Source: Cordylochernes scorpioides (lineage: Eukaryota > Arthropoda > Arachnida > Pseudoscorpiones > Chernetidae). Taken from it: a DNA stretch of 64,000 nt. Positions 1-64,000 of the stretch are shown here, piece after piece. Location: positions 113,212,010 to 113,276,009 of the forward strand of contig CP092863.1 of the NCBI GenBank assembly GCA_030710605.1, read 5' to 3'. The position numbers were made by a program, and so were the translations under genes. The notes beneath the pieces are model-generated. The model searched no databases. It was not told the DNA's origin and worked only from the letters and a program-made list of their open reading frames with translations. Every line of letters begins with the position of its first letter. Position 1 is the first letter of the stretch.

Positions 1-994
1 TTCTAAAGAGATAAAAAAGAGAATATATCCTATTATTTTCAATTCTTCTGAATTTCAAAGAAGTTTCTAAAGAACTAAGAGCATATATCCTATTGTTTTC
101 AGTTCTTCTGAATTTCAAAGAAGTTTCTAAAGAGCTAAGAGCATATATCCTATTGTTTTTAATTCTTCTGAATTTCAAAGAAGTTTCTAAAGAGCTAAGA
201 GCATATATCCTATTGTTTTCAATTCTTCTGAATTTCAAAGAAGTTTCTAAAAAGCTAAGAGCATATATCCTATTATTTTCAATTCTGAATTTCAAAGAAG
301 TTTCTAAAGAACTAAAAGCATATATCCTATTATTTTCAATTCTTCTGAATTTCAAAGAAGTTGAGCTGAAAGCATATAACCTATAATTTTCAATTATTCT
401 GAATTTCAAAGAAGTTTCTAAAGAGCTAAAAGCATATATCCTATTATTTTCAATTCTTCTGAATTTAAAATAAGTTTCTAAAGAGCTAAAAAAGCATATA
501 ACCTATTATTTTCAATTCTTCTGAATCTCAAAGAAGTTTATAAAGAGCTAAGAGCATATATCCTATTATTTTCAATTCTTCTGAATTTCAAAGAAGTTTC
601 TAAAGAGCTAAAAGCATATATCCTATTATTTTCAATTCTTCTGAATTTAAAAGAAGTTTCTAAAGAGCTAAAAGCATATAACCTATTATTTTCAATTCTT
701 CTGAATTTCAAAGAAGTTTATAAAGAGCTAAAAGCATATAACCTATTATTTTCAATTCTTATGAATTTCAAAGAAGTTTCTAAAGAGCTAAATGCATATA
801 ACCTATTATTTTCAATTCTTCTGAATTTCAAAGAAGTTTCTAAAGAGCTAAGAGCATATAACCTATTATTTTCAATTCTTCTTAATTTCAAAGAAGTTTA
901 TAAAGAGCTAAATGCATATAACCTAATATTTTCAATTCTTATGAATTTCAAAGAAGTTTCTAAAGAGCTAAAAGCATATATCTTATTATTCTGA
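1..994. repeat. 60-bp minisatellite, about 16 copies
   Basis: Head-to-tail copies of a unit containing TTCTAAAGAGCTAAAAGCAT and GAATTTCAAAGAAG. Units at 61, 121 and 181 are exactly 60 bp apart, and later copies vary by 3 to 6 bp. Because 60 is a multiple of three, several copies read through as a 20-residue peptide repeat (LNFKEVSKEL core). I take this as a by-product of unit length: copies carry frame-breaking changes and there is no start context or splice signal. The array enters from outside the window. Confidence 0.95.
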
Positions 995-3900
995 CGATCA
1001 ATCTCCTAATAGACATTGAAAATGTTCTCATCTGTGAAAAGGACACTCGTACCCTGACTATCATACGGCGCCAACACACCATATTGCGAACTAACCCTAA
1101 TACATTTTTTAAACAGCAGTAGTTATCAAACGACGGGTATGCGTTGTTGAAAGCCCGCTCCAAGTTATTCGTTGATCATTCTAGAAATGGTTCTTTGAGC
1201 TAAATCCACCTGATTGCCTAAGATCCACGGCATGGATATAGACAAATTCTCTCTCTTTACAAGCTTCTTGTCACTCGTTGCGGCCAGATAGTTCTGGATC
1301 ATCAATAGTGCCAGCTTTGTCGAACATGGTTCGTTAAACAAAAATACATGTAATAAATTGATTTGTTACAAAATTAATAGAGGACTTTACCCTTTATTGT
1401 GCAAGATTATCACACAGCTATACATATTTATCCAACTTTATTATCAAAGGGAATTTATTTAGAATTTTTGTTACCACGTGCACGTGGTATCTAAATAACA
1501 ACAATTTGATGCATTCACAGTCTAGACATAAATATATTGTTACAAAAGTGCAAATATATATATATATATACAACGAACGTATATGCATATTTAGATTATA
1601 CTTGATTAAATATTTATTAGCCCAGTGATTGTTTAGGTGTGTATCGATTTTTTTTTTTCACTGAGAGTTGGAAAAAGTAACGACGCGGCTCCGATGGCTC
1701 TAATTTGTGTGAAATAAAGAAATAATTTCAATTATAGGTGTACTCGAGACGAGAAGTTTAGGTTTCATTTAGTTTTGTATGAAGAATTTGCCTTCATTTA
1801 TTCATATACCAAAGCATACCTACATAGACTCACGCGCGATGCAAAAGAAAGTCAGACTCGTACAAGTATACAAATAACAAATATCCAGGATGGTATCAAA
1901 ATTGATTTCACAGATACATTCGGAGCATTCAAATACAAAGATAAATCATAAAACGAAAGTCTTCATCTCTCGAAGCCCAAAACATACACACAGTGCGCGA
2001 TAATATGGAAGGCTTATCAGAATGTGTATCGTGTTTTTATGCTGGAAGCCAGCTTTCTCCACGTCCAATCGATACCTTATCAGTTGGCCAATGACGAGGT
2101 GTCGACCTTTCCCATTAATTGGGATATATGAAGCAAAAGCGGGGTGGAAGATAAGCAAACCTCATTAATACGCCGCTCAGGTACCCTATTCCAGATATGG
2201 ATGCTTCCACGGTCCGCTATTTACACAACGCCTGCCATTGTTTTTGGAGGATGCAAAAAAAAAAAAAATCGTCAAGTTTCTTTTTCTTCATCCATATATT
2301 TTTTTTTTACAGAAGATAGCCATTCCTAATCAATTATTTTGAAATTTAGGTTTTCAATCAGTCTTGACCTTTGACCAGCCATTTTTTAAATATATACATA
2401 CACTTGCCGAGAGCACTTGGCCTTTTCCAGACGTTTAAAATTTACGAGGGCCAATTTTATACCATTTTGTTCACTTTGATTTTTTTATTATTTTTCACAA
2501 AATCATATTTAAAACAAAATTAAATATTGATTCATTATTTATTTTCATAAAGACAGTTATTTTACTCTATTCAAGGAATTTAAACAAGGATATTAAATAC
2601 GGTATTTTATTTTAGTGGAGTTAATCAACTTTAATATTATGTCTAACTTTTAATTTTAATATATTTCAAAAATAAGGCCAATGTATTCAATTTATTATTA
2701 TCCAAGTATAGGGGAATCTAACCTCTATATATTTAATACATCGATTTTTTTTAATGCGTGAACTAGGTAATTCGATTTGCACAATTAAAAGAGAATGGTA
2801 TCAACTTCAAAACAAAAATTACTCGAGCATTATTCCTATTTGCATGTATAGAATTAGAAAAGATGGATTTACAGCTCTCTATGCAATATTGATATCGTAG
2901 AAGAAAATATTTAACAAAGAGTAAATGATAAACAATTTTTTAAAAAGTTTTAAAGTAAATGATTTAAATTCAATATCGGAACATTTATTTTTTACCAAGT
3001 TGAGTAGCTTTGAAAAGACGCAGCACAGATAGAGGTATGAAAACATCTTGTTTAAAAATAAATATATCGGTAAATATATATTTTCCTATTTTATATACGT
3101 TTCTGATTTGTTCCAATACTTAACTGTTAGCAAAGGCACTCTCACTTCTGCCCAAGAAAGTTTCAAGTGACAAGGAGTTCAATCGAAACTTTACAATACA
3201 ATTTTACAATATATCCACCTTAAAATCTAACGGTGTCTTGTTAGAATCACAAATACAAATATTTGTAAAATCAAAGAGTTGAGGGGAATGAACATTTAGA
3301 AAGATAAAAAGGTTGTTAATAACAACCGCAAACTGTTTATTTAAAACTTTCAATTCGCCGCCAGCTTATATTTTCCCAACAGCAGGATGTATACGATCAA
3401 GTAACCCGTCAGAAATAGGTTATTCGAGAAAAATATCCCTTCAGGACTCTTTTTATTGACTTTGTTTATTTCTCCTGGGTGGAATGTTATCTGCCCCAGG
3501 CTGGCTATATTTCAGATTGCACCACGGGATGCAATAGCAGACCCTTCAAACAGTTCTAAAGTTGGAAAAACTGAGGGAATTTCCCTTCTGGAAACTTCCT
3601 ACTACAGTTTTTATCACACATGAAGGTCTTCTAAAAAATATAAAACCTTTGTGTTGAAATTTTATAAATTGATTTGATGCCATTTTTATATGTTTTTAAC
3701 AAGTCAGGTTTAAACAATTATAAACTCGAACACAAATTTTTCCATAGGAATTATAAGTCACAGATATGTTAAAAGTATTTGATAGATAGATATAAAGGAT
3801 GAGAGATAGTGCTGCTATATAGTTTGTATTTCTAATATTTTCATAAGTAACTTTACATATATTCCACTAGTCTGTCTATCACACATCTCTACCAATCAAA

Positions 3901-6900
3901 CGCATGAAGCTATTCATGATGCTTGCCGTAGTGTTTTTATGAAAACTCTCACTTTTTTGCTTGACCCGTTCTGGCGGCTCAAGAAGTATTACGATTTTGA
4001 ATTTCCAACCCATAAGCGCCCTCCACGATACAAAAAGAACCCTCACGAGAAACCGCCCAAAACATGGCTACTTCTGTAATTCATTGGATTTGATCAGGAC
4101 TTGTCATTTTTAATCGTACAAAGGTGGACGCTCATATGACATGGGAGGTTGTACTACCGTATATAAATAAATTGACAGATTTAAAAAAAAAATGGCGCAA
4201 AATAGCCTATTTTTTGGAGGAGGGGGATTCAATTAAATGTAATTTAAAATAATATATTTGTAAAATTTAATCTGCCTGTTTAGTTACTAGAAATAGGAAC
4301 GATATAATAAACTAATGAAAAGCGTAAAGACGTAGTGTGAAGACATTAACAATTTACGGGAATCGCACACAATACCACAGACACCCGCGCAAAAAGCCAT
4401 TTTCACTGATACACACCAGGCATTTTAGGAATAAAATATGATGATTTAGAACAGAATGGTTTAAAGTCATTATGATATATGAGATGACATATACTAGTAT
4501 ATATTAAGGTGACATTGAATAAAGAATCATTTTGACTCCTAATATTTCTGTTGTCGTGTCCAAAATGATTCTTCAAATGAATCCGAACGGCCTCTGCGAG
4601 CTGCTTTTTCTATATCCCCTATAGTTCAAGGTAGAGATGTTTTCTCAAGTTGCACCTACAATCTGGTGGTCCCAGGGAAACACTGGATAAAACCAATAGA
4701 ATAACCTAACTGCCATACAAAAACGGAATTGTATAATAAATATCTGTTTAAAGATCTGGGTCTATATTAGCCACAAACGCTGCTGTCATCTTTGCTGAGC
4801 AGGAAGAACTTGAAGACCGTGTAAGTTTTGTGTACGGGCAGTTGTCACAGAGACTATGTAGGTAGCCTTTAGATCTATCTGGATCTCTATGTAGTAGTTT
4901 GTTCTTAGCCTCTGTTTTGCGTGATTTTTTATTAAATTTGAATTTAGACCATATATCTGAGGCTTTCTACTATTATTTTGCATGAAGGATAAAATTCCGA
5001 CTTCATTTACTCCGCTGGTTCCCTTGGACCTTAAGAATATTTGACAATATTTGTGTCCAGTTCCAAAAGACAACAGCAATCCCCCCTTCCGCAATAAATC
5101 AGAATTCACGCAATGTTGAGAGGGGGGTGAAGCTCTAAGCGTACTGATTCGATCGCTCTATCTCCTCCAGCCATACAGTGTCAATATAGCATGTTGAAAC
5201 GAAACAAGATTCCCTAAAACCTAATTTTTGAACTATGCCGAATCTATGAAGATATGAATTTCATATATATGAGAGAAAGATAGAGAGATAAGCTTTATTT
5301 TTACAAGTAAAAAAAAAAAAAAACTAGAATAAAAAAGAGAAGTGTTTATCGTATCAGGTGATGGATTTAAGAAAAAGCCATCTCCTAATTGTGCAACCAA
5401 ACGTTTCTGATGGCTTGCACCAACTATCGGAATAAACTAAAAACGTTGATTTGTTTTTTTGTTTTTTTTTCATCCAAAATATATTGAATGAAATTTTTGA
5501 AACGTGTGCATGGTTGGCTTTTCTGGAACAAGATCTTGATAGATATTCTAGAACGGGAATAGACATTTTATAGTATTGCTTCAATAGATAAACGAAAATT
5601 AGCAATGTTCAGTTGCACAATTGATAGATTCTTAAAAAAAAAAAAAAATTCTCTTTTCTATTTTCTCCAACAAGGCATCTGACTACTTAGGTCGGCATTA
5701 GAGAGTTGATTGGAATGAGAATTGCAGTGACTTGAGATAGCTGCAGGACTCAACAAGTGTATGTTTACTCTCCTCAAGGATAGCCACTCCAGTTCTCCTC
5801 ATTTTTAGACAGACGGCGCCGACCCTGAATCTTGTCGCGCGGCGTCCTTGGGGGAACTACAGTTTCGGGGGCTACGTGATATCTCATGGTTTCTCTTGAC
5901 CTAGTTGTGTCGCCTTATATTCTCGGGTACAGAGGATAATATCTCCCCCTCTTATGGGAAATAATTGATTAAATCAATCCTGACTTCTCTGACCCTATTG
6001 AGACATTCACATTTAAAAAAAAAAGTAATAAAATATATCAATGTACTAATAGAAAATCGCCATAGAAAAAAAGTATCTTACACAGATCACGTAATTTTTT
6101 TTTTCGCGAAAAAAAAAAATATAAAGCGGGGCATTTATTTATCTAGTAAAATAACATTTAAAAACTTTCATAAAAATAATAATAATAACGAATAGATTCA
6201 AAAAGGATAAATAAAAAGAATAAGTCTAAAAGCATAGTTGAACTCCTTTTTACTTTTTCGAGGGTCCTCTTTTCAAGTTCAAGACGTTGACAAGTATATT
6301 TGAAGACGTCCTATATTTATCGGCACAAAAAAAGACAGCCAAGAAAGGAGTCAATAGGTTATATATATTTGGTTCAGTCAGCCAGGGTAGGGGGTCCTTT
6401 CAAGGTCTCGGGGGTTGTGCTCCAAAATAGCTTCTACCACATCTGGCGGTCCTCTGGTGGGATGGCCCTTGTGCTGAGATTTGCATAGCTTTACCCTATA
6501 TATGTAACGTATATATAACTATGCAACACAATTTATGTTGTGTTATGCAACTTATAGTTAATTATTTAAGGCGAAATCGATCTAAAAGTGCGCCTTCTCA
6601 ATCAAGTTCCTTAAATTTTTTAAATGTCCTTTAAATGTCGGTGTAAGACGTCTTGGTTTCTCACTTCATTTGATCCACGAGTGTAGTACGTCCTCTTGAT
6701 CCAACGTTTTCAACGCGTCCTTTAACCCATCTTTGGAGTAGACTATTATGTCCTAGCACGTGGCTTATTCAAATTATTCTCTTTGTTTTATTTAAATTTT
6801 AATGAGGCATCTGTTCTCTCCCGCTAGTGCTAAGGTTCCGTCATGTCCTGTATCTACGGTGTTTCCAACAAACGTCTTTAGAAAACCGCATCTCAACTCC

Positions 6901-8540
6901 CACTCTACATCATCACAACTTACACCGGCTCTCTCTTATTTGTGGTGCGGAAATAAACGCTTCAATCAAATTTTTACAAATTAAAATCTTCATATAATCT
7001 CGTATCGCATTCATTTGAAAAGTTCGTTATAACATTTTAACGAAGCATTTTTTCATAATATTCATAAAGTATTTTTTTTTAAGTTCAAAATTAATTTACA
7101 TATTTATATTAAAAGTAAAGAATTTTTCTCAATTGTTTATATATGATAATGCAGAAAAAAATCAAAAATAATAAAAATAATAGGAGGAGTCTTTGAGAGA
7201 GGTAAAAGAAGAAAAAAAAAGTTGGCAGCGAGAGCGAAGGGCAGCTAAAGGCTGCGATTATGTTGATGACGTTCATCTAAGGTTTGTTTAGGAAGATGTT
7301 ATATAACGTCGTTCTTTGATTCTGTTCCGTGTGACTGTCTCCTGGTCCCCCTAGCACGGGTGGGGTGTTCTGTCGGCTCCTCTCTACGTCTTGTTTAAGT
7401 AGCATTCCCCCTTATCAGCTCGAAGAATATTTCCTTTTATTTGTCTCTTTAGACCAATTGTTTGGATGAGAGAAAAGGGAAAATAATTTCCGTAGCGCGC
7501 TCAAATTTATATATGACGCTCTCTTGCAAATACTTCTAAAAATTAAAAAAAAATATATATATAGACATTGTAATAATGGGTTTTAGTGCCATTTCTCTAT
7601 AAAGGTATAAAAACATAAATATATCTCTAAAAATTAAAATTTTAAAGAATAATTTCGAATTTAAAGGAAGTGATATATTTGACGCGATGCTAAAAAATCC
7701 AGATTAGCAACTCGCCTGGAAGTCCCGTGTCCACGATGAGGCTTTGAAACCACCCATAAAAAATGAGGGTCTTGTGCTTTTTATAAAGTCGTGGCCATGA
7801 AGAGAAAAGCCGCCGCATTCCACTTCAAGCATTGATTGATTGCTTATTGAGGCAATTTGTGTCTTAATTCGCAGCGTGATCAAGGCACACTAGCTATTTT
7901 TGCTGCCTCCTGTTTACGCAGAACCGCACAAATATTGTTCTCATCTTATTCTAGCAAGGTTTTTCCTTCCGCCATACTAGGATGTGATATGGAGGAGGTC
8001 TTTCTCTTCTTTGTTTAGCTTACTATTCAGTAACAAAGGGAAATAGAGAACATTTTAGAGCTTGTTGTCGTGTCAGTGGGACGAAATTGTCAAACATAGT
8101 TATAAAACGTCACTAATGACGCAAGAATATATCGGACGAATTGCAATCCAACCTAAACTTTTAAAAAGATGCGGAACATCGAGTTTTAAGGCAAAAAGTA
8201 AAAACGAAGCAAATCTATCTAAAACCAGTTCATCAATATTTCAATACGGCTCTTTCAGGTCTCCCAATGATACCGAAATATCATTCCATCTTTTAGTATA
8301 TCCCTTTATTACACAATCCTATTTACGGGAAACCATCTGTCTTCAGACTATTGGAACATAATTCAATCTAGAGTTGGGTAAGAGACTCGTGCTTGTCGGG
8401 ACCGTTCAAAGATGGTCATATAAATAGAATGTATTTGCAAATGTTAATTCGGATTTATGAAGATATTATAAACTACCAATGGCGGCAGAATGGTATTCAT
8501 GTACCGAAAGAGACCCCTATAACTTTAAAAATGCAATAAA
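995..8540. other. AT-rich intergenic DNA, no gene recognised
   Basis: No open frame here resembles a known protein, and the short frames are low-complexity or interrupted. Visible features are a TA-dinucleotide run near 1555-1571, many poly-A or poly-T tracts (for example 5310-5323 and 5634-5648), and short GC-richer patches near 5800-5900, 6360-6480 and 7300-7400 that I could not assign. The patches could be old transposon pieces. Confidence 0.6.
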
Positions 8541-8554
8541 ACAATGTTTACCTC

Positions 8555-8736
8555 CCCGGTACAAAACGTAAAGGTGGTGATGAAGAATGAGCCACAATAC
8601 CAGTTTTTGACAAATTCAACCCATTTCATAACTCCCCTCTAAGCCACCCCTGTACTGATGAGGGCCAGAGCCCGAAACCATCCAAAACTAGTGTTCTGGA
8701 AAATTATTCATCACCAAGTTTACGTTTTGTACTGGG
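8555..8736 (+). mobile_element. Small inverted-repeat element carrying a hammerhead-like core
   Basis: Imperfect terminal inverted repeats of about 33 bp (left GGTACAAAACGTAAAGG at about 8559; the complementary arm ends near 8736) flank about 110 bp. Inside, 8655-8678 reads CTGATGA, GGGC-CAGA-GCCC, GAAAC, which is the hammerhead core with a perfect 4-bp stem II. The flanks do not pair into a stem I, so this looks like a dead ribozyme. The internal sequence resembles the copy at 20200-20385. Confidence 0.6.
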
Positions 8737-10580
8737 ATGATAAACAAAATGCGCATTGTTTCAATCTATATATATCTGATGGATTAAAATAATATGGAAA
8801 TTATTTAGAGAAATCTTGGATTGTACCTTCTAGAACATTCAGAAAATTACATTTTCAAGGTTAGTAGAAATTTCGGTTTAGACCCCAAAAAGTTGGTGTA
8901 TAAATGAGAAGTTTATATATTCCCAATATAAATGAGAGGTGTTATATCTTGGATGGAAGGTAGATAACTGCGCTATTATTTCGGTGATAGAAGGGTCGTG
9001 TTCCTTTAAAGATCGTTCTGAAGATACACATGTCTCCTAACCGTTACCTATTATAGAAGAGGGACTGCGTTCAACAATAGGAATGTATAAAAATGGAAGA
9101 AAAAAAAGAGAGGCATTCATAACATTTCGATTTATCCAGAAAGCCTGTCAAATAGAGAGAGTCAACCAACCTAATCTCCTTGGAATTTCTAAGATGCCGT
9201 TATAACCTTCCAATTTTGCTTGTTATCAGACCTTTTTACGATTTCTAAAGAAAAGTCAAAGCTTTTTTTTTTTCTTGAAAATTAAAAAAATATAATCTCT
9301 ATAAAAGAAAAAAAAAAACATTTTATTCGATTTCAAACAAATATATATTTTCAACTTGTTCCTATTTTAAACCCATTCTCAATTTACCTTAAATATATTA
9401 TGTTGATTTAAGTTAAAATATGACATTTCAATAGTTGTTTTACCTAAAATATTCATATAGAAGAAGTATAAATGTTTAAAATATATATTTACCATATTTA
9501 TCCTGAATTAAAATTTTAATAATTGTCAGGAAAATATTTTATACATAATTTAAATAAATATGCTTCGAACACATTTCGTATTCTTCCCGAATTCAAATCA
9601 AAATATCAAATTCTCGATATTTTTTTTTTTTTCTACCAAATATATAAATATTCAAATAAATGTGCTCTCTTTGCACATTTCATTCGAATTCAAATTGAAT
9701 TACATTCTCAATATTTCATTCCCTTCCTCAAAATTCAAATGAAAATACCTCAAACATCTATCTTCAAATTTCAAAGAGAATAAGGCGAGATTCAAGTTCC
9801 AAAGAGCTACAATTTTTTTAAATCCCTCAATTTCCAAGCCAATATATTTTTTCACAGTCTCTATTCATTTAGATTCCTGTTCATCTTTTGGCCAACATCT
9901 TATGTCACATGATAAGAAAAGCAAAATCAACGTAAAGGAGTAGTCCCTTTAAGCTTTCATTAGAGAATAATGTGTATTGTTTAAAATTGATTTTACAAAA
10001 TATTTTAAATGAGTTGAATCGACATTTTTTTCTTGGCAAAAGGCCGGCTTTTATTTTTCGTTATAGTAAATTCCTCCGAGGTAAAATACTATTTCTCTCG
10101 GTGCAAAATTATAAGCTTTACATTTCTGGCCTTATCATATCGATGATTATTGCCTCACATAATTGTAGATTTAATTTATAAAAGTAGGTGCTGAAATAGC
10201 ATTGTAATATATGTTTTATATTGTGTGTGTGTGGGTGTCACGCCGCGATATTTAACATTAGAAGAACAACAGGTGATAGATTTGGAAAGTCACACAATAA
10301 TTGGCCAATTTCAAACCATATGTTCTGATTATAGCCGGCCAAAACATTCGCATTACATTATACTTCTATTACACAATATGCTAATATGTTTTTAAGTAGA
10401 TACTTAGCGTCTTCAGCTATAATTGAAGTATGATATGTATATAAAAATTCACGTGATCAGAAATATTATTGCTATCACTTATTTTCTCCAGTATTAGTGA
10501 TTGTAGAAGTCTAATATGGATGTAAGTTTGCGAGGCTTGTGTAGAATGAGGACGGTGTTTCTAGAATGTTCTAGTAACGG
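8737..10580. other. AT-rich DNA downstream of the P450 exon
   Basis: On the minus strand this would be the first intron of the P450 gene. I find no second P450 exon here or anywhere to the window start (no ExxR, PERF or heme-binding FxxGxxxC frame). Homopolymer-rich, with no recognised gene. Confidence 0.5.
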
Positions 10581-10589
10581 AGTACTTAC
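10581..10589 (-). promoter_or_regulatory. 5' splice donor of the P450 exon
   Basis: Read on the minus strand the exon ends CTTCAT and continues GTAAGTACT, a consensus donor. The junction splits a codon after its second base (AT|G), making a phase 2 intron. The protein similarity stops at the same point, after GLFF. Confidence 0.8.
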
Positions 10590-10942
10590 ATGAAGAAAAG
10601 TCCCCTGGCGTTCCGTCGCTTCTTGTTGTAGATCTCCCAGGCGCCGGGGACGAGGTGTTCGGGGTACATGCCGTCCTTGCGGTAGATGCTCTGGAAGAGG
10701 CCTGGGCAGCCTACGAAGACGGCCTCGACGGCACCCAGGTTTTCGCGGTAGAGCGGGCCGAGTTCTGAGTGGCGACGCACGCAATACTCGTGTAAGCGCG
10801 TGGCCCCGCCGTTGCGGATGACATCAAGCGCCGTGCCGATGAGCGGCAGGCCGCGCGGCGTGGGGATGGCAGCGTAGGGCAGCGGCGCTGAGGAGCTGCC
10901 GCTCACGGGACACCGCGCTAGCACCTCTCGTAGAGGCCGCAT
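10590..10942 (-). CDS. Mitochondrial-clan cytochrome P450, first coding exon
   Basis: N-terminal exon (about 117 codons) of a P450. It opens with an arginine-containing leader (MRPLREVLARCPVSG), plausible as a mitochondrial targeting peptide. The proline-rich hinge and P450 start follow (PTPRGLPLIGTALDVI), then LHEYCVRRHSELGPLYREN, AVFV, and KDGMYPEHLVPGAWEIYN before the exon ends at RGLFF. This order and spacing match mitochondrial-clan arthropod P450s, which hydroxylate steroids with adrenodoxin as electron donor. From memory the closest resemblance is to the Halloween ecdysteroid enzymes (CYP315A1 or CYP314A1 type). That assignment is inference, since the I-helix, ExxR and heme loop are absent. 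The ATG at 10942 is chosen because an in-frame TAG lies about a dozen codons upstream. GC content is far above the flanks. The rest of the gene must lie beyond a long intron, outside the window on the low-coordinate side. Confidence 0.8.
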
Positions 10943-12430
10943 GACTGGTTGCCCTGGCTGTCGCGCCGCGCTTTCATTCTATCGGCACCAGGCGGCGCCC
11001 CGGTCGTCCCCCACCTTCCGTCATCATATCCCACTATTATGTCTTCCACACACATCAGTATGATCAGAGAGCTACTTGTTATCTGGGAAGGAGTAAAATA
11101 AACTTTGATGGCGATAACTTTGGACCACCGCTGATATGCTGCGCCCCCACTCTTCAATCAACCTACTGAGAGGAATTTATAGAGGACTTCAGTTCAGGAA
11201 GACTTTACACAGTGCATCCATGTAAAATGCTGAAATGGGTCCTTTTTCAGGCCATTATTTATTTCCTAAAACAAATTTTAACGAGACGCGGCGATAAAAC
11301 CTAATTATAAGGGGGTCCGAGAAGATGACACACACACTACCTCAATTCTAATACTATTTATATGAAATCAACAGTTTAAATATTTCGCGCCACAGGGTTA
11401 AATATTGAAAAGTTATGAAGAGCAAAAAATAACAAAAAAAAAAAAAAGCAAAAAATAAAATAAAATAATAAAATTAGCAAGAAATTTTCCAAGTCTCTAA
11501 TATCAGCTTTTTTTTTTATGTATGTATGTATGTAAATATATTTAATATTTTATGCTTATAAGCAATCAAACAAGTGCCAGACATTTAATTGAAATATTGG
11601 AAGTTATAACAATCTTCTAAATAAAATAAAAATGTTTTCGTTATCCAGAGAACTGGTTTTCAGTCAGTATTAACATAATTTTGATCTCTCGAAAGGTGAA
11701 TATTTAAGAAGGTCAAGTTACCCAAAATCATTTTTTCAAAATATATATCTGACCAAATATATAAAATATCAATGAAGAATAAAACTTGGTTGTATTTTTT
11801 TAAGTATGTAGAAATGAGGGTAAGTTATCAATACTATCAAAAACTCTCCTCGTAGCTATTGATAAATTTAAAAAAATGAAATACATCCAAAGAGAGATAA
11901 GCAAATTATAGATTTCAAAAATATCTTTGATCTTGCGACTCACTTGAATGATATTTCTTGTGGCAATTCCTGGAACCTTCAACCCTTACTTTGTGTGAGC
12001 CACATTGCACAAGCCGCATGCTTCACAAGATACTAAGCCTCAGAATTTCTCATTAAAAATTCCAATCACGCGTGAAAAAAGTTCCCTTTTTATTTACCTA
12101 ATCTCAATCTAATAAGTGCAACAAATGTAACTGATACGAAAGGCCTTGCTATCCGTATAGGAGTCAGTTTCTTCTTAAAGAATGTCAGTGATTGTTCTTT
12201 GTGAGGATTGCATAAACTCAAATTCACCCTGTACTTTTGTATAGATTCGGTTTTCTTATACTTCAGTAAATAAAGTACTTTTGGTATGACGTTCTCAGTT
12301 TTTATTTGCGTTCAATGGGTTTTTCGTACCGCTTATATGGACTGATGTACCACATTGTGGCCTAAATATATATACAACGTGTGATCGATAATTTCCAGGA
12401 ATGAGACTGGATCACGTAAAATATTCAAAA
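10943..12430. other. Upstream of P450; no gene recognised
   Basis: The first ~200 bp are GC-richer and could hold the 5' UTR and promoter of the P450 gene, but I see no convincing TATA box. The rest is AT-rich with a TATG tetranucleotide run at about 11518-11535. Confidence 0.5.
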
Positions 12431-12439
12431 TAATGAAAT

Positions 12440-12610
12440 AATTTTATAAGGACCTTATAAAACAGCCCGAAACCAAGGTCTCAAGGTGGACGTTCCGAAT
12501 TTGATAAAACTGGTGTTATGGTTTTGTCACCGACCTGAGTCTGCTAGATGTTAGAGGCGGTGCATAGTTTTTGCGTATATTTTGACAGAAGAGATCTATT
12601 TTATTTTTAT
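12440..12610 (+). mobile_element. Hammerhead family 1 element, 5'-decayed copy
   Basis: Contains GCCCGAAACC, AAGGTC and GGTGGACG, the 3' half of the ribozyme seen intact at 49349-49403. The CTGANGA half is lost. The sequence that follows (GGTGTTATGGTTTTGTCACC, then CTGCTAG) is shared with the same element at 26525-26640 and 49200-49330. Confidence 0.6.
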
Positions 12611-12724
12611 GAGAGCTTAAAGTTCGCCCCTCACCCCGTAATAATAAAAACAAACAAACCAATAATATCGGAGTTAAGGGCAGAAGAAAGTTTAAAACAT
12701 TATCTTATATAGCGCCATCTATCG

Positions 12725-12985
12725 ATGAAAATTATAAACATATTTTATTTAACGCTAATTTTATTCTAAAAATAGATCATTATTTCTACATCCTGCGATG
12801 ATTAAAAATTGAAACAGGAAGGTTATGGCTCATCAGTAAAACCGCTGGGAGGGTTTACTACTGATGAGCCAACCCTCTCTCCCTCTTTCAATTTTTAATC
12901 ATCGCAGGATAAAGGCTGTAGAAATAATGATCTATTTTTAGAATAAAATTAGCGTTAAATAAAATATGTTTATAATTTTCATCAA
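12725..12985. mobile_element. Foldback (palindromic) MITE
   Basis: Arms of about 95-100 bp (for example TTTAACGCTAATTTTATTCT left and its complement right) meet around a centre near 12845. The centre has TGGCTCATCAGTA facing TACTGATGAGCCA. It shares the GATGAGCCA motif with elements at 26085, 30885 and 61285, so it belongs to one foldback family. Confidence 0.8.
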
Positions 12986-13219
12986 AATAGAAAGTTGTTT
13001 TTCATTTGAAAAAAAAAATCATGGTTAATGGTACACCTTATATATAAAACTAATAGCTTTCTTATATAGTATAAATAAAGCTAAACTCTCGGGGAATACG
13101 GGGGAAATGTAGTAAAGAACTACAGTTATGAATTTAGTTGACATCTAACGATACAAATAATAAAAAACGTAAGGTCTGTAGAGACAATATCATAGAAAAC
13201 ACAGAGGCAACATAACACT

Positions 13220-14286
13220 GGTCTACACTGAAAAATATATTTTTTGATAATGCATCAGTTTCTCCCGCATGCATAAAAAACAAGGATACTTGGTGTATCC
13301 GCTTTGAAATCCCAGTAAAAATTAACCATTTTTAAATCAACGCAAATAACCAATTGTGCTCATTGTATTTTATTTTATTCAAGATGGTTTTATATTTTCA
13401 ACATTCTCCTTCATTTTTGTTATATACGTTATTGGAATAGATGCATATTTATTTCCGTTATGAAGTAAAACACATTTGAGGCTACGCACGGAACCATCGA
13501 TAAATAGACGTCAATCTTCAGGTCTGTATTCATCTAGTTGTAAAAGGTGTAGTAAGCCTTTTACATTAGTGCAGTAAACCAGATTTGCATCCTGCTGATA
13601 GAAAGGAAGGAATGAACTTTCTCTTGTACGATAAAATGTTACGTTGACATTGTCTTCGAGTTAGCTCATTTCTTTTAATCTTGATGCAAGCAGTTCCGCA
13701 TCTTGCTTTGAAAGTCTCAGGTCACGTGTCAAATCCTTCAGTTTTGGTTGTGAAAAACGTTTTGGACATTCTTGTTCTCCATAATTATCACTATCAGAAT
13801 CATCCAGTTCGATATTTTTTGTGTGGTGGCTTCTGATTCATCATCATTCATCATAAAGAGGATTAATAGCACTGGATGAAAAAACTGGGAGGGGACTATT
13901 TGGGCTGTGTGGTATTGGAAGTCTAGCTGAATATAGGTCTTTATATATAAGCTTTTTCTTACCATTCCTGTTAAAGTGTTTCAAGTCTTGTACGCAAAAG
14001 TAACAATAATTGTCATGATTTTTTGGCTCTGCCAAACCATAGGGATCCCAAATGTCAGTTGCCTTTCACCCTTTGTCCACAGGCGCAGTGTTTCGACACA
14101 CGTTTTGCATACCTTATGTGGAGCCCATGTCTTGTCCTGGTCTCCTAATTTTATACCAAAATATGCGAAATACGCCCGCTTTACAAAGTCTGTTATTGTA
14201 TTTCTTTGCGCTTTTACAGTATATTCGCCACATATATAACAGAAAATAGTTGGGTCGTTTTTGCAGGATCTTCTTTTGGAAACCAT
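13220..14286 (-). pseudogene. Decayed member of an uncharacterised metazoan gene family
   Basis: Starting at ATG 14286 the frame reads SKRRSCKNDPTIFCYICGEY, ITDFVKRAYFAYFGIKLGDQ, WAPHKVCKTCVETL and FGIPMVW. A shift near 14010 leads to EPKNHDNYCYFCVQDLKHF. Another near 13850 leads to SQPKLKDLTRDLRLSK, an internal stop near 13660, then RLFIDGSVRSLKCVLLHNGN and, further degraded, SGYTKYPCFLC near 13270-13330. From memory this block order is an abundant uncharacterised protein family in arthropod and cnidarian genomes, with CxxC pairs suggesting zinc binding. No function is known to me. The abundance suggests a retrocopy or transposon association. At least three frameshifts and two stops make it a pseudogene. 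A search of this consensus against arthropod proteins would settle identity. Confidence 0.75.
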
Positions 14287-14289
14287 GTC

Positions 14290-15465
14290 TCGAAGTGAAT
14301 TTATTAATGTGTTAAATTTTTATTTTCACAAAGTTGATGGCATAGCTTTTAAATGAATGATGCTTGAACTAATAATTTTTATTAAATTTAATCTGTGTAT
14401 ATAAAACATATTTTCACTAAAAATGTATAAATACTTATTTAATTTTTGACAATTTCAAATTAGAAGGGATGGTATAATGTTTGGAAGTGATTTATTTATT
14501 TTAATTGTTGAAATTTTATTTTTATATGAAGTTAATGGCGTATGTTTTAGAAGAACTTTGAGATGTGATGATTGTAAAAATTATGAAGCAATCATGATGA
14601 CTTGGCAGGTTTCTTTACGAAAATATTATTTTGGTGAAATACACTTTATGGTCATTATCTATAGATTTTGATGACATACAGAAAAACTAAGAGCAGATTC
14701 TGAATAAGCGCCATTGGATTGGCCAAAAAGCATTTTAAATGCTCAAACATCAAAAACCTTTTAAAATTTTGTAGACCAATGATTTTCACGTCCCCTGACA
14801 TTTCGAACTAAGGTAAAATAAAACGAGATAAATTATATTCACGCTACTTTCTTTAATTCAGATTTTTAACACGCAAAAAAATGCAATTAAAAATAATTAG
14901 AATTACTCTGTTATTTGATTTGTTAAGTTTAGAAAAATACCATTTTTAATTTTAGAAAGTTAATTCAATAAACAGAGGGAATATTTTTATATACTCATTT
15001 GAAAGTTTAAAGTATAGTAGCTTTTTCCATTTGGTTTCATTCATTGATTTAACAACCATATTTGAAATTTTAAAAAATCATATTATATTTACTAATATGA
15101 AATTTTTGTTGGTCCGGGGGGTGAATTAAAGAGGTAGCATTTGATGGAATTGTATTTCTTTTCATTTGAAGCTTTATCATGGTTATTGAACTAATCAAAT
15201 TATGATTTTAATATAATAAAGCTATATTATAAAGCTACAAAGAGCCCAATAAGAGCACAGTAAAGCACTCTAAATCAACATGGAACAATAACATGAAAGT
15301 ATATACTTATGTTTTTTCCATTTTTTACAATAATGCTTATATGGAAAGTTCCGTGCGAAGAAGACAATACAAATTATAAAAGTGTTTTATACAGAAACGT
15401 AAATATATAAATGCGAAATGCGTGAATTGCGTATGCAGGCGGATAGCAAGTCTTCATCCTACTTA
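14290..15465. other. AT-rich intergenic DNA
   Basis: No recognisable gene or repeat. Short open frames lack similarity to anything I know. Confidence 0.5.
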
Positions 15466-15471
15466 CATATA

Positions 15472-16144
15472 CACTCATGGACAAAACTTAAGGAAGTTGT
15501 ACCTTTTAACATGTATATCGGGATTCAGACAATAACTCTGAAAGATACACTCATGGACAAAACTTAAGGAAGTTGTACCTTTTAGCATGTATATCGGGAT
15601 TGAGACAATAACTCTGAAAGATACACTCATGGACAAAACTTAAGGAAGTTGTACCTTTTAGCATGTATATCGGGATTGAGACAATAACTCAGATACACTC
15701 ATGGACAAAACTTAAGGAAGTTGTACCTTTTAGCATGTATATCGGGATTGAGACAATAGCTCTGAAAGATACACTCATGGACAAAACTTAAGGAAGTTGT
15801 ACCTTTTAGCATTTATATCGGGATTCAGACAATAGCTCTGAAAGATACACTCATGGACAAAACTTAAGGAAGTTGTACCTTTTAGCATGTATATCGGGAT
15901 TCAGACAATAACTCTGAAAGATACACTCATGGACAAAACTTAAGGAAGTTGTACCTTTCAGCACGTATATCGGGATTCAGACAATAACTCTGAAAGATAT
16001 TACAGTGACCTTTAGTGAAGATATACAGCAGATAACCAAGTGTAAACAGCCTCTGTCTTCTTCTTCAAAAAAAAAAAAAAAAAAAACATATGACCGGCGG
16101 CATCAAAAAAGATTAAACATCCTTTCACTTTTTTCCTTAGTGTA
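15472..16144. mobile_element. Tc1/mariner-type MITE with left end expanded into seven 76-bp tandem units
   Basis: The terminal motif CACTCATGGACAAAACTTAA begins units starting at 15470, 15546, 15622, 15694, 15770, 15846 and 15922: 76-bp spacing with one 72-bp unit. Each unit is terminal repeat plus subterminal sequence ending in ACTCTGAAAGAT. A single-copy body follows (TTACAGTGACCTTTAGTGAA, poly-A tract, GACCGGCGG), then a damaged right terminus near 16125-16144. Compact family members lie at 41854-42045 and 52023-52219. Confidence 0.85.
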
Positions 16145-16551
16145 TATACACCTTGCAATATATCTGTTAATAAGTACACACAAGTTCGAAACATAAATAA
16201 TTTTCTTGCATAGAAGGTTGTTTTCGCACAGTTTGTGTAGATGTAATTTGTTGATAGACGAAAAATATTCTTGCGTAGCTACTGAGAAAAGGCATCTTTC
16301 ACAGTTGAACGAAATCTCCAGAACAGATGGCGCGAAGAGCCTTGCACAAAGAATGTAACTTTTTTTAGCACAGATGCTGCTGTTATAATTCCAGGAAATA
16401 ATGCGCAATTGTATAGAAGAATCTTTCTTAGTCGAGTTTATAAAAGCCGAAGAATTTCCTTCCAATGACGCCCTCCCACACAAGAACTAGAACGATAATG
16501 GGTCGGACAGGAAGCAAAGATATTCGAGGCTAGATAAAACAGAAATGAATA

Positions 16552-16967
16552 CAGTAGACTCTCCTATAACGCGAGTTTTTACAACGCAATTTCGTACAAC
16601 GCGATAAAAAAAATTGCGACAAATTTATTTATACAACGCGAATTTTCGTATAACGCGTTATAAAATAAAATGCGGAAATTTCCATATTGACAAATTTCCA
16701 AATTACATAGTGAATAAACTTTAATTTGTTTTTTTTTAAATATAAATTTGCATATAAAATAATATAACATTTAGTTTTGTTTTAGTATATAATTATTTTT
16801 CCTATATACATCATTTTATACAATACATTTTTACATGATATTTGTCACTAACAATTTACCCTAACAACATTCGCGTTATACAAGTTTTATTTCGTACAAC
16901 GCGAATTCCTATAACGCGATTTCATACAACATGGAACACATTAATCGCGTTATAGGAGAGTTTACTG
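16552..16967. mobile_element. pogo/Tigger-like MITE
   Basis: Inverted termini CAGTAGACTCTCCTATAACG and, on the other strand, CAGTAAACTCTCCTATAACG (one mismatch in 23), flanked by TA on both sides. The 416-bp interior has no transposase frame. It contains several internal repeats of an ACAACGCGA/TATAACGCG motif near both ends. Termini of this type and TA duplication fit the pogo branch of Tc1/mariner. Confidence 0.8.
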
Positions 16968-17339
16968 TATTTGAAAAGAACTAAATTTTGATTAAATTAT
17001 CACAGCCTTTAACGCATTTATGCCTATAAGCGGCGAAGATGGACACTTTGGTTTTGTATAGATTTTCCCTATAAGTAAACCCCACCCCCTTAGATTAAAA
17101 ATATTCACATTTATTTTTACTTACCCTATTCTTTCCTTGATTTTCAAACCTGAGATTTATAAGTAGTTTTAGAATCCTTCCCTAACTCACTAAAGAAACG
17201 GAAGTTCAAAATTTAGATTTCGTCATGCCACCCCAGAGGTCGTCCTCTCTCTATTCAGAGACATCTCAATCGCTGAAATCCGTTACGAAGACTCGGAGAT
17301 TTTCTGAACGGAAATCTCTCTATTAAATATATAGGGCAT

Positions 17340-17640
17340 ACTCTTCATTTTAATATATTTTTTATTTCTTCTATATTTCTCTTCTTCTTAAACCATTATT
17401 ATAATTTATACTTATTGTATACATATATTTGTTTACTTTTTGTGCTACATTTATACTTCTTGGCTACTTCTTGTCTAGAGTTCTTGAGTACTTCTTTTCT
17501 ATACTTATTTTTAATTTCTTGTATTTGTAAATAATTCGTGTATATTTTTCCTTTCACATTTTGCCTACTTCTCATATGTTCTTCTTGACAAAACTTTCTA
17601 AACCGTGTATATTCTCTACCTAACTACTTATTGAGTGCTT
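17340..17640. repeat. Degenerate short-motif repeat, TACTTCTTG type
   Basis: Irregularly spaced variants of TACTTCTTG and TTTCTTGTA. This is the complement of the CAAGAAGTA-rich stretches at 19300-19505 and 22885-23030. No clear fixed period. Confidence 0.45.
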
Positions 17641-18249
17641 TTGCCAGCAAGTTTGTCTTCTTTTGTATAATTCTCGACTCATTTTCATATAATCGTTGTT
17701 GATTTATTGTTTATTTTCTCTTGTTAAAATTCACGATGCAATATAGATTGCATTTACGTAATTATTAGCGTGGAAAACTACAATTTGTGTCATAACCATT
17801 TTTGGCCTGTCAACGCTAGAGCATGCATCATATTAAAACTGGTATGGTACTGTTAAAAATGAGAAGTAAAACCTTATATATAAACCTATATACATATTCA
17901 CAGATGATAATTCACTTTAAAAATAAAGTTTTGCAAAGCTGTGGTACATAAACTGTGCCATTTGTGAAAAATTACTTTTATATATTTTCCGAGGAAGTTT
18001 ATAAGATAAGTTGTATGTAGAAACCAACAAACCATATAATAAGGGGAAATAAAGGCAATTTCTATGGTGTGGCAAAATCTTTATAAAATGAGACAAAAAT
18101 CGAAGAAAACCTGTGAAGTATTTGACCACTAGGACTTAACCAGTGCGTCGATGTCACCAAAGCAAACCCATTATTGCAAGGAAATACCGCGGTGAGAGAA
18201 CGAATATGTCACAGCTTCCTACCTGTAGAATTATAAAGGGAGAGATTTA

Positions 18250-18804
18250 CACTCATAGACAAAACTTAAGGGAATTGTACCTTTTAGCATATAAAACGGG
18301 ACAATAACTCTGAAAGATACACTCATGGACAAAACTTAAGGGAATTGTACTTTTTAGCATATAAAACGGGACAATAACTCTGAAAGATACACTCATGGAC
18401 AAAACTTAAGGGAATTGTACCTTTTAGCATATAAAACGGGACAATAACTCTGAAAGATACACTCATGGACAAAACTTAAGGGAATTGTACCTTTTAGCAT
18501 ATACAACGGTACAAAAACTCTGAAAGATACACTCATGGACAAAACTTAAGGGAATTGTATCTTTTAGCATATAAAACGGGACAATAACTCTGAAAGATAC
18601 ACTCATGGACAAAACTTAAGGAACCTTTTAGCATGTATATCGGGATTCAGACAATAACTCTGAAAGATATTACAGTGACCTTTATTGAAGACATACCAGA
18701 CAACCAAGTGTGAACAACATTGCTCTTCCATCTCCTTAAAAAAAAAAAAAAGTCGACCGGCGAAATTAAAGAATTTCCACTTCCTTAAGTTTTGTCCACG
18801 AGTG
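18250..18804. mobile_element. Same MITE family, left end expanded into 70-bp tandem units
   Basis: Units start at 18248, 18318, 18388, 18458, 18528 and 18598 (70-bp period). They differ from the 15.5-kb array in having GCATATAAAACGGGACAATA in place of GCATGTATATCGGGATTCAG. The last unit is of the other type. The body then runs through a poly-A tract and GTCGACCGGCG to an intact right terminus CTTAAGTTTTGTCCACGAGT, ending at 18804 next to TA. Confidence 0.88.
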
Positions 18805-19171
18805 TACATATAATAAATGGTACATATAAGTGAAGGGACTCTCCAAGTAAATAAATACTCCGGAACCTGGAAATTTTAATGATATATTAAAAAGTAAAGG
18901 AAATTTTATTTGAAAAATCAATGGGGTTAAGCAATTGTTGCTAAGTTTAATAAAATTGGAAACTGAAGCTTCAAACTCAAAATCTTGTTGCGATATATTA
19001 TCAACTTATTTTAAGCTTGTAATAACGTGGCAAAGCGGTCATTGGATATTTAACCGTGGTAAATGTTCTTGAGGTGACAAGCCGGCAAAAACGCCATGTC
19101 ATTAAGTCACGAAAATTCATCACGAAATTGTATAATGAAAATGTGGCATCAAAATCCGTCAAGTGTTATAA

Positions 19172-19234
19172 AAAAGCAAGATCTGGGACCCTCTGATCTG
19201 TAGTCAGATGCGTTAACAATTGCACCACGCTAAC
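19172..19234 (-). repeat. tRNA-derived sequence fragment
   Basis: Read on the minus strand: GTTAGCGTGGTGCAATTGTT, a GCATCTGA arm, then a 5-bp stem TCTGA/TCAGA closing the 7-base loop CTACAGA, then GGGTCCC. This matches the D and anticodon arms of a tRNA (loop anticodon ACA), but the T arm and B box are missing. It is probably a truncated tRNA-derived SINE or tRNA pseudogene. Confidence 0.5.
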
Positions 19235-19299
19235 TACATTCCAAGTTGTTCGAATAAAATCCAGCATCTATTCATTGGTATCAAATGGAGAAATATACT

Positions 19300-19505
19300 T
19301 TCTAAGTGAGCAAGAAGCATACAAGAAACATACTAGAAATATACAAGAAGTTGAAACAAGAAGTGGCAAAGGACTATGCAAAAGGTTCACAAGAAATATA
19401 CATAAAAGTAGCCAAGAATAGTAAAAGTAGGCAAGAAGTTTTTAAAGAAGTATTGCCAAGAAATGCAGCGAGAAGTAGTCCAAGAAGTAGAAAGAACTAG
19501 ATAGA
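19300..19505. repeat. Degenerate CAAGAAGTA-motif repeat
   Basis: Runs of CAAGAAATATAC, CAAGAAGT and AAAAGTAG variants. They create a lysine-rich 64-codon open frame that I regard as spurious. Confidence 0.45.
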
Positions 19506-20084
19506 AGTCCAAGTAGGAACCATATTTTATACTTTCAAACATAGTAAGTAAATAGTGACACCAAGGAGGCCCATGGATGATCGCCTACTAACATGGGGCG
19601 GTTCTAGGCTCGAAACGACGTTTTTAAGAAGCCTGTAAAAATACATGTCGATATTGAAAACTCTCTCGGAGTTTTTAAAGCAACCCTAAAATATAAAAGT
19701 TAGTTCAAATAATTTCTTTACACATTTTCTAATCTATGTATGTAAAGAAAAAATATAATTAAAAATTAAAAGAGAGATAGAATAAAATATATCAAATATA
19801 TTATTGTTAGAGAAAATGGATTAAACCATATTTACCCCAAAATTCATTGGCCTCTAAAATTTAAAACTTTTTTTTTTGGAATATATCAATATGTTATTTG
19901 TAGAGAATTACTTTACAAGAGTCCTGCTTCGTCGAAACATTGGCGTCAATAAATATTTAAAGATTTTGGTATTTCTATTATTTTTTTTAGTAGAATTAAT
20001 ACGCCCATAATGTAATGGGCGTGTAACATCATCCAATGTAACATTTATTTTCTTGATATTCTCTGTGCAAATCGCGCGGATATG

Positions 20085-20160
20085 CCACAACACCAGCTTT
20101 GGTTAAATCAACGGAAAAAACAACATCAACTTGTACGCAATGATTTCGGGCTGTGGACAA
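20085..20160 (-). mobile_element. Hammerhead family 1 relic, minus strand
   Basis: On the minus strand: CACAGCCCGAAATCATTG followed, after an AT-rich gap, by AACCAAAGCTGGTGTTGTGG. This is the 3' half of the family 1 ribozyme element with GAAAC mutated to GAAAT. The CTGANGA half is not recognisable. Confidence 0.45.
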
Positions 20161-20199
20161 GTGAGAGGTGAAACTTATCCTACATGATTATACCACCCT

Positions 20200-20385
20200 C
20201 CCGTTAAATTGTATTGTACCAGCCATAACACATTTTTGCTAAATTCGGCTGATTCCATAACTTATCCCGTAGGATGTTACAAAATGGACGCTGTCCCTGA
20301 CTGATGAGGGCCAAAGCCCGAAACCTATGATTAGTCAAATTGTTTGGATTTTGTTCGCGAATTTGCCAAAGTTGGTGTAGTGAAA
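20200..20385 (+). mobile_element. Hammerhead family 1 element with core but no stem I
   Basis: Around 20301-20325 the core is CTGATGA, GGGC-CAAA-GCCC, GAAAC, followed further on by TTTGCCAAAGTTGGTGTAGTG-like family sequence. Upstream and downstream strands do not pair as stem I, so cleavage is unlikely. It is cut at 20386 by a mariner insertion. Confidence 0.55.
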
Positions 20386-20387
20386 TA

Positions 20388-21325
<938 letters not shown>

Positions 21326-21587
21326 TATTCGATGATCCACTTTGCTCAGATAAAGCAAAGAAATGATTTTCTCTAAAAAATGTTTAAAGGGGGCCAGGTG
21401 CTATTCTTATTTTCAACATATAAAAATAGGAAATTTCGATCACATCCATTGTTCGGGCATCTATCGCGCTGCAGGTTTAACTTGCGAATATATATGTGGA
21501 AACCTTTGTCGCGCCTTTGTTTGATTGGACTAAATTTAAAAATGTATATATATTATTTAAAAAAAAATATTATCATCATAAAAACAA

Positions 21588-21760
21588 GTCGGTGGATGAG
21601 TGGGTAACACCCTCGATTCCCGACAGTCATGAACTGGGATTGAATCCCACGTTAACATTTTGTTTAACATGTGAATAACCTTCACATATTATTCATTGTT
21701 GCAATTATCATAAACTAGGTTGTTCTTGTTAAGCGGTACCTAATAAAGTGATTTTGAACC
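21588..21760 (+). repeat. Possible tRNA-derived SINE
   Basis: GTCGGTGGATGAGTGGGTAA resembles an A-box region, and CTGGGATTGAATCCCACG at about 21633 resembles a T arm with a B box. An AT-rich tail follows. Only one copy is in the window, so the boundaries are guesses. Confidence 0.4.
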
Positions 21761-21920
21761 GAATTATTATAATTTACACGATTGTTAGATTTTTAATATA
21801 TTTTATGTATTTAAGTTGAATTTATTTATTTATAGATAGAATTTTATATAATTTAAAAGCATTTTTTTAGAACAAGACACTTATTATTTCTTTAAAAAAT
21901 ACCTTTCGTCCAGTTAAATT

Positions 21921-21975
21921 TTTATTTTCTCAACGTTTCAACAAAAATATTTTGTCTTCGTCAGGAGAAATTAAT
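21921..21975 (-). ncRNA. Hammerhead-like ribozyme motif, family 3
   Basis: On the minus strand: TTTCTC (970-965), CTGACGA (964-958), an AT-rich stem II of about 7 pairs, GAAAC (939-935), GTT with cleavage expected after 21932, then GAGAAA (931-926). TTTCTC and GAGAAA give a perfect 6-bp stem I. Helix III has no loop (AC directly followed by GT), so folding within one molecule is impossible and only a dimeric form through ACGT could work. Stem II starts with an unpaired A. Probably a weak or dead copy. Confidence 0.45.
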
Positions 21976-22280
21976 AAAAATAAAGCATTTGGCAAGGCGT
22001 TAAAAATTGGCCGAACTGTCTATTTTAAAAATAAATATGAATGCCAGCCAGGCAGCCTCTATCTTTACGATAAAACACTTATTAGGTATAATGTGTCTAG
22101 TTTTGAAAAGTTTTCCATCGTGAGATAATTGTATCTTATATTTTACTCTTTAAACATTGGAACGAATATACTCCCAATTCATTTCTTTAGATATTTAAAA
22201 TAAATCAATGCGCGTGTGCCAAGCTAACCAGTCCCAAGTATAGGAAACTATAATGTATTGATTTGATATGAATGTATTGG

Positions 22281-22590
22281 GGGGTCGGTGGAAGGCTGGT
22301 TAAACCGTTTGGTTTTCGACCACTACGACCCGGGTTCGATTCTCGCATTGGACACTTTTTGAAAAAAAAAAAATGTTCCAATGGCCCCTGATTCTTGCAA
22401 AAGTCCAACCCCACCAGCGAGTGCAAGTAACCAAACGGGGCTCTGGCACATTTGTAAGTGCAAAGTCGAACTGCTTTCACATGTGTAGACATGTGGTGCG
22501 CTTACAGTAAAAGCAGTCGCTAACTACCCACCATGATTATCATGGCCTGTACCACGTGTACTAGGGATAAGCAAAAAAAAAAACATGTAT
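22281..22590 (+). repeat. tRNA-derived SINE, copy 1
   Basis: Pol III-type B box GGTTCGATTCT at 22333-22343 lies at the end of a tRNA-like head. It is followed by CGCATTGGACAC, a conserved ~220-bp body (AAAAGTCCAACCCCACCAGC and AAGTGCAAAGTCGAACTGCT are landmarks) and a poly-A tail. Shares the body with 36502-36808 and the inverted copy 40626-40955. Confidence 0.8.
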
Positions 22591-22884
22591 TGATTAACCC
22601 AGTATAGTACCAAATATTCTCACCATCCAAACATTTGCTTTATATAGAAGGTCGAGAAGATTAAAATTTCTTTAGTTGTGGCATCTCTCAGTCGAATTAA
22701 TTCTCAATACTAAATTCCAGATGTATTTTACTATAAACCTAGATATTGTATCTTTGGCAAAAGTATCCCTGGAGACAATACATCTGTATTTTAGTATGCT
22801 TTTGGATGGCCAAGAGCCATTATTCAGCAAAAATGTTTTATTCCCATAAAACTTGCAACCGACATGTAATTAGTCGTAATTTGT

Positions 22885-23030
22885 AACAAGAAATAGTCAA
22901 TAAGTATACATGAAGTGGATATATTTGAAATAAACAAAACGTATGTATATATAAAGTACATAAAAGAAATATATAAGAATGTAGTTTATAAGAAATAGGC
23001 AAAAATAGACAAGAAATATATAAAATAAGT
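22885..23030. repeat. Degenerate CAAGAAATA repeat and ACA microsatellite
   Basis: Variants of AAGAAATA and AAGTATACATGAAG like those at 19300-19505, followed immediately at 23036-23052 by a short (CAA)n run. Confidence 0.4.
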
Positions 23031-23059
23031 CAACTACAACAACAACAACAAAAAGCTTT

Positions 23060-24225
23060 ATTAAGACCTTTTAGTCTTATACAAATTCTCCAAGCAGAGA
23101 TGTAGTATACATGCAGGAAAAAAGTACCTTAATGTACCTTGTAGTACCTTAATGGTAATATGATATTTATATACAGGAAAAATTATATAAAGACAATCAA
23201 GCTAATAGATTAGTCTGGGTAAACTGGAGGAAAAGAAATTTATTATACATGGATTTCCCGCGGATTCACCGAAAATGAAGGTAAAAAAAGCAAAAGCTAA
23301 TCACAATCAATATTGAGATAATGAAATTTATACATTGTAATTAAGACAATTGAGCTCATAAACAGATTTGAAAGGGTAAATCCGAGGAAAATAAAAAAGA
23401 TTAAAAAAAATCACTGTAATTTACATATGATACATGCACTAATATTTTTCGTCTTGATAAAATAATTTCTCAGCTGATGAATGAAGGTTATGAGAATTTG
23501 AAGTGTAGCCTTTTTTTTACAGTATTTTCATTCTTAGAAAGCGAAATATAAAAGAGATTAAGGCAAGAAAAGAAGAAACATCGTGTTAGGTCTTGTAGAG
23601 TTATTTGGTAGCAGCTCTGAGACTATCGAACAATCTCTTTGCACCATGGGGTCGCCGACAGATGTCAGATAACTGTTGTAGCATTTTCCAAGAAAATTTT
23701 CATATAAAATAAGTCAAGATAGTGCAAAACAAGATTATGTATAATTTCAATCGCAGTATGTAAATTTTTCCTAGACTTCTCAATTGCTGACACACTCCCA
23801 CCATCGTATTCTTTGGGAAAATCAATGAATGGTGAATTTTGAATCCAATTTTTAAATAAGTGCTCATACATCACCCAGAAAAATAGAGATTAAAAAATTC
23901 CAACTTCTTACAAGATATCTTTGTTACAAAGGGATGAACATAATTAAATGATAATTAAGAGCATTCTTAAATAATCTTTTGCAAGGAATTTCCAATAGTT
24001 TATAATACAACTGTTTTTAAAAATTATATCAAAATGTCCAGCGAAGCTATTCTTTCTTTATTCAAAAATTGATTTATTTAAAATTAGCTCTGTAAAAGTA
24101 ATGCTGATTAAATTTCTTAAGCCTTTTAAATTACAAAATTGTTAAAGAGTATTTTTGGGCTTTTTCTGAATTTTTTAAAATTTCCCCCAAATTACAGAAG
24201 AAAGAGAGCGCGCGAAGAAGCAAAA
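23060..24225. other. AT-rich intergenic DNA
   Basis: No recognisable gene. Begins with AAAAGCTTTATTAAGACCTT beside a CAA run, possibly a retroelement 3' end, but this is not supported further. Confidence 0.45.
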
Positions 24226-24229
24226 TATT

Positions 24230-24850
24230 GATGTCAACAAAATCCTGCCCATCTATCTACGTATATTATTGTTACGTCGTACCCAGACGCTATTCGTGTA
24301 CTTTGCTCAGGATGCAACAAAGATACACACGTGAGTTCGAAGGGATGCAGCTAAAGTTAGCGCTTTATTATGGCTCTGAACAGAAGGAGAATAATCAGTG
24401 GGACTTGCCTTCAACCTCCCCGTCAGAAGAATCCTTGGCGCCGTGCATGTCACTCTTGTGAAGCGTTCCGCTCCACACTGTACACGTGCAGCTTGGGGCT
24501 ACATCGCCTTGTAGGTCGCTCCGATGTCAGTCTCTCCACCTTGTAGGATCATCCACACGCCCGGAGGTAACTCGCCGCCGTCTTCTCCTTGCCGCAGATC
24601 TCGATGTCACCAGGCTGACTTCTCCCCCAGACTGCCATGCCCTCTCGGCGTACAAACCCGCCTTCAGGCCGACCGCTATCTCGGCTTGTCCTCCCTTCAC
24701 TGCACCAGCTGGATTGCCTGTCTCCCGCCCCCTCCTCTGGAATCTGTCAATCAACACTTCCTTGTGAAGGGGACCCTGCATACCTTCTTTACTGGCTTGC
24801 CCTCTTATTCTCTTCATCTTCATTACTGCACCGTTTCAATATAATAAAGG
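24230..24850. other. GC-rich island, probably LTR-retroelement or repeat debris
   Basis: A sharply GC-richer block with overlapping short frames on both strands, none resembling a protein I know. 24435-24480 (GGCGCCGTGCATGTCACTCT) is about 85% identical to a segment at 32125-32165 inside another interspersed repeat, so at least that part is mobile DNA. TGTTACGTCGTACCCAG at about 24270 looks like an LTR start, but no partner LTR is visible. Confidence 0.4.
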
Positions 24851-26080
24851 AGAAAGGAGAGCAAAAACGTTTTGACGTGCGGTCAGAAAAAAACCGAGGT
24901 CGAGTTAATATACCGGATCGTAAACGCTCAATTCACCGACACACAAATTATCCCAAGTTGGTGGCAAAAAAATCTTGATTTACAAGAGAGATAGCATTAT
25001 ATTGAGAGGAAAACTTATCTCAAATGTCAATTTAATCATTAAGCTTGATCTCGCTTTAAAAATTGAGGGTAAAAAGAAAGAAAAAGAAAGTGAACATATG
25101 CACTTAGTTCGAAAGACATTGTCGAAAGGAAGTTATGAAGCAGAAAGCTGTATGAAGTGACAAGTTTATTGTCACACTCTGAGGTTTGGACTCATCTTAA
25201 CAATTAAAATCAGTATTGAGCTAGTTTATTTAAATTCCAATTTTAACTATGACAAAAATTAGGTTGGGGACAAGTCAAAAGAAACTTTTTCCAATTAGAC
25301 TTTATGATTATAGTAGAATTCTACTATAACGGCAAAGCCAGTCTAAAATATTAAATCAAAAAAGTGAAAATTAATTCACGAATGTTATTTTAACCTCAAA
25401 TTCCCGTTTTGATAACGGAGAGCAAAAAAAAAAAAGTGCGGTTTCACCAGGATAGAACCATACACTTCTCTCTCTAAGTAAAATTTCCAGAGAAGATACG
25501 AAGTTCAAGCATATCTCATTTTACCATCTTTACTTACTAAATTTACAGATCCGGCATCCATGGATTTTGGTGCTTTTGGCTTGTTGAGACAGCGGCTAAG
25601 AAATAAGAGACTTAACATGACCAATAGATTTTGGAAAGTATGTTTTAAGTCCTGGAATGATATTAGTCTCAAAGTTCGACAAAAATTATCCTTATAGTTA
25701 TAAGGCTGGTAGTATTGTCTGGGCATCCTGTTGACTATAAAAATGTTTGAATAAATTGTGTTTATTCAATCAAGGTTTGAAACAGTCAGTTCAGATACTG
25801 GGCACCTACTATATTTCACATAGTACGATATCTAACGGCATTTGTTATTATTTGTTTATGTTACTCCTGTAGAAGGGAGGAGATGCTCGATAGCTTGAGA
25901 TAACATTAATAAAAATGAAAATAAACTTATCTCTAGAAACCTTTTGTATTATTTGATTGATATATATGGTACACATGTTAAGGATATAAAGAATATTTTA
26001 CATAGAAGATGTTCTAGTGCGCCAAAGAGTCTATCAACAGTATCACTATAAAAGGAAGTTCCAAAAATGCGATATAACAG
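24850..26080. other. AT-rich intergenic DNA
   Basis: No gene or repeat recognised. Short open frames only. Confidence 0.45.
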
Positions 26081-26084
26081 CGGT

Positions 26085-26250
26085 ATGGTAGATTAAAATG
26101 GCGAAACCGCTGAGAGGGTTCACCACTGATGAGCCAGGCCCTCTCATTAATTTTTCCATTGCAGTAAGGACAGTAGAAATTGCTTAATATCAAAAAGAAT
26201 CTTACGCCTTTAAAATAGTTTCGAATAGAAGATGTTCCTTAAATTTTGAC
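26085..26250 (+). mobile_element. Foldback-family half element
   Basis: GGCGAAACCGCTGAGAGGGT, then CCACTGATGAGCCAGGCCCT, then TTTTTCCATTGCAGTAAGGA. This is the same arm sequence as the full palindrome at 30885-31190, but only one arm is present. Confidence 0.65.
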
Positions 26251-26524
26251 AATTCAAACATTTATACAATTGACTCTTTATGTATTTAAAACATGCTTCA
26301 TATTGCTGCACCAGGTTGCGGTTTGACAGATTCGTCGACCTTAGTTTTCTCCTCACACATTCCCTGCGTCATTGTCCTGACAGGTTTCAACCATATTAAA
26401 TATAAATAAGGGAATAGAACAAAGCAATCTCCTCCAAACATTTTCAATGTTTTTCTTTCACCCTCCTCTAAAAATAAATGATCAAAATGTAAACAATATG
26501 TTACAAAATATAAATAATTATTAT

Positions 26525-26640
26525 ATAGTACATAATCGGTTGGTGTTGTGGCTTTGTCGCCGACCCGAGGCCGCTAGTTTGCGGCAACGGTCAATAGATG
26601 GGGTCTAGGTTTGACGTATATTTTGACGGGAAATGCGCCC
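26525..26640 (+). mobile_element. Hammerhead family 1 element, ribozyme part absent
   Basis: GGTGTTGTGGCTTTGTCGCC, GACCCGAGGC, AGTTTGCGGC and GGTCAATAGATGG match the region downstream of the ribozyme at 49200-49330. The ribozyme itself is not present at this locus. Confidence 0.6.
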
Positions 26641-26644
26641 TAGG

Positions 26645-28410
26645 CTTTTATAATCTGTTAATATTAATAATATAAAATGAAGTTATAATATGATTGATTA
26701 TTTTAAATAAATGGAGGGGCGCATCAAACATGATGCAACAATAAAGATAATTGAAAAGTAATAACCTACACTTCCAAACTATATAAATTAATGAATGACG
26801 CATCTCTAAACATTCTGAAAATTAAAAAAAAATCAATTGAGAGATAACGTTTTGAAGTGTATGTAGATAAATGTAATTTGTCATGTTATATCTCTGAACG
26901 AAAGAAAGGGTTAAATGTTGCCCTTGTAATCTATCGAGGCTAGCTTTGTGATTTTGAGGAAAAACCACTTAAAACGTGCCTCCGAGAAACGATATGTTCG
27001 AAAAAAAAAGTTTTTACGATTTCTTCGATTCATTTTTAAATGTAGAAAAAATGAAATATAAATTCTTATCAATAGAGATTTGAAATGTATTCTATAGTAC
27101 TACTCTATTAAAAAGGCGTGGTGTTATCTGAAAAATTGTGGAGATATATCATATATTAAAAAAAACATTATAGAATATATATATGTGAAACTATACAATT
27201 TCTGTTCATTTCTATTAGTTGAAATCTAGAGAGATACCTTAAAAGGATTTCTATTTCATTAATACTAGGAAAATTATAGAAATTGGAGTTAACACGGTAA
27301 ATCGCCAAAGATTTCACAGCAATTGCCATTTATCAATAATGTCGCAAATAATTCGATGGCTGATAGCACTCCAATTTATTACAGGCGCCATACAAACCTT
27401 TTTTTTTTATAATGTAGAGAATGCCTTTGTAGTGAAGTATTCATTTACTTGTGATTTTGGACATGTCCCGGCAATATGACATCTAGTGATTTCTTTCTTG
27501 TTTAATTATAAGCGACATTATCTAGGGATGTTTTATGAATGGTTTAACAAGAAAGTCTACCGTCAATCAAACAGTAGCGTTCTGTAGCTTTAAGATTGTT
27601 TCTAGTAGTTGTATTGTAAATATGAAGGTTCTTTGAGCAGATAAACAATATCCGACGTTTTATATGCGAAATACATTTTCTTCTTGTTTTATATATCGGG
27701 GGTTTATCCAACATTCACCGGTAAACTCCAGGAATAGGTTCTACACACATAAAAACAATAGTTCTATGATAATTTTTCTAAAATTGATCCATTTTCGAAT
27801 TTAACCACTTTTTTTTTTTTTTTACATTAAAAGCTAAATGCATTAATTGAAGTTTCTATGAAGATGACGTTCATTTTATTGCTATTTGCCACTTTTTAAA
27901 AAACTATTCCTTATATAATTTTAAAGCGAACTATTTTTAAAAATCGATTTATTTTAGAATATTGATATTATTTATTTGAGTAAAACCCGGGCTCCTGGAG
28001 AGCAATCCCTCGAAATAATTTGAGATAAAAAGTTATTTTCTCTTCACCATATCCAGGTACGCCCCTTTTATATATAAACTAATTGTATTTTAAAATAAGT
28101 TTGTGCAAAAAACTTTGAAAAATTTCGTTTGTTTTCAAATTAAAAAAATATATATATATAATTATATGAGGTAAGCAATGAGTATATTTTTTATTAAAAC
28201 AAAGACTTTCGAACAAAAGTAGCTCTTCTACTGACTTATCCTGATAACTAAGAAAATATCGACTACTTACAACATGAATTATTTATGTGAAGCATAAATA
28301 ACTACGTGAGAGGTATTGTAGTTTAAATAAGGGTTATTGTGACAAATATATATATAGAAACATTACCTAAACAAAACTTATCCATGAAGAAATAGCGCTG
28401 GAGATATATT
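26645..28410. other. AT-rich intergenic DNA
   Basis: No gene recognised. Poly-T/A tracts near 27400 and 27815. Confidence 0.5.
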
Positions 28411-28414
28411 CTTA

Positions 28415-28802
28415 TTGTAGAACGACATTTGAAAATTATCCTGCATGTGTTTCTTTTGAACGAAAAATCGAAATGTATTTCAAGGAGAAATAACGATTAT
28501 TTCTAACCTTAAGGATGAAGTATGAAAGGATGAATTGTGAAGAGTAATGATGAACGGAAAAATAAAAGTGTTCAGGGATAGGAATCGAACCCACAATGTT
28601 CCGCTTACCGGGCATATGCCATGTCCACTAGGCTACCCTGGACATATTTTTCCGTTCGTAAATATTGTATAAAGTAATTTATAATACAATATAATGCGGC
28701 TTATGATTGTAGAACGACATTTGAAAATTATCCCGTATGTGTTTCCCTTGAACGAAAAATCTAAATTTATTTCAAGGAGAAATAACGATTATTTCTAACC
28801 TT
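28415..28802 (-). mobile_element. tRNA-like retroposon, tandem (1.3-unit) copy
   Basis: A ~95-bp segment starting TTGTAGAACGACATTTGAAA occurs at 28415-28510 and again at 28708-28802, a 293-bp period. The interval holds a tRNA-like sequence on the minus strand and AATACAATATAATGCGGCTT. The whole unit is homologous to the monomer at 50729-51034, so this locus is a head-to-tail partial dimer. Confidence 0.8.
28571..28642 (-). ncRNA. tRNA-like cloverleaf (non-decoding), copy 1
   Basis: 72 nt. Acceptor TCCAGGG pairs with CCCTGAA (one mismatch). D arm GCC/GGC; T arm GTGGG/CCTAT with loop TTCGATT. The anticodon loop is CCGGTAA: position 33 is C instead of U and the stem has an A-G mismatch, so it is not a working tRNA. 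Flanking ACGGAAAAATA and TATTTTTCCGT extend the acceptor helix. Confidence 0.65.
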
Positions 28803-29824
28803 GTTGACAAGTCTTCTTGAGAAGTAAAATTGGGATGTCAATATCAAACTTTGAAATGAAGAGCGAGAAGTCAATCTCAGTACTAGTCTCGACCGTGAAC
28901 AGGAACTTTTCGAGAAACTGTCAATAAAATTCTCTATATTAGATGATCACAAGCCAAAATCATTGATTCAGGGAAATATTCCCCATGTTATTCAGAATAT
29001 TCTATGAAAACTGCGTCAAATTTTATCGAAACACACACACGTATTTATAACTAGAACCTATTTCAAAACAGACCTTATACTTAAATGATAAAAATTCGAA
29101 ATGAAGGGCATGTCTTATCAGTGGTTAACCCTCTCAGCGATTTCGAAATTCTCCTGACCCGCTCTACTATTGTATTAGGTGTGTTCTTTGGTAATTTACG
29201 TTTATTAGTGAATTCAGACTAATGCCGTTTAAGGAAATTATGGACGTTTCTAGGACTACAGAAACATATATATATAAACAAGGAAATATATAATTGAAAA
29301 AGCCGAGATAGTCCCCCCCCCCCCACAATTTTCGACAATAGAGGGTGCTAAGCTTTTATTTCACATAATATTCTATGCTTTAAAAGATGCCATAACATTA
29401 CGTCCCAAGGACGCAACGATTGACAAAAATATGTAGTCAAATACCTACCCGTAGAAGGGCGTCTTGTCCCAAAGCTTGTACTATCGTTCTCTTATATATA
29501 AAGAAGCTCTTCTCCCTGACTTGTTTCTTCTTCTATAAAATTGTTTACTCAAGATTTATTGTTTAATGGGTGAATTAGCGGTTTCATATGTCACAAAGGC
29601 TATTGTCATCTTTTCATTTTTTTCCATGAAATTTTTCAAAGTTGCAACTTGAAAAAAAAAATCTTTTTTTCCACTATTTTTTCCCATCCCTAATATTTCC
29701 GTCCTAATCAGAATGTTCGTTAGCTGAGAAAGCTTGGCTTTGACATTGATTGACATGTAGTTGGTGATATCTGTTCAAAGGTCAAAAGGAAATATCTCCA
29801 GAACACAAAAACAGCCAATAATAT

Positions 29825-30507
29825 TGCCACGTGGAAAATTAAGGAAGACAAACTTCAGGATGAGACAACAATTTATTTCAGGCAAGAACAAACTATGAAT
29901 GGTAAACAAAAGATAAGCCACGAGGTAAATTTACAGAGTAGAAAAATATAATCATAAAAATAACCACTCTGTTAATAAAAATAATAAATACTTTGTTACA
30001 TAGCTTCTTCCCTATGGGAGCTGTGACCCACAGCTAGCAATTATTGTAGATACTGACATGGATCTGACGTGCTTCTGCCAAGGATTCCATCGAAGTCTTG
30101 GAACTTTGTCCCTAGTACCTCTGCGTCCTTTTTCTTGCGGCTTGAAGAGAGGCTTTGTCGTCGTATCGTCTATAGGGACATCGTCATCTTCGAAGAAAGT
30201 CTTGGCTTCAGCACGGCGGTGGAATCCTGGAGTCAGTCTCCGAAAATGTAGATCACAGCACCCATGGCTTCAAGGTCTTCTCGGCGGTCTTCAGTTTGTC
30301 TTCCCTAACTTACCCAGCATCTCCACCAAAATGCCACGTGGAAAATTAGGGAAGACAAACTCCAGGATGAGACAGCAATTTATTTCAGGCAAGGACAAAC
30401 TATGAACGGTAAACAAAAGATAAGCCACGAGGAAAATTTAAAGAGTAGCAAAATATAATCATAAAAATAACCACTCTGTTGATAAAAATAATAAATACTT
30501 TGTTACA
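29825..30507 (-). mobile_element. Miniature LTR retrotransposon (TRIM-like)
   Basis: Two 176-bp direct repeats, 29825-30000 and 30332-30507, differ by a handful of bases. On the minus strand each starts TGTAACAAAG and ends CCACGTGGCA. ATAT flanks both sides (29821-29824; 30508-30511) as target duplication. The minus orientation is fixed by a primer binding site directly inside the 5' LTR (TGGTGGAGATGCTGGG, about 30312-30327; TGG complements a tRNA CCA end) and a purine tract AGGGAAGAAG before the 3' LTR at about 30003-30012. The ~330-bp interior has an open frame on the minus strand (FFEDDDVPIDD, KPLFKPQEKGRRG) ending just before the purine tract, perhaps the tail of a lost polyprotein. Too short to be autonomous. 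Confidence 0.88.
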
Positions 30508-30884
30508 ATATTATTGTTGAGGAGTTTAAGGACTGGGAAGGTCTACGAGTGGTTTTCCCGTTTCAGAAATGGCGACATATCACATGAAGACCGTCCGCGA
30601 TATGACCGACCTTCGACGAAATAAATGATGAAATGTTCCAGAAATTTCATCAGCTATTTTTAAATAAATTTGTCGAAAAACGCATCATACAATCATCAAA
30701 AGGTATCAAATTTAGTAAGAGATTTGTGAAGGTGAAATAAGTCTGAATAACATGTGTATAAATCAACAATTTGTATATTATCAAAATTACTCTCAGAATT
30801 TTATAACAGTTTATATGTTCACAGTTAACAGCCCATGTTAGAGAAAAATATTATGTATTTTTCTCTATTATATTATGATGCATC

Positions 30885-31190
30885 TGTTATGAAAATTTGA
30901 AACTATTATAGACGCGTATGATTCTTAAAAAAAAAAAAAACAATTTATAATGCCCTTACTGCAATGGAAAAATTATTGGGAGGGCCTGGGTCATCAGTGG
31001 TGAACCCTCCCAGGTTTCGCCAGTTTAATGCTATAAAATAGGTAGATTAAACTGGAAAAACCTGGGAGGGTTCACCACTGATGAGCCAGGCCCTCCCAAT
31101 AATTTTTCCATTTCAGTAAGGGCAGTAGAAATTGTTTATTTTTAAAAAGAATCATACGCGTCTATAATAGTTTCGAATTTTTCTCTATCC
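30885..31190. mobile_element. Foldback MITE, ~140-bp arms
   Basis: The left arm from TTTGAAACTATTATAGACGC and the right arm ending GCGTCTATAATAGTTTCGAA are complementary over about 140 bp around a centre near 31040. Contains GGGAGGGCCTGG and CCACTGATGAGCCAGG. Same family as 12725, 26085 and 61285. Confidence 0.85.
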
Positions 31191-31760
31191 CCTCTCATTT
31201 CAAATCACATCTGTTTCGCCATATGAAGAAACGCCTGAGGTTTATCCATTCTACTCTGACAGTTTCTCGAGGGTTTTGGAAACTTTTGGCAAATAAATAA
31301 AAAGAGAGACAGTATTTTGTCGAATAGAAAACATAGAAAATATTCAAGAAAGATAAATAACCCAATGCATTTTGGGGATTAAAAATATAGTCTTAATTTT
31401 TGAAAATATTTTCTAAGCTAATTACCTAATACATCTACTTACGTTTCCATGATAATATAAATTTAGCTGCATTCACCCATTCTGGATGAATGGAAGTCGA
31501 CAACGTATTTCTCCCAGGCGTATTGACGATCCAGGATCAAATGCTATTTATAAGTTACTGACAATTAGCAACAGCGTTAAAGTATTCTTCTACTTTTAAT
31601 TTGCATTTCAAGAAATCACCTTTTTTCCCTATGTAAATGCACATTGCGCTGAGTGTGTGTTTATTAAGTATTTATTATATATATTAAAATATATAGAGAA
31701 TACTTTACCCAATAAAGTTACCTATTGTGAAAATATAATTACCTATTGCTTTAAGCGTTT

Positions 31761-32030
31761 ACAGTTGGACCAGATGGAGAAGATGGGAGAGGAAAGACGT
31801 TTGTTTAAAGTCATCAGAAAAAGAAAGAAGAATTGGATGGAACATATATTATGAGTAAATGAATAGAAAGAGAGAACGGTAGGAAGAAGAAAAATTGCAT
31901 CGATAGATTAAATAAACTGACAATAAAACTGAAGAAATTAAAAGAACTCGAGAAGTATGGCGTTACTGAAGACTAGATCTTCTCAAGTGCATAGAAACCG
32001 AAGTTAGACCTCCATTTACTGAACATGCTT
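31761..32030 (+). pseudogene. Non-LTR retrotransposon reverse transcriptase C-terminal tail
   Basis: The frame reads EKMGEERRLFKVIRKRKKNW then MEHIL and a stop, continuing as degraded GRRKIASID and, in a shifted frame, YGVTED. This corresponds, from memory, to the C-terminal GEE-LLK-I-KR-NWIGHVLR and GRR segment of non-LTR polyproteins, downstream of the reverse transcriptase. Several stops; 5'-truncated as usual for such insertions. It abuts the element starting at 32039. Confidence 0.6.
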
Positions 32031-32038
32031 TTATCTAA

Positions 32039-32750
32039 TACTAGCCGAATGACCCGGGCAACGCCCGGGTTTTACTCGATTAAATGTTTTTATTCAAATA
32101 CTATTCGTTACAATTATAAATTGGCGCCGTGGATGTCACTCTTGTGAAACGTCCCGCTCCAAACTTTGTGTCTGAGAAGCGATATTTTTATAGAGAGATG
32201 ATCTGGCTTTGTGTCTTCTGCTCGAATGAATTTTTTTATGTTAGAATTTTGTTCCTGCATACTAAAAATGAACTGGCTTCACCCGTGATCCCTGCTTTTT
32301 GGAATTTTTACCGATATAATTCCCGATATAAACATGATACAGCAATATTGTCATCATCATTTTCTGACTAAAAAACAACTATTTTTGCCCAGAACCTGTC
32401 AATTTCATTTTTTATTGGCTAAAATTCCGATAAATATCTCTTCCAAATTTTTCTCTATGTCCTGTCAAAACACGTTTTACATGTAGCTTAGGTCAGCTGA
32501 TATTACTTCCCATCTTCACCGCTAGAGGCGCTGCTTGCGAGCGAAAAGGCAAATTTGTAACGCAATTTGCAAATAACTCGAATAATATTCGGGATAGAGA
32601 CCTGAAATTTTCACTATAAGTTTTTCCAGCTTCTACTATATATACTGTTAAAATTTCAGTCAGATTAGTTACGTATTGTGGACGTGTATAGCCGACATAG
32701 GAACAAACATACATACATACATACACTGACTTTTATATATATAGGGATAT
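32039..32750 (+). mobile_element. Interspersed non-autonomous element, ACTAG...TATATATAG termini
   Basis: Begins ACTAGCCGAATGACCCGGGC with a short GC hairpin (CCCGGGCAACGCCCGGG). Ends in four CATA repeats and ACTGACTTTTATATATATAG. A second element with the same two ends lies at 47932-49150. No protein. Class not certain. Confidence 0.6.
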
Positions 32751-33229
32751 CTCAAAGTTTTATTGGGCCTCGAATTCATTTAATGAAAGATATTTCTCTT
32801 TATATATATATTTTTCCTGAAGTATTTTCAAATCTCCATAAATGTGAAGGCATTATTTGTGGTGTGAGGAAAAAAAAATAGTGGAATAAAGATTTTTTTA
32901 AAGTTGAAATTTTCACGGAAAAATAAAAAGAAGACAATAGTCTGTCAGCGTCTTTGTGCCACATAAAACCGGTATTTATGCTAATTCACTCACGGGCAAT
33001 GAAGCTTTAGCAACAAGAAGGAAATATCAGATTGAGATAAAATGTTGTCCACTTACTCATAAAGACGATACAAACACACGGTCAACTTATACGACAGGTA
33101 TTATGTTTTATAATTTTGCTGTACACCTAATAATAATAAATAGGGAGTCGCCTTTTGTTGCGATGCGTGCTGTAACTCGAAAAGACATGCGAATCAATTG
33201 ATGTTGCCCTTTAGAAGACGAGTCTACAT

Positions 33230-34080
33230 CTCCTGGTCGGAGTCTTTCAAATCCAGTATATTGTGGCACTGCGGTAACTGGGGTTTCGGCTGGCCCTACG
33301 CATGCTCAATGAGGGACAGGGAACCTGAACGAACTGACCATAGAAGAGTCATCATGTAGGAGGTCCAGGAAAGTCCTTGCAGTATGCGGCCGAACTGTTG
33401 GAAGATCGCCTCAGGAATCTAAGACAGGACGTGGAGAACACGAGGTCGCAGAGCCGTTAATGTGCCACGTACAAGGGAGGTCCGGTATCATAACCTCCTA
33501 CCATGTTGTTTGCAGTTCGTGGTGCTGAGAAGTAAAAATGGAATTGTAGCGATTGACTTGGGTCTCGAAATCTGGATGCGATTATCATATAACCCCAACG
33601 TAACGTGCCATTCATCGTTAAGCCATTCAGTGGTGTTTCGAGATAATCGGACTTGAAGCAACTAGTAACGCCTGTATCCTCATTTTCTCAACTTATAGCC
33701 ATGCCTGTAGAAGGATTATAAAGATCCGAAAGCTTTGTACTTTCACAAATAAAGAAACACATCGCTACTATTTATATTCTTATTTCACACTTCTAATAAA
33801 ACGCCTGTTTTGAGGGATTTTAATGACAGGACAAGCGGTGAAATCATAGATTTACTTTCTCAAGGCGTCTTAATATGTTTGTGTAACACACTGTGGACCG
33901 GGTTAGCGCACGATCCTCTCTACTCGTGCGTCCTGTTTGCCGCGTGGCTTCCAACACAATCGGCTGGGAGGAAGTTAGAAGGATTGACGTGCTGCCATTT
34001 GACCACCCTGCTGCTTTTGTCTGAAACTCCGCCGACTGTGAAATATAACTTCTGCTCAATCCGTACAAGATCTTGACACA
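33230..34080. other. Mixed-composition block, unassigned
   Basis: GC-richer than the flanks at 33240-33480 and 33880-34020. Contains AATAAAG at about 33749 and ends of LTR-like appearance (TTATTTCACA near 33780; TGTGTAACACACTG near 33880), but I can find no repeat partner, gag or pol frame. Possibly an eroded LTR element. Confidence 0.3.
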
Positions 34081-34737
34081 GGGTCAAAATCCAACAAACA
34101 AAAAATCACTACAAGTGCATAATATGCTAGTTCAATGGTAATATTAATAGTAAAACGGTGTTTTTCTTGCCTTACAAAACAATTCAAAGTAAAACACAAT
34201 TAAAAACTAAAAATAAAAAAGAGCTACATACAAATGAAGTAAATTTTAAATATATTCAATAAAATCAAAGTTAGGTAATATCCAAATTAAGGAAAATCCC
34301 CAAATCAACCGGCATATTTTTTATATAAAAAATGGCAAAAGTGTGATGAATATATTTCCTTTTAGTTTATTATAAATAAAATAACAATTTTAACAAAATA
34401 TTTGCGCAATTTCTAAATACAAACTCTATACGAGGGTGTGTATTTCAATAAGTAGTTTGGTAAGCGTTGGTAAATAACGTTATTGTTACCACCATGTACA
34501 GATATTCTTTAAACGCACGCATGCGCCAAATTTCGCATTGATTCATGGACTTGATATTGCAGTGAGTCATCTCACGTTGTTTAGGCTACGGTGGAGATAG
34601 CGCAGTATCGTCTTTTTTTTTTTTTTTGATTGGGAAAACGTGTGAAGCAATTAAACAAGGCTGTTTATGGGAACCCTTCTCCATCCATTACTACAGTTAG
34701 ATATTAGTTTGATGGCTTTAAAAGAGATCAAACACAG

Positions 34738-35026
34738 TTCTTAAAATTAAAGATACTTCGGCCAGTAAATCTTTTTATTATCTCGACGTTTAAACAAATA
34801 CCTTTTGTTCTCGTCAGAAGCAAATAAAAATTAAAAGCATTTGGCAAGGCGTTGAAAATTATTAATTATTATATAAAATTTTAATTATGTTAAATATAAT
34901 AATTTTTAACGCTCGCCAAATGCTTTAATTTTTATTTGCTCCTGACGAGCACAAAAGGAATTTGTCGAGACGTCGAGATAATAAAAAAGGATTTACTGAC
35001 CGAAGTATTTTTAATTTTAAGAACTG
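34738..35026. mobile_element. Palindromic element with two hammerhead family 3 relics
   Basis: Arms of about 130 bp (AGTTCTTAAAATTAAAGATA left; TTTTTAATTTTAAGAACTGT right). The left arm on the minus strand and the right arm on the plus strand each contain CTGACGAG, an AT-rich stem II, and ACGTCGAGATAATAAAA. Core bases are damaged: G12 is lost in the left copy, and A14 is changed to G in the right (GAGAC). The arms also contain TTTGGCAAGGCGTT, shared with 21980-22015. Confidence 0.7.
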
Positions 35027-35129
35027 TAAACGCTGGCCAGGCAGCCTCCATCTTCACGAAGATACTGGTATTTGATGAGGATCTCCCGGCAGGTGTTGTT
35101 ACTGAGGAATCCATAGTTCACGACCTGAT

Positions 35130-35640
35130 TCTCTAAGATCAAAGAACGACAGTGTGTGTGAAATAACTGATACCATTGGTATGTTAACAAGGACTGTATC
35201 TAATATTTTACATGAAAGGTTGAAGATGGAAAAGTTATCTGGGGGCTTGAGGGTGCCAAGATTGCTCTTGATGGACAAAAAGCGAATGTGACTGTCAACT
35301 TCAAAGAGAGATCCAAAAGATTTTTAGCGGCGAGTTATGACCGTTGAAGAGACCTGGACAAATTATTAAATCCCGGAAAAACAAGCAGAAACAATGAGAT
35401 GCTTCTGGGGAATTTTCTCGAAAGAAAACGAAGATGGCCCCATCTGCCAGGAAAAGGTGACGCTTTTTTTTTTTTGGATTCACATAGGATTCTCAGGAAA
35501 GGGAAAATATATCTCTGGACAGTACGACACTTTGTTGTTAGACCATTTCGACAAGAAAATTGAAGAAGACACTGCCCCATTTGGCGAACCAAAAGTGTTT
35601 TTTTTTTCCACCATGGCAACTTTCCTTCACATTCATTAGG
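35130..35640 (+). pseudogene. Mariner transposase relic
   Basis: Plus-strand frames give GMLTRTVSNILHERL, GLRVPRLLLMDKKR, a stop, TVEETW (mariner VDETW, first catalytic Asp lost to Glu), then GKGKYISGQYDTLLLDHFDK and APFGEPKVFFFSTMATFLH, where the second catalytic HHDNAPSH block would be. The C-terminal third is missing. Several frameshifts and stops. No TIRs found, so an old, truncated copy. Confidence 0.7.
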
Positions 35641-35887
35641 GGTTTATTATTATTAATAGTAGTATTGGTGATGATAAAAATTGATTTATAAATATATATT
35701 ATTAATATTACAAATTTTATATTCTATACTTTTAATTGTGTGTGTGTCTGCGGGCAATTGAAGAAAGGAATAGGTGACTCCGCGCAAATGTTTTTATTAA
35801 AAAAGAAATTGAAATATTTTGGAGACAAGCTCTTCTTCAGCTAAAAACGCAAACTTATGGACATGGTAGAGGAGAGAGTTTGCCGCT

Positions 35888-36060
35888 TTTAAAAATATAT
35901 AACTATACAAATTAACATTATTAAAGTATAACAATTGATGATAATCACATGGTTCACTCAATTAACTTTTAAAAAGATATAACTATGAAAATTTAAATTA
36001 TATGAAAGTATAAGAATAGGATGATAATGGCATGGTTCAATGAACTTTTGTGGATGAATA
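35888..36060. repeat. Two-copy tandem duplication, ~100 bp
   Basis: ATATAACTATACAAATTAAC and ATATAACTATGAAAATTTAA start two diverged tandem copies, each containing GATGATAATCACATGGTTCA-like sequence. Confidence 0.6.
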
Positions 36061-36194
36061 ATATGTCAATTAAATTATTGAATGATACAATTTGCGACCT
36101 AACTTTCCGGTTAATGATTATCAGAACATGTACCGTGGTAAGGTGTGAAATACGAGTGCTAGTTATATGAAACGTCTGACTCAAGACGGGATCA

Positions 36195-36302
36195 TATGGA
36201 CATAGGTCGTTGTCAGTAGTTGTTATGCCTCTGTATCCTTAAAAAAAAAAAACAGACCAAATCAAAAATCTTCCACTTCCTTAAGTTTTGTCCATGAATG
36301 AA
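36195..36302. mobile_element. MITE relic (right end of the CTCATGGACAAAAC family)
   Basis: Ends CTTCCTTAAGTTTTGTCCAT preceded by a poly-A tract, as in the right end at 18725-18804. The left part is lost. Confidence 0.6.
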
Positions 36303-36501
36303 TATGAAGAGATTTTAATCAAAGTTTTGCGCACCATCTGACCCAAAAACGTTCTGTCACGAAAATGCCTTCTAATCCTACGTACCATACAGCCGTCTCA
36401 AAACTAACCAAGAAATACGCAAAGATAACAAGTGAAGGATGGTTAAAGATATGGACAATTCAGCATTATTTCAAGCGATAGTTTTCTCTATTTCTTCTCA
36501 A

Positions 36502-36808
36502 GGTTACTCACGCGAGTGCTGAAAACCGTCCAACACCCACGACCCGGGATCGAATCCCGCATTGGACACTTTTTTAAAGAAAAAAAATGCTTCAATGGCT
36601 TCCGATTTTTGCAAAAGTCCAATTCCACCAGTGAGTGCAAGTAAGCCAACGAGATTCTGGCACACTCGTAAGTGCAAAAGTCGAACTGCTTTCTACCATG
36701 GATAGACATGTGGGGTACTTACAGTAAAATCAGTCGCTAAATACTACCTACCATGACTATCATGGCCTATACGACGTATACTAAGGATAAATTAAAAACG
36801 AAAAAAAA
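36502..36808 (+). repeat. tRNA-derived SINE, copy 2
   Basis: Head GACCCGGGATCGAATCCCGC (B-box-like) then ATTGGACACTTTTTTAAAG, a body homologous to 22281-22590, and a poly-A tail at 36798-36808. Confidence 0.8.
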
Positions 36809-37685
36809 AAAGAGGTTACTCCTCCAATTTTCAAGTGGAAACATTTTTTCGTGATCAGTATTTCATAGGCTTCTCTGTATCAAAATAGTTTGGATCCATT
36901 CTATCGCTATTTGTGCGCTGTAATATACGATATCACGTTGAAAAGAAAAAAAAAGATGCATAATGAGAGCCTCAAACTCATTTAATGTTAATATTTTAAT
37001 AAATCATATATTATTACAAAATTAATAAATATATAAAATATACAGATTGAAGATAGTACTTAGTTCCATTCTCATCAAGGCTGTGTAACACAATTACCTA
37101 ATTCGAAATTCAGTCTTGGATTATTTCCACAAGACACTGAACTTCGAATTCGGCAATTGTTCATTTGACGTCTTGTCAATTTAGAAAGGTAGAGACAGAC
37201 AGATATATTCGGCTGTGACGTGGCTTCTTGAGTTGATCCAGCTGGGTTTGAAACAACAAAGGCGACTGTTTAACCAATAGTCATTTCTGTAAATGCTTGT
37301 CCGCATTTCTCCGCTCAACGTCTCCACAAGGACAACCAGTTAGCAGTGGCACAGAAAAAAATATTTTTATTTATATCCAAGATGAAAAAAAGTTGGTTAA
37401 CGCAATTTCCTGTATCTTGCATATGTCACCAACCACCCGGATATAATTAAATTCAGATGAGCAAACAAGAGAGAAAACGTATCATTTAAATGTCTTAATG
37501 GTATTTGCCGATTCTAGGTTGTCATAGCATTTATATGACTAACAAACTAGCCCATAAGTTAAAAGCCTTAGTTGAAGCTAAGGCAGGCAGCGAGAAAGAC
37601 CTCGCGAAAGAAAAAGGATTGGAATAGGAAGGCCACTTCACCTCCCACAGATTGCCAATCCGTCAACAGGCTTGCTTCATTCCAC
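36809..37685. other. Intergenic DNA, no gene recognised
   Basis: AT-rich. Only a small hairpin (GCCTTAGTTGAAGCTAAGGC at 37565-37584) stands out. Confidence 0.5.
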
Positions 37686-37689
37686 CTTG

Positions 37690-39955
37690 GCTAGGCCTAT
37701 TTCTGGCCTCCCGTTTCCTCACCTCGGCGGCCCATCGCACCCATGTTCCTCATTAGTTAACATTGCCATAGACTTCCCCTGGCCTTGTAGAATTGGTTCT
37801 TACTGGTTTCTGCGGCCCATTATACCCATGTTGTTCATTAGTCAATTCTGCCAATGACTTCCCCCGGCCTTGTAGAATGGGTTCTTACTGGTTTCTGCGG
37901 CCCATTATACCCATGTTCCTCATTAGTCAATCCTTCCAATGACCACCCCTGGCCTTGTAGAATGGGTTCCAACTGGTTTCTGTGGCCCATCGCACCCATG
38001 TTCCTCATTAGTCAATTCTGCCAATGACTTCCCCTAGCCTTGTAGAATGGGTTCTTACTGGTTTCTGTGGCCCATCGGACCCAGGTTGTTCATTAGTTAA
38101 TTCTGCCAATGACTTCCCCCGGCCTTGTAGAATGGGTTCCAACTGGTTTCTGTGGCCCATCGCACCCATGTTCCTCATTAGTCAACACTGCCATAGACTT
38201 CCCCCGGCCTTGTAGAATGGGTTCTTACTGGTTTCTGTGGTCCATCGCACCCAGGTTGTTCATTAGTTAATTCTGCCAATGACTTCCCCTGGCCTTGTAG
38301 AATGGGTTCTTACTGGTTTCTGTGGCCCATCGCACCCATGTTGTTCATTAGTCAATTCTGCCAATGACTTCCCCTGGCCTTGTAGAATGGGTTCTTACTG
38401 TTTCTGCGGCCCATTATACCCATGTTCCTCATTAGTCAATTCTGCCAATAACTTCCCCGGCCTTGTAGAATGAGTTCTTACTGGTTTCTGTGGCTCATCG
38501 CACCTACGTTCCACATTAGTTAATTCTGCCAATGACTTCCCCTGGCCTTGTAGAATGGGTTCCTACTGGTTTCTGCGGCCCATCACACCCATGCTTCTCA
38601 TTAGTTAACACTGCCATAGACTTCCCCCGGCCTTGTAGAATGGTTTCTTACTGGTTTCTGTGGCCCATCGCACCTATGTTGTTCATTAGTCAATTCTGCC
38701 AATGACTTCTCCCAGCCTTGTAGGGTGGGTTCTTACTGGTTTCTGTGGCCCATCGCACCCATGTTGTTCATTAGTCAATTCTGCCAATGACTTCCCCCGG
38801 CCTTGTAGAATGGGTTCTTACTGGTTTCTGCGGCCCATCGCACCCATGTTGTTCATTAGTCAACACTGCCATAGACTTCCCCCGGCCTTGTAGAATGGGT
38901 TCCTACTGGTTTCTGTGGCCCATCGCACCCATGTTGTTTATTAGTCAATTCTGCCAATGACTGCCCCCGGCCTTGTAGAATGGGTTCTCACTTGTTTCTG
39001 TGGCCCATCGCACCCATTTTGTTCATTATTCAATTCTGCCAATGACTTCCCCCGGCCTTGTAGAATGGGTTCCTACTGGTTTCTGTGGCCCAACGCACCC
39101 ATGTTGTTCATTAGTCAATTCTGCCATTGACTTCCCCTGACCTTGTAGAATGGGTTTTCACTTGTTTCTGTGGCCCACGCACCTATGTTCTTCATTAGTC
39201 AATTCTGCCAATTACTTCCCTCGACCTTGTAGAATGGGTTTTTACTGGTTTTACGGCCCATCGTACCCATTTTCCTCATTAGTCAATTCTTCAAATGAAT
39301 TCCTCTGGCCTTGTAAAATGGGTTCCTACTGGTTTCTGTGGCCCGTCGTACCCATGTTGTTCATTAGTCAACACTGCCATAGACTTCCCCTGGCCTTGTA
39401 GAATGGGTTCCTACTGGTTTCTGTGGCCCATCGCACCCATGTTGTTCATTAGTCAATTCTGCCAATGACTTCCCCTGGCCTTGTAGAATGGGTTCTTAAT
39501 GGTTTCTGTGGCCCATCGTACCCAGGTTGTTCATTAGTCAATTCTGCCAATGACTTACCCTGGCCTTGTAGAATGGGTTATTACTGGTTTCTGTGGCCCA
39601 TCGTACCCAGGTTGTTCATTAGTCAATTCTTTCAATGATTTCCCCTGGCCTTGTAGAATGGGTTCTTACTGGTTTCTGTCGCTCATCGCACCCATGTTCC
39701 TCATTAGTTAACTCTGCCATAGACCCTACCGGCCTTGTAGAATGGGTTCTTACTGGTTTCTGCGGCCCATCACCCCCATGTTTCTCATTAGTCAACACTG
39801 CCATAGATTTCCCCCGGCCTTGTAGAGTGGATTCTTACTGGTTTCTGTGGCCCATCGCACCCATGTTCCTCACTGCCATCGACTTCCCCCGGCCTTGTAG
39901 AATGGGTTCTTACTGGTTTCTGTGGCCCATTGCACCCATGTTCCTCATTAATCTT
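37690..39955. repeat. 85-bp satellite, ~26 copies
   Basis: The CATTAGT landmark recurs at 37751, 37836, 37921 and 38006, an exact 85-bp period. Each unit contains GGCCTTGTAGAATGGGTTCT, TACTGGTTTCTG and GGCCCATCGCACCCATG. Alternating variants (TTCCTC or TTGTTC; AACACTGCCATAGA or AATTCTGCCAATGA) suggest higher-order organisation. The period is not a multiple of three, so the many open frames are artefacts. Confidence 0.97.
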
Positions 39956-40078
39956 TGATATAGGTGTCATAGAAATTGCAGAGGACGTCCTTTTCTCATT
40001 GTTTCAATAGCGCAAGGGTTTAAATTGCATATGATAAATTAAAAATGCTGTTTTTATATGAAAAAAAAAAAATTCTGA

Positions 40079-40297
40079 AAACAAAAAATAATTAAAAACG
40101 GCTTCCGAGGATAAGTTTCTTGCTTTATTATATATTCTCTCAAGCTTTCGGGTTTTATAAACCTGTCTACAGCAGTATATTGCAAACACACTTTCGTCAA
40201 ATATTCCTTTAGAAGGGTTTATAATACCTGAAAGCCTAAGATAATATATAATAAAGCAAGAAAAACCTATCCTTGGAAGCCGTTATAAATAATTTTT
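40079..40297. mobile_element. Foldback MITE, ~85-bp arms
   Basis: AACGGCTTCCGAGGATAAGT left and CCTATCCTTGGAAGCCGTT right are complementary, continuing inward through CTTGCTTTATTATATATTCT and its complement. The loop is near 40165-40215. Confidence 0.85.
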
Positions 40298-40625
40298 TAT
40301 TTTTTTTATAATGAAAACTTCAGCTAAAATGAGAAGGAAGAAACAGTTCGTTAAGAAAGTTTCTCAAAGAGCGATTGTGCCGCAGCAGTTTAGTAAGGCA
40401 GGGGGAGAATGGGGTTATTCTGGGAGTGTGTCCCCTGGTCCACCACCCCCACCGCTGTGACAGACACGTGTCGAGCTGCTTAAATTTAGACTTACGTCAC
40501 CCTCATGCTAGGCCTTGTAGCTGCTGCTTATACTGCCTTCTCTTTAGGTCATCCTCTCCCAAGTTCTCGATTGTGTGGAGCTTCTATGCTTGCAATTCAA
40601 TACTCATCACCTTTATAAAAAATTA

Positions 40626-40955
40626 TCCCTACTACGGGCCATGATAATCATGATGGGTAGTAGTTGGCGAATGCTTTCCCTAGTACATGTGGTGCGGGTC
40701 ATGCAAATCATGATGGGTAGTAGTTGGCGACTGATTTTACTGTAAATGCAGGACATGTCTATACATAAGGAAAGTGCTATTCTACTTTTGCACTTATATG
40801 TGTGCCAGAGCACCGTTTGATTTTACTTTCAGTCACTGGAATGAGACTTTTTTCAAGAATTGGGTCTATTGGAGCAAATTTAATTTACTAGAAAAGTTCT
40901 CAATATCGGATTCGATCCGGATCGTACCTGTCAAATTCCGCATTGGGCGTACTTA
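40626..40955 (-). repeat. tRNA-derived SINE, copy 3 (inverted)
   Basis: On the minus strand the body matches copies 1 and 2 (TTACAGTAAAATCAGTCGCC, ACTACTACCCATCATGATT). The 3' part CATGATGGGTAGTAGTTGGC (plus strand) is present twice, near 40650 and 40708, an internal duplication. The tRNA head is at the high-coordinate end (GGATTCGATCCGG at about 40909-40921). Confidence 0.75.
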
Positions 40956-40959
40956 GATA

Positions 40960-41850
40960 ACATTTTAAAATCATAAAAACTTCATTTTAATTTTCACTCA
41001 AAAGAGATTATTAATAAAATCCAACGCTCTAATGCGTTTAATATATGCATTGCTTTAATGTCTTCAATGATTGGTTGTGCACATGAATATCCTCTCGCAC
41101 GTTGCATTCTGGCCTAACTTCACCAACTGAAATTCAGAAGTTTCATGACTCCTTTCGTAGGATGCAGCGAAATTGAAGTGTACCCAGGTTGAAACCATGG
41201 TTGGCTTATTTGTCTTGGCTTTGCTTTAAATCGCTCTGCACAGAACTGATCAACAAAATAAATGGGTTCATAGAGATCCAATCTTTTAATGCATTTATTA
41301 AAAGGATAAATCGTCTATTTTTTACATAAGACATTTTAACGCATTTTAAGTACAAAGTTTTCATTTGCGTGAGTTGAATGGATAAAATTTACTCCAAACC
41401 CTTTCTTCTGGGAGGCATTGTGGAAGTTGGCGTACAAAAATTGGCTTTATTAATTTTGTACAGTATACTCTTTTACTATTGGTATTGTAGTTAATGTTTG
41501 TGTGCCTATTGCAAATATCATCTTTTATATTATATCTTAAGATGTCGGAATTTTGTTCTCAACATATATAAGCAATGGACAAAGAGAGCTGATTTAACAG
41601 GTGCCACCTCGAAACGAGTTTTTAACCGCGACCTTAATTATAGAATCACCTGTAGCTAGAACTTCGAGCCCTAGAATTCCCAGTTTAAGAATATGGCTTT
41701 GGCATAACTGTCCGTAGAATTGGATACTTTCATCCAAAAAATATATCTACAAACATGAAGTACTTCAATGGGAAGTCTAGCATCACACATTGGTAGAAAG
41801 AATTCTCAAGAAATACGACCCTAGAATTAACGTAGAAAAAATAAACCGAT
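40960..41850. other. Intergenic DNA
   Basis: No gene or repeat recognised. Confidence 0.45.
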
Positions 41851-41853
41851 ATA

Positions 41854-42045
41854 CACTCATGGACAAAACATAAGGAAGTTTCATATTTTGATGTCGCGGG
41901 TTTAAGGAGCCAGAGGCAATTTTGTTCACACTTGGTTATCTCATGTGTCTTCAATAAATGTCACTATAATATCTTTCAGAGTTATTGTCTGAATCCCGAT
42001 ATACATGCTAAAAAGTACAGCTTCCTTAAGTTTTGTTCATAAGTT
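41854..42045. mobile_element. MITE, compact copy of the CTCATGGACAAAAC family
   Basis: Starts CACTCATGGACAAAACATAA after TA and ends with CCTTAAGTTTTGTTCATAAG before TA, about 192 bp. The interior holds GTGTCTTCAATAAATGTCAC and GAATCCCGATATACATGCTA, i.e. the subterminal unit that is tandemly amplified at 15.5 and 18.3 kb. Confidence 0.85.
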
Positions 42046-42069
42046 TATATATAAATCTATTAAAAATAA

Positions 42070-42260
42070 AAAAGGCATATCCTGACCATGAGCACATGTG
42101 CTTTACAGGATTGGCCAAATATCAGGGAACAGGCTAAATCAATGTTTAGTTGATTTCTGTTCCACCAGATGGCGCTCTGCCTTCTGTAAAGCACATGTGC
42201 TCCTGGTCAGGATATGCCTTTTTTTTTTTAATTTTTAATATCAACACCTGACCTTTTTAT
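42070..42260 (+). mobile_element. Hammerhead family 2 element, part without ribozyme
   Basis: GGCATATCCTGACCATGAGC, TTGGCCAAATATCAGGGAAC, CCACCAGATGGCGCTCTGCC, TGCTCCTGGTCAGGATATGC and CAACACCTGACCTTTTTAT all recur in the ribozyme copy at 49783-50160. Its two ends are inverted copies of each other, giving a short foldback. Confidence 0.75.
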
Positions 42261-42269
42261 TATTATTTT

Positions 42270-42830
42270 TTTCTATAATATTTTTCATAGAAATCTATAG
42301 ATCTGGTACATTGAGGATATTTCATGTATTACTGCTAAAGGTGTCTCATAGTGATATTTCAAACAATTCTTATAATACACTAGTTTCCAAAATTTAAAAA
42401 AATATACAAACATTATATTTGGTATAGAACTCTATTTTGGTAAAGATAAAAATCAAAATTGTCGAACTTATACAAATTTAGCTCAAAATTTTATTTTTGA
42501 ACTTATACCTAGACGAATTTTTAATAATCATTCTTGATAACCACTTTTCTGCATGTGTGTATTAGAATATCAGAAATGTTGTTCTTTTTAAAATCTTTAA
42601 AGATTTTAAAAAGAAAACTCGGACATAGTGATTTCATTCGAATTTTTACGATGGTAAAGTTTCTTCTAGATACACTGGCTACAAAAATATCGCATCCTCT
42701 AGAAATACTATGTAAATATTCTGAAAATTGGTGAGCTATATAATGTAAAAATAATTTATTGGAATTTTTCAAAAAAGGAATGTAAATTTATTTAGATATA
42801 CAGCTTTTATCAACATTTGGTGTGTCCTTT
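42270..42830. other. AT-rich DNA, possibly Tc1 3' flank
   Basis: No gene. May contain the 3' end of the Tc1 element that follows, but I could not identify a terminal repeat. 42580-42620 holds a short palindrome (TTTTTAAAATCTTTAAAGAT). Confidence 0.4.
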
Positions 42831-42839
42831 GGCCTATAT

Positions 42840-43560
42840 TCAAGCAGCTACACGGTGAGTAATACTGTCATGCAGTTTTTTTTATGGCTTCTTGTAGACC
42901 AAGCCAATTCATTTTTTTTGCCGAAGCTATTGAAGATTGCTTGGCTATGAAAATTGCCAAATTTCCTTACCCATCATGTTCCATACATGCTCAATTGGGG
43001 AAAGATTTGGGAAACATGCGGGCCCGGGAAGAATGTCTACCTTTTGAAGGAAGGCTCATGAGATGTTGGCTGTATGTGGTCGGGCATTATCTTGTTGGAA
43101 AATGGCATTATTAGTCTGATCAATAAATGATAACACAACAAGTTGCAACACATCTGTATTGTATAGCTGAGCAGTCATTGTACCCTGAATAGATACTAAA
43201 GGGGCCCTACTTTCAAATTTGATGCCACCCTATTCCATGAAGCCAGGGTTTCTAACTGTATGCCTTTCCACAATATAGTATCAATGGGATATTTCTTGGG
43301 ACCTACGTCATGAACCCCCAAACTGAATTTAGATTACTCAGAAAAATAAAAAAATTCCATTCTTGGGTCCAAAGACGTCGCTCTTCACACCAGCTTAACC
43401 TGTGATTCTGTGTCTGGCAGAGAATGAGAGAGCCGAGACTACGGAGTTATATTTCGATAAGACGGTCATTAACGGTGTTCAGAGATGGTCCATTCTGCAC
43501 ATGTAGAGCTGTATTGGTACAGTCCTGTTTGATACAATCATCCTTCGAATTCTCCTATTT
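42840..43560 (-). pseudogene. Tc1-like transposase, decayed
   Basis: On the minus strand, with frameshifts, the order is: SLNTVNDRLIE; QNHRLSWCEERRLWTQEWN; FMTxVPRNIPL; WHGIGWHQI (from GFMVWGGI); then FQQDNARPHTA; and PNLSPIEHVWNMMGKEI with the stop at 42840. These are the central and C-terminal blocks of a Tc1-family DDE transposase. The second Asp and terminal Glu are still visible, about 32 residues apart as read here rather than the usual 34. Multiple stops make it inactive. The 136-bp satellite begins about 65 bp beyond its 5' side. Confidence 0.75.
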
Positions 43561-43624
43561 TCTCTCTGTTATTACTCTAGGGAGACCCGAAACAGGTTTT
43601 CTTGAACTTTTATATTTCTTTGAG

Positions 43625-46545
43625 CACTGGGACCAACTAGGTTCAACTAGACCCACGAGGTCAAGCCAGACACACAAACGTTCAGTCAGAGCTAGATTCC
43701 AGTCAAATACCTGACATAGAGGTCCAGCCTGACCTATGAGAACTATCCAATTACACGGGTTATGACCATACACGGAGGTCCAACTAGACACACGAAGTGT
43801 AGCCAAATACACGACGTTCAGTCAAAGCTAGATGCCAGTCAAATACCTGACATAGAGGTCCAGCCTGACCTATGAGAACTATCCAATTACACGGGTTATG
43901 ACCATACACGGAGGTCCAACTAGACACACGAAGTGTAGCCAAATACACGACGTTCAGTCAGAGCTAGATGCCAGTCAAATACATGACATAGAGGTCCAGC
44001 CTGACCTATGAGAACTAGCCAAATACACGGGTTATGACCATACACGGAGGTCCAACTAGACACACGAAGTGTAGCCAAATACACGACGTTCAGTCAGAGC
44101 TAGATGCCAGTCAAATACCTGACATAGAGGTCCAGCCTGACCCATGAGAACTAGCCAATTACACGGGTTATGACCATACACGGAGGTCCAACTAGACCAA
44201 CGAAGTGTAGCCAAATACACGACGTTCAGTAAGGGCTAGATGCGAGTCAAATACCTGACATAGAGGTCCAGCCTGACCTATGAGAACTATCCAATTACAC
44301 GGGTTATGACCATACACGGAGGTCCAACTAGACCCACGAAGTGTAGCCAAATACACGACGTTCACTCAGAGCTAGATGCCAGTCAAATACCAGACATAGA
44401 GGTCCAGCCTGACCCATGAGAACTAGCCAATTACACGGGTTATGACCATACACGGAGGTCCAACTAGACACGCGAAGTGTAGCCAAATACACGACGTTCA
44501 CTCAAAGCTAGATGCCAGTCAAATACCTGACATAGAGGTCCAGCCAGACCCATGTGAACTATCCAATTACACGGGTTATGACCATACACGGAGATCCAAC
44601 TAGACACACGAAGTGTAGCCAAATACACGACGTTCAGTCAGAGCTAGATACCAGTCAAATACCTGACATAGAGGTCCAGCCAGACCCATGTGAACTATCC
44701 AATTACACGGGTTATGACCATACACGGAGGTCCAACTAGACACACGAAGTGTAGCCAAATACACGACGTTCAGTCAGAGCTAGATGCCAGTCAAATACCT
44801 GACATAGAGGTCCAGCCTGACCTATGAGAACTAGCCAATTACACGGGTTATGACCATACACGGAGGTCCAACTAGACACACGAAGTGTAGCCAAATACAC
44901 GACGTTCAGTCAGAGCTAGATGCCAGTCAAATACCTGACATAGAGGTCCAGCCTGACCTATGAGAACTATCCAATTACACGGGTTATGACCATACACGGA
45001 GGTCCAACAAGACACACGAAGTGTAGCCAAATACACGACGTTCAGTCAGAGCTAGATGCCAGTCAAATACCTGACATAGAGGTCCAGCCTGACCTATGAG
45101 AACTAGCCAAATACACGGGTTATGACCATACACGGAGGTCCAACTAGACACACGAAGTGTAGCCAAATACACGACGTTCAGTCAGAGCTAGATGCCAGTC
45201 AAATACCTGACATAGAGGTCCAGCCTGACCCATGAGAACTAGCCAATTACACGGGTTATGACCATACACGGAGGTCCAACTAGACCAACGAAGTGTAGCC
45301 AAATACACGACGTTCAGTAAGGGCTAGATGCCAGTCAAATACCTGACATAGAGGTCCAGCCTGACCCATGAGAACTAGCCAATTACACGGGTTATGACCA
45401 TACACGGAGGTCCAACTAGACCAACGAAGTGTAGCCAAATACACGACGTTCAGTAAGGGCTAGATGCCAGTCAAATACCTGACATAGAGGTCCAGCCTGA
45501 CCCATGAGAACTAGCCAATTACACGGGTTATGACCATACACGGAGGTCCAACTAGACCAACGAAGTGTAGCCAAATACACGACGTTCAGTAAGGGCTAGA
45601 GATGCCAGTCAAATACCTGACATAGAGGTCCAGCCTGACCTATGAGAACTATCCAATTACACGGGTTATGACCATACACGGAGGTCCAACTAGACCAACG
45701 AAGTGTAGCCAAATACACGACGTTCAGTCAGAGCTAGATGCCAGTCAAATACCTGACATAGAGGTCCAGCCTGACCTATGAGAACTAGCCAAATACACGG
45801 GTTATGACCATACACGGAGGTCCAACTAGACACACGAAGTGTAGCCAAATACACGACGTTCAGTCAGAGCTAGATGCCAGTCAAATACCTGACATAGAGG
45901 TCCAGCCTGACCCATGAGAACTAGCCAATTACACGGGTTATGACCATACACGGAGGTCCAACTAGACCAACGAAGTGTAGCCAAATACACGACGTTCAGT
46001 AAGGGCTAGATGCCAGTCAAATACCTGACATAGAGGTCCAGCCTGACCTATGAGAACTATCCAATTACACGGGTTATGACCATACACGCAGGTCCAACTA
46101 GACCAACGAAGTGTAGCCAAATACACGACGTTCACTCAGAGCTAGATGCCAGTCAAATACCAGACATAGAGGTCCAGCCTGACCCATGAGAACTATCCAA
46201 TTACACGGGTTATGACCATACACGGAGGTCCAACTAGGCACACGAAGTGCAGCCAAATACACGACGTTCAGTCAGAGCTAGATGCCAGTCAAATACCTGA
46301 CATAGAGGTCCAGCCTGACCCATGAGAACTAGCCAATTACACGGGTTATGACGATACACGGAGGTCCAACTAGACACACGAAGTGTAGCCAAATACACGA
46401 CGTTCAGTCAGAGCTAGATACCAGTCAAATACCTGACATAGAGGTCCAGCCTGACCCATGAGAACTAGCCAATTACACGGGTTATGACCATACAAAAAGA
46501 TCCAACTAGACACACGAAGTGCAGCCAAATACACCGGGTCAACAA
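43625..46545. repeat. 136-bp satellite, ~21 copies
   Basis: The ACGACGTTCA landmark recurs at 43811, 43947 and 44083, a 136-bp period. Each unit carries CTAGATGCCAGTCAAATACC, ATAGAGGTCCAGCCTGACC, ATTACACGGGTTATGACCAT and GGAGGTCCAACTAGACACAC. The first and last copies are degenerate. Within a unit similar blocks recur about every 20-23 bp (TCCAACTAGACACACGA, GTAGCCAAATACACGA, GTCAAATACCTGACA), suggesting growth from a shorter motif. Open frames on the minus strand arise from low stop density and are not genes. Confidence 0.97.
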
Positions 46546-46745
46546 GACATACGAAGTCCAAACATCCATAAGCTGTCTAACATACACACGATGTTCAGAA
46601 AGATCTTGGCAGCCCCAGCAAACACACAAGAGCCAGAACGAGACACATCCTGCCCTTCTATACCTGGTGTAGTTTGCCACAGGTTGCCCAGTCAGAAACA
46701 CAAGTTCTAACCAGACCTAAAGTCCACCTATACCTTTGGTGGTTC
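46546..46745. repeat. Diverged edge of the satellite
   Basis: Continues the CACACGA/AAGTCCA-type short motifs (GACATACGAAGTCCAAACAT, ACACACGATGTTCAG) without the 136-bp order. Confidence 0.55.
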
Positions 46746-46749
46746 AGTT

Positions 46750-47630
46750 AGACCGAATATTTCTCCAAAGCATAGGTTATGTAACTAACCTATATATTAG
46801 GTTGAAAACATCAGGGTTCCAGAGGAATAAGTTTTTTTTTAATTAATTATTTTTTTAAAGAAACTTATCCCCGGAAGCCTTTTTTTCAACTTAAAAAATG
46901 ATGTAGAGAATTATTTTTATGAATTTGTATATGCAAAAACCTCTAGGAGAGATAACCTACCAAACATTTTTAATTCACTCAAGGAAATTTAATATAAAAG
47001 TTATAAAGTAAAAACAAAATAGATTATAATTGTGAAAAATATTTGTCTATAATACAACATCATTATTCTATTCAAATTTGAAAACCCACTTCAATTATAC
47101 AACGGAATTCCAATAAGTGATAGAATTGCCAAGATATAAAATCCTGCCAGGTGTAACATTTAATTGGACTATATCGCACGGAGTGTCTATAAAAATGATA
47201 CGGATTTTCACTTATATATATTTAAAAAAAGATAATTTCATCAAGAAATTATAAACCAAAGCAAGTGATCTTTATCAGGGCACACACGTCTTCATGTGCT
47301 TGATCGGCCTACTTTCCGATATGTTCACCGCGTTCTTCTTATCTTGCTTCTTGGAGGAGGAATTTGATAAGAAATTCCATTCTTATTTCTAAACAAGCGA
47401 AGTTAAGAGTTTGTTATCTTGTTACTGTGGAAACATGTTTTAAAATATTTGAGGTATCATTTTGACCCCAGAAAGCTATTTGCCATCCAGATGTTGCCGA
47501 AATCAATGATGGTTGCAACCAAAGCGACAATAGAGAACCTACCATTATTCGATTTCTAAGAAATATATTCCCAGGATAAATTTATTTTATTCTAAATTAT
47601 TTATTGAATACTATGTATATATGTGTGTGA
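46750..47630. other. AT-rich intergenic DNA
   Basis: No gene recognised. Confidence 0.5.
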
Positions 47631-47649
47631 AAAAAGTAAAAAAAAAAAA

Positions 47650-47931
47650 AAGGTCAGACGTTGATATTAAAAATAAAAAAAGGCATATCCTGACCTCTCA
47701 CATGAAGATTTTATATGGCAGAGCGCCATCTAGTGGAACAAAAATCAACTTGATTTTGGCTTGTTCTATAATATTTAGCCAACCCATTTTCTTGAAAAGA
47801 CAACCACCTACGCGTTTCGGGCTGATGGCCCTCGTCAGCGTGGTGCAGACTGTACTTGAACGACCAAATTTTCAACCAAAAGGCATCCTGAGAAATCAAG
47901 AAATAGGCAGGTAAAAGACCAAATTTATGTA
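47650..47931 (-). mobile_element. Hammerhead family 2 element, minus-strand copy
   Basis: Read on the minus strand: ATTTGGTCTTTTACCTGCCT, the ribozyme (47797-47852), GGGTTGGCTAAATATTATAG, AGATGGCGCTCTGCC and GGTCAGGATATGCC, the same order as 49783-50160. Confidence 0.8.
47797..47852 (-). ncRNA. Type I hammerhead ribozyme, slightly degenerate
   Basis: Core CTGACGA (47838-47832), stem II GGGC-CATCA-GCCC (47831-47819), GAAAC (47818-47814), helix III loop GC, then GTA with cleavage expected after 47809. Stem I pairs 47840-47844 with 47807-47803 (5 bp), but position 1.1 is a G-G mismatch and the outer stem has one mismatch. Catalytic-core bases are intact. Activity is uncertain because of the mismatch next to the cleavage site. 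Confidence 0.65.
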
Positions 47932-49150
47932 TAACTAGACGAATGACCCGGCTTGGCCCGAGAATTCTCCCGAGTGCAATTTCCTTCATTCTGAAAGTAC
48001 ATCAATAATAAATAGTAGAAGTGCCATAGAATAGTAATACAGAAGTAACATATAAACCACAGGCAAAAAGTGTGTGTGATGGTAAAAAATTGTATTATAT
48101 TAGTGTTTAGGTATTTTGATTTAATTTTTTTTTTGCAATCCATTTAGTTGTTTCAAAATCAATATAGTTTAAATAGATGACAGCTTTTCCACCCAACCCC
48201 CGAGGTACCCACCCCAGCGCATTAACCCTTGAAATTGCCTGAGTGTGAGTGACTGCGATGGATCTTAACTGCGATGCCCATCTTCTCAGTAAGAATAAGA
48301 AAAAATAGGTTTATATATAAAAAAATAATCCAAAATACTGGCATGTAAATATTTTCAGTAAAAAATAAAGAGCACATGGAAATTAGGCAAACATATGTTT
48401 GCTAATGACTGCAACTGCATTTTAAACGATTTAAAAAAAAAAGAGATAAAAAAACAAAGGCCAGAACAAAAATCCGTATTTTTTATTGTCTTTTTTCAGT
48501 TGTCTGTTTCGCGATAAACTCAAAAACTACTGAACCAATTGGTACCAAATTTTACATGTCGCTTTTTATAAACCTGAGGAAAATTTTCGGCTACATTTTG
48601 ATTAGTATTTTTGGCTTTTTTTTTTTCGTTTGAAGAACTTTTTCTTTTCTTGAGCGACCAATGAACGTTCCGCTTTTTTTTTTTTCAAGTTGCTTGCGTA
48701 CTTTTTTTAAATAGATATTTATACGAGTGTTACTTTTTTTTACAAAAGTATTGAGAGAGTAATTTATATTACTAAGTTACGGTAATAGTGCACACAATGC
48801 AATTTTTAAAAAAACTTCACGAAATTAGCGTTACTCTAGGTAAATAGTGGCTTTCGTATTTTTTATTAAAGCCATTATTCACATACAGTAACGCTAATTT
48901 CGTAAAGTTTTTTTTAAAATTGCATTGTGTGCACTTTTACCGTAACTTAGTAATATAAATTTCTCGCTCAATACTCAATACTTTTGTAAAAAAAATATCA
49001 GTTCTTCAAATGAAAAAAAAAAAATACTAATCAAAATGTAGCCGAAAATTTTTCTCAGGTTTATAAAAAGCGACATGCAAAATTTGGCACCAATTGATTC
49101 AGTAGTTTTTTAGTTTATCGCGAAACAGACATTGACTTTTATATATAAGA
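47932..49150 (+). mobile_element. Interspersed element with 620-bp internal palindrome
   Basis: Starts AACTAGACGAATGACCCGGC and ends ACATTGACTTTTATATATAA, the same termini as 32039-32750. Between about 48503 and 49131 two long arms are complementary (CTGTTTCGCGATAAACTCAA left; TTAGTTTATCGCGAAACAG right; also GCACACAATGCAATTTTT and its complement), meeting near 48850-48870. The left arm holds extra sequence. No protein. Confidence 0.7.
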
Positions 49151-49194
49151 AGATATGTTTTTTTAGAATATGAATATTTTAAATAACACACTTT

Positions 49195-49620
49195 CTTTAG
49201 ATGGAAATTTTGCCGGGAGGATATTGATCTAAAGAGACAAAGGTCGCCTCTCCCGTCAAAATAGACGCCATCTATTGACCGTCGCCGCAAACTAGCTGCC
49301 TCGGGTCGGTGACAAAGCCACAACACCAGCTTTGGCAAACTGAAAAGCGTCCACCTAGAGACCATGGTTTCGGGCTAATGGCCCTCGTCAGCCTAGGGCG
49401 GACTTTATTCCATGAGATCCACACGGGATCTAATGGAATCCTCACAATCTGCCAAAGAGGTGTTTAGCTGGCAAAGTGGCTGGGCCAAATCTATGGCAAA
49501 ATATAGATGGAAATTTTGCCGAGAGGATATTGATATAAAGAGACAAATGAGAGACATAGATGGCGTATAGTTTTGACATCTATTTTGACCGGAGAGGCGA
49601 CCTTTGTCTCTTTGGACACT
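49195..49620 (-). mobile_element. Hammerhead family 1 element between direct repeats
   Basis: AGATGGAAATTTTGCCG plus about 30 following bases occurs at 49199 and again at 49505 (306-bp spacing). Between them on the minus strand lie the ribozyme and the conserved GGTGTTGTGGCTTTGTCACC region. Similar pieces are at 12440, 20200 and 26525. Confidence 0.75.
49349..49403 (-). ncRNA. Type I hammerhead ribozyme, all core parts present
   Basis: On the minus strand: outer stem GTCC (49403-49400) with GGAC (49352-49349); internal loop GC/T; stem I CCTAGG (49397-49392) with TCTAGG (49359-49354), 6 bp including one G-U; CTGACGA (49391-49385); stem II GGGC (49384-49381) with GCCC (49375-49372), loop CATTA; GAA (49371-49369); helix III A-CC-AT-GG-T; cleavage expected after C at 49360 (GTC). 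Every conserved hammerhead base I can check is present. The helix III segment ACCATGGT is self-complementary, so two molecules could form an 8-bp helix III. It would self-cleave in transcripts of the minus strand. Confidence 0.85.
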
Positions 49621-49782
49621 TTCTTCAATATGAAATATTCAAATTTTAATCATCTTTATCATGAATTGAGGCATACAAATGGCATTCCATTGATTCCTCT
49701 TTGAAGAGCATTGTTCTCTCTCTTTTGAACCTACCAGGACACAAACTTACCTGGAGACACATGGGCTTACATAACTATTATG

Positions 49783-50160
49783 TGCTCCTGGTCAGGATAT
49801 GCCATTTTTATTTTTGATTTCAACACCTGACCTTTTTATCTTATATTTTTTCTTTCATTATTTCATGTGTTAAGCGTATTTACGCAAGTTTGGCCTTAAA
49901 TACCCATTTCTTGGTTTTTCAAGAAGCCTCTGGGACCAAAAAATATTTTTGGTCGCAGTGGTACAGCCTACTCCACGCTGACGAGCGCCAAAAGCGCGAA
50001 ACGCGTTCGTGGATGGCTTTTCTTGCTTTATCAAGAAATTGGGTTGGCCAAATATCAGGGAACAGGCTAAATCAATGTTTAGTTGATTTCTGTTCCACCA
50101 GATGGCGCTTTGCCTTCTGTAAAGCACAAGTGCTCCTGGTCAGAATATGCCATTTTTAAT
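49783..50160 (+). mobile_element. Hammerhead family 2 element between direct repeats
   Basis: TGCTCCTGGTCAGGATATGC begins at 49783 and recurs (one change) at 50131, 348 bp apart. The interval holds CAACACCTGACCTTTTTATC, AAGCGTATTTACGCAAGTTT, the ribozyme, and CCACCAGATGGCGCTTTGCC. The direct repeat makes this a 1.1-unit head-to-tail copy. Confidence 0.8.
49965..50018 (+). ncRNA. Type I hammerhead ribozyme, all core parts present
   Basis: Outer stem AGCC (49965-49968) with GGCT (50015-50018); internal loop TAC/T; stem I TCCACG (49972-49977) with CGTGGA (50008-50013), six Watson-Crick pairs; CTGACGA (49978-49984); stem II GCGC (49985-49988) with GCGC (49994-49997), loop CAAAA; GAA (49998-50000); helix III A-C-GC-G-T; cleavage expected after U at 50007 (GTT). 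Compared with the 47.8-kb copy, stem II is GCGC/GCGC instead of GGGC/GCCC and stem I differs on both strands, yet pairing is kept. Such covariation supports selection on structure. ACGCGT is self-complementary, allowing a dimeric helix III. Confidence 0.87.
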
Positions 50161-50169
50161 ATTGATAAC

Positions 50170-50700
50170 TACTATATACATACAGAATAGAACTCTTCAG
50201 AAAAAAACGAGGACAAAACATAATCAAAGTCATTTGTCATTAAGAGAAAATTGACCATAGAATTTAAACACCGTATTTAGGATATATCTAGAACAATTTT
50301 TTCTAGTTGTAAAAGTATTTTTATATGAATTTCTTCTAAAATATACTCGCATCTCGATCAAAATATTTTATATTCCATTATTCCATTACTCATTCGTGAA
50401 TTCAGTTCGATGCCGATTTTTTCAGCACTATATATCTCCGTGGGATATTTCTAACTTTCAACACACACAGAATTCTCCTTAATTTATGGAATTAAATAAC
50501 TTTTTATTCATTTTATTTCATTGCTTAGTATGTTATGGTATTTTTGTTAGGTCGTTTCCAATATGTTGATTTATATTTGTTACAAAACCTTACTTTTCAA
50601 CATGCTGCTAAATTCAAAGCATTACTCAAGATATTTATCTGTTGAATATAAACAGGGATGGTGGTTGGTATAGAGGACTTTAATATTAAAATTTGTCTCG
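50170..50700. other. AT-rich intergenic DNA
   Basis: No gene or repeat recognised. Confidence 0.5.
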
Positions 50701-50728
50701 TAATAATAATAGGCTCTTTTAAGTTTAT

Positions 50729-51034
50729 AATACAATATAATGCGGCTTGTGATATTATATTGTATTTTAAATTACTTTATGTATTATTTACGAACGGAAA
50801 AATATATCCAGGGTAGCCTAGTGGACATGGCATCTGCCAGGTAAGCGGAACACTGTGGGTTCGATTCCCATCCCTGGACACTTTTATTTTTCCGTTTAGC
50901 ATTACTCTTCACGATTCATCCTTTTTTACCTCATCCCTAAGGTTATAAATAATCGTTATTTCTCCTTGGGATAAATTTTGATTTTTCGTTGAAAAGAAAC
51001 TCATGCGGGATAATTTTCAAATGTCGTTTTACAA
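50729..51034 (+). mobile_element. tRNA-like retroposon, monomer with 14-bp target duplication
   Basis: TCTTTTAAGTTTAT flanks both sides (50715-50728 and 51035-51048), marking a 306-bp insertion. It starts with an inverted repeat AATACAATATAAT/ATTATATTGTATT (50729-50765), then an ACGGAAAAATA/TATTTTTCCGT stem enclosing the tRNA-like cloverleaf, then a ~95-bp AT-rich tail homologous to the repeated segment at 28415-28510. The target duplication indicates retroposition. Confidence 0.85.
50807..50878 (+). ncRNA. tRNA-like cloverleaf (non-decoding), copy 2
   Basis: 72 nt. Acceptor TCCAGGG/CCCTGGA, 7 perfect pairs; TA linker; D stem GCC/GGC; anticodon stem TCTGC/GCGGA; loop CAGGTAA; 5-base variable loop; T arm GTGGG/CCCAT with loop TTCGATT. 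The B box is intact. Loop position 33 is A rather than the invariant U and nominal anticodon GGT, so I do not call it a translating tRNA. Flanking complementary stretches lengthen the acceptor helix. Pol III terminator-like TTTT follows. Confidence 0.7.
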
Positions 51035-51059
51035 TCTTTTAAGTTTATCACCGGTTATA

Positions 51060-52020
51060 TAAAACTGGTCTTTGTTTGATCCATTTATAGGTTTGATAAA
51101 TACAATTCTTACACATCTTTCTTCGAAAATAAATAGTGTGTATAGTATTAATTTTAAGTAATGAACGTTTACCTTTTTGAAAAAGGTAAATGAATATTTT
51201 TCTTAATCTATTTTTACACGCTTTTTAGATAAAGTTGATCACGTAACAACATAAGTAGATAAATGTGGTATTCCAGAGTTTGGAATTCCTGAGAAGAAAC
51301 GTGCATCTACTAATGTTGGTACAGGATAAACTTTATATGGAATGTCGCTGAAGATATCTTTGGAGAGAAAAGCACAGGTACTTTAAATAGACTGAAATAT
51401 TTGAATTATATAGTCGCATCCCTCCAAAACTCTTGAAAACCTCTCTCGCGACCTATTGCACTATAAATCTCATTATATAAGAAGGATTTTAAGACATATA
51501 GTTAGCTTGATCCATGAGGAAACTGCCGTCGCAGGCTTTTGTATGCTAGGCTACCCCCCAAAATAATTAGATATGCAGAAAAGCATAATGTTAAGGCGTC
51601 AAAGTATTGTTAAAGCTCAAAATTTGTAAATTAAAGCTAAATGATGCCCTGTAATAACTTATCTAAATACAGTATTACTTTGTTAGGTGTTTAATAGATG
51701 ACGTTTATAAAACATTATGAACGAAAAAATAAAAGTTACGCACAGAATAAAATGCTCTCGGCTTTATAAAGAAGACCTTCACCGAGGATATCTATTGTCA
51801 ACGTGTAGAACGGCAGGATGACTATGCCTTTAGTTACTGATTGTTGTACATACTCAATAGCGAAATACGCAGAGTTTGGTCTAATTTCCCAATTAAAAAC
51901 TATTAACTTTTTTTTTTACAATAACTAAAATTATAGAAATTAATAACGCCGAATCTTTAAACATTTTTTTTTTATCTGAGCCTTCTTGGAATGTTTCTTT
52001 ATAAATCCAACGAGACATTC
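51060..52020. other. Intergenic DNA
   Basis: No gene or repeat recognised. Confidence 0.45.
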
Positions 52021-52022
52021 TA

Positions 52023-52219
52023 CACTCATGGATAAAACATAAGGAAGTGGAAGGTCTTTGATGTCGCTGGTTATATATTTTTGCTTTTTTAAAGGAGACA
52101 GAGACTGTCACACTTGGTTATCTCGTGTGTCTTCAATAAAGGTCACTGTAATATCTTTCAGAGTTATTGTCTGAATCCCGATATACATGCTAAAAGCATA
52201 TAACACATATATATGAGTG
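52023..52219. mobile_element. MITE, compact copy of the CTCATGGACAAAAC family
   Basis: Starts CACTCATGGATAAAACATAA after TA, ends TATGAGTG before TA, 197 bp. The interior GTGTCTTCAATAAAGGTCAC and GAATCCCGATATACATGCTA match 41854-42045. Confidence 0.85.
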
Positions 52220-52732
52220 TATATGATTATCTTTGGAAGACTTTATATATGAGTAAATACTTTATAACACCCATATCAATTTTAGATAATTTTACTTGTA
52301 GCCATTTGTAGTCGCTAAGATCCAATATTGTCACACTTTACAAGCAAATAATATTGTCAATAAGATTAAACCGGAATAACTTTTTATTTTGTTTATGTTC
52401 CGTCGATTTTAATATAAAGACTTTATTATACTCTCCGATTTATTTTTGGATAGGTTAAAACATTTTAAATGTTTTCATTACCACGTTAGAATTTATCAGT
52501 ATTTTGTTTGGCTCATATATGTGAAGGGGCGTCCTTTACCTATTACCATCATATTGGTGCGGATTTTCTTCGGCCTCAATACTTTTTTTCAGATAGGTAA
52601 ATGGCCTTTGTTCTTTTTTGATCCTCTTTTGAATTCTCTATGATAATAATATGTGTTAAAAAAGTTGTTATAAAGAGTTAAAAAAGATATAATCTCTAAA
52701 TTTCAGCCAATTAACTATTCATATCATTTATA

Positions 52733-54033
52733 CAGGGTGTACCAGGTAAATTGGGACTAACTTTGACAGTCCATAAAACAAAAACTACTTGAGATTAAAA
52801 ACTTGTTTTTTTTTTTCATTACGTAGCCATATTCATGTAAAATGCAACAGTACATGTGTGCGCAGTGTAGTGATGAAGAGTAACCGAGAATTTGAAAATC
52901 GAGCTGCCATCATCGTTGCTCTGCGCGCCGGAAGGAGCCCCAAAGAGATAGTGGATTTTCTTAAGTTGCCCAAAACCACTATTTATCGTGTCAAGAAGCA
53001 GTTTGATGAGGCCGACAGTAACAAAGAGGGGATAGCTACAAGGAAAAATCACTCGCGTCGATCGGACAGGGTAAGAGGCGAAGAATTTGTCAAAAATGTC
53101 AAGGAGAAGATTGATGGAAACCCTGGGAAGAGCATGAGGGCCATAGCCAAGGAAATGGACGTTGGCTCTATGACAATTGTCAGAACTATCCATGAGGACC
53201 TTGGTCTCAAGTCTTATGCCCTTCGGAAAGGTCAGTTGCTGACTGAGAATATGAAGAATAACAGAAAAGGAAAGGCTGCTGCCCTCCTCAACAACCTGAA
53301 ACACGACTCTTTTGGCATGCTAAGGTTCTTCTCTGACGAAAAGAACTTTGACGTGGACCAAAAGGTAAATCCCAGGAATGATCGCTGGATCTGTAAAGAC
53401 CCCTCAGAGATACCTGTCGTGATGCACACGAAATTTCCTGCCTCCGTAATGGTCCTTGGCGTTATCAGCAGTGAAGGTGATGTCATGCCTCCCCATTTCT
53501 TTGAGAAGGGCCTTAGGAGGAACGCTGACACCTACATCAATGTTCTGGAGACCGTTGTGAAGCCTTGGACATGGTGGCCGCAGGAAGGAAGTATGTCTTC
53601 CAACAGGACTCAGCTCCAGCCCATAAGGCAAAAAAGACACAATCGTGGCTGACACTTAACGTCCCTAGTCACTGGGGTCCTGATATTTGGCCCCCTAATT
53701 CTCCAGATTGCAATCCCCTCGACTACTATGTATGGGGCGTTGTTTAGAGAGATGTGAACAAAGCTCCTCATACCACCATCCAGTCTGTCAAGAAAGCAGT
53801 TCACACGGTGATGACCCAAATGGACAAGGTCATCGTCGCCAAGGCCTGTGCTTCATTCCGCACTCGCCTCGAGACTGTTGTAGCTAATAATGGAAACTAC
53901 ATTGAATAAATAAAAACTATATCCTTTTATCAACTACTGTGTCAAATTTCATTCGGATATTTTAATTTTTACTTGCAAAAAAATTCAGTTAAAATACCAT
54001 TGTTGAAATTCCCAATTTACCTGGTACACCCTG
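52733..54033 (+). mobile_element. maT-type (DD37D) Tc1/mariner transposon, complete ends
   Basis: Perfect 24-bp TIRs at 52733-52756 and 54010-54033 (begin CAGGGTGTACCAGGTAAATT), TA on both sides, total 1301 bp, the full length expected for a mariner-like element. One transposase frame spans almost all of it. Confidence 0.95.
52873..53909 (+). pseudogene. maT/mariner-like transposase, one frameshift and one stop
   Basis: From ATG 52873 (KSNREFENRAAIIVALRAG) the protein has an N-terminal helix-turn-helix pair (SPKEIVDFLKLPKTTIYRVK; MRAIAKEMDVGSMTIVRTI). The catalytic domain follows: FFSDEKNF (first Asp), FQQDSAPAHKAK (second Asp) and PNSPDCNPLDYYVWG (third Asp). The second and third acidic residues are 37 apart, a DD37D signature typical of the maT branch. 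Near 53560 a single-base deletion shifts the frame, and at about 53748 a TAG replaces what is normally a Glu codon (VV-stop-RDVNKAP). The rest runs to TAA at 53907. Only two lesions in 345 codons imply recent death. An earlier open start at 52789 exists but lacks family similarity. Confidence 0.92.
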
Positions 54034-54329
54034 TAGAGCCAATATTTTGGAAAATACTTTCGAATTGCGGAGCATGTGCTTTATTTGTCTATTTCAATGG
54101 CCTTACAAACCCCCATCCTGACTGCCAATTTGCATTGAGAAGTAATACTTGAGCATTCGATCAATAAAGGAAATTTTTACCAGCCATATTGTTTAATTTA
54201 TTGATCAAGTACCTGTCATCTCTATCTTGAGCAGTTTCTAAGAATATTTTTCAGTTATTATATAAGTTTGTGTACAATATATCTATGCTAAATAGATATA
54301 ATTTAGGCCAACAATGTTTTCTTGAGAAA

Positions 54330-54672
54330 ATGTTGGATGATAGCTTCCAAATGGCAGATTTGAAGATGGCGATTAAAACAAAGCGAGCAGAACCGGCCAA
54401 TCGCTGGAGTATTTTACTCTATCGTGACATGGTCAGGACACATGTGTCTAAGGACGTTCGCAGTAAAATTCTGGACTATGGATGGAAGGTTTTTATCCAT
54501 CCCCATACTGCCCTGACCTTGATACTTCCATTTGTTTCCATCTCTACAAACTTCACTCAGCGGCGTGGAGTTCAATTCTTTGGAGGCTTTCGAGACTCTC
54601 TTGATGAATTCCTCGCCAACAAACCCTTGTCTGAGAGGGGAATATTCCAACTACCCGATAGAAGGTCATAGG
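54330..54672 (+). pseudogene. Mariner transposase C-terminal relic
   Basis: The frame reads DLKMAIKTKRAEPANR, then MVRTHVSKDVRSKILDYGWK, a shifted version of HPPYSPDLAPSD (HPHTALTLILPFVSISTNF) and GVQFFGGFRDSLDEFLANK ending GIFQLPDRRS. This is the C-terminal third of a mariner transposase. The Asp-Asn-Ala-Arg-Pro-His block has become DMVRTH, keeping the Asp in a changed context. No TIRs. A different subfamily from the maT copy beside it. Confidence 0.7.
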
Positions 54673-54899
54673 ACAAAATAACGTATTTATTTTTGTAATA
54701 TATAATATGTTTATATGGTTTTGACCAAGGACTTGGTTGTTGCGTGATGTAATCAATATATGGCGCGAGATATTCATGTTTTTAGTTCTTATGATACTTC
54801 TGTAATAATAAAATATTATACAAATATATAACAGTAGCATACAATCTCTTTTAATAGAAACTACACTACCTAAGTTTATTGAATATTAGGTAGAAGAAT

Positions 54900-56463
54900 A
54901 CATAACCGTGGCGACGAGGATTAAAAAAAAAAGTAAGTTTTCAAGTATTGAAGAATTTATCCCTAATAATGGCAACTCTTTTGCAAGTTATTTGGAAAGA
55001 ATAGAATGTCATTTTGTTGCAAATGAGGTGACCAAAGAAGAGAAAAAGAGAGCAATATTTCTCACCTTGTGTGGTAAAGAAACTTATGAAATAACAAAAT
55101 CGCTGACTTCGCCAAAAAAGCCGTTGGAGACAGATTGGGCTGAGATTGTTGACAAAATAAAGAATCATTTTGATCCTAAACCCAATGCTATTGCTCAGAG
55201 ATTTAAATTCATTAAAAGACAACATAAACCAAATGAGATCATAGCTGAATTTATAGCTGCCCTAAGGAAGCTAGCAGAGAACTGTGAATTTATTGATCTC
55301 GAGGATAGATTACGGGATGCGTTAGTGTGTGGCATCATTGGTGAGAAGTTGCAGACTATGTTGCTAACGGATGACAAGTTAACACTTAAAAAACTCAAGA
55401 AATAGCAACAGCATACGAAGCTGCAACAAGAGATGTAGAAGAAATGAAACTGGAACAACCCCGTGAAGAAGTCAATGCAATAGGAAGCACAATGAAGAAA
55501 CAAAGAGATGAAAAACAACTTGCAAGATGTTTTCGATGTGGGAGGACAAATCATAGATCAGAGAATTGTTTCTATCGAAGAAAAAGGTGCAACCAGTGTC
55601 AGGAAATTGGACACATTGCTAGAGTTTGTAAAAACAATCGGGGAAAGGAACATAAAGAAAACTGTTCGATAGAATATGAGGATATTGTTGAAACAAATGG
55701 CCTTTTCAATGTGAATCAATTGGAGAATATGAATAGTTATCATAAGTACATGTTAAGGGTGCAAACCAGTGGACGAGCCATAGACATGCTAATTAATTCA
55801 GGAAATGGAAAGAGTATCATATCAGAAAAAACATACCAGGAGACGTGGACAGAGGCAGAGAGACCACAGCTGGAGAGGGATACCACAAGTTTAGCCCAGT
55901 GGAATAAACAGAGGCTACCGATTTTGGGGAAGATAATCACAGAAGTTAAAGTAAAAGAAAATAGCCATGAAAATGCTCGTAGTGAAGGGACCAAGCCCAA
56001 ATTTGATAGGAAGAGAAGCCTTTGACCAAATTGGGATTGAAGTAGAATTGATAAACTACTATGACAGTATGCCCAATATTTTAGAAGAGTTTAAGGAAGT
56101 GTGTTTGAAGATAAACTTGGAAAATATAAAGGTCCCCACCCATACACAGAGAGCTCAACCCACAAGCAAGACCTACCTTTCTTAGAGCAAGAGCCTTACC
56201 ATATGCCATCAAAGAAAATGTGGAAATACATTAAAGAAAATGAAAGAACAGGGAATATTAACCCCAATGAGTTCTCAAAATTTGCAAGGCCCATCGTTCC
56301 AGTACAGAAGAGAGATGGTACGATAGGAATATGTGGTGACTACAGAATCACTATTAACACCATTGTAAAGCCAGATACATTCCCAGTTCCCGTAGCTGCT
56401 GCCCTGCAGGCTGTTAGGGATTTACACTGTTCTATGAATACTATCTTTTGGATTCGTCGTTGA
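54900..56463 (+). pseudogene. Ty3/gypsy retrotransposon gag-protease-RT relic, 3'-truncated
   Basis: TGGCGACGAGGAT at 54909-54921 looks like a tRNA primer binding site, so the 5' LTR would end near 54906 (its start is not defined). The gag (frame from about 54930) has FASYLERIECHFVANEV, FDPKPNAIAQRFKF and KLAENCEF. One frameshift near 55395 leads to two CCHC zinc knuckles (CFRCGRTNHRSENC; CNQCQEIGHIARVC). The protease region follows, its active-site D-S/T-G read as NSG (LINSGNGKSII). Further shifts near 55960 and 56100 lead to the start of reverse transcriptase (ARPIVPVQKRDGTIGICGDY, KPDTFPVP). It stops before the YxDD box; integrase and 3' LTR are missing. Resembles the K02A2.6-like gypsy group from memory. 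Dead copy. Confidence 0.85.
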
Positions 56464-56464
56464 A

Positions 56465-56720
56465 AAAAGCGGTAGAAATTCCCTGATGTCCAATACATTT
56501 TTGGGTGGATTTGTTACCTTTCAGTAGTATTAAAATCATAAGAACCCTCATGCTGAAATCTGAATCTTCTCTATATTGAATAATTTCAAATAATTACTCG
56601 TGAAATTTTGATAAGGGATATTATATATACATTATATTTTAGCATGTTTTAATTTTATATTCAATTGTCCTTTTATTTACAAATCAACTGGTACATATAG
56701 ATCATTTTATAAAGAGTACT
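56465..56720. other. AT-rich spacer, 3' flank of the unknown gene
   Basis: No coding signal. Probably contains the 3' UTR of the minus-strand gene ending at 56726. An AATAAA overlaps its last codons and more A/T-rich hexamers follow. Confidence 0.45.
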
Positions 56721-56725
56721 AATAT

Positions 56726-57322
56726 TCAAAATATTTTATTTAAGATACTCCATCTCCGTTTCTTCTTGGGTTTCTTGGCGACGAGGGGCGGCGGCACGCA
56801 GTCGGACACTGGAGTCGACGTCACCATTCTCTCTGGGAATGAGCTGTTCTCGAGGCTGGACAGGCGCTTGACGTCCCCGAAGCCCAGGTCGGGGAAGGGC
56901 ACCGGGCAGGCGTCGAACGCTGAAAACAGGTCCTGCACCAACCCGAAGGTCTTGAGCAACACCTCTATGAGACGACAGAGCTCTTCGGTTCCGCTGAGGG
57001 ACAGCTCCAGCTGGTGCTCTAGTCGCTGGTTCTCTATCGTTAGCATGGACTGGATGGTCTGGCATTGCTTGTGGACAGCCACCGAGCTGCGCAGTTTATC
57101 CCCTTCGTTGGCGCAGAACACAAAGAAACTGGAGGCGATCTGATTGAGTTTGTTCAGTCGAGCCTTCAGGCTCTGAACGCTGGTGATGAGCTCTTTGTAT
57201 TTGATGTGGATGGGCGAGGGGTGTCGCAGCAGCTCGTCCACATAGAACACCAACTCGGACAGCGCCATGTCCAGCACGACCTTCTTCTGGTAGGTCGCTT
57301 CGTTCAGATCTATCTCTTCCAT
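56726..57322 (-). CDS. Unknown 198-residue protein, single exon
   Basis: ATG at 57322 in a good context (GTAGCCATGG) opens 198 codons to TGA at 56728-56726. GC content is far above the surrounding DNA, a strong sign of a maintained gene. I do not recognise the family. Residues ~10-130 look mostly helical with regular hydrophobics and may form a coiled coil or helical bundle (VLDMALSELVFYVDELL, LKARLNKLNQIASSFFVF, MLTIENQRLEHQLELSL, LCRLIEVLLKTFGLVQDLF). Residues ~130-180 are Pro/Ser-rich. The tail KKPKKKRRW is basic and could be a nuclear localisation signal. No signal peptide or membrane segment. The frame is open for 15 codons upstream of the ATG, so a non-AUG start or a spliced upstream exon (CTTCCCTCAG at about 57375 could be an acceptor) is possible. 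It lies between a gypsy relic and a LINE fragment. Confidence 0.7.
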   Translation of the reverse strand: MEEIDLNEATYQKKVVLDMALSELVFYVDELLRHPSPIHIKYKELITSVQSLKARLNKLNQIASSFFVFCANEGDKLRSSVAVHKQCQTIQSMLTIENQRLEHQLELSLSGTEELCRLIEVLLKTFGLVQDLFSAFDACPVPFPDLGFGDVKRLSSLENSSFPERMVTSTPVSDCVPPPLVAKKPKKKRRWSILNKIF

Positions 57323-57374
57323 GGCTACCTCGCTGGCTGGCTTTTCAAAACTGCTAGCGTGCGCCACGTGTCTC

Positions 57375-57401
57375 TGAGGGAAGTAAATACCTCTTTTTAT
57401 A
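57375..57401 (-). promoter_or_regulatory. Candidate core promoter (TATA box and initiator)
   Basis: On the minus strand TATAAAAAG (57401-57393) lies 26 nt before the A of CTCAGAG (57375), an arthropod-type initiator. The ATG at 57322 follows after about 53 nt. The same CCCTCAG could instead be a splice acceptor. Confidence 0.45.
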
Positions 57402-57420
57402 TCCCGCGCAACATATCCAT

Positions 57421-57868
57421 GAAAAGGAAAAAGAAAGACAACAGACCATCAAAACCCTGGTGGAATAAAGACTTAGCAAAACGCCCGCAATGTAGTAGTT
57501 TCTCTAAGGCGCCTTGACCGGCCATGGTTACATTCAGGCAGACCTTGCAACGGTATCGAAAGAAGACCCAATTTGCCCCCACTGCCAAGATGAAGACCAA
57601 ACCGTAGACCACCTCCTCTTCACTTGCCCAACCTTCCAATACCAAAGATTCCAGACAGCCACTCTCCTAGGTATCACCAACATATGTCCAGCATCCCTAG
57701 AAAATCTCCCAAGAAAGAAATCTGCCTGGCGACACCTCATTAATTGGACTTCCACTGGCATTGTATATAAATCCAAGAAGACTTAGGTCAGAAGGACATC
57801 CCGGGTAGTTGGCGACTTCTGTACGCTCCAGGAACCTGGGTTACTTAAATAAATAAATAATATATATC
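57421..57868 (+). pseudogene. Non-LTR retrotransposon fragment (3' end)
   Basis: The first part, RKKKDNRPSKPWWNKDLA, matches the linker between endonuclease and reverse transcriptase of jockey/I-type elements. After a large internal loss and a frame change, the C-terminal part follows: TGHGYIQADLAT, then a zinc motif CPHCQDEDQTVDHLLFTC, ending at TAG about 57786. The 3' end finishes in AATAAATAAATAA. The reverse transcriptase core is absent. Confidence 0.75.
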
Positions 57869-58224
57869 CCGCCGAGTTTCTTTTAAATGGCGTCTGTAGT
57901 GCTTTTAATAAAGAAATAGGTCAATTTTTAAGAAACAGGTTTTTGTCACGATTCGATGCTCCATTATCGAGTAGATAACGCCGGATTGTCACATTATATT
58001 TTAAATAAATCAAAGATAAATCCCGGGATAAGTTTCTTTAAACGTTTTTTAATTATATTAACTCAAGATTTTAACTTATAAGTCCTTCTCTATCTCGCGA
58101 CTAAACTAAACCAAGTAGTAATCTTGTTCTTACCTCCAGGTATCTCTGTAATATCGGCCTTCAGCGCAATGCTTAGTTTCACGTTCAGGGGATGCTCTCC
58201 ATCATGTTACTACCCTGATCAACA

Positions 58225-58460
58225 TCTCTATATTTTCAGTATAACTTGGCGTATTCACGTAAATTTGGTCTTTAATAGCATTTTATTGGATGGAAATAAG
58301 TCATCCTGCACCACGTTAAAGAGGGCCAACATCCCGAAACGTGTATGTGGTTGACATTTTTTTATTAATTCGAAAATATATATATATTAGCCAATTTCCA
58401 TAAATATATTCTAAAAAGGTTCAGTTGATATTTCCTTCGATAGATGGCGCTATGCTATCA
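58225..58460 (+). mobile_element. Hammerhead family 2 relic, core mutated
   Basis: TTGGCGTATTCACGTAAATTTG and later GATAGATGGCGCTATGC align with the 49.8-kb element. At 58281-58340 the ribozyme is CACCACG, TTAAAGA (from CTGACGA), GGGCCAACATCCC, GAAACGTGTA: core destroyed, stem II weakened. Confidence 0.65.
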
Positions 58461-58840
58461 GCAACGTTTGAAAGAATACTCAGGAGATTCTCTCTCTCAC
58501 CAACGATTTAATAGCTTTAGGCCCTAGTGATTTAATTTCAAGTAAGGACACATATATAAAATTTAATTTCCTTTGTAAATATATTTTGGATTTCATTAAG
58601 AAAAATGGTCTTTGATGTAACGATCTCAAGGAAATATTGGACATATTATATGGCTGTAAACAATATATAGGTGTATGCGTGTATATGTGTGTATATATGT
58701 ATATATTTTAAATTTAACGATGTAACTGTAAATAAAATTCAAAAAATATCTCTATATGTAAATAATATTTATGAATCTTTCTAAGTTACTTTCTGTGTAT
58801 CTTTCCATGTTGAATATTTTCTTTGTTATATTTGTATGTA
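58460..58840. other. AT-rich, probably LINE 3' UTR
   Basis: Between the ribozyme relic and a LINE tail. No coding signal. Contains a GTATATGTGTGTATATATGT run. Confidence 0.35.
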
Positions 58841-58845
58841 CATTT

Positions 58846-58898
58846 AGCGCAAGTGTCCCTAGGGGGACATAGCGTTTTGAATTGAAATAAATAAATAA
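58846..58898 (+). repeat. Non-LTR retrotransposon 3' terminus
   Basis: AGCGCAAGTGTCCC, hairpin-forming with GGGGGACATAGCG, then GAAATAAATAAATAA. The same terminus occurs inverted at 59393-59436. Confidence 0.65.
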
Positions 58899-59392
58899 CC
58901 AAACTTTTGTATCTTCACAGTCTAAAGAGTTAAAAAATAGGGAAGAAAAGAAAAACCAAACGACGCGATGAATAAAATCGTCAATTATATAGAGTATAGA
59001 TTATATTGTGATGGAATATTTTTATCATTTTATAAATAGATTACTAATTTTAATATTTTGCTACACGACAATTTTAACTCGTTGCCGCTTTATGTAAATT
59101 ATATTTAATCTCGTGGGGGTCAAAATAAACTACCATTGACGTTTGTCTTTCCTAATTTTTCAACGTGTGATGACGCTCAGGCCTTCTTTTTAAAAAATCT
59201 ACTATATCTATATATAATTATTACTATAAAATAGCATTATCAATATTTTAAAAATATATTATGGTTGGGCAAAAACTCTCACTGGGCGAAGCCGGATCAC
59301 ACATTTGTCAATAGTACCACTACATTTATAATGTTGGTCCTACAAAGCCTATATATAAAATTTCTATAAATATATTTACTAATTACAACTAT

Positions 59393-59770
59393 TTTATTTC
59401 CAAAGCGCTATATCCCGCAAGGGATACTTGCGCTAAACAAGGAGAAAAGTTTATTTACATAAGTTATTTACATTATTCGACGCATGAAAACATTAGAGAT
59501 CCAGATTTTCTAGAAAGTTTAGAATGTATTTACAAAATGAATTGAACTTTAAATATGATTTTTTATCGGAAATCAAATCGTTAAGTTCACAAACAACTAG
59601 TTCATTCTTCATTCTATAATATGACATAATACAAATTGACCTATTCTAGGCTCTTTTCTCTCTGCCAAACATCTGAGCATGCTGGGCAATCGATCAGTAG
59701 ATGTCTTGATGTTTGTTCCTCAATACCACAAAAGCAAATTGAAACCTCCACTGCCTTTATTCTATTTTAA
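59393..59770 (-). pseudogene. Non-LTR retrotransposon ORF2 C terminus and 3' end
   Basis: On the minus strand about 59745-59640 encodes a zinc motif CFCGIEEQTSRHLLIDCPAC followed by SDVWQREKSLE and a stop, the usual CCHC tail after reverse transcriptase in jockey/R1-like elements. The 3' UTR runs to AGCGCAAGTATCCC and GGGATATAGCGCTTTGGAAA near 59393, matching the tail at 58846-58898. 5'-truncated. Confidence 0.65.
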
Positions 59771-59889
59771 AAACTTTTGAAATTTCCATGGTTTGTAACA
59801 AATTGAGTATTATAAAAATTTACTAAGAATTATTTAAATTGAGCGCCAGCTATATAAGAAGGTGACAGCCCAATAAAATATAATTCTGA

Positions 59890-59940
59890 TAGACTAAACT
59901 GCTGAAACCTCTGGGAGGATTCAAACCATTGATGATTAGT
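59890..59940. mobile_element. Foldback-family fragment
   Basis: ACTGCTGAAACCTCTGGGAG followed by ATTGATGATTAG resembles the arm motif of the 30.9-kb foldback element. Diverged. Confidence 0.4.
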
Positions 59941-60040
59941 GCACATTAGAAAGTTGTTTTATTTGAAAAATAGCAGTGTGTGAATATATACCAAACCTTT
60001 TACGTGTAATCTAATCGTACAGTTAAGATGTCATTTGCAC

Positions 60041-60087
60041 AAATTGACCTATTCTAGGCTCTTTTCTCTCTGTCAAACATCTGAGGT
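60041..60087 (-). repeat. 47-bp duplicate of the LINE fragment
   Basis: ACAAATTGACCTATTCTAGG and CTCTTTTCTCTCTG recur here from 59632-59678 with one change. Probably a second insertion fragment. Confidence 0.6.
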
Positions 60088-60089
60088 TG

Positions 60090-61265
60090 TGCTGAAAGCT
60101 ATGACGTAGATATTATATGACACTCTTTTAGCAACTAGTTAAATATTCTTACTTCCACGACAATGTCAGAAAACTTTATATCATGCCAACTGAACCAGTA
60201 GTGTGATTGGCCCCTCAAGTGATAACCCCACATCACGCGCTGGCGCGTGATCAGCAGCGAAGTAGAAAATGTATAGCATCATTAACCGTATACCATCAGG
60301 GAATTAGAGTTTATAGAAAGAAAACAGGATTAGAACCTGGTTCGAAGAAATACAAGCTTTCCATTGAAGGCTAAAAATTACCTCAATATTAGATAGAATC
60401 TTATATTTTACTAAAATGGAGATAAGTATTGCTAGATGATACTGACACTTTCTAAATACACATGAAAAAGTTAATGTACGTTATCAATCTGGGAAAACAT
60501 CCGCTATATGCTGGCTTTTCAAAACTACTAGGAAACATCCTCAGAATGTACTGGCACGATACATCTCCACAATGAGAGACGAAATTTAAAAATAATGCCA
60601 GGGAAAGGAAGGATTGGTTGAATTTCATTAAAACTATTTTTATTTTTTAAACATAGCTTGTTCAATAAAATACTATCGGGGATGTGCGATAATGGCGGCA
60701 AAAGATCATCCTGACAAAAGAGGCCAACAATATGGTAACTTCTCGAATTCCTTGGTACGGTCACAAGTCAGTTTGATGACATCATGTGGAAGCATATTAA
60801 ATTCTATTATTAAAGGTAATTTGTGATAACTAGATAACATGTCTTCCACAACCTATGAAATCTGCCACCAAGGAAATATCGTGAATATGCAGCCAATCTC
60901 CACAAGAAGGCACCTCCATCGTCTGAAATGAATAGGTGCCCTCGCCTGCTCCTATTTAACGTGGTAGACACAGGGACTGTAGGATGGATCTGGTAGAATT
61001 TCTATCCAAAACAAGCAACAGGTTGTTTCATAACTGCGTTTGTGAAAGGCCCAGCGTTTTCCTGCAACAACACCACTCAGGAAGGCAGAAGTCCTGGATG
61101 CTTGTTTTGATAGCTTCTCTTACGTAAACGGTGATAGTCTGGCAGTAGCGTGTAGCTGTGATCGCTGAATCCTGTGATAGGAATGAATATTCAGTAAAAC
61201 ATGTTCAATTACTACAATAATAACAGTATAATTATTATTATTATATAAGTGTAGTAAAGTCCAAT
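60090..61265. other. Intergenic DNA, no gene assigned
   Basis: 60900-61150 is GC-richer, and its minus strand hints at coding (VREAIKTSIQDFCLPEW) but with stops. It may be another decayed transposase. I could not match it to a family. Confidence 0.35.
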
Positions 61266-61279
61266 ACAAAATTAGGGCG

Positions 61280-61345
61280 TTAGGGCTGATTTAAATGGCG
61301 AGACCGCGCTGAGAGGGTTCACCACTGGTGAACAAGACTCCCCCA
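61280..61345 (+). mobile_element. Foldback-family fragment
   Basis: GGCGAGACCGCGCTGAGAGG, GTTCACCACTGGTGAACAAG. One diverged arm of the family at 30.9 kb. Confidence 0.55.
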
Positions 61346-61437
61346 ATCTTTTCTCACCGCAATAATGATATAGGAGGACTATATTTTATCTGAAAAAGAA
61401 AAACTCGACCTAAATTAGTTTATTATTATTTTTTTTA

Positions 61438-62366
61438 CGAGGGTTGTCCGTAAAATAAGTTCCACAGAGGTTTTTCATACAGAAAAACAGGTTTATTTGC
61501 CCTGAACTATACATTTTCGAAAATATCAGACTTTTTCATTTTTCTACATATTCCCCGTTTCGTTCGACGCATATTTGCATTCGGTATACCCACTTATGGA
61601 ACCCAGAGTCAAAGAACTCTGCTGCCTGGCCTCGTAGAAAGCCTAAAACCGCTTCTTTCAACTCGTCATCGTCCTGGAATTGGGTTCCTACCAGGTTTTT
61701 CTTCAAATCGGGGAAGAAATGGAAGTCAGTAGGAGCTACGTCCGGGCTGTAAGGTGGGTGTGACACCAATTCCCATTCAAATTCTTCGATGAGGGCAGTG
61801 GTTTGATGGGCGGTGTGCGGCTGAGCGTTGTCGTGGTGGACACGCACCCCTTTGGTTAACATCCCTCTCCTCTTGTTCTGAATCGCGCGTCGAAGTTGTT
61901 TTAAGGTCTCACAGTACCGGTCGAAATTGATTGTTGTACCCTGACGCATAAAGTCGCAAAACAATAGGCTCTTTCGGTTCCAAAAGACGGTAGCCATAAT
62001 TTTCCCGGCAGAAAGTGTTTGTTTAAACTTTAGAGGTTTCGGCGAAGAAATGTGCTTCCACTGCTTGGATTGCTCCTTTGTCTCCGGTGTGGTGTGGTGT
62101 ACCCAGGTCACATCACCAGTAACGATCGAATCCAAGAATTCCTCTCCGTCAGTTTTGTGGCAATCGAGAAATTTCTGGGCCGCATCAACCCGCTGCCGTT
62201 TATGGTCTTCAGTCAGCATTTTCGGAACCCATATTGCGCAGACCTTTGAATACCCTAAATGTTCACGCAAAATCTTGTCGATGGTGGTTTTACTGACATC
62301 AGGAACCAAATCGCAGAGCTTCCGTACAGTGGTGTTCCGTGGAACTTATTTAACGGACAACCCTCG
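61438..62366 (-). mobile_element. Internally deleted mariner transposon with near-perfect TIRs
   Basis: CGAGGGTTGTCCGTAAAATA at 61438 and, on the other strand, CGAGGGTTGTCCGTTAAATA from 62366: about 27 bp with one mismatch, TA on both sides. 929 bp, about 370 bp shorter than a full mariner. Confidence 0.92.
61536..62338 (-). pseudogene. Mariner (DD34D) transposase lacking its N terminus
   Basis: The open minus-strand frame begins within the second helix-turn-helix (KLCDLVPDVSKTTIDKIL) and runs uninterrupted to EYVEK. All catalytic blocks are present: VTGDVTWVHH (first Asp), VHHDNAQPHTAH (second Asp), PPYSPDVAPTDFHFFP (third Asp), with 34 residues between the last two. The catalytic domain shows no frameshift or stop in about 260 codons. 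The first ~80-90 residues, which bind the TIR, are deleted, and no ATG suits the remaining frame. It should be unable to bind its own ends, while keeping an intact catalytic domain. Confidence 0.9.
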
Positions 62367-62369
62367 TAT

Positions 62370-62800
62370 TTAGACGGCGTGCTAATGGCTTATGTTGTAT
62401 AATAATTATTAGGGAACTTTTGTGGTCGAAGAAGAGAGTTAACATGAATTTATAGTTACGAAAGGATTCTGACACAGGAGGCTCTGCACCTGAAATTTTA
62501 TATCGTGTGTCATATGTTTCATGCCTGAAGCAAAGGGTTTCTCTCATACCAGTAACGATCCTTTCCAGAAATCCTGAGTCCATCCAATTTCGAACAAGAA
62601 GTTATTCTGCGATTTTTTTCTTTCTAAGAATCTGTCAATGAGTCTTTTTCTTCCGTAGTTGCAGTTCCCGCTTTAATATTTCTGCTACAGAACCTTTAGA
62701 CACATGAAGAGCATGGCCTGCAGTGGATATAACAATTTCCTTCGATGATATCTAGCACGCGCTTCTGCTTAACGGTATCGATCACAGTCTTTTGCGCTCC
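62370..62800 (-). pseudogene. Second mariner relic, different subfamily
   Basis: On the minus strand ISTAGHALHVSKGSVAEIL (helix-turn-helix), then DSGFLERIVTGMRETLCF (from IVTGDETWCF) and YKFMLTLFFDHKSS (from VKVMLIVFFDHKG). Stops and shifts throughout. It ends exactly where the 61.4-kb mariner begins, so that element probably inserted into it or beside it. Confidence 0.65.
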
Positions 62801-62809
62801 AGAACAATG

Positions 62810-63215
62810 CGAATCCTCAAGCGGCGTTCTGATTAAGTCGAATTGACTGCAGCATTTGCATATAGGCTGTGGAGATGACTGCCGTAGATGTCTCCGTTGG
62901 GTACACTTTTCTGCCCATAAAGCTGTATTATAGCTCTCGATGCTTCTTGGGACGAATTAACGAAACTACGCGTCACTTTGAACGAAGGAACTGTGCATAA
63001 ACTAGTTATATTTTAAGTATAAAACTTGACGTATCAAAATAAATGAGTGCATTGTTATTCTAAATCCGTACCATGCGCGTGCTCAGGGCATATGGAAATT
63101 CAGGAGAGAGAGGTGGGGTACTAAACTTACTCATATACTACACCGAGTATTAGCCCTCACGAACGCAGCTCCGCATGAATAAGAAAGAGCAACTCCTGGT
63201 TGTGTAACTAAATCT
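62810..63215. other. Intergenic DNA, possibly 5' part of the mariner relic
   Basis: Moderate GC. No frame I can assign. Confidence 0.3.
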
Positions 63216-63221
63216 TGCTGA

Positions 63222-63300
63222 TATCAGAACGCCATCTATCGAACAAAATATCAACTGAACGTTAATTTTTATTTACGTATATTAGACAATACCCTTTCTT
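63222..63300 (-). mobile_element. Hammerhead family 2 relic without ribozyme
   Basis: On the minus strand TCAGTTGATATTTTGTTCGA then TAGATGGCGTTCTGATA, matching 58420-58456. No core motif. Confidence 0.5.
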
Positions 63301-63304
63301 CAAT

Positions 63305-64000
63305 CAACAATAAAAACCAATCAACGTTCACGTTTCTGGTTGTTGGACATGATCAGAGTAATGGAGGACCAAAGTGGTCTCAACATTCCATTCTATTTCA
63401 TGAAATGAGCATTGAAGACTACATGCCTCTGGATACGATAAGTAATGCTTAACAAATATATATATATACTCGTATATTATGTTACAATTCTGATTTTCTT
63501 TCTCTTTACCTTATTGCAACTTTTTAAACATACTCGATCAAATAATGAAATGGTGATTTTTCTCTGAATATAGTCGAAATGGAGGCCGTTTTTTTGTGTA
63601 AATTTGTGTAAATAATATTACAAAAATATAAAGAAGGTCACATAAATTGTATTTCAAAATAGACATTTTATCATTCTCCAATGAAATGTTGATTATGGCT
63701 TTATAACATGCAAGCTTCATCAATGTAAGAACTGGAATATAATTTTTTTCTAATCGCCGATGTGTCAACAGAAACTGTCATCAGGTTGACTTCTATAATG
63801 GCGGCTTATTAACTAACTGACTGATGAAAGTATTGTTCTTCAATAGACATGATGGCTTCCGGCATACGGCTTTGTTATAAGGAAACCTACGTTTTATATA
63901 ACTCCTTCTCTGAAAGCTGTGGTAACAATGGAGCCAGTAATCTGTGGTAATTGCAGCTTTTGGATACTCCATCTACATAATTATTTCATTTGTTTCACAA
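63305..64000. other. AT-rich intergenic DNA
   Basis: No gene or repeat recognised. Confidence 0.45.

Follow-up and report, generated by a model that had tools for sequence, protein, structure and literature searches.

A minimal type I hammerhead ribozyme in a high-copy, head-to-head repeat of Cordylochernes scorpioides that is probably mobilised by a Penelope-like enzyme

The window, i.e., the whole stretch of 64,000 nucleotides of Cordylochernes scorpioides DNA analyzed here, contains an element of 418 bp (49198-49615) that lies between two copies of ACACTTTCTT and carries a hammerhead ribozyme (HHR) motif on the minus strand. Its features are, in window positions:

49188..49197, unstranded: left target-site duplication (TSD), ACACTTTCTT
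49198..49547, minus strand: main arm, one 306-bp unit plus 44 bp repeated, with the tail CTCCCGGCAAAATTTCCATCTA at its end (from the direct repeat and arm mapping)
49349..49403, minus strand: type I HHR with core, stems I and II and palindromic stem III (from sequence, descriptor and pair counts)
49403-49400 and 49352-49349, minus strand: outer stem I of the HHR, GTCC paired with GGAC
49399-49398 and 49353, minus strand: internal loop of stem I, GC against T
49397-49392 and 49359-49354, minus strand: stem I, CCTAGG / TCTAGG
49391-49385, minus strand: core, CTGACGA
49384-49372, minus strand: stem II and its loop, GGGC-CATTA-GCCC
49371-49369, minus strand: core, GAA
49361..49368, minus strand: stem III palindrome ACCATGGT, 2 bp in the monomer and 8 bp in the dimer
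49360, minus strand: C17 of the HHR, the cleavage bond being 49360/49359
49556..49615, plus strand: second arm, 5'-truncated, inverted and tailless, the head-to-head partner of the main arm (end read by eye)
49616..49625, unstranded: right TSD, ACACTTTCTT

The direct repeat 49198-49241 / 49504-49547 sets a spacing of 306 bp, which falls within the 170-400 nt range of retrozyme units, and an inverted repeat (49228-49270 / 49574-49616) links the two arms. The arm ends are unequal, as the short arm stops about 30 nt earlier in the unit than the tailed long arm. For the family to which this copy belongs (family 1), the sequence to set against the terminal repeat (pLTR) and tail of a Penelope-like element (PLE) is CTCCCGGCAAA(A/T)TTTCCATCTA. 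The 418 bp hold no long gene and leave no room for an RT plus GIY-YIG open reading frame. A nested foldback element with inverted arms of 124 nt and 108 nt (48501-49131) adjoins the HHR element and explains sub-threshold Rfam matches to miRNAs, e.g., mir-16 (35.4 of 36.5 bits).

Type I HHRs have three helices with the open end at stem I, share the core consensus CUGANGA ... GAA-A / U-H and are cleaved after H17. An earlier note had proposed a complete type I HHR at 49349-49403 from the letters alone. On reading the minus strand, every part that it had named was found where it had been placed, and the sequence together with a descriptor scan assigns the core to type I. Stem I consists of 6+4 bp and stem II of 4 bp; the innermost pair of stem I is a G.U wobble in the window copy and A-U in most other printed copies. 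The description as complete holds for the core and for stems I and II, but not for stem III, which amounts to just 2 bp in the monomer and needs two copies to reach 8 bp. Stem III, the monomer's weak point, had been left undescribed in the earlier note, and a tertiary contact between loop I and loop II would be putative.

Stem III is the palindrome ACCAUGGU in family 1 and ACGCGU in a second family (family 2). The predicted minimum-energy fold of the monomer (-21.3 kcal/mol) has a mispaired core, while the HHR fold is predicted at -15.3 kcal/mol without and at -14.0 with stem III. When two strands were folded together, the window copy was predicted to form a double hammerhead whose stem III has 8 bp (-49.8); for the commonest form of the family the predicted dimer reached -51.6, with stem III pair probabilities of 0.79-0.99. 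Note that 20 of 300 shuffles of the eight stem III nucleotides gain equally from dimerising, and that for family 2 the two-strand folding did not predict a double HHR. Since stem III has only 2 bp alone and 8 bp in the dimer, these folds suggest that the dimer is most likely the active form of the family 1 HHR. Dimer action has been published for PLE-type (Penelope-like element) HHRs, according to the available text of PMC7761336.

The full descriptor, in which core, stem II, stem III, cleavage triplet and stem I are all required, matches twice in the window, at 49391 (minus strand) and 49978 (plus strand), against a mean of 0.004 per shuffled window; two of the 500 shuffled windows contained one match and none contained two. 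The core pattern alone occurs seven times, with 0.85 expected. Two of the seven (21935, minus strand, and 31966, plus strand) look like chance matches. On these descriptor and core-pattern counts a chance origin of the motif at 49349-49403 was rejected, in line with the earlier judgement that chance assembly was unlikely. The folding energy of the motif is weak evidence (z -1.96), as 7 of 200 shuffles fold equally well.

At the gathering score, Rfam found no hammerhead anywhere in the window, and the motif at 49349-49403 stayed unlisted in the window at a relaxed threshold and, even with E values of up to 10 allowed, in a slice of 1.1 kb. The covariance-model check that had been proposed along with the motif did not succeed at threshold: only on a short slice of 73 bases was HH9 found, with 20.0 bits and a gathering score of 52, which is a curated cut-off and not a definition of HHRs. 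In the relaxed search of the window, HH9 matched the family 2 motif at 49965-50018 (30.1 bits, E 0.0017). The motif thus resembles RF02275 (Hammerhead_HH9) in stem order, in the internal loop of stem I and in the outer stem I, but departs from it in score, both the family 1 slice and family 2 remaining under 52 bits. In five loci with exact-core copies, none of those copies was listed at E up to 0.1, and the single HH9 match in these loci (22.8 bits) was to a different motif in locus L038.

A custom model was built from four window copies, those at 49, 50, 47 and 58 kb, and recovers these four, as it must. It finds two further decayed HHRs at 8.6 kb (E 0.0032) and 20.3 kb (E 0.011). Its matches at 57073 (E 0.33) and 63315 (E 1), both on the minus strand, are weak and were taken as chance. 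When the four copies are aligned, standard pairs fill 88.9% of the pair cells, versus 25-38% when the partners are slid by 1-3 columns. The paired percentage was reached by 9 of 500 shuffles and the covariation score by 2 of 500; four of the 16 pairs have changed on both sides, a number that 66 of 500 shuffles reach. The pairing score is lowered because the outer stem of family 1 sits one column out of register in the alignment. The further copies in the window are:

49965..50018, plus strand: second full HHR, family 2, stem III palindrome ACGCGT (descriptor, HH9; model training copy)
47798..47851, minus strand: family 2 HHR copy with a G-G mismatch adjoining the core (core pattern; model training copy)
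58303..58356, plus strand: decayed family 2 HHR with mutated core (model training copy)
42058..42290, plus strand: family 2 head-to-head copy without HHR, an inverted arm and a sense arm with a longer 3' end (ends by eye)
20301..20336, plus strand: decayed family 1 HHR (custom model E 0.011), its element split by a mariner-like insertion
8642..8704, plus strand: decayed HHR of a related type between the inverted arms 8545-8610 / 8681-8746 (E 0.0032)
12464..12593, plus strand: family 1 copy, 5'-truncated, beginning within stem II of the HHR
26541..26616, plus strand: family 1 copy, 5'-truncated, without HHR

The copy at 42058-42290 is flanked by the 8-bp repeat AAATCTAT (42053-42060 and 42291-42298). 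Family 2 is a separate HHR element family with different stems and with direct repeats 348 bp apart; a frame of 48 codons starts from the ATG directly behind its HHR (50013). The mariner-like element inserted beside the family 1 copy (about 20390-21334) was so labelled by eye from its inverted ends, and its ORF 20824-21255 has no Pfam match. Elsewhere in the window, two 282-nt inverted repeats that are 91% complementary (28414-28695 / 50754-51035) contain sequence resembling tRNA-Thr (GGT) and probably represent a tRNA-derived SINE. Two tandem satellites, one repeating every 85 bp and the other every 136 bp, occupy 37607-39857 and 43558-46579, and broken gag/CCHC-type retroelement frames lie at 54890-56463, with a zinc knuckle above and a PNMA-like match below the cut-off. 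When 10 of the 28 ORFs of at least 110 aa in the window were run through Pfam, none proved to be an RT or GIY-YIG ORF. A bacterial or phage HHR was rejected because the window is animal DNA, as shown by the 2.62-Gb size of the genome, an exon nearest to mitochondrial P450s and one Transposase_1 ORF. The HHR element gave no match to phage records, a scan of viral contigs returned nine stretches with a related core pattern, and a protein search with the window ORF 56726-57448 found nothing.

The host assembly (2.62 Gb, 24 contigs) was then searched for further copies. The exact 26-nt core occurs 9,960 times genome-wide (4,946 + 5,014) and the reversed pattern not at all; a 30-mer downstream of the HHR yielded 9,946 copies (4,946 + 5,000), again with 0 for the reversed control. 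Together with the descriptor scan and the pair counts, the core copies bear out the earlier assignment of the motif to a type I HHR inside an interspersed element. A first sample comprised 67 non-duplicate loci from about the first 21 Mb of contig C1 plus the window copy; this sample is not random, and its loci were selected to have an intact core. L011, L031 and L036 were dropped as the same insertions as their neighbours, and L054 and L075 each count as two single-arm clusters, their arms being more than 60 bp apart. Among the resulting 70 clusters, 45 are head-to-head (-,+), 24 have a single arm and none has the order (+,-). One composite, L020, has the order (+,-,+). In 31 of the 70 clusters a word of 10 nt or more is common to both outer ends, compared with a mean of 4.2 clusters and no more than 9 in 200 shuffles; several of these words are AT-rich. 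In 41 of the 45 composites a 3' tail of about 33 nt is present on exactly one arm, where about half would be expected under independence (p about 4e-9): 24 composites bear the tail solely on the left arm, 17 solely on the right, one on both and three on neither. Of 130 arms, 39 exceed 306 nt, counting gaps of at most 30 nt, and continue from one unit into the next; just one arm contains two exact HHRs. The structural marks of PLEs are thus found in the first sample, namely the head-to-head inverted repeat, the tail of about 30 nt on one arm and the variable TSD. The earlier note had not recognised such a Penelope-type insertion as the carrier of the HHR. A MITE or a DNA transposon with terminal inverted repeats was rejected, as the arms are unequal, 5' truncated and have two alternative 3' ends.

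A second sample of 30 loci was drawn from the 30-mer search irrespective of HHR status. For the insertion pattern 11 of these were left out, since they overlapped with the first sample or repeated another insertion, and the remaining 19 gave a weaker picture: seven are head-to-head, 12 single-arm and none (+,-). The tail is one-sided in five of the seven head-to-head copies and absent in two, and a repeat of at least 10 nt was found for one of the 19 (control mean 0.3, maximum 3). These 19 insertions, which are without the exact core, are probably older.

The motif, the core copy number, the head-to-head structure, the one-sided tail, the duplications and the unit-to-unit read-through are read from sequence, each from a sample. 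Because PLE insertion marks are present but a long gene is not, the repeat probably represents a retrozyme-like unit that depends on a PLE acting in trans for its movement. We thus consider it likely that the locus holds a minimal, dimer-acting type I HHR in a unit of about 306 bp without a long ORF, and that this unit belongs to a high-copy non-autonomous retroelement mobilised in trans by a Penelope-like RT/endonuclease. In principle, the PLE insertion signature can also be explained if the copies are solo 5'-truncated pLTRs of an ordinary autonomous PLE, which the HHR would serve without there being any separate non-autonomous element. We regard this explanation as possible, if rather unlikely. 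In line with it, the window copy of family 1 has an open frame of at least 70 codons at ACC-ATG-G, within or beside the HHR, family 2 has its 48-codon frame from the ATG at 50013, and the ORF of PAc (Poseidon of Anolis carolinensis) starts at stem II, as far as the available text of PMC11167929 describes it. Against this, the 39 of 130 arms that exceed one unit show no coding region between units, and the commonest length among 81 family 1 frames is 30 codons.

If cleavage by the HHR determined where the cDNAs stop, 5' ends should gather at the cleavage site. In the second sample this was the case for none of 30 arms; 29 of the 5' ends lie upstream of the site, including one that falls a single base inside the core, and the remaining one lies at +45. 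Cleavage therefore does not set the cDNA ends. As the cDNAs read through the cleavage site, their templates should be uncut multimers or re-ligated circles. A mild excess of 5' ends (8 of 30, L080-L109) falls within -22..+1 of the HHR, with p 0.014 for an interval that was picked post hoc. One copy, at L022:1489-1533, ends at C17 and is joined to an inverted arm at the stem III palindrome. Core and cleavage triplet are kept in 18 of the 30 arms, and in 10 of 30 stems I and II are kept as well; 12 fail the core-plus-triplet pattern, one of them since its start is downstream of the HHR. Substitutions in the core plus H17 number 12 of 308 when two of the 30 arms with long gaps are excluded, and selection on the core after insertion was not apparent, the core being not clearly better conserved than the stems and loop II.

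The empty cleavage site and the 12 arms with a failed pattern would both agree with the HHR motif being a fossil that persists through copying of the element while its RNA no longer cuts. So would the behaviour of PAc, whose insertion in vitro is independent of HHR cleavage and yielded no reads ending at the site (PMC11167929, available text). Nevertheless, two families with different stems retain pairing and thousands of copies retain the exact core, from which it follows that the amplifying source kept the HHR motif. We therefore consider a fossil unlikely.

Twin priming by LINEs leads to an inversion within one copy and would not yield two outward-facing 3' ends. It is thus very improbable that the repeat, as a metazoan retrozyme, owes its mobility to a LINE and resembles PLE insertions by coincidence: repeats of 10-15 bp are compatible with LINE insertion, and the 15-bp TSDs of Nematostella HHR repeats have been compared with LINEs (available text of PMC4918200), but a one-sided tail combined with two 3' ends spaced by about 33 nt has its counterpart in the available PLE literature and no poly(A) tail was seen by eye in 45 printed end pairs.

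Mobilisation in trans by a PLE enzyme also agrees with much of what has been described for related systems. The minimal PLE HHRs in the available accounts of Cervera and De la Pena (2014) and of Lunse, Weinberg and Breaker (2017) are likewise of type I, have a short stem III or none, are suited to dimers and occur in thousands of dispersed copies in repeats with PLE structure. The window repeat differs from these in being a unit of about 306 bp without a long ORF and without an adjoining PLE coding region. In the available text of PMC7229834, animal retrozymes are units of 170-400 nt that contain a type I HHR but no gene for a protein; that PLEs mobilise them is proposed there, not demonstrated. 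The present repeat resembles these metazoan (non-LTR) retrozymes in unit size, type I HHR, lack of a protein gene, TSDs of more than 4 bp and unit-to-unit copies. Retrozymes are described there as tandem repeats, whereas here 45 of 70 clusters are head-to-head and 41 of these 45 have a one-sided tail. Adineta Penelope, according to the part of PMC3846280 available, has two direct pLTRs and one inverted, a TSD of 8-10 bp and, on one inverted pLTR, a 31-bp tail that may be absent; its head-to-head junction was attributed to self-priming and not to priming from two strands. The PAc protein cuts and extends both target strands, and its cDNA starts at two adjacent internal sites that bound the tail (PMC11167929, available text). 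PAc also carries an HHR at its pLTR, which is dispensable in vitro. The window element shares the HHR in the terminal repeat and, as proposed here, the two internal RT starts that bound the tail and the extension of both target strands, but PAc encodes RT and GIY-YIG, which the window element does not. Furthermore, in the available in vitro account top and bottom strands of PAc used the same RT start sites, whereas here the tail is on exactly one arm in 41 of 45 composites.

We propose a cycle in which the PLE enzyme, a single priming site per strand, RNA cleavage and ligation or circularisation are all putative. Transcripts of tandem units would bear several HHRs. Two of these may pair via the palindromic stem III and cut the RNA to units, which may be ligated into circles. 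A PLE enzyme would cut both strands of the target DNA with a stagger of about 10-15 bp, and cDNA synthesis would begin within the RNA at two sites separated by about 33 nt, each target strand using one of them. Each cDNA would then pass through the HHR to a variable 5' end. Because each target strand would prime its own cDNA, we infer that the two are joined head-to-head, which would leave the one-sided tail and the TSD. The chances appear about even that the full statement applies, i.e., that a retrozyme-like HHR unit free of protein genes, with about 10^4 exact-core copies, carries a complete Penelope insertion signature and that every insertion involves priming of its two target strands at different sites within the RNA.

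Both the mobiliser and the function of the ribozyme are unsettled for many animal hammerheads in dispersed repeats. If the proposed reading is true, it would lend support from genomic data to the published suggestion that animal retrozymes are moved by PLEs. It would also add a two-site strand rule, seen as a one-sided tail in 41 of 45 composites, that was not seen in the in vitro work on PAc. A PLE enzyme should then take the RNA of about 306 nt as template and start at two sites about 33 nt apart. With its many insertions in a single genome, the element family offers a means to work out the priming sites, the strand rules and what the ribozyme does.
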